A stretch of 21,667 bases of DNA, from IMG/VR virus record IMGVR_UViG_3300046715_000034, positions 1 to 21,667 of that record; one strand, written 5' to 3'. The stretch's first letter is position 1. Each line of letters starts with the position of its first letter. Shown here in pieces: positions 1 through 21,667 of the stretch. The notes below the pieces were generated by a model. That model did not search any database. It saw nothing but the letters and a program-made list of their open reading frames with translations, and had not been told where the DNA came from. Source of the stretch: a virus. Made by a program: the position numbers and the translations under genes.

Positions 1-78
1 GGTGACGCCGAGACGGCGGCGGGAGCCCTGAAGGCCGCGTTGACCGGCCTGCGCGCCGCGACGGGAGGCGCACAGTGA
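1..78 (+). CDS. 3' end of a hypothetical protein (5' truncated by window)
   Basis: An open frame runs from the first base to TGA at 76-78, giving 25 Ala/Gly-rich residues that end in GGAQ. The next gene's GTG overlaps this stop (GTGA at 75-78), the same coupling used throughout this operon, so this is probably the C-terminus of a real upstream gene. An exonuclease or other recombination gene could sit upstream of the ERF gene, but nothing in these residues shows it. Confidence 0.5.
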   Translation, partial: GDAETAAGALKAALTGLRAATGGAQ

Positions 79-356
79 CCGCTGACCTGATCGGCGACCG
101 CGAGAAGCTCCGCGACGCCGAGCAGCGCATCCGCGACGGCCTCGTCGCCCTCGCCGACTACCTCACCGACCGCGACGACTACGACATCCCCCACGAGGTC
201 ATCCGGGTCCTGTGCCCGGCCGACGTGGACGCGCTCGTACGCGAGTCCTGCTTCGACTCGCTGCTGCACGTCGTCGTACGCCGCCGCCCCGACCGTACGG
301 ACCTGCCGTTCGAGGGTCAGGTCGACCTGGACTACATGACCGGAGCACGGAAGTGA
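75..356 (+). CDS. hypothetical acidic early protein (93 aa)
   Basis: Not recognised as a named family. The protein is charged, with a predicted helical N-terminus (residues ~8-32) rich in Asp, Glu and Arg, and it ends in an Arg-rich segment followed by an acidic tail. No membrane segment, signal peptide or metal-binding motif is visible apart from two isolated cysteines. The GTG start overlaps the upstream stop and the stop overlaps the ERF start, so it is translated in the recombination operon. Its position just before an annealing protein hints at an accessory recombination role, but that is only inference from neighbourhood. Confidence 0.75.
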   Translation: MTADLIGDREKLRDAEQRIRDGLVALADYLTDRDDYDIPHEVIRVLCPADVDALVRESCFDSLLHVVVRRRPDRTDLPFEGQVDLDYMTGARK

Positions 357-1009
357 CCGAGACCACCACCGACAAGCCCACCGTCGTCGAGGCGCTCCTC
401 GCCGTCATGGGGGACGTTCAGGCCGTCGGCAAGGGCGACCGCAACAACCAGCAGGGCTACAACTTCCGAGGCATCGACGCCGTCGTGAACGCGGTCGGCC
501 CGGCCTTCCGCAAGCACGGCGTGATCGCGGTCCCGCACTCCTCCGAAGCCCGCTACCGCGACGTGCAGACGTCCACCGGCAAGCCGTCCCGGGAGTGCAC
601 GGTCACGGTGACGTACCGGTTCTACGGCCCGGCCGGCGATCACATCGAGGCCGAGGTGCCCGGCGAGTCCATGGACTTCGGCGACAAGGGCGCGCCGAAG
701 GCGATGTCCGTGGCGTACCGCATCGCGCTGTTGCAGGCGCTGTGCATCCCCACGGACGAGCCGGAGCCGGACTCCCACAGCTACGAGCGGTCCGCGCCCG
801 CTGCTCGGCCTGAGCCGGTCACCGACTGGGAGTGGGCCAACAAGTTCGAGAGCCGCGTCGCGGCGGCCGGAGGGCTCGGCGAGTTGCGAGGCCTGTGGGA
901 GGAGATGGCGCTCAAGCACAAGCGGTTCGAGCTCACCGACGACGACCGGGCCACGTTCGAGCAGGTCTTGACCCTGCGCAAGAGAGAGCTGGAGGAGTCC
1001 CCGGCATGA
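353..1009 (+). CDS. erf: ERF-family single-strand annealing recombinase (218 aa)
   Basis: Likely a phage recombinase that anneals complementary single strands during recombination, circularisation or repair of phage DNA in the cytoplasm. Residues ~10-140 match the ERF (essential recombination function) pattern: a VVEALLAVM-type first helix, a 'V-x-K-x-x-x-N-x-x-x-GYNFRGID' block near residues 26-42, KHGV near 54-57, and the late 'APKAMSVAYRIALLQAL' helix. The C-terminal ~60 residues are a charged tail, usual for the family. GTG at 353 is chosen because it overlaps the preceding stop and has GGAG about 7 bases upstream; an in-frame upstream extension exists but lies inside the preceding gene. 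RuvC and HNH genes downstream complete a recombination set; no exonuclease partner is seen in the window. Confidence 0.88.
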   Translation: MTETTTDKPTVVEALLAVMGDVQAVGKGDRNNQQGYNFRGIDAVVNAVGPAFRKHGVIAVPHSSEARYRDVQTSTGKPSRECTVTVTYRFYGPAGDHIEAEVPGESMDFGDKGAPKAMSVAYRIALLQALCIPTDEPEPDSHSYERSAPAARPEPVTDWEWANKFESRVAAAGGLGELRGLWEEMALKHKRFELTDDDRATFEQVLTLRKRELEESPA

Positions 1010-1503
1010 TCCCCCAAGATCTGGCGTTGCGGTTCGCGCTGCTGAAGGTGCTCGTCACCGAGCTGGCCGCCGCCAAGAAGATCGCCGACTGCGAGATCCG
1101 GGATGCGTGGCGGCCGTCCGACCGCCTGACCGCCACCACCCCCGGCGGCGATGACATCGGCACGGTGACGCTCGCGAAGGGTAAGACCACGGCCAACGTC
1201 ACCGACCTCGACGCCTACGAGGCGTGGGCCGGTGAGGCGCATCCGGAGTGGGTGGAGACCGTCACCATCACGCGGGTCAACCTCGACGCCACGACGCGGC
1301 TGCTCGCCGCAGCGCGGAAGCTCGGTGTCGCGGTGGATGCGGAGACCGGTGAGGTCGTGCCCGGTATCACGGTGTACGAGGGCGACCCGTACCCGATGGT
1401 GAAGCTCGCCGAGGGCGCCCGTGAGGCAGTCGCGAAGGCGTGGCGGTCCGGGGAGCTGGCCGAGCTGGTTTCGGGGCTCCTGGCGATCAAGGGCGGCGAG
1501 TGA
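1006..1503 (+). CDS. hypothetical protein next to ERF (165 aa)
   Basis: The architecture resembles a conserved but uncharacterised actinophage protein. An N-terminal helix (~residues 5-25, LALRFALLKVL) is followed by a small beta-rich segment with GTVTLAKGK near 50 and 'VTDLDAYEAW' near 66. A mixed C-terminal region contains 'PGITVY' and ends in a helix and GGE. There are no catalytic motifs I can name. ATG overlaps the ERF stop (ATGA), so the two are probably translationally coupled, which suggests a recombination accessory role. That functional suggestion is inference; the reading frame itself is well supported by the coupling at both ends. Confidence 0.78.
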   Translation: MIPQDLALRFALLKVLVTELAAAKKIADCEIRDAWRPSDRLTATTPGGDDIGTVTLAKGKTTANVTDLDAYEAWAGEAHPEWVETVTITRVNLDATTRLLAAARKLGVAVDAETGEVVPGITVYEGDPYPMVKLAEGAREAVAKAWRSGELAELVSGLLAIKGGE

Positions 1504-1880
1504 TGAGCCCCGCCGAGGAGCTGCGGGCAGCGGCGACCAAGCTGCGCAGCGGCGACCACTTCATTGGCACAGAGATCCGCTGCTACGACCGCGACTACCT
1601 CGCGTGGCTCGGCTCGCTCGTCGCAGGCGTGAAGCCGCTTGCGGAGTGGCTGGAGGCCGAGGCGCAGCGCTGGGGCAACGACGTCACGCGGGACAGCCCT
1701 GAGGGGCCATGCTGTGACGGGTCGATGCCCTGCCACCACCCCGAAATGGACTTCCACGACGGCGGCCGTCAGGGCTGGGGTTGCGATGGCATCTACGGCC
1801 ATACCGACCCCGAAGAGCGGTGCGCCTGCTGGGACAACGCCCTCGCCGTCGCCCGCGCCATCAACGGCGGTGAGTCGTGA
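1503..1880 (+). CDS. Cys/His-rich small protein (125 aa)
   Basis: Not a named family. The N-terminal half is helical and Ala-rich with a conserved-looking 'YLAWLGSLVAGVKPLAEWL' stretch. The C-terminal half is a cluster of Cys and His (PCCDGSMPCHHPEMDFHDGG, GCDG, CACWD), which could bind zinc or an Fe-S cluster. ATG shares its A with the upstream TGA, and the stop overlaps the HNH gene start. Proteins with this helix-plus-Cys/His layout occur among small early genes of actinophages. The function is unknown and metal binding is only predicted from the residues. Confidence 0.75.
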   Translation: MSPAEELRAAATKLRSGDHFIGTEIRCYDRDYLAWLGSLVAGVKPLAEWLEAEAQRWGNDVTRDSPEGPCCDGSMPCHHPEMDFHDGGRQGWGCDGIYGHTDPEERCACWDNALAVARAINGGES

Positions 1881-2323
1881 AGCGCGGCGCGCCCCTGAAG
1901 CGCCACAAGCCTCTCCGCACGTCCCGGGAGAAGCGCACCGGCCGCCGCGACACCGGCCCGGCGCGGCCGACGCGCCTGACCGTGCTCGAGCGCGACGAGT
2001 ACCGCTGCTCCGTCTGCGGGCAGAGCGTCCTCGAGATCCCGTTCAACATCCACCACCGCCGCAACCGTGGCGCCGGCGGCTCGAGCGACCCGGCCATCAA
2101 TGCCCCCTCGAACCTGCTGACCGTATGCGGGACCGGGACGACCGGCTGCCATGGCTGGATCGGTTCGAGCCCGGCCGAGGCGCTCGAGCACGGCTACACC
2201 GTGTCGCTGAACTCTCGAGAGGCGACGACGGACGTCCCGGTCGTGCACGCGGTTCACGGGGTTGTCTACCTGCTGGATGACGGCGCGCTGCGGCTCCCGC
2301 CGGAGTGGGGAGGCGCAGCGTGA
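1877..2323 (+). CDS. HNH endonuclease (148 aa)
   Basis: Probable metal-dependent DNA nuclease with a beta-beta-alpha-Me fold. A basic N-terminus (residues 1-33, Lys/Arg-rich) precedes the HNH core: C44-x2-C47, then the His pair H59-H60 in NIHHRR, N79-L-L in SNLLTVC, and C84 with C91-H92 forming the zinc site with the first cysteine pair. 'LERDEYRCSVCG' just before the core is typical. It lies in the early operon, about 9.7 kb from the terminase, so a packaging-linked role of the HK97 gp74 type is less obvious than for HNH genes adjacent to terminase. A recombination, repair or homing activity is possible. GTG overlaps the previous stop. Confidence 0.87.
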   Translation: MKRGAPLKRHKPLRTSREKRTGRRDTGPARPTRLTVLERDEYRCSVCGQSVLEIPFNIHHRRNRGAGGSSDPAINAPSNLLTVCGTGTTGCHGWIGSSPAEALEHGYTVSLNSREATTDVPVVHAVHGVVYLLDDGALRLPPEWGGAA

Positions 2324-2667
2324 GCGCCCACAAGCGCCGTGTCGTCGACCTGCCAGGCGGCCGGTACTGGGCGCTCTACGGCCTGCGTGGGGTCGTCGAG
2401 TTCAACGTCCAGGACTTCGCCGAGTACGGCCACCATGACGTCGATTCCCGTGCGGCCGTGGGGATGCACTCGCCCCGGCCGACGCACGACGGCCAGCGTC
2501 CGTGTGAGGGCTGCTCATTCCTCGAAGGTGCCTGCTACGTCGAGATGAGCGATGCCGGCGGCGTGCACATCGCGGAGGAGTGGGAGAACGCCGGCTTCGA
2601 CGACGAGATCATCTGGCGCTGGCTCACCGAGTACTACGACGAGCCGCGTACGTGGGCTGCCGCATGA
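2320..2667 (+). CDS. hypothetical protein with CxxC knuckle (115 aa)
   Basis: Unrecognised family. It starts with basic residues (SAHKRRVV) and has a predicted beta-rich first half, a 'RPCEGCSFLEGACYVE' cysteine patch in the middle that could bind a metal, and an acidic C-terminus (WENAGFDDEIIWRWLTEYYDEP). GTG at 2320 is preferred over an in-frame GTG at 2305 because it overlaps the HNH stop in the same GTGA pattern used by neighbours. No enzyme motif is seen. Confidence 0.72.
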   Translation: MSAHKRRVVDLPGGRYWALYGLRGVVEFNVQDFAEYGHHDVDSRAAVGMHSPRPTHDGQRPCEGCSFLEGACYVEMSDAGGVHIAEEWENAGFDDEIIWRWLTEYYDEPRTWAAA

Positions 2668-2819
2668 TCCCCGCTCCCGTGCCGACCGCCTGGATCGTCC
2701 ACTCGGCCAACGGCGTCACCGCCCTGGCGTGGCCCATCGACCCACCCACCGAAAGCGAAGCGGCTCCCGTAGCCCCGGGAGCCGCTCCAGATCCCACGAA
2801 GGAGATCCACCGTGACTGA
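2664..2819 (+). CDS. small Pro/Ala-rich protein (51 aa)
   Basis: A 51-residue frame starts at an ATG overlapping the upstream stop (ATGA) and ends at a TGA overlapping the downstream GTG. The sequence is low complexity, with many Pro and Ala residues in the second half (APVAPGAAPDP), and has no fold I recognise. Coupling at both ends and use of the phage frame support translation. The downstream gene's strong Shine-Dalgarno (GAAGGAGA at 2798-2805) lies within its 3' end. Confidence 0.6.
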   Translation: MIPAPVPTAWIVHSANGVTALAWPIDPPTESEAAPVAPGAAPDPTKEIHRD

Positions 2820-3129
2820 GCCTATCCACCGCATCGACATCAACGAGATCACCGGCCCGATGTTCCTCCAGCGGGAGATGCTGCTGGGCCAGGCCGACGA
2901 GGCCGACAAGCAGGCCACGCTCGCGCGGGAGGCCGCACGCGACGAGGCCGCCAAGGTGCTTCAGCGCGGCGAGGACGAGGCCGAGAGTTGGGAAGGCGCG
3001 GCTGCCCGCAAGCGCGCCTATGCGGCCCGTTGGGACGTCATCATCGCCCGCGAGGAGTCCGAGGCGGGTGTGTCCGCGCAGTCCCCCGTCGAGACCCTCA
3101 CCGACGGGCAGGTGGCGGGCAATGCCTGA
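2812..3129 (+). CDS. helical charged protein (105 aa)
   Basis: Not a named family. After a short N-terminal segment with 'IDINEITGPMFLQREMLLGQ', residues ~25-80 are a long Ala/Glu/Lys/Arg-rich helix likely to form a coiled coil (KQATLAREAARDEAAK, EDEAESWEGAAARKRAYAARW). It is preceded by one of the best ribosome binding sites in the early region (AAGGAG about 7 bases before GTG), so it may be made in larger amounts than its neighbours. The stop overlaps the next gene's start region (ATGCCTGA). A structural or DNA-binding accessory role is conceivable but not shown. Confidence 0.75.
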   Translation: MTEPIHRIDINEITGPMFLQREMLLGQADEADKQATLAREAARDEAAKVLQRGEDEAESWEGAAARKRAYAARWDVIIAREESEAGVSAQSPVETLTDGQVAGNA

Positions 3130-3508
3130 GCGTCCCTACGCCACTGGCGACCGCGTGCGCATCACCCTCAACGCAACGGTCACGGACTACGACGAGGCCA
3201 ACGAGGACCTGACGGTCCACTACTCCACCGTGCTCGGCACCCATGAGACGACCGTCGCCGTCGACAGCAGTTACGTCCAGGTCGAAGACCTCAAGGGCGG
3301 TGCGCCCTCCGCCGAGACGGACACCTGCCCGCACGGCGTACCCCGGCACGGCTACTTCGTAGTCCGCGAGACGGCTGCCCATGAGACGCAGGTGTACTGC
3401 ATGTGCTGCGGCCGTCCCGGCATCCGCGACACGGACGACACCGAGCCGATGCCGTGCCCGTCGTGCGGCGTGAACGCCGTCCTCGACAACCGGGGGGCAC
3501 GGTGCTGA
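3122..3508 (+). CDS. two-part protein: beta-barrel-like N-terminus plus zinc-ribbon C-terminus (128 aa)
   Basis: Unknown function. Residues ~1-58 look like a small beta-barrel (GDRVRITLNATVTDYDE and 'LTVHYSTVLGTHETTVAVDSSYVQVED'), of the kind seen in SH3-like or Tudor-like folds. The C-terminal half carries C69, a C93-x-C95-C96-G knuckle and C112-x2-C115-G, which together resemble a zinc ribbon. Such folds commonly bind nucleic acid or protein, but no specific partner can be named. ATG at 3122 overlaps the end of the preceding gene by 8 nt. Confidence 0.73.
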   Translation: MPERPYATGDRVRITLNATVTDYDEANEDLTVHYSTVLGTHETTVAVDSSYVQVEDLKGGAPSAETDTCPHGVPRHGYFVVRETAAHETQVYCMCCGRPGIRDTDDTEPMPCPSCGVNAVLDNRGARC

Positions 3509-3750
3509 ACCTGGACACCCTCGCCGCGATCCTCATGGCCGCCGTCGTACTCCTGGCCGTCTGGGTCATCTGCCGCACCGCCCCCGGCGCCGGACCCGCC
3601 TGGCTCGCCCGCCGACGCCGCGCCACCGCCTACCACCGCGCCGGCGGCCGCCACGCCCCGCCACGTAAGCACGGCCGCGACGCCACCACCCCCATGCCCG
3701 CACTGACCACCGTGCCGGACTCGATCGCACCGCTCGTGAGGACCATCTGA
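3502..3750 (+). CDS. single-pass membrane protein with basic tail (82 aa)
   Basis: A predicted membrane helix covers residues ~5-25 (LAAILMAAVVLLAVWVI). It is followed by a strongly basic Arg/His-rich region (~36-60), so by the positive-inside rule the tail should be cytoplasmic. No signal-peptidase site is evident. It could be a small phage membrane protein affecting the host envelope, such as an exclusion or holin-like protein, but a holin role is not supported by neighbours, since no endolysin is nearby. GTG overlaps the previous stop, and the stop overlaps the next ATG. Confidence 0.68.
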   Translation: MLNLDTLAAILMAAVVLLAVWVICRTAPGAGPAWLARRRRATAYHRAGGRHAPPRKHGRDATTPMPALTTVPDSIAPLVRTI

Positions 3751-4241
3751 TGGAAACGGTCAAGACAGACGTGCTGGCTTTGACTCGCCAGGCGATCTCT
3801 GATCCGGGCAGCATCCTGCCCCGCGTGGATGGCGAGACCGTCTCGAACTGGTCGGCCCGCGCCGTCCTGGCTGTGATCGATGAGCACCCGGTGCTGGAGA
3901 TCCGGCCGTATTACCCGACTCAGGACGCGTACGACTCGGCCTGCCGGGCGCTGGAGAAGCACCGCGCTCGCGCAGACGAGGCCGAGGCCGACCGTGACCG
4001 GGCCCGTGAGGTAGCGGTCGCTCTGGAGCAGGAGGTCGCTCGCGTCCGCGCACTTCATGCCAAGCGGGACGTCTTCGAAGTCGGGCCGGACGGCATCCTC
4101 GGCGCCTGGCGGTCGTCGGGCTGCGAAGCATGCAGCGACCCGGACCTGATCGCCGACCTTGAGGACGGCGAGCTGACCGAGGAACTCGTCCCGTGGCCCT
4201 GCGCCACGATCCGCGCGATGGACGGCGGTGAGGCGCCGTGA
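3750..4241 (+). CDS. hypothetical coiled-coil protein (163 aa)
   Basis: Not recognised. The N-terminal ~60 residues are mixed (VKTDVLALTRQAI, 'NWSARAVLAVIDEHPVLEI'). Residues ~68-105 form a heptad-like Ala/Glu/Arg helix (CRALEKHRARADEAEADRD and 'AREVAVALEQEVARVRAL'), a probable coiled coil. The C-terminus has a 'GCEAC' pair and a 'PWPCATIRAMDG' end. ATG shares its A with the upstream TGA, and the stop overlaps the next GTG. The coiled coil suggests oligomerisation, with no further functional clue. Confidence 0.74.
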   Translation: METVKTDVLALTRQAISDPGSILPRVDGETVSNWSARAVLAVIDEHPVLEIRPYYPTQDAYDSACRALEKHRARADEAEADRDRAREVAVALEQEVARVRALHAKRDVFEVGPDGILGAWRSSGCEACSDPDLIADLEDGELTEELVPWPCATIRAMDGGEAP

Positions 4242-4354
4242 AGCTCCTGCGAGCCCTCCTCAACCGCCTCGACGCGCTGGTGCGGTTCCCCGACTTCGAG
4301 CGCCTCGACGACCTCTACGACGTGTGGGGCGACAACCCCGAGGAGACGCCGTGA
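4238..4354 (+). CDS. microprotein (38 aa)
   Basis: A 38-residue frame opens at GTG 4238, overlapping the upstream TGA, and closes at TGA 4352-4354, overlapping the next GTG. The sequence begins with an amphipathic basic helix (MKLLRALLNRLDALVRF) and ends acidic (DDLYDVWGDNPEETP). The exact 4-nt overlaps at both ends, matching the rest of the operon, are the main reason to accept it. The function is unknown. Confidence 0.6.
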   Translation: MKLLRALLNRLDALVRFPDFERLDDLYDVWGDNPEETP

Positions 4355-4446
4355 CCACCATCCTCGTCACCTTCGCCGCCCTCTCCCTGTTCACCTTCCC
4401 CGCCGCCGGATGGCTGCGGGACCGCATCCAGGGAGGTCCCCGGTGA
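4351..4446 (+). CDS. membrane microprotein (31 aa)
   Basis: A 31-residue frame starts at GTG 4351 and has GTGA overlaps on both sides. Residues ~3-21 are hydrophobic (ILVTFAALSLFTFPAAGWL) and form one predicted membrane helix, followed by a short basic tail (RDRIQGGPR) likely on the cytoplasmic side. It lies beside another single-pass microprotein, so the two may work as a pair. Function unknown. Confidence 0.58.
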   Translation: MTTILVTFAALSLFTFPAAGWLRDRIQGGPR

Positions 4447-4592
4447 CCCACCTCACCAACGCACCCGACGTGCCCGGCCCGCTCGTCACCGCGACCGCGC
4501 TGATCCTCGCGTTCCTCGTGCTGTTCGGCGTCCTGTTCTTCCTCGCCCTCGGATGGGCGAGGCGCACCGACCGGGCCGAGGAGGACGCGTGA
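4443..4592 (+). CDS. single-pass membrane protein (49 aa)
   Basis: GTG at 4443 overlaps the previous stop and is preceded by GGGAGG at 4430-4435. Residues ~14-38 form a strongly hydrophobic helix (LVTATALILAFLVLFGVLFF), followed by a short charged tail (WARRTDRAEEDA). Size and layout would fit a small holin-like, anti-holin or envelope-modifying protein, but it sits between early genes and the RuvC gene rather than in a lysis cassette, so I do not assign a role. The stop overlaps the RuvC start. Confidence 0.65.
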   Translation: MTHLTNAPDVPGPLVTATALILAFLVLFGVLFFLALGWARRTDRAEEDA

Positions 4593-5137
4593 CCGCCCCC
4601 CGTGTCATCGGCCTGGACCTGTCCCTCACCGGCACCGGCATCGCCGACTTCAAGTCGAACGGCGAGGTCATCACCGGGACGATCCGCACGAAGTCGTACG
4701 GCAGTGCGATCGGCGACCAGTGGCAGCGACTTCAGTACATCAACAGTGAGATCTGGCGAGCCGTCGCCAAGGACTCCATGCCGGCTCTCGTCATCGTTGA
4801 GGGGCCGTCCTATGGCTCCAAGGGCGCCGGGACCTGGGACCGCGCCGGGCTCTGGTGGACGGCCGTCCAGCAGTTCCTCTGCGACGACATTCCCCTCGCC
4901 GTCGTCCCGCCGGCCGTCCTGAAGAAGTACGCCACCGGCCGCGGCAATGCCGACAAGACCGCCATGGCGGTCGCCCTTCAGAAGCGATGGGGCGTCGAGC
5001 TCGGCGACGACAACAAGGTCGACGCATGGTGGCTCGCCGCGGCCGGCCGGGAGCACCTTGGCCGCCCCTACGTCGATCTCCCCAAGGCGCAGCGCGAGGC
5101 GCTCGCCAAGGCGACCTGGCCGGCGGTGAACGCCTGA
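4589..5137 (+). CDS. ruvC: RuvC-like Holliday junction resolvase (182 aa)
   Basis: Predicted structure-selective endonuclease resolving Holliday or branched phage DNA. The RNase H-like fold signature is clear: first strand 'VIGLDLSLTGTG' with catalytic D10, second acidic residue E71 in 'IVEGPSYG', the conserved Lys region 'VLKKYATGRGNADK' (~110-123), and the C-terminal acidic motif D141-N-K-V-D145-A. Length agrees with bacterial RuvC (~170-190 aa). In many phage versions one position of the last acidic pair is Asn, as seems to be the case here at N142. GTG at 4589 overlaps the preceding stop. With ERF and HNH in the same operon it completes a recombination/resolution module and could also debranch concatemers before packaging. 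Confidence 0.9.
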   Translation: MTAPRVIGLDLSLTGTGIADFKSNGEVITGTIRTKSYGSAIGDQWQRLQYINSEIWRAVAKDSMPALVIVEGPSYGSKGAGTWDRAGLWWTAVQQFLCDDIPLAVVPPAVLKKYATGRGNADKTAMAVALQKRWGVELGDDNKVDAWWLAAAGREHLGRPYVDLPKAQREALAKATWPAVNA

Positions 5138-5574
5138 TGGGCGCCACCTCACTCTCCCTGGCCCCCCCGGATGCCGAGTGGATGGAGAAAGCTGCATGTC
5201 GCGGCCTGTCCGGGCTGATGGACAGCACCGAGGAACGCGACGAGAAGCTCGCCAAGGACGTATGCCGAGCCTGCCCAGTGTGGGAGCGGTGCCGGGCCTG
5301 GACGCTGTCCCTGCCGCCCAGCAAGGACGTCGCAGGCGTCGCGGGCGGGCTGACGGAGAAGGAGCGCGATCGCGCTCGTCGCCGTCGCCGTCGCGCGCGG
5401 CCGGTGAACGAGCCGCCGAAGACGTGCAACGGCCCGTGCGGTGAGACGCAGGCCGCGACCGAGTTCTACCCGCGGCCGTCTGGTAAGGGCGGGCGTGAAG
5501 CGGTGTGCCGCACCTGCCGGTTTGAGCAGAAGAAGGCATGGCGGGCCCGCAAGGCTGAGGCGGTGGCGCCATGA
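5137..5574 (+). CDS. WhiB-family regulator with an extra C-terminal Cys4 motif (145 aa)
   Basis: Probable Fe-S-containing transcription regulator. The four WhiB cysteines are present and correctly spaced: C21 in 'WMEKAACRG', then C43-x2-C46-x5-C52 ('VCRACPVWERC'). The turn that is usually G-[VI]-W-G-G reads G67-V-A-G-G71, with Ala in place of Trp. A basic run of Arg (81-86) follows, the position of the DNA-contacting basic patch. Unusually the protein continues with C97-x3-C101-G ... C124-x2-C127, resembling the zinc-binding part of endonuclease-VII/HNH-type phage proteins. In Wbl proteins the Trp of the turn contributes to sigma-factor binding, so its loss may change partner choice. ATG shares its A with the RuvC stop. 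Phage WhiB proteins are known to repress host WhiB genes; that role here is inference. Confidence 0.87.
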   Translation: MGATSLSLAPPDAEWMEKAACRGLSGLMDSTEERDEKLAKDVCRACPVWERCRAWTLSLPPSKDVAGVAGGLTEKERDRARRRRRRARPVNEPPKTCNGPCGETQAATEFYPRPSGKGGREAVCRTCRFEQKKAWRARKAEAVAP

Positions 5575-5795
5575 CGGCCCTGATCGCCCTGGCCAAGATG
5601 ATCCGCCCCTGGTGGCGTGGCATCGACCCCGGCTACGGCGACCACATCTACGCCGACTGCCCGCAGCTCGTCCGCGAGGGCGCGCCGCGCGAGGGCGTCG
5701 GCTGGCTGAACCCTTACGACGACGAGCTCTGCCTGGACTGCTTCCGCCGCTACGACCCGGCGGCATGCACGAGGCGGCTCGACGATGAGTACTGA
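5571..5795 (+). CDS. hypothetical protein (74 aa)
   Basis: Not a named family. The sequence starts with 'MTALIALAKMIRPWWRG', a short amphipathic helix. It has a 'YADCPQL' cysteine and a 'ELCLDCFRRYDPAAC' patch near the C-terminus, so two or more cysteines could bind a metal. ATG overlaps the WhiB stop, and the gene's end overlaps the next gene by 11 nt. No function can be assigned. Confidence 0.68.
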   Translation: MTALIALAKMIRPWWRGIDPGYGDHIYADCPQLVREGAPREGVGWLNPYDDELCLDCFRRYDPAACTRRLDDEY

Positions 5796-6045
5796 GCAGC
5801 CGACCACGTACCGGCAGGGCTGCGGCACACACCTGGGGATGCGCCTCCATCAGGCCAACGGTGAGCAGCCGTGCGGGGAGTGCCGCCACGGCGAGCAGGT
5901 CCGCCGACTGGAGGCCGAGACGGTGCCTCTCCCGCCGGCCGAGCCGTGGCGCATCCCGATCACGTCGGGCCTCGCCAAGGCCCACCGCAACATCCTCGCC
6001 GAGGCGCTCGGCATCACCGACCGAACCGAACAGGACGAGAGCTGA
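5785..6045 (+). CDS. small zinc-finger-like protein (86 aa)
   Basis: Residues ~12-37 hold the pattern 'GCGTHLGMRLHQANGEQPCGEC', a Cys-x-x-His ... Cys-x2-Cys arrangement often found in small actinophage proteins and expected to bind zinc. The C-terminal half is helical (SGLAKAHRNILAEALGITDR). It begins inside the previous gene with GAGGCGG about 8 bases upstream of ATG and ends directly before the replication initiator, so it may be a replication accessory or DNA-binding protein. That is inference from position. Confidence 0.72.
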   Translation: MSTEQPTTYRQGCGTHLGMRLHQANGEQPCGECRHGEQVRRLEAETVPLPPAEPWRIPITSGLAKAHRNILAEALGITDRTEQDES

Positions 6046-6867
6046 ATGACCTGGTTCAAGGTGGACGACTCGTTCCACTCCCACCCCAAGGTGCTGGCCA
6101 CGTCGCCCGCAGCGCTGGGCCTTTGGGTCGTCGCCGGGGCGTGGAGCGGAGCGAACCTCACGGATGGGTTCGTTCCCGACTCTGCGCTCCAGCGGCTGCT
6201 CCCGGACTCCGCCGAGCTGGCCGACGTGCTGGTCACCGCAGGGCTGTGGAGGCGAGCGAAGGGCGGCCACCGGTTCCACGACTGGGGCGACTACAACCCG
6301 AACAGTTCGGACGTGAAAAAGGAGCGTGACGCCGCCCGAGAACGCATGAGAAACCTGAGGGCAAAACGCAAACCTGCAGGTCAGCACGGGAATGGTTCGG
6401 GCGAACATGAGGCGAACGTTCGGGCGAAGTTCGCCGATCGTTCGCAACCCCGACCCGACCCGACCCGTAGTTCTCCTAACGGAGAACTACCTAAAGAATC
6501 CCCCCCGGCTACGCCGGGACCCCCCAAGGGGTCACGAGGCTCCCGGCTCCCCGATGACTTCACTGTCTCGGCAGACATGGCGGCCTGGGCCCGCGAGAAA
6601 GCACCCTCATGTGCCGCCGCCGACCATGAGGCGTTCTGCGACTACTGGCAGGGCGTCCCCGGCGCCAAAGGCCGCAAGGTCGACTGGCCGGCCACGTGGC
6701 GCAACTGGATGCGCCGTGAACACGAACGCCGCACGCCGGCCGCGCGAGCCACAGCTACCCCGCGCGTAGCGACGGGCGACCAGCGCTACGCCGAGATCCA
6801 GGCACTCAGGGCCGAGATGACCGGCACCGCCCCCCGGCTCAACGTCATCAAGGGAGAGCTCACGTGA
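6046..6867 (+). CDS. phage replication initiator / replisome organiser-like protein (273 aa)
   Basis: Likely the origin-binding protein that recruits the replication machinery. The N-terminal ~90 residues begin 'MTWFKVDDSFHSHPKVLA' and continue with a helix-rich winged-helix-like segment, the usual start of actinophage and Firmicutes phage replication proteins. Residues ~85-175 are a polar, Arg/Pro/Gly-rich linker encoded by repeat-rich DNA. The C-terminal region has 'LPDDFTVSADMAAWAREKAP', 'AFCDYWQGVPGAKGRKVDW' and 'TWRNWMRREHER', a signature of the C-terminal domain of replication proteins of the lambda-O/DnaD-like group. No polymerase, primase or helicase gene is in the window, so host DnaB and polymerase are probably used. 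The partner downstream is the probable loader. The start is ATG directly after the upstream TGA. Confidence 0.8.
   Translation: MTWFKVDDSFHSHPKVLATSPAALGLWVVAGAWSGANLTDGFVPDSALQRLLPDSAELADVLVTAGLWRRAKGGHRFHDWGDYNPNSSDVKKERDAARERMRNLRAKRKPAGQHGNGSGEHEANVRAKFADRSQPRPDPTRSSPNGELPKESPPATPGPPKGSRGSRLPDDFTVSADMAAWAREKAPSCAAADHEAFCDYWQGVPGAKGRKVDWPATWRNWMRREHERRTPAARATATPRVATGDQRYAEIQALRAEMTGTAPRLNVIKGELT
6395..6434. repeat. iteron-like GTTCGGGCGAA repeats and dyads
   Basis: GTTCGGGCGAA appears twice exactly (6395-6405, 6418-6428). The first copy extends to GTTCG-GG-CGAAC, a dyad with a 2-bp centre. CGAACGTTCG and GCGAAGTTCGC overlap the second copy, and a further half-site (GATCGTTCGC) lies at 6436-6445. 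Such spaced short repeats are typical initiator-binding iterons. Confidence 0.6.
6467..6490. repeat. perfect 10-bp inverted repeat with TAAC loop
   Basis: GTAGTTCTCC (6467-6476) and GGAGAACTAC (6481-6490) are exact reverse complements around TAAC. The stem is inside the initiator coding sequence and is not followed by a T tract, so it is not a normal terminator. It is the most stable-looking dyad of the putative origin. Confidence 0.8.
6504..6533. repeat. two abutting hairpins (6-bp stems)
   Basis: CCCGGC-TAC-GCCGGG (6504-6518) is followed, sharing one G, by GACCCC-CCAA-GGGGTC (6518-6533). Both stems are perfect. They encode the Pro/Gly-rich end of the initiator linker. In high-GC DNA short GC stems occur by chance, so their value comes from lying directly after the 10-bp hairpin and the repeats. 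Confidence 0.6.
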
Positions 6868-7265
6868 CGCCTGACGAGGTCCTCGACCTCCTGACCCTCA
6901 TCGCGGTGCGCGACAACCGCACCGTCGGCCGCACCACCGCGATCGTCTGGCACGAAGACATCGGCGACCTCGCATTCGCCGACTGCCGTGAGGCCGTCGG
7001 GCGCCACTTCCGCGAGTCCACCGACTGGCTGATGCCCGCAACCGTCCGCCGCCTGGTGAAGGCCATCCGCACCGAGCGCCTCAACGGCTTCCAGTACGTG
7101 CCGGTCGCGGGTGACGACAACACGCAGGTCTACCTCGCCGCTCTCCGCGACCAGCGGGCGGCAGTGGCCGATGGGCAGCGCGAGGCCGCTCCGGTGATCG
7201 AGGTCGCCCAGCCGCGCGCCGAGGCCGTACGGGCGATCGTCTCCGGCGCGTTCCGCCGCCCCTGA
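6864..7265 (+). CDS. probable helicase-loader / replication accessory protein (133 aa)
   Basis: Likely partner of the upstream initiator. The N-terminal ~70 residues form a compact helical domain: 'MTPDEVLDLLTLIAVRDNRTVGRTT', then a Trp in 'IVWHEDIGDLAFADCREAVGRHF', and 'WLMPATVRRLVKAIR'. This pattern of helices with a conserved Trp and a Pro before the last helix resembles the N-terminal domain of SPP1 G39P-type helicase loaders. No Walker A motif is present, so it is not a DnaI/DnaC-type ATPase loader. The C-terminal half is Ala/Glu-rich and probably flexible. GTG overlaps the initiator stop, mirroring the lambda O-P gene pair. The loader assignment is inference from position and pattern. 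Confidence 0.68.
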   Translation: MTPDEVLDLLTLIAVRDNRTVGRTTAIVWHEDIGDLAFADCREAVGRHFRESTDWLMPATVRRLVKAIRTERLNGFQYVPVAGDDNTQVYLAALRDQRAAVADGQREAAPVIEVAQPRAEAVRAIVSGAFRRP

Positions 7266-7292
7266 CTGCCATCCCCTCCGAGAGGAACCCCC

Positions 7293-7508
7293 ATGAGCAC
7301 GATCCCCAAGGAGCTCCAACCGGCCGCCAAGCATGCGCGTAAGGCGGGCTGGACCGTGGAGCCCACCCGTGGCGGGCATCTGGCCTGGGTGCCGCCTGAG
7401 GGCCAGACCGTGTACAGCCCGTCGACGCCGTCGTGTTCACGGTCGGTCGCGAACGTGCTGGCGAAGCTCCGGCGGGCCGGTCTGCGACTGGATCGGCCAC
7501 CGTCATGA
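7293..7508 (+). CDS. HicA-like small protein (71 aa)
   Basis: Resembles the HicA mRNA-interferase fold (a double-stranded-RNA-binding-like domain). It has 'KELQPAAKHARKAGWTVEPT' as first helix and strand, 'RGGHLAWVPP' at the position of the catalytic G-S-H motif (His kept, Ser replaced by Gly), and a final helix in 'SVANVLAKLRRAGL'. Length (71 aa) is normal for HicA. No HicB-like antitoxin follows; the next gene does not look like HicB. It may therefore be an orphan toxin-like or RNA-binding protein, common in actinobacterial genomes. The gene starts after a 27-bp gap with GAGAGGAA upstream, so it is not translationally coupled to the replication genes. Confidence 0.65.
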   Translation: MSTIPKELQPAAKHARKAGWTVEPTRGGHLAWVPPEGQTVYSPSTPSCSRSVANVLAKLRRAGLRLDRPPS

Positions 7509-7756
7509 CCGCCCCCGATCAGGCCGAGGAAGCCGACCGGGCAGCGCATCACATCGATCGCCTGCTGGCGCCGTACGTCCCTGACGTGTCCCGCTGGGAC
7601 CTGGCTCTGCGGATCGTCGCCGACATGCAGGCCGAGGAGTGGCGGTGTATCCGCCGCCCGCCGAATGTCATCACGGCCACCCGTGATGGCACCCCGCCGA
7701 ACGATGACTGGCTGGCCGCGAAGGCCGCCATCACCCGGAAGGAAGACGATGCCTGA
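7505..7756 (+). CDS. hypothetical acidic protein (83 aa)
   Basis: Not recognised. The N-terminus is acidic and helical (QAEEADRAAHHIDRLLAPYV), followed by 'WDLALRIVADMQAEEWRCI', a basic 'RRPPNVITATRD' turn and 'WLAAKAAITRKEDDA'. ATG overlaps the HicA-like gene's stop (ATGA). Although it occupies the position an antitoxin would, it lacks the HicB core (partial RNase H fold plus HTH) and should not be called HicB. The function is unknown. Confidence 0.7.
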   Translation: MTAPDQAEEADRAAHHIDRLLAPYVPDVSRWDLALRIVADMQAEEWRCIRRPPNVITATRDGTPPNDDWLAAKAAITRKEDDA

Positions 7757-8705
7757 CCCCACCGCACCCGAAATGAGGCCCGTGTCCGTGGAGTCGCCCG
7801 GCAACGACGGCTTCCGCTACGAGCCCGCGCGCACACCGCCGGACGACACCACCGAAAGCCTGCACGAGCAGATCCAGCAGGCGATTCTCGACCAGGCGGC
7901 CGTCTGGGAGGAAGGCGCCATGCGGGCTGTCGGCGTGGCGGATGCCGCCACCGTTGCCGCTCGCACGGTGGCGCCTGAGCTGGAGCGGCTACGGGCCGAG
8001 CTGGCCGAGATCAAGCGCGTCACCGAACCGCCGACCGACGAAGAGATGCCCACCGACCCAGCCGAGTTGCGGGAGATGTGGGAGTTCATCAATCGACAGG
8101 CCCGCTGGCAGTGGCACATGGCGCACAAGTTCGGCGAGCAGGTGGAGCGGCTACGGGCCCAGCTGGAACGCCGCTCCGAGTCGCACCTCTTCTGGCGGAA
8201 GTTCGCCGTGAAGCTCGAAGCCGAGCGGGACGATGCGCGAGACGAGCGGGACGCGCTCAGGCACGAGGTCGAACAGTGGCAGGCGACCTACGGCGAGACC
8301 GCGCTGCGAGATGCGCGGAAGATCATCACCGAGCGGGACGCGCTCAAGGCCGCCACCAAGAAGATCCACGAGGCCGCGCGGCGGCTCCAGGAAGCCGAGA
8401 GCCCCGGCGTCGCTGCGTTCTGGTCGCACGAACTACTGAAGCTCACGCTCGCTCTGGCCGCCACTGAGAGCCACGAGGCCAAGCCCTGCCCGCGTTGCGA
8501 CGGAAGCCGCTTCGAGCCCGGCACCGAGACCGAAGGCGACTGGGATTCGGCAGCCATGAGGCACCACCCGTACACCGGCGAGCCGTGCTCGGCATGCAAT
8601 GGCACCGGCAAGGCCCCTGAGAGCAACGCTCCCGCCCGTACTCCCGTGACTGCGGGTGCGGAGGCGCACGGTGAGGCTGGAGAGGCACAGGAGGCCCGAG
8701 AGTGA
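7749..8705 (+). CDS. coiled-coil protein with DnaJ-like CxxC zinc motifs (318 aa)
   Basis: A long protein of unknown role. Residues ~40-235 are mostly charged helix with heptad-like stretches (APELERLRAELAEIKRV, 'EQVERLRAQLERRSES', 'KLEAERDDARDERDALRHEV', ERDALKAATKKIHEAARRL). Near the C-terminus two Cys pairs, C247-x2-C250-x-G ('CPRCDGSRF') and C280-x2-C283-x-G-x-G ('CSACNGTGK'), reproduce half of the DnaJ zinc-finger repeat set. The last ~30 residues are Ala/Glu-rich. There is no J domain (no HPD). Internal DNA repeats (for example GAGCGGGACGCGCTCA at 8244 and 8331) mark duplication within the coiled coil. ATG at 7749 overlaps the previous gene, and the stop overlaps the transporter start. 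Confidence 0.75.
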   Translation: MPDPTAPEMRPVSVESPGNDGFRYEPARTPPDDTTESLHEQIQQAILDQAAVWEEGAMRAVGVADAATVAARTVAPELERLRAELAEIKRVTEPPTDEEMPTDPAELREMWEFINRQARWQWHMAHKFGEQVERLRAQLERRSESHLFWRKFAVKLEAERDDARDERDALRHEVEQWQATYGETALRDARKIITERDALKAATKKIHEAARRLQEAESPGVAAFWSHELLKLTLALAATESHEAKPCPRCDGSRFEPGTETEGDWDSAAMRHHPYTGEPCSACNGTGKAPESNAPARTPVTAGAEAHGEAGEAQEARE

Positions 8706-9250
8706 AGCAATCAACCGGAATCCTCGCTGCCGTTGGCGCGCTGGCCACCTACGTCGGCGCCGTCGTCGCCGCCAACTGGCTCACCAGCCGATATGGGTTC
8801 GTCCCCGTCGGATTCGGCCTCACAACCACCGCCGGGACGTATGCCGCCGGCGTGGCCCTGCTCGCACGTGACGCCCTCCAGGACACGGCTGGGCGCCGGG
8901 CAGTACTCGCCGCCATCTGCATCGGTGCCCTGCTGAGTGCCTGGCTGTCAACCCCGCAACTTGCCCTCGCATCTGGCGCCGCGTTCCTGATCGCCGAGCT
9001 GTCCGACATGGCGATCTACACACCGCTACGCAGGCGCGGCTGGGCGCGGGCCGTGCTCGCATCCAACGCCATCGGCGCGGCGCTAGACACGGTCGCATTT
9101 CTCGCCCTGGCCGGCTTCCCGATCTGGACCGCACTGCCCGGCCAACTCGTCGGCAAACTCCTGTGGGCCACCGCGGCGCCCGTCGCTGTCGTCGTCGCCG
9201 TCCGGAGGGTGCGCCGCCGTGCTGTACCTAGCCACGCCGTCGGGGGATGA
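8702..9250 (+). CDS. VUT/YhhQ-type queuosine-precursor transporter (182 aa)
   Basis: Integral membrane protein predicted to import 7-deazaguanine precursors (preQ0/preQ1). About five hydrophobic helices are visible (~6-27, 36-56, 66-84, ~86-100, 115-165). The VUT-family hallmarks are present: a 'TTAGTYAAG' segment, an 'RDALQD' loop, 'ASGAAFLIAELSDMAIYTPLRRR' (about residues 88-110, with the conserved A-E-x-x-D-x-x-x-Y) and 'ASNAIGAALDTVAFL' (S-N-x-x-G-x-x-x-D-[ST]). The characterised members are E. coli YhhQ and related queuosine-precursor transporters. It overlaps the downstream DpdA/TGT-like gene by 32 bp, which links the two functionally. GTG overlaps the upstream stop. Transport substrate is inferred from family. 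Confidence 0.83.
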   Translation: MKQSTGILAAVGALATYVGAVVAANWLTSRYGFVPVGFGLTTTAGTYAAGVALLARDALQDTAGRRAVLAAICIGALLSAWLSTPQLALASGAAFLIAELSDMAIYTPLRRRGWARAVLASNAIGAALDTVAFLALAGFPIWTALPGQLVGKLLWATAAPVAVVVAVRRVRRRAVPSHAVGG

Positions 9251-9848
9251 GGTGAGAGCCGCGATGACTGCCGGACTGCTCGGCTGCATGACGACACCCG
9301 CGCAAGGCAACCGGATCCCCGACGGAGCGTGGTACGCCTGCGACAACGGCAAGTTCGGCAAGGGATGGCCCGGCGCTGACCGCTGGTACGCATGGCTGAC
9401 CGAGACCGCCGAGCAGTACGGGCACGATCGCTGCCTGTGGGCGGTCGCTCCCGATGTTCCGTTCGATGCGGCTGGCACGCTCGCCGAATCCCGGCCGTGG
9501 CTGGCCCGCATCCGCGACCTTGGCATCCCGGCCGCATTTGCCGCACAGGACGGCGCCGAGAACGGCCTCATCCCGTGGGGCGAGTTCGACGTGCTGTTCA
9601 TCGCTGGATCCACCGAATGGAAGATCGGCCCGGCAGCTGCACGCCTCACCAGTGAAGCGAAAGCCCGCGGCCTGACTGTCCACATGGGGCGTGTGAACTC
9701 CCTACGCCGTATGACGATCGCGTCCACGTTCGGATGCGACACCGCAGACGGCACTTACCTCGCGTTTGGCCCTGACAAGAACCTGCCGAAGGTTCTCGCG
9801 TGGATGGCCGAGGTCGGCAACATGATCCCGCTTGGGGAGGCGTCTTGA
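9219..9848 (+). CDS. DpdA/tRNA-guanine-transglycosylase-like protein, candidate DNA 7-deazaguanine transglycosylase (209 aa)
   Basis: Candidate base-exchange enzyme that would insert a 7-deazaguanine into phage DNA. Features of the TGT/DpdA TIM-barrel group can be followed: N-terminal strand 'MLYLATPSG', 'WYACDNGKFGKG' with D42 at the place of the D-S-G-G-F motif, 'VAPDVPFDAAGTL' with D79 and D83, 'AFAAQDG' at ~106-112, 'FIAGSTEWKIG' (127-137), 'HMGRVNS' (155-161) and 'DTADGTYLAFGP'. At 209 aa it is shorter than bacterial TGT (~375 aa) or bacterial DpdA and lacks a visible zinc-binding Cys3-His set, as expected of compact phage forms. GTG start has GGAGGG about 10 bases upstream and lies within the transporter gene. 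The family call is from pattern memory; a generic TIM-barrel protein is the alternative. Confidence 0.65.
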   Translation: MLYLATPSGDEVRAAMTAGLLGCMTTPAQGNRIPDGAWYACDNGKFGKGWPGADRWYAWLTETAEQYGHDRCLWAVAPDVPFDAAGTLAESRPWLARIRDLGIPAAFAAQDGAENGLIPWGEFDVLFIAGSTEWKIGPAAARLTSEAKARGLTVHMGRVNSLRRMTIASTFGCDTADGTYLAFGPDKNLPKVLAWMAEVGNMIPLGEAS

Positions 9849-9859
9849 CCCTGACCGCG
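9835..9859. repeat. 25-bp direct repeat, copy 1 (RBS + TTG start)
   Basis: These 25 bases recur exactly at 10511-10535. They contain the GGGAGG ribosome binding site, the TTG start and the first codons (M-T-L-T-A) of the LuxR-type gene. One mismatch upstream, five further matching bases (CGCTT at 9829-9833 and 10505-10509) extend the similarity to 31 bp. The preceding genes also end in similar residues (GEAS, WEAS). Confidence 0.9.
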
Positions 9860-10078
9860 AACCCCCTCACCGAGCAGGAGCGCCGCGCCCTCGCTCTCGC
9901 CGCCCAGGGCTACACCGACACCATCGCGGCCCGCATGTACGGCGCGTCCCGGCGCACCCACCAGCGGCACATCGCCTCCGCCCAGGCCAAGCTCGGCGCC
10001 CGCTCCCGCATCCACGCCGTAGCGATCGCCGTGGCACTCCGCATCATCACCGTCCCGCTACCAGGAGGCCGCCCGTGA
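9845..10078 (+). CDS. LuxR/GerE-type HTH protein (77 aa)
   Basis: A stand-alone DNA-binding domain of the NarL/LuxR type. Residues ~8-62 show the four-helix pattern: 'LTEQERRALALAAQGYTDT' (L-T-x-x-E-x-x-x-L-x-L-x-A-x-G), 'IAARMYGASRRTHQRHIASAQAKLGARSR' as the turn and recognition helix, then 'AVAIAVALRIITV'. No receiver or ligand domain is present, so activity is probably controlled by expression level. TTG at 9845 is chosen because GGGGAGG lies 5-11 bases upstream and it overlaps the DpdA-like stop; the conserved E-R near the start fits. It may regulate the modification cluster or late genes; that is inference. Confidence 0.82.
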   Translation: MTLTANPLTEQERRALALAAQGYTDTIAARMYGASRRTHQRHIASAQAKLGARSRIHAVAIAVALRIITVPLPGGRP

Positions 10079-10524
10079 CCCTCCGCATCGTGCCCGTGAA
10101 GTTCGCCGACGCCTGCGGCTTCGTGCAGATGTGGCACCGTCACCACGCCCCGCCGGTCGGTGGCAAGTTCTGCATCGGTGTCGCCGATGAGGACGACATG
10201 CTGCGAGGCGTGGCGATCGTTGGCCGCCCGGTCGCACGCCTCTTCGATGACGGCCTGACGCTGGAGGTCACTCGCACGGCCACGGACGGCACGGCCAATG
10301 CGAACTCGATGCTGTACGGCGCGGCCTGGCGAGCCACCAAGGCCCTCGGCTACGGCCGTCTCGTCACCTACACACAGGCCGGAGAGTCCGGCGCATCCGT
10401 CCGTGCAGCTGGCTGGCGTGTCGTCGCTCAGCGGCGCTCGCGGCCCGGCTGGAACGTGCCGAGCCGACCGCGTGAGCTGCGCGGCACCGAGGGCATCCCT
10501 CGAACGCTTTGGGAGGCGTCTTGA
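10075..10524 (+). CDS. XF1762-family GNAT-like protein (149 aa)
   Basis: Matches the XF1762 family of phage proteins with an acetyltransferase-like fold. Recognisable blocks are 'FVQMWHRHHAPPVGGKFCIGV' (16-36), 'LRGVAIVGRPVAR' (43-55), 'LEVTRTATDGTANANSMLYGAA' (63-84), 'ALGYGRLVTYTQAGESGAS' (90-108) and 'AAGW' (111-114). Biochemical activity of the family is not established to my knowledge. The order of motifs (His near the start, G-x-P, E-x-x-R, N-x-x-S, Y-T-x-x-x-E-x-G, A-x-G-W) parallels the GNAT-like Mom protein of phage Mu, which modifies adenine in DNA; this resemblance is my inference. GTG overlaps the LuxR-type stop, and the gene sits next to the DpdA-like gene, so a second DNA-modification role is worth testing. 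Confidence 0.78.
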   Translation: MTLRIVPVKFADACGFVQMWHRHHAPPVGGKFCIGVADEDDMLRGVAIVGRPVARLFDDGLTLEVTRTATDGTANANSMLYGAAWRATKALGYGRLVTYTQAGESGASVRAAGWRVVAQRRSRPGWNVPSRPRELRGTEGIPRTLWEAS

Positions 10525-10535
10525 CCCTGACCGCG
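10511..10535. repeat. 25-bp direct repeat, copy 2 (RBS + TTG start)
   Basis: Exact second copy of 9835-9859, 676 bp downstream. It supplies the ribosome binding site, TTG start and first residues (M-T-L-T-A) of the next gene. The two copies bracket the LuxR-type and XF1762 genes, so recombination between them would remove or duplicate that pair without breaking reading of the flanking genes. Confidence 0.9.
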
Positions 10536-11243
10536 CACGTCATCGCCGACCTCGAATGGACCATCGCCTACTGGCCGGACCTCGTCGAGCAGCGCATGCC
10601 CGGCACCGCCCGGCCATGGCGACAACCCGAACTCTCACCCGAGCAGCGCGCCGAACGCGACCACGCCGCGAGGATCGAACGCGACGAACGCGCCGGCTTC
10701 GCCCTCGGCGAGTCGCCGGCGCCGGTCGACGTCGGCGTACTGGACCTGCTCGCCTCGCTGCTGTGCGACGCAGACCACCTGTCCTACCTCGTGCAGAGTC
10801 CCAGCGGCACCGATCGTGCGCTAGGTCCGCCGTCGTCCGCGTTCGCCGATGCCCGGCCGTACCTGCAGTACGCGGCCAAGCATCTGCCGCTGGTGCCCGG
10901 CGACTCGCCAGAGCTCGACGTCATCGCAGGCATCGCACGCGGCATGAAGCAGGACATCGCCCGCGCCCTCTGCCTCGTCTACGACGGCCAGCGCCTCGAC
11001 GTCATCTGCATCTGGTGCGAAGGCAGAACCGAGCTTGCCCCGGTTGGCGGTGAGAAGACCTGGCGTGTACGGGAGCTGCCAGGTCAGGCGATTGCCATCG
11101 TGTGCGAGTCCGGGACGTGCGAGCCGGAGTCGCGGTACGTGGGGACGTGGTGGCGCGGCCGACCGTGCTGGCCAGTATCGGAATGGGACTGGCTGGCCAA
11201 ACAGGTGACGGTGAGCGAGGAGCGCGAGAGGATCGGCGTATAG
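10521..11243 (+). CDS. hypothetical protein with C-terminal Cys motifs (240 aa)
   Basis: Not a named family. It begins with 'MTLTAHVIADLEWTIAYWPDLVEQRMPGTARPW' and has a charged helix ('LSPEQRAERDHAARIERDERA'). The middle is helical and Asp/Leu-rich (VDVGVLDLLASLLCDADHLSYLV), with 'DIARALCLVYDGQRLDVICIW' after it. The last ~85 residues hold spaced cysteines ('CIWCEGRTEL', 'CESGTCEPESRYVGTWWRG', 'PCWPVSEWDW') like a zinc ribbon. TTG at 10521 overlaps the XF1762 stop and carries the duplicated RBS. It ends the accessory block, with a 16-bp gap after the TAG. The function is unknown; a nucleic-acid-binding role would fit the cysteines. Confidence 0.75.
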   Translation: MTLTAHVIADLEWTIAYWPDLVEQRMPGTARPWRQPELSPEQRAERDHAARIERDERAGFALGESPAPVDVGVLDLLASLLCDADHLSYLVQSPSGTDRALGPPSSAFADARPYLQYAAKHLPLVPGDSPELDVIAGIARGMKQDIARALCLVYDGQRLDVICIWCEGRTELAPVGGEKTWRVRELPGQAIAIVCESGTCEPESRYVGTWWRGRPCWPVSEWDWLAKQVTVSEERERIGV

Positions 11244-11259
11244 CGCGCGAGGGAGCAGA

Positions 11260-11508
11260 ATGGCTGAATGGCGAGTGGACCCCGAGACCTACAAGTTCAG
11301 CGAGGAAGGACGTCCCCGCCCGGGCGGCTACACCTGGGAGGAGTTCATGGAGGTCGAGCGTCCCCCGTGCCCCCAATGCGGGATGCCGATGGAGGTGGAC
11401 GCGGTCGGCCCTGCTCGTACGTTCGGGGCCTCGGAGCCGAGGTACGTGCCCGGGCGGTTCAGATGTCCGAATGGCTGCCAACGTCCCACGAGATCCGGAA
11501 CTGGTTGA
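11260..11508 (+). CDS. small zinc-ribbon protein (82 aa)
   Basis: Carries C37-x2-C40-G ('CPQCGMPM') and C69-x3-C73 ('CPNGCQRP'), a plausible zinc ribbon around a beta segment. Residues 1-30 are charged and contain 'WRVDPETYKFSEEGRPRPGGYTW'. ATG at 11260 has GGGAG 9 bases upstream. It is the last gene before the promoter/terminator leader of the packaging genes; late-gene activators of phages are sometimes small zinc proteins at this place, but no sequence feature proves that here. Confidence 0.7.
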   Translation: MAEWRVDPETYKFSEEGRPRPGGYTWEEFMEVERPPCPQCGMPMEVDAVGPARTFGASEPRYVPGRFRCPNGCQRPTRSGTG

Positions 11509-11514
11509 CCTGGC

Positions 11515-11544
11515 TTGACGCCGGTTATCCACAGCGTGCATGAT
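11515..11544 (+). promoter_or_regulatory. sigma70-like promoter candidate for packaging/structural genes, with DnaA-box
   Basis: TTGACG (11515-11520) and CATGAT (11539-11544) are separated by 18 bp in the first sizeable intergenic gap (11509-11618) and resemble -35 and -10 elements. Between them TTATCCACA (11525-11533) is a perfect match to the consensus DnaA-box 9-mer. DnaA binding there would overlap polymerase and could couple late transcription to replication; alternatively the box is a chance match. No experimental start site is known. Confidence 0.5.
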
Positions 11545-11568
11545 CGGAGCACGCGAAGCATGCGATCA
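11541..11568. repeat. 6-bp inverted repeat in the late leader
   Basis: TGATCG (11541-11546) and CGATCA (11563-11568) are reverse complements separated by 16 bp. They overlap the -10-like element and would place an operator or an RNA stem at the start of the late transcript, just before the terminator-like hairpin. Short dyads of this size can arise by chance. Confidence 0.35.
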
Positions 11569-11595
11569 GGGCCCGTCACTCCGGCGGGCCTTTTC
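11569..11595 (+). terminator. intrinsic terminator-like hairpin before terminase
   Basis: GGCCCG (11570-11575) pairs with CGGGCC (11585-11590) over a 9-base loop and is followed by TTTT (11591-11594). Such GC stem plus T-run sequences are rare in this very GC-rich genome. It lies after the zinc-ribbon gene and before the terminase small subunit, so it could end early transcription or, because the promoter-like site is upstream of it, attenuate late transcription. Confidence 0.65.
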
Positions 11596-11618
11596 GCATT
11601 CCAGGGGGTGAGCTCGTT

Positions 11619-12128
11619 GTGCCACGCGGACGACCGGTCACCCCTGAGCAGCGCGCGCATGTGCGAGAACTCCATGAGCAGGGCAAGAGCCGCAACGACA
11701 TCTCCCGCGAGACCGGCATTGCCAGCGGCACGGTCTCCTCGATCTGCCGCACGCTCGGCCTGACCTTCGATCGCGAGCAGGTCAAGGCGGCGACGGCGGC
11801 GAAGCAGGCCGATTCCAAGGCTCGGCGTGCGCTGCTGGCGGCGAACCTGCTCACTGATGCTGAGCGTCTCCGTGAACGGCTCTGGGAGGAGTCCGTTCAG
11901 CTCATGTCCACGCCGACCGGCCCGGCCAGGGCAACGCTCGATCTGCCGCCGGCGCGGGACGTGAACGACTTCGTGCGTGCTGTGTCGGGTGCTGTGAAGT
12001 CACACATCGACCTTGAGCGCCACGATGCCGACACCGGCACCGAAGGCGCACGCAGCGTCCTCGGCGCCCTCGGCGAGGCCCTGCAGGTCGCCGCGGCTCG
12101 CATCGACGGCGAAGTCACCGAGCCGTGA
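11619..12128 (+). CDS. terS: terminase small subunit (169 aa)
   Basis: DNA-recognition subunit of the packaging motor. Residues ~1-45 contain an HTH of the resolvase/Hin type: 'RGRPVTPEQRAHVRELHEQG', 'SRNDISRETGIASGTVSSICRTLGL'. The middle is helical and basic/Ala-rich, for oligomerisation (AAKQADSKARRALLAANLLTDAERLRERLWEE). The C-terminus ('VNDFVRAVSGAVKSHIDLERHD', ending GEVTEP) fits small terminases that hand DNA to the large subunit. Length is usual (150-180 aa). The GTG start has AGGGGG about 11 bases upstream. The stop overlaps the large-subunit GTG by 4 nt. Confidence 0.87.
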   Translation: MPRGRPVTPEQRAHVRELHEQGKSRNDISRETGIASGTVSSICRTLGLTFDREQVKAATAAKQADSKARRALLAANLLTDAERLRERLWEESVQLMSTPTGPARATLDLPPARDVNDFVRAVSGAVKSHIDLERHDADTGTEGARSVLGALGEALQVAAARIDGEVTEP

Positions 12129-13399
12129 TCGATATCGACCGGGTCACCAGGATCCTGTCGCCGAAGCAGATCTCCTCGATCGCCGGGGCGTTGAAGACCC
12201 CGCAGATCGCACTGTGGTCCGGCGCCGTGTCGAGTGGCAAGACGTTCGCGTCGCTGCTGGCTCTGCTCATTGCGATCTCTGTGGCGCCGCATACGGGCCT
12301 GATCGTCATCACCGGCAAGACGCTGCAGACGATCCAGCGGAACGTCATCACGCCGCTGCAGGACTCGCGCACGTACGGGCTGCTGGCCTCGCAGGTGAAG
12401 TACACGGCCGGCGCGAACACCGCGACGATCCTCGGCCGCACCGTGTGGCTCATCGGCGCGAACGATGTCCGGGCAGAGGATCGTATCCGCGGTGCGACGG
12501 TCGTCCTCGCCTACGTGGATGAAGCCTCGCTTGTCCCGCAAGGGTTCTGGATGATGCTCCTGTCCCGGCTGCGCGTCGAAGGCGCCAAACTCCTGGCCAC
12601 CACGAACCCCGAAGGCCCCGGGCATTGGCTGCGCAAGGACTTCCTCCTGCGCGGCCTCGACGTCGGCCTCGTCGACTGGCACTTCACCCTCGACGACAAC
12701 CCGAGCCTGGCCAAGGACTACGTCGCCCGGCTGAAGAAGCAGTACGTCGGCCTCTGGTATCGCCGCTTCATCCTCGGCGAGTGGTGTCTGGCCGAGGGCG
12801 CCGTGTACGACATGTGGGATCCGGACCGGCATGTGGTCACGGACCTGCCGATGATGCGCCGCTGGATCGGTCTGGGCATCGACTACGGCAACACCAACCC
12901 GTTCGTGGCGCTGATGCTGGGCATGGGCGTCGACAACTGCCTGTACTTCACGCACGAGTGGCGCTGGGACTCCAAGCGGGAACGGCGGCCGCTCACCGAT
13001 GTCGAATACTCCGAACGGCTCCGCAACTGGCTGGCCACACTGCAGCACCCGCAGTCGCAGGTGACCGGTATCCGCCCGCATTGGACGGTCGTGGACCCGT
13101 CCGCCGCATCGTTCATCGCCCAGCTCTGGCAGGACAAGCTCAGCCCGGCGCAAGGCGACAACAGCGTCCTGGACGGCATCCGCGTCACCGCCTCGCTGCT
13201 CGCCCGTGACCAGCTCAAGGTGCATGCGTCGTGCAAGGGCTGGATCGATGAGGTCGGCGGCTACTCCTGGGACGAGGACGCCGCCGCCAAGGGTGAGGAC
13301 AAGCCCATCAAGGCCGACGACCACAGCATGGACGCCGGCCGCTACGTCATCAAGACCACCGAGGCTACCTGGCGGTCCGACTTGAGAGCAGCGGCGTAA
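12125..13399 (+). CDS. terL: terminase large subunit (424 aa)
   Basis: Packaging ATPase and nuclease of the PBSX/Terminase_3 type. Walker A is 'SGAVSSGKT' (~32-40), Walker B is 'VVLAYVDEAS' with D132-E133, and motif III is 'TTNPEG' (159-164). The nuclease domain starts with 'GIDYG' (D253), followed by 'VVDPSAASF' (D324) and 'DDHSMDAGRY' (D399, D403), giving a full acidic metal-binding set. Length is normal for the family (about 400-450 aa). It sits directly after the small subunit with a 4-nt overlap and before the portal gene. All key residues appear intact, so an active headful or cos-type motor is expected; the packaging mode cannot be read from the sequence. Confidence 0.95.
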   Translation: MIDIDRVTRILSPKQISSIAGALKTPQIALWSGAVSSGKTFASLLALLIAISVAPHTGLIVITGKTLQTIQRNVITPLQDSRTYGLLASQVKYTAGANTATILGRTVWLIGANDVRAEDRIRGATVVLAYVDEASLVPQGFWMMLLSRLRVEGAKLLATTNPEGPGHWLRKDFLLRGLDVGLVDWHFTLDDNPSLAKDYVARLKKQYVGLWYRRFILGEWCLAEGAVYDMWDPDRHVVTDLPMMRRWIGLGIDYGNTNPFVALMLGMGVDNCLYFTHEWRWDSKRERRPLTDVEYSERLRNWLATLQHPQSQVTGIRPHWTVVDPSAASFIAQLWQDKLSPAQGDNSVLDGIRVTASLLARDQLKVHASCKGWIDEVGGYSWDEDAAAKGEDKPIKADDHSMDAGRYVIKTTEATWRSDLRAAA

Positions 13400-13515
13400 C
13401 TCTTCGTGATAACGCCCTGACCTGCATCAAGTCACCCGTACTCACCGGCCGGTAAGAGCGATCAAGGCCGCACCTTGCGATATCCGCTACTCAACGTGAC
13501 AAACAAGGGGGTCGC
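13400..13515. other. intergenic region between terminase and portal
   Basis: 116 bp with no convincing gene. It contains a short dyad CAAGG-CCGCA-CCTTG (13463-13477), the palindrome ACCGGCCGGT, and the portal ribosome binding site (AAGGGGG at 13505-13511). I do not see a clear -35/-10 pair. It could hold a promoter or a processing site, but nothing in it is strong. Confidence 0.5.
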
Positions 13516-15132
13516 ATGCCATTGCCCACCGGCGGCCACTGGCCCCCGAAAGAGCTCAACCCCGTCACCGCACGCCTCGCCGTGTGGAGTGCCTGGTACA
13601 CCGGCGACACCGACAGCCTGTCCGACATCTACGGCGGGCAGCTCGCCGGCGACCCCGGCACGCCGTTGACGGGCTTCCTGAACCCGGACCGGCCGGGCCT
13701 GCGCGGCGCCATCGGCCGCACCCTCGCCCGCTGGTTCTGGGGACTCCAGACGCCGCAGGGCGAGCAGCGCACCAAGTTGCATCTGCCGATCGCAGGCGAC
13801 ATCGCCAGCGTGAGCGCCGACATGCTGTTCTCCGAGCCGCCGACGCTGACCATGCCCGACGACAGCGACACCAAGACGCAGGACCGCCTCACCGAGCTTG
13901 CGGGCGATGAGATGCAGGCGACGCTGCTGGAGGCCGCAGAGGTCGCCGCCGGGCTCGGCGGCGTCTACCTCAAGGTGTGCTGGGACAAGGCTCTGGACTC
14001 AAAGCCGTGGATCGCCTCGGTGCATGCCGACGCTGCGATCCCCGACTTCCGCTATGGCCGGCTGGTTGGCGTCACCTTCTGGCGGCACATCTTCGAGGAC
14101 GGCGGCCGGATCGTCCGGCACCTCGAACGCCACGAACCCGGCGTCATCCTGCACGGCCTGTACGACGGCGGACGCGGCGACCTCGGCAAGCAGGTCCCCC
14201 TCGACGCCTACCCGGAGACGCGCGGCCTCCTACCGGTCGTGCAGACCGGTATCGACATGCTGACTGCCGACTACGTGCCGAACATCCGGCCGGCGAAGGT
14301 GTGGCGCAACCAGCCGTGCGGCGCCTACCTCGGCCGCTCCGACTTCTCAGGAACTGAGCCGTTCATGGACGCGCTCGACGAGGCCTACTCCAGTTGGATG
14401 CGGGACGTCCGGCATGCGAAGAGCCGCCTGATCGTCGGCGACGGCATGCTCCAAAATCTCGGACCGGGCGCCGGGTCGCGCACCGACCTGGACCGCGAGG
14501 TGTACGAGGAGATCGCGATGGCGCCGAACAGCGCCGCCCCGGCGATCACGCAGGTCCAGTTTCAGATCCGCGTGGCCGAGCACCGCGACACGGTCTCGCA
14601 CCTGATGGACAAGATCATTCAGATGTCGGGCTTCAGTGCCGGGACGTTCGGCGACTCCGACACCGGTGTCCGACAGGCGGCGCTCACGGCGACGGAGATC
14701 CGCGCGAAGCAGCAGCGTAGCTATGTGACCCGCGACAAGAAGATGCTGTACGTCCGGCCGCCGCTGGCCCGCATCGTTGAGGCGATGCTGGCGATCGACC
14801 GCGTGACCTTCGGCTCTGGCGTTGAGCCGGCCCAGCCGCGTATCCAGTTCGGCGACACCGTGTCCGAGGACTCGCTGACCCTCGCGCAGACGGCGCAGGC
14901 GTTGCGTGCTGCCGACGCCGCTTCGGACGAGACGATCGTGCAGCTCGTCAACCCGGAATGGGACAACGAGCAGGTCCAGGAAGAGGTCGCGAAGATCGCC
15001 AAGGAGCGGCAGGCGTCCATGAGTGTGCCCGGCCTGCTCGATGGCATGGGGTCGGGCGGGCCGGGTGCTTCACCTGACCAGCAGCAACAGCAGCAGGACC
15101 CGGGCGCGAAACCGGCGGCGTACGGAGGCTGA
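13516..15132 (+). CDS. portal protein, SPP1 Gp6-like (538 aa)
   Basis: Dodecameric head vertex through which DNA is packaged and ejected. The N-terminus 'WPPKELNPVTARLAVWSAWYTGD' and the segment 'GLRGAIGRTLARWFWG' followed by 'KLHLPIAGDIASVSADMLFSEPP' are typical of Gp6-like portals. The centre has 'EVAAGLGGVYLKVCWDKAL', the clip/stem area is near 'SYVTRDKKMLYVRPPLARIVEAML', and the C-terminus is a Gln-rich disordered tail (about the last 35 residues, with two Gln runs). Length is within the 450-550 aa range of the family. ATG follows a strong AAGGGGG. It is followed by a small basic gene and the MuF-like gene, the usual neighbours of Gp6-type portals. Confidence 0.92.
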   Translation: MPLPTGGHWPPKELNPVTARLAVWSAWYTGDTDSLSDIYGGQLAGDPGTPLTGFLNPDRPGLRGAIGRTLARWFWGLQTPQGEQRTKLHLPIAGDIASVSADMLFSEPPTLTMPDDSDTKTQDRLTELAGDEMQATLLEAAEVAAGLGGVYLKVCWDKALDSKPWIASVHADAAIPDFRYGRLVGVTFWRHIFEDGGRIVRHLERHEPGVILHGLYDGGRGDLGKQVPLDAYPETRGLLPVVQTGIDMLTADYVPNIRPAKVWRNQPCGAYLGRSDFSGTEPFMDALDEAYSSWMRDVRHAKSRLIVGDGMLQNLGPGAGSRTDLDREVYEEIAMAPNSAAPAITQVQFQIRVAEHRDTVSHLMDKIIQMSGFSAGTFGDSDTGVRQAALTATEIRAKQQRSYVTRDKKMLYVRPPLARIVEAMLAIDRVTFGSGVEPAQPRIQFGDTVSEDSLTLAQTAQALRAADAASDETIVQLVNPEWDNEQVQEEVAKIAKERQASMSVPGLLDGMGSGGPGASPDQQQQQQDPGAKPAAYGG

Positions 15133-15133
15133 G

Positions 15134-15307
15134 ATGCCCGGCCACCACGCTTTCAAGTCAAAGGCTCAATGGCGGCTGTTCTTCGCCTCGCCGCGTCTGC
15201 GTCAGTACGCCCACGACAAGGCGCACGCCACGCCGGGCGGCAAGGGCGTCCGCTACCGGCGACTGCCGACCCGCAAGCGGGCACCGAGCGCACGTAGCGC
15301 GCGATGA
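15134..15307 (+). CDS. small basic protein between portal and minor capsid genes (57 aa)
   Basis: Strongly basic, with the motif 'HHAFKSKAQWRLFFASPRLRQYA' and 'PGGKGVRYRRLPTRK'. The pattern K-S-K-A-Q-W-R-L-F-F followed by a helix and G-G-K is familiar from small proteins next to portals in many phages, though no function is established. The start ATG 15134 comes one base after the portal stop, with GGAGG ahead (15124-15128). The stop overlaps the next ATG (ATGA). It may be a nucleic-acid-binding head accessory protein. Confidence 0.72.
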   Translation: MPGHHAFKSKAQWRLFFASPRLRQYAHDKAHATPGGKGVRYRRLPTRKRAPSARSAR

Positions 15308-16332
15308 CCCAGCCACCGCCGCCTGAGTCCGCCTCACCGGCCATCGCCGATGGCTTGGCCATCGCGGTCACACAGGTCTACGCGGCGGCCGAGACCGAGA
15401 TCCTCGCCGTCATCACCCTCAACGTCCGAGCGGCCCTGTCTGCCGCGTCCCCCGGCATCGCCCTGCAGGGCCGCTCGGCGCAAGTCCAGACCGACGTACG
15501 GCGCATCGTGGACGACGCTGACCACCGCGCCGCCTCGATCGTGCCCCGTGTACTCGCCGAGGCGTACAAGCGCGGCCACGGCATCGAGAAGCGCGCGGCC
15601 GAGCAGGCCACGCAGACCGTCCTCGAACGCCTCGCCGCACTCCGGACCGGCGTGCTGCACTGGGTTGGGCAGCTGCTCGGCCGCCTCATCGCCGCGCTGC
15701 GCACACCGGCACCGCTGCCGATCGCCGACCACGCGTTGCAGAAGGCCGCAGGCCGGGGCATCACCGGCTTCGCCGACCGTGCCGGCCGCTCGTACGGCCT
15801 GGACACCTACGTGAACCAGACCGTGCAGCACGAGGCAGGCCAGGCCGCGGTCGACGGCTTCACCGACCGTCTCGCGGCCGAGGGCGACGACCTCGTCATC
15901 GTCACCGAGTCCCCGCATCCGTGCCCGCTGTGCGACCCGTGGGAGCACCGCGTGCTCTCGGTCTCCGGCGCCGATCCTCGCCGCCCGAGCATGGCCGAGG
16001 CGCGAGCCGGCGGCCTGTTCCACCCGAACTGTCACCACACCATCCAGCGCTGGTATCCCGGCTTCGTCTGGCCGCCGCACTCGCTGCACAACCTGCCCGG
16101 CACCTACGAGGCCACGCAGCGCCAGCGCGACATCGAGCGGCACATCCGCGCATGGAAGCGCCGCCAGGCCGCCGCCCTCGACGACCTCACCAAGGCCAAG
16201 GCGGGCGCCAAGGTCCGAGCCTGGCAGGCCGAGCTACGGCGCCACCTCGCCGCCGAGAACTTGACCCGCTCCCGCCAGCGCGAACGCACCGACTATGGCC
16301 ACACGCCGCCCTTCAAGCACGCGCACGGATAA
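15304..16332 (+). CDS. MuF-like minor capsid / head morphogenesis protein (342 aa)
   Basis: Probable minor head protein that joins the portal region inside the procapsid. The first ~200 residues are helical and Ala/Arg-rich. The diagnostic core is 'ESPHPCPLCDPWEHRVLSVSG' with C207-x2-C210, then 'GGLFHPNCHH' with H240, C243 and H244, the Cys/His set of phage minor capsid protein 2 / MuF-type domains. The C-terminal ~80 residues are a charged helix ('YEATQRQRDIERHIRAWKRRQ') and a basic tail. Such proteins can be co-injected, and some relatives carry toxin domains; none is visible here. ATG overlaps the preceding stop, and the gene ends at TAA before a 66-bp gap. Confidence 0.86.
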   Translation: MTQPPPPESASPAIADGLAIAVTQVYAAAETEILAVITLNVRAALSAASPGIALQGRSAQVQTDVRRIVDDADHRAASIVPRVLAEAYKRGHGIEKRAAEQATQTVLERLAALRTGVLHWVGQLLGRLIAALRTPAPLPIADHALQKAAGRGITGFADRAGRSYGLDTYVNQTVQHEAGQAAVDGFTDRLAAEGDDLVIVTESPHPCPLCDPWEHRVLSVSGADPRRPSMAEARAGGLFHPNCHHTIQRWYPGFVWPPHSLHNLPGTYEATQRQRDIERHIRAWKRRQAAALDDLTKAKAGAKVRAWQAELRRHLAAENLTRSRQRERTDYGHTPPFKHAHG

Positions 16333-16336
16333 GCCT

Positions 16337-16352
16337 CCGGCCGCATGGCCGG
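16337..16352 (+). terminator. GC hairpin between minor capsid and scaffold genes
   Basis: CCGGCC (16337-16342), loop GCAT, GGCCGG (16347-16352) form a perfect stem right after the TAA of the minor capsid gene. It lacks a T tract, so it may act as an mRNA-stabilising or partial-termination hairpin that raises scaffold/capsid expression rather than a full terminator. Confidence 0.4.
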
Positions 16353-16398
16353 GAAGTAGAGCCGGGCCAGGCGCCCGTCTCGATCGCAGGAGAACCGC

Positions 16399-17073
16399 AT
16401 GACCATGCCAGCCGAACCGCAGGCGCCTGGAGCGCCTGAGTCCGGACAGCAGCCCCTGGGCGGCCAGCAGCCAGCAGCCGCTCCGCAGAACCCCCAGCAG
16501 CCGAGCCCGCAGACGCAGGACGTCTCACAGCTCCCCGACTGGGCGCAGAAGATCATCACCGACACCAGGGCCGAAGCGGCCAAGCACCGTACCGAGAAGA
16601 AGGCCACGGCCGAGCAGGTCTCAGCCGAGCAGGCCAAGCTCAACAAGGTGCTGTCGGCTCTCGGCCTCAACGCCGATGGCAACGAGGCGCCCGACCCCGA
16701 AGCGCTCGCCAGCCAACTGGAAGAGCGCAAGACCGAGCTGTGGTCCAAGAGCATCGAGCTTGAGACCCACCGGCTGGCGGACAAGCACGGCGTCAAGCCC
16801 GGAGCGCTCACGGACTCCGTGAAGTTCTGGGAGGCCATGGGTGACATCGACCCGGGAGATCCGGAGTTCGCCGCGAAGGTGGACGCCGCGATCGCCGACG
16901 CGGTGAAGGCCAACCCCGGCCTCAGGGCACCGCAGGGCTCACCCCGGTCCGGCGCCGACTTCACCGGCGCCCCATCCGCGCCACCCAACATCGACCAAGC
17001 GATCGCCGATGCGACAGAGAAGAAGGACTTCCGCACGGTGATCGCTCTGAAGCGCCGGCGTACGGCCGGCTAA
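16399..17073 (+). CDS. head scaffolding protein (224 aa)
   Basis: Assembles the procapsid and is removed before maturation. It has the typical layout: a Pro/Gln-rich disordered N-terminus (~1-45), a central charged coiled coil ('AEAAKHRTEKKATAEQVSAEQAKLNKVLSALGL', ~57-90, then 'ALASQLEERKTELWSKSIELET'), a helical region near 'HGVKPGALTDSVKFWEAMGDID', and a basic C-terminal capsid-binding end ('FRTVIALKRRRTAG'). It lies directly upstream of the major capsid gene. ATG at 16399 follows AGGAGAA; a second in-frame ATG two codons on is less likely. Length is normal for scaffolds of this type. Confidence 0.87.
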   Translation: MTMPAEPQAPGAPESGQQPLGGQQPAAAPQNPQQPSPQTQDVSQLPDWAQKIITDTRAEAAKHRTEKKATAEQVSAEQAKLNKVLSALGLNADGNEAPDPEALASQLEERKTELWSKSIELETHRLADKHGVKPGALTDSVKFWEAMGDIDPGDPEFAAKVDAAIADAVKANPGLRAPQGSPRSGADFTGAPSAPPNIDQAIADATEKKDFRTVIALKRRRTAG

Positions 17074-17088
17074 TCCAAGGAGACAGCC

Positions 17089-18285
17089 ATGGCGGGTATC
17101 ACCGGCCTCGGTACTACCTACAACCTGCCGAACTATGTCGGCGAGCTGTTCATGCTGACGCCGGAGGACACCCCGCTGCTGTCCTCGATCGGCGGCCTCA
17201 CCGGCGGCAAGTCCGTCAACTCCACGTCGTGGACCTGGCAGACGACCGACCAGCGCGACCCCTCCAACCGGCAGCGCCTGGAAGGTGCCCCGGCGCCGAC
17301 CGCTGAGGAGCGCGTCAGGGCGAACGTGACCAACGTGGTGGAGATCCACCAGGAGCAGGTGTCGGTCTCCTACACAAAGCAGGCCGCGACCGCGCAGCTC
17401 ACCACGCCCGGGTCGGCGCCGTTCCAGATCAACGGCGACCAGAACAACCCGATCCAGCGTGAGCTGGACTGGCAGGTCGAACGCGCCCTGCGCGGCATCG
17501 CCCTGGACGTCAACTGGACGTTCATCAACGGCACCTTCGTGCAGCCGACGACCAACTCGACCGCCCGCCAGACCCGCGGCCTGCTGTCGGGCATCACCAC
17601 CAACCGCATCGCAAAGGGCACCAGCGTCGCGGCCACGTCGGCGACGAACATCGTCACCGCGACCGCGTCCGGCGTGACCACCAACGACAAGATCGTGTTC
17701 ACCGCAACCGGCGCCGCGACCAACATCGTGGCCGGACGCACCTACTACGTGACCACCATCGACGCGAACACCTTCAACGTCTCCGCCACCAAGGGTGGCG
17801 CCGCGCTGACCCTGGGAACCGCGACCCTGGCATTCACCAAGCTGCAGACGGCCACGCTCGCCAACACCGACATCAACGACCTGCTGCAGCTCGCCTACGA
17901 CAACGGCGGCATCTCCGAGCAGTTCACCGCGACGCTGCTGTGCAACTCGGCGCAGAAGCGGGCCATCACCGTCGCCTACGCATCGGAGTACGCGGCGTTC
18001 CACGAGACGTCCCGGACCGTCGGCGGCGTCAACATGAGCACGATCATCACCGACTTCGGCACGCTGAACGTGATGATGGATCGGCACATGCCGCAGGACA
18101 CCATCGCCGCGGTCTCGCTGGAGCAGCTCCAGCCCGTCTTCCTCGAAGTCCCCGGCAAGGGCCACTTCTTCGAGGAGCCCCTCGCCCGCACCGGCGCGTC
18201 CGACAACGTCCAGTTGTACGGGGAGATCGGGCTCGAATACGGCAACGAGCGTGCTCACGCCGTCATGACCGGCCTCAAGATCTGA
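17089..18285 (+). CDS. major capsid protein, SU10-like, with inserted beta domain (398 aa)
   Basis: HK97-fold shell protein. The N-terminus 'GLGTTYNLPNYVGELFMLTPEDTPLLSSIG' followed by 'SWTWQTTDQRDPSNRQRLEGAPAP' and 'EQVSVSYTKQAATAQL' resembles the SU10 major head protein family. 'LDWQVERALRGIALDVNWTFINGT' and the C-terminal 'LNVMMDRHMPQDTIAAVSL' complete the shell core. Residues ~175-250 differ in style: Thr/Ala/Asn-rich, beta-rich, with 'DKIVFTATGAATNIVAGRTYYVTTIDANTFNVSA', like Ig/adhesin-type insertion domains of capsid or tail proteins. A good Shine-Dalgarno (AAGGAGA) precedes ATG. It follows scaffold with a 15-bp gap and precedes connector genes, in the usual order. Confidence 0.92.
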   Translation: MAGITGLGTTYNLPNYVGELFMLTPEDTPLLSSIGGLTGGKSVNSTSWTWQTTDQRDPSNRQRLEGAPAPTAEERVRANVTNVVEIHQEQVSVSYTKQAATAQLTTPGSAPFQINGDQNNPIQRELDWQVERALRGIALDVNWTFINGTFVQPTTNSTARQTRGLLSGITTNRIAKGTSVAATSATNIVTATASGVTTNDKIVFTATGAATNIVAGRTYYVTTIDANTFNVSATKGGAALTLGTATLAFTKLQTATLANTDINDLLQLAYDNGGISEQFTATLLCNSAQKRAITVAYASEYAAFHETSRTVGGVNMSTIITDFGTLNVMMDRHMPQDTIAAVSLEQLQPVFLEVPGKGHFFEEPLARTGASDNVQLYGEIGLEYGNERAHAVMTGLKI

Positions 18286-18557
18286 TGGCGGTCTACGAGC
18301 GGGGCGCAGGCGACCACGTCGCCGAGCGCGTGCAGCCCGAGCCGGGCAGCGACCGGGAGACGGAGCTGGAGGCCCTCGCCGACGACGCCGGGAGCGACTG
18401 GCACCGCGCCGAGGAGCCTGAGCCGGCCGAGCCTGAGCGCCCGGCCAAGACCGACAACAAGGCCGCCTGGATCGACTGGGCGGTCACCCAAGGCGCCGAG
18501 CGCGCCGAGGCGGAGAAGGCCAAGAAGGACGACCTGATCTCGGCGTACGGAGGCTGA
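18285..18557 (+). CDS. small protein after capsid, C-terminal SAP/Rho-N-like helix pair (90 aa)
   Basis: Acidic, with a low-complexity Glu/Pro/Asp middle ('EEPEPAEPERPAK'). The C-terminus 'DNKAAWIDWAVTQGAERAEAEKAKKDDLISAYGG' resembles the short helix-turn-helix used in Rho-N/SAP-like 'D-x-L-I-x-x-Y' ends of small phage structural-region proteins. Its role is not established; such proteins often sit between the capsid and head-tail connector genes. ATG shares its A with the capsid stop. A one-base gap separates it from the adaptor gene. Confidence 0.7.
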   Translation: MAVYERGAGDHVAERVQPEPGSDRETELEALADDAGSDWHRAEEPEPAEPERPAKTDNKAAWIDWAVTQGAERAEAEKAKKDDLISAYGG

Positions 18558-18558
18558 C

Positions 18559-19005
18559 ATGGCGTACGCGACGGTGCAGGACCTGGACGACTCCGACGTG
18601 CTGGGCTATCCGGCGCCGGCAAACGCTCAGGTCCTGCTCGCTCGCGCCAGCCGCGACGTCGACCGGGCCATCCAGTGCGCCGTCTACGACACCGACGACC
18701 AGGGCCTGCCGACCCTCCCGCTGATCGTCACCGCGCTGAAGCAGGCGACGTGCGAGCAGGTCGCCTACCAGCTGGAGATCGGCAACGTCGACGGCATCGC
18801 GCACGGCTTGCAGTCCGGCGTGCCCTCGGGCTCGTCGGCCGGCCTCGTCGAGCTGTCTCGTGGCCCGTCCACGGGTGGCGCGACGGTCGACCAGCCGTGG
18901 CTCGGCGACCAGGCCCGGCAGATCCTGCGTGTCGCTGGCCTGATCGGCCAGGAACCGCAGACGTCCGATTTCCACTCGATCTGGATCTGGATACAGGCGC
19001 CGTGA
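18559..19005 (+). CDS. head-tail connector / adaptor protein (148 aa)
   Basis: Probable adaptor that binds the portal after packaging. It starts 'MAYATVQDLDDSDVLGYPAPANAQVLLARASRDVDRAIQCAVYDTD', the helical pattern of HK97 gp6 / SPP1 gp15-like connectors, with 'ALKQATCEQVAYQLEIG' as a middle helix. The C-terminus is Gly/Ser-rich and then helical ('PWLGDQARQILRVAGLIG'). Length and place after the capsid fit. ATG at 18559 follows TACGGAGGCTG, and the stop overlaps the next GTG. Confidence 0.8.
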   Translation: MAYATVQDLDDSDVLGYPAPANAQVLLARASRDVDRAIQCAVYDTDDQGLPTLPLIVTALKQATCEQVAYQLEIGNVDGIAHGLQSGVPSGSSAGLVELSRGPSTGGATVDQPWLGDQARQILRVAGLIGQEPQTSDFHSIWIWIQAP

Positions 19006-19541
19006 GCCGCAGGGACATCCGGCAGGGCATCGCCGCCTACTTCGGCGGATCAACCGTCACCGCGGGCGGCTGGTATCAGCCGACTCCGCTCGTCGCCCTC
19101 GGCCTCGCCGGCGTCCGCGCCTACTACGACAACCGCATGAAGGACCCGGAGTACTTCGCCGGTCTGGCCGCGGGCACTCGCACGGGCGCGCTGATGTGCG
19201 TCCACCTCGACGACGACACGGAGAAGCGCCTCGCGATCGGCGGAATCCTCGACGCCCCGTACAACGTGACGCTGTACCTGTTCCTGCTGACCCGCACGCC
19301 GTCGATGGAGGACGCGCAGGCGGACCGGGACGACCTCGTGCAGGGCGTCAGGGACCTCGTGCGCTTCGACCCGACCCTGGGCATGGGCATCAACTCCGAC
19401 GCCGCTCAGAAGGTCACGCAGGCGGGCGAGGGCGACGCCGGGATCCGCACGTCCACGCCGCTGCCGTACTTCGAGCCTCCGGCGACCACGCGACAGAACG
19501 CGGTGATCAGCTTCACCGCCTCCACCTACCTGGCGGGATAG
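19002..19541 (+). CDS. tail terminator/completion-like protein (179 aa)
   Basis: Likely a neck or tail-end protein. Predicted alternating strands and helices include 'RRDIRQGIAAYFGG', 'TGALMCVHLDDDTEKRLAIGG', 'YNVTLYLFLLTRTPSMEDAQADRDDLVQGVRDLVRFDPTLGMG', and a C-terminal beta segment 'NAVISFTASTYLAG'. A strand-helix-strand core with 'LVRFDPTLG' and a GEGDAGI strand resembles tail terminators of siphoviruses, which cap the tail tube. The GTG start overlaps the adaptor stop. In the usual order a stopper and a gp10-like gene would come between adaptor and terminator; here none does. The terminator call is therefore moderate; a stopper or other neck protein is the alternative. Confidence 0.65.
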   Translation: MSRRDIRQGIAAYFGGSTVTAGGWYQPTPLVALGLAGVRAYYDNRMKDPEYFAGLAAGTRTGALMCVHLDDDTEKRLAIGGILDAPYNVTLYLFLLTRTPSMEDAQADRDDLVQGVRDLVRFDPTLGMGINSDAAQKVTQAGEGDAGIRTSTPLPYFEPPATTRQNAVISFTASTYLAG

Positions 19542-19784
19542 ATGAGAGCCACCTACAACGGCGACCAGAAGGTCGTGTTCAGCCACTACCTCGACGTCAC
19601 CGACCCGGCCAAGCCGGTCACGCTCACCGCGACGCCGGGCCAGACGTACGAGATCAAGCAGGCCACCGGCCACACGCAGATCCAGCCCGACGGCCAGTTC
19701 ACCGAGGCCGAGCTCCCGATGCCGCCGGACGGCGACTGGACCGAAGCCAAGCCCGCCGCGGCGAAGAAGAAGGAGAACGGCTGA
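19542..19784 (+). CDS. small hypothetical tail-region protein (80 aa)
   Basis: Begins directly after the preceding TAG (ATG 19542) and ends sharing its last A with the tail-tube ATG. The sequence is beta-rich ('KVVFSHYLDVTDPAKPVTLTATPGQTYEIKQ') with a charged Lys/Ala-rich end ('AKPAAAKKKENG'). It may be a small domain of the connector or tail, but no family is recognised. Confidence 0.65.
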   Translation: MRATYNGDQKVVFSHYLDVTDPAKPVTLTATPGQTYEIKQATGHTQIQPDGQFTEAELPMPPDGDWTEAKPAAAKKKENG

Positions 19785-20767
19785 TGGCCAACCCCACCGT
19801 GTTCCCCGCCGAGCTGTCGTATGCGGGGATCGCCAAGGAGACGAGCAACGGCACGGCCGTCGCGCCCACGCTGTTCTTCCCGTACACGAAGCTCGACCCG
19901 GTCGACGACAACGGGTTGCTCATCGACGACGCCATGTACGGGTCGATGACCTCGGAGAATGGTGCCGTTGCGGGCAAGAAGTCGGCGACGATCGACTACG
20001 AGTCCTACTTCCTGCCGGACATGGCCGGGCATTTGTTGCAGAACATCCTCGGCGGCTACGCCGTCGGCACCGCCGTGACCGGCGTCTTCCCGCACACGTT
20101 CTCCGTGCTCAACTCAGGCGATGCCCAGCCGCCCGCGCACACCATCACCGACCGCCAAGGCATCACGGCCACTGTCGGCGCCCGCGCCTACTCCTACGCC
20201 TGCCTGAGTGAGCTGACGTTCTCCGGCAACGCCACCGGATTGACCACGATGGCGGGCAAGTGGACGACGTACGGCTCCGCAGCGGCCGGGGCCGCCCCGA
20301 CGAACGCGACCACGACCGAGACGGTCATCCCCGGCTGGCGATCCTCGGTGACCGTGGCCGCCGCCGCGGCGAAGGTCCGCGAGTGGAGCTACACCATCTC
20401 GCGCGCGCTGACGCCCGACCCGCTGGCCGATGGCACGCAGAACCCGAACTCGATCGCCCGAGGCGCGGTCACGGTGGCCGGGAAATTGACGTTCGCCGCC
20501 ACCAGCGAGCAGCCCCTTCTGGACTTTCTGGCCGGCACGCAGCAGGCCGTCGTCATCACGATCGACAACGGCGGCGCGGCCGGCGCGGTCCGCAAGTTGA
20601 CGGCCACGATGACCAAAGCCGTCTACGACACCGAGGCAATGGACCGGACCACGCCTATCGGCTACCCGATGAGCTTCAAAGCGCTGGCGAACACGACCGA
20701 CGTCGGCGCGAGTGCTGGCAGGGGCCCGATCTCCTGCCTGCTCAACAACGCCGTCACCACCTACTAG
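19784..20767 (+). CDS. tail tube / major tail protein (327 aa)
   Basis: Expected to build the non-contractile tail tube. It opens with 'PTVFPAELSYAGIAKETSNGTAVAPTLFFPYTKL', like many siphovirus tube proteins, and is beta-rich throughout with 'GKKSATIDYESYFLPDMAGHLLQ', 'YACLSELTFSGNATGL' and 'ARGAVTVAGKLTFAATSEQPL'. Length (327 aa) is a little above typical tubes, which leaves room for an extra domain in the segment around 170-260. It precedes the tail assembly chaperone with a 17-bp gap, as in nearly all siphoviruses. ATG shares its A with the upstream TGA. Confidence 0.83.
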   Translation: MANPTVFPAELSYAGIAKETSNGTAVAPTLFFPYTKLDPVDDNGLLIDDAMYGSMTSENGAVAGKKSATIDYESYFLPDMAGHLLQNILGGYAVGTAVTGVFPHTFSVLNSGDAQPPAHTITDRQGITATVGARAYSYACLSELTFSGNATGLTTMAGKWTTYGSAAAGAAPTNATTTETVIPGWRSSVTVAAAAAKVREWSYTISRALTPDPLADGTQNPNSIARGAVTVAGKLTFAATSEQPLLDFLAGTQQAVVITIDNGGAAGAVRKLTATMTKAVYDTEAMDRTTPIGYPMSFKALANTTDVGASAGRGPISCLLNNAVTTY

Positions 20768-20784
20768 GAAGGCCACGCACCCCC

Positions 20785-21162
20785 ATGCGCGTAGACCTCG
20801 GGAAAGACCGCTGGGCGCATGTCGTCGACGTCGACGACATGACCCACGGCACCAAGATGAAGGTCCAGGCTCTGCTGCCCGCCGAGGACAGCACCGAGCA
20901 TTTCTTCGTGAACGAGCTGCGGATGCGCGAGGCGCTCGTCGCCCACGTCGTCACGAGCTGGTCACTCGATCTGCCGGTGCCGAACGGCGATCCGGCCGGG
21001 CTCGCCGATGTGCCTGGCTCGGTGTACGACAAGCTCACCGAGGCCACTGACCCGCACTGGCGGAGCCTGGATTTTCTCCGGATTGGGAAGACCTCCTCCG
21101 AGTCAAGAACGGACTCGCCGGACACGTCCTCCCAGGACAGCAGCCCAGCCTCCGAGCAGTAA
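20785..21162 (+). CDS. tail assembly chaperone, short form (125 aa)
   Basis: G-like protein that coats the tape measure during tail assembly. It is placed straight after the tail tube and starts 'MRVDLGKDRWAHVVDVDDM', with 'HFFVNELRMREALVAHVVTSWSL' as helices. It ends in a Ser-rich segment ('SSESRTDSPDTSSQDSS') that looks like out-of-frame tail sequence after a frameshift site, which agrees with the -1 extension described separately. ATG follows AGGAAGG. The short form runs to TAA at 21160-21162. Confidence 0.8.
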   Translation: MRVDLGKDRWAHVVDVDDMTHGTKMKVQALLPAEDSTEHFFVNELRMREALVAHVVTSWSLDLPVPNGDPAGLADVPGSVYDKLTEATDPHWRSLDFLRIGKTSSESRTDSPDTSSQDSSPASEQ

Positions 21163-21332
21163 GGGCGATCCGCTACATCACCTACGCCGACCGGTTCGGC
21201 TGGACACCGCAACAGGTCGACGCTCTTCCCGCCTCCGTAGAGCCGTGGCTGCTGCCGCTGCACGACCTGATGCAGGGGGAGCGCGATGAGCAAAGCGGGG
21301 GACGCGCTCCGGCGCCTGGCCGACAAGGCTGA
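20785..21332 (+). CDS. tail assembly chaperone, -1 frameshifted long form (about 182 aa)
   Basis: The -1 frame is open from before 21060 to TGA at 21330-21332 and has no good start of its own. From the GATTTTC site (21070-21076) it encodes 'SPDWEDLLRVKNGLAGHVLPG', then 'AIRYITYADRFGWTPQQVDALPAS', 'VEPWLLPLHDLMQGERDEQ', a GT-like continuation. The Phe codon TTT at 21073-21075 can slip one base back onto TTT at 21072-21074 with perfect pairing, so -1 slippage there is the simplest join; TGGGAAG at 21084 is a weaker alternative. G/GT frameshifting before the tape measure gene is conserved in siphoviruses. The stop overlaps the next gene's start by 47 bp. Confidence 0.72.
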
Positions 21333-21667
21333 CGGCGAGGGCGGCCGCGCGGCCGCCGAGGCGATGGCCGGCGCCGGGCAGGACGAGATCCGCCGCAAGC
21401 TCGGCCAGCGCTCACACGCTCGCGGCACACCAACCCCATCGGCGCCCGGTACGCCGCCTGCGCGCATCTCCGGGGCGCTGCAGGGCTCGATCCACACGAC
21501 GCCACCGCAGGGTGGCGGAGGCGTCTGGACCGCCTACGTGGGCCCTCGTGGCGTCGTGTACGCCGCGATCCAGCAGTACGGCGGCGTCGCCGGACGCAAC
21601 CACACCGCACATCTCCCGCCGCGCCCGTACATGGGCGTGGATGCCGCCATGGCCCGCATCTCGCAGG
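21286..21667 (+). CDS. gpG/HK97-gp10-like tail or head-tail joining protein (3' end outside window)
   Basis: Open from ATG 21286 to the window end (127 codons seen), overlapping the chaperone long form in another frame. It begins 'MSKAGDALRRLADKADGEGGRAAAEAM', a helix, then has 'LGQRSHARG', 'TAYVGPRGVVYAAIQQYGG' and 'LPPRPYMGVDAAM', the 'G-x-x-x-Y-A-x-x-x-x-G ... P-x-R-P-[YF]-[ML]' signature of phage virion morphogenesis (gpG/gpS) and HK97 gp10-like proteins, which act at the head-tail junction or tail end. AGGGGGAGCGCG provides an RBS about 6-10 bases upstream. Its position after the chaperone rather than before the tail terminator is unusual. Confidence 0.75.
   Translation, partial: MSKAGDALRRLADKADGEGGRAAAEAMAGAGQDEIRRKLGQRSHARGTPTPSAPGTPPARISGALQGSIHTTPPQGGGGVWTAYVGPRGVVYAAIQQYGGVAGRNHTAHLPPRPYMGVDAAMARISQ

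Follow-up and report, generated by a model that had tools for sequence, protein, structure and literature searches.

The locus examined here raises the question of whether a phage could place 7-deazaguanine bases in its DNA from a precursor that it imports rather than synthesizes, and whether a protein of only 209 residues could perform the exchange. It lies on a 21,667-base virus fragment (hereafter, the window). An initial annotation had proposed a minimal two-gene module, with a VUT/YhhQ-type membrane protein overlapping a 209-aa protein by 32 bp, and we confirmed both open reading frames, their overlap (Table 1), and the motifs quoted for them (AELSDMAIY and SNAIGAALDT in the VUT protein; D42-N-G, A-P-D79, GSTEWK, and HMGRVNS in the 209-aa protein). 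The pair is real, but the module does not end with it: a helix-turn-helix (HTH) gene and a Mom-like gene continue the same overlapping plus-strand run, which consists of a long ORF (ending at 8705), the VUT gene, the 209-aa gene, the LuxR-type HTH gene (overlapping each flanking gene by 4 bp), the Mom-like gene, and another ORF. The exact 32-bp overlap was also found in Streptomyces-type relatives. As had been claimed of FolE, QueD, QueE, and QueC, our HMMs detected no que gene within the 21,667-base window, nor did they detect a canonical DpdA. A small HicA-like ORF was seen at window 7293-7505 (Pfam E 0.0033, below the cut-off).

Table 1. Features of the overlapping gene run, in window coordinates.
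Feature	Position	Strand	Basis
VUT (PF02592)-family membrane protein, 182 aa, GTG start; probable 7-deazaguanine/queuosine precursor importer	8702..9250	+	Pfam, PHROG, hydrophobic segments
Compact DpdA/TGT-like base-exchange enzyme (predicted), 209 aa, GTG start; phrog_15826	9219..9848	+	AlphaFold, TGT structural matches, invariant residues
32-bp overlap of VUT gene and compact gene	9219..9250	+	Coordinates; kept in relatives
LuxR/GerE-type helix-turn-helix protein, 77 aa	9845..10078	+	Pfam GerE E 1.6e-07, above cut-off
Mom-like DNA-modification protein, 149 aa	10075..10524	+	phrog_1384 E 7.2e-38

The membrane protein passed the gathering cut-off of Pfam Vut_1 (E 9.1e-11, 42.8 bits; cut-off 27.2), matched phrog_4899 (E 5.7e-38), and contained several hydrophobic segments. 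Against the NCBIfam model for queuosine precursor transporters (TIGR00697) it missed the curated cut-off (E 2.7e-08, 33.8 bits; cut-off 50.95), and we therefore assign it to the VUT family only, with precursor transport as a putative role. Judged by its sequence, it is probably an importer of a queuosine or 7-deazaguanine precursor. The VUT proteins of phages Aoka, ReqiPine5, and Bunnies have a relative in E. coli phage CAjan that is annotated as a 'putative preQ0 transporter' and lies within the CAjan preQ0 cluster.

The 209-aa protein matched phrog_15826, a PHROG with no assigned function, over 205 residues (E 3.1e-88), and had no match in Pfam or NCBIfam. Searches of PDB-chain sequences with the protein and its profile returned chance matches only (e.g., RecA and sugar-binding proteins); canonical DpdA queries likewise missed TGT among the PDB sequences, so the absence of a sequence match for the compact protein means little. 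Structurally, the TGT-type barrel anticipated in the initial annotation was found, with the AlphaFold model (16 aligned relatives as input) forming a TIM barrel at a mean pLDDT of 89.9. TGT entries made up most of the VIA-align match list (Z 14.2-14.7, rmsd 2.7-3.1, ~190 residues), the top one at a Z of about 14.7 and rmsd 2.7 over 192 residues, and the top BFVD matches included phage queuine tRNA-ribosyltransferases, the canonical enzyme of Arthrobacter phage Sonali among them. Equally good scores came from other TIM barrels (pyruvate kinase, Z 14.8; ribulose-phosphate epimerase, Z 14.4), so that the fold alone cannot decide function, and the active-site pattern weighs more than the fold in our assignment.

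That pattern is strict. The residues that never vary among 13 members, the most diverged of them 30% identical, include D42-N43-G44, P78-D79, Q110, G130, K135, H155-x-G157-R-V-N160, and D177-G178, and they fall on the six TGT/DpdA blocks; placed by eye rather than by residue-level superposition, these blocks follow the order seen in E. coli TGT and phage 9g DpdA and are similarly spaced (Table 2). Every block sits at or just past the end of a barrel strand in the AlphaFold model. In order, D42, D79, Q110, G130, and D177 are the compact counterparts of D102, D156, Q203, G230, and D280 of Z. mobilis TGT, which we take to be its catalytic and base-binding residues. Aligned by hhalign, the compact profile and canonical phage DpdA gave a P of 0.002 over 144 columns spanning the blocks, at a weak probability of 13.9%, and invariant H155 was paired with H196 of 9g DpdA, the conserved histidine of 9g-type DpdA named in an earlier survey (PMC6884629); with E. 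coli TGT as the sole partner, hhalign produced nothing usable.

Table 2. Active-site blocks in E. coli TGT, phage 9g DpdA, and the compact enzyme.
Block	E. coli TGT	9g DpdA	Compact enzyme
1	TDSGGF	LDSGAF	CDNGKF
2	FDECTP	LDGIGD	APDVPFD
3	IIQGS	CFHAGE	AAQDG
4	GGLAVGE	GGLVG	AGSTEWK
5	LMGVG	VHGFGIT	VHMGRVN
6	MFDCVMP	SCDSSSW	TADGTY

With the bacterial TGT structures (E. coli Tgt, Z. mobilis TGT), then, the protein has in common the TIM barrel and the catalytic blocks, but it is about half as long and lacks the C-terminal CxCxxC zinc motif (position 302 in E. coli Tgt), which is also absent from 9g DpdA. Phage DpdA (Enterobacteria phage 9g, CAjan, and Rosebush-type; PMC6884629) shares with it the block order, the DpdA-type histidine, the lack of CxCxxC, and the association with preQ0-supply genes. 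The differences are that phage DpdA is 290-317 aa long as against about 209 aa, that the histidine of its CFHAGE block is a glutamine in the compact enzyme, that sequence similarity is barely detectable, and that the compact enzyme usually has an importer as its partner in place of a preQ0 pathway. On model and sequence, the protein is thus assigned to a compact DpdA/TGT-like subfamily that is set apart from known DpdA, which bears out both the TGT/DpdA-like character and the distinct subfamily first suggested for it.

The family is broad. A profile scan of IMG/VR found relatives of the compact enzyme on at least 552 stretches, which, together with the Pfam Vut_1 match, the phrog_15826 match, and the recurring overlap, places the gene pair beyond chance. 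Isolated carriers include phages of Mycobacterium, Arthrobacter, Rhodococcus, Erythrobacter, Synechococcus, Vibrio, and Escherichia, and the gene is present at a minimum of 33 loci in actinobacterial genomes, mostly Streptomyces. Mycobacterium and Arthrobacter phage homologues already bear the SEA-PHAGES annotation 'DpdA-like tRNA-guanine transglycosylase', and those of Bunnies, Aoka, Sonali (gp81), and StevieRay are direct homologues, 47-56% identical and mostly VUT-adjacent; in the literature that we searched, we found neither a description of the subfamily nor an experiment on these homologues, which are known by annotation only. Two Escherichia phages, SHIN8 and phiG7, have the compact gene divided over two frames (L076 and L077, each at 7001-7593) between their clamp and polymerase genes, a site at which it is missing in CAjan and intact in Vibrio phage R29Z.

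What, then, could supply such an enzyme? We surveyed the neighbors at all loci with HMMs for VUT, QueC, QueD, QueE, FolE, canonical DpdA, Mom, and PAPS reductase-like proteins. Among 78 non-redundant viral loci, VUT lay upstream in 55, QueC, QueD, or QueE was present in eight, both in none, and neither in 15, counts that are weighted to close relatives and come from phylogenetically non-independent loci. In the 55 loci the VUT gene was on the same strand, and the distance from the end of its match to the compact start was no more than 50 bp in 45 and no more than 430 bp in all 55. A naive Fisher test of the exclusivity of VUT and Que gave a P of 2e-5, ignoring relatedness; on the tree, the que-linked state needed five label changes, at least three of them forced by well-supported branches. 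Pairing with an importer, as initially proposed, is therefore the rule among viral relatives, and import in place of synthesis held as the usual arrangement, but not as a general one: some relatives use QueC/D/E and some have neither. Since VUT or QueC/D/E stands beside the same enzyme, import and synthesis appear to be interchangeable supplies for it. At the loci with neither supplier, inspection of the upstream ORFs by eye revealed no common alternative transporter; upstream of one such compact gene is a protein (L156 4333-5205) that by eye resembles the phage Gp37/Gp68-type (DUF5131).

Searches of 50 whole contigs found QueC in eight and canonical DpdA in two. QueC occurred with the compact enzyme, and canonical DpdA went undetected, in five whole contigs (L112, L114, L126, L132, and L157), two of which span 65 kb and 41 kb, and likewise in L158, a near-copy of L157. 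The QueC match carries one in-frame TGA in each of L157 and L158, through recoding, a frameshift, or an artefact. Canonical DpdA does accompany the compact gene in Sonali, R29Z, and L135, and we rejected the idea that the compact enzyme always substitutes for it; where the two co-occur, the compact enzyme may be a second exchanger. Sonali encodes the compact enzyme, canonical DpdA, and a full preQ0 cassette (L022 21054-21671 and 24041-24931).

Bacterial genomes that carry the gene bear on its purpose as well. None of ten actinobacterial genomes with the compact gene had a tRNA TGT, which was found in all 14 control genomes, so host tRNA queuosine is an unlikely purpose, and the idea that the pair serves it was down-weighted. 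Chromosomal QueC was clear in four of the ten (each time with QueE and QueD as neighbors), absent in five, and a weak match only in one, and no VUT gene was detected anywhere in five. The Streptomyces island members L025, L027, L028, and L052 belong to genomes with neither VUT nor a clear QueC. In L052 (S. scabiei) and its kin (L031-L041, L055), the compact gene is part of a conserved Streptomyces island that also carries secretion/conjugation-like ATPase genes but in which no precursor supplier was seen.

The Mom-like gene adds a further putative modification enzyme to the run. The reference point is Mom of phage Mu, which is responsible for adenine hypermodification (PF25680 / phrog_1384). 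The window protein matched phrog_1384 ('Mom-like DNA modification protein') but missed the Pfam Mom gathering cut-off (E 5.1e-04, 20.2 bits; cut-off 27.1), so we call it 'Mom-like' only and regard its activity as putative. Besides the window, Mom-like genes lie in or near the compact-gene operon at L009 7142-7588, L034 4125-4481, L128 6573-7013, and L137 7099-7548, as well as in L151 and in a set of Streptomyces islands (L025, L027, L028, L029, L043, and L046). The order in L028 (3434-9131) is DprA-like, PAPS reductase-like, compact enzyme, Mom (Pfam E 1.5e-20), and PP-loop protein, and clusters of this type in the six Streptomyces loci could possibly represent an unnamed DNA-modification island. 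The proximity of Mom suggests combined hypermodification. We offer only tentatively, as an idea that is more doubtful than not, that a single operon might direct two unrelated hypermodifications (exchange for an imported 7-deazaguanine and Mom-type adenine modification), co-regulated by the intervening HTH protein; if true, the camouflage of phage DNA would hinge on a base scavenged from the environment.

Taken as a whole, we favor, at a probability of roughly two in three, an import-fed module for DNA base exchange in which a compact DpdA puts 7-deazaguanine into phage DNA. Gene anatomy, fold, invariant active-site pattern, and neighbor pattern are computed, and from them we infer which base is used, that it goes into DNA, what the named catalytic residues do, and that restriction is thereby averted. 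Mechanistically, the VUT protein in the host membrane would import a 7-deazaguanine precursor, for which preQ0 or something closely related is the likeliest candidate. The compact DpdA, with its TGT-superfamily TIM barrel, would then act on selected guanines of phage DNA by cleaving their glycosidic bond, with D177 as the candidate nucleophile and D42 as the candidate general acid/base by analogy with TGT, so that guanine would be released and 7-deazaguanine inserted. DNA modified in this way would presumably be hidden from restriction enzymes. Counting against the model are the weak sequence homology, the Streptomyces islands without a supplier, and the 15 viral loci at which none is visible. 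There is also a precedent against it in Mycobacterium phage Orion, which encodes DpdA and has unmodified DNA (PMC6884629).

The same fold and active-site blocks belong to tRNA TGT, and the compact enzyme might instead be a TGT-superfamily transglycosylase that acts on host or phage tRNA, fed by VUT, and gives the phage a queuosine-like tRNA modification. Consistent with this, Q110 resembles TGT (IIQGS) and not the histidine of canonical DpdA (CFHAGE), and the lack of TGT in the ten gene-carrying actinobacterial genomes would leave their tRNAs free as targets. We nevertheless consider an RNA substrate unlikely, as the C-terminal zinc region of E. coli TGT is missing just as it is in 9g DpdA, the DpdA-type histidine is kept (H155/H196), and a Mom-like DNA-modification gene lies nearby in several loci. 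Slightly less credible still is a salvage or tailoring role, for example in hydrolyzing an imported nucleoside so that its 7-deazaguanine is released for another enzyme to insert: adjacency to VUT fits the salvage of imported compounds, and the three phages with a canonical DpdA would have such an inserting enzyme, but no canonical DpdA was detected in 48 of the 50 contigs, and salvage would be needless beside a QueC/D/E cassette.

The chemistry, too, might differ, with the protein being a TGT-like exchanger of some base outside the queuosine precursors and VUT carrying that compound. The shortfall of the window VUT protein against the queuosine-precursor-transporter model would agree with this, as would the Streptomyces members that lie between PAPS-reductase/PP-loop-like and Mom genes in genomes without VUT or a clear QueC; the repeated replacement of VUT by QueC/D/E speaks instead for chemistry of the preQ0 type across most of the family, and we regard another base as improbable. 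That the protein is an unrelated TIM-barrel enzyme with no part in DNA modification, next to VUT by coincidence, would account for the ties with other barrels and for the silence of the sequence libraries, yet it seems highly improbable given the ordered, invariant TGT-type blocks and the association with suppliers.

Set against what is known, the proposed import-fed exchange of bases in DNA would give substance to an earlier proposal. The literature already covers DpdA, the phages that use it, and the notion that a precursor is taken up (PMC6884629): Hutinet et al. 2019 described a 'third group' of DpdA-only phages without preQ0 genes, for which uptake of an exogenous precursor was proposed, and in that survey the DpdA phages lacking a precursor pathway were the largest 7-deazaguanine group and the hardest to predict. 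YhhQ homologues were noted there in some phages, with no correlation to any phage group (PMC6884629), whereas the compact subfamily has a strong link to VUT. What is new, as far as the literature that we searched shows, is the definition of the subfamily by its active site, the extent of its distribution, the rule of importer or synthesis genes, and the association with Mom. The suggestion of uptake thereby becomes a concrete, testable rule, in which the same enzyme has either an importer or biosynthesis genes adjoining it. The genus Mycobacterium has been reported to lack any queuosine-pathway genes (PMC6884629), and the Mycobacterium phages that carry the pair grow on M. smegmatis. If our reading is true, a DNA base-exchange enzyme of ~200 aa would be an unusually small tool for placing 7-deazaguanine in DNA.
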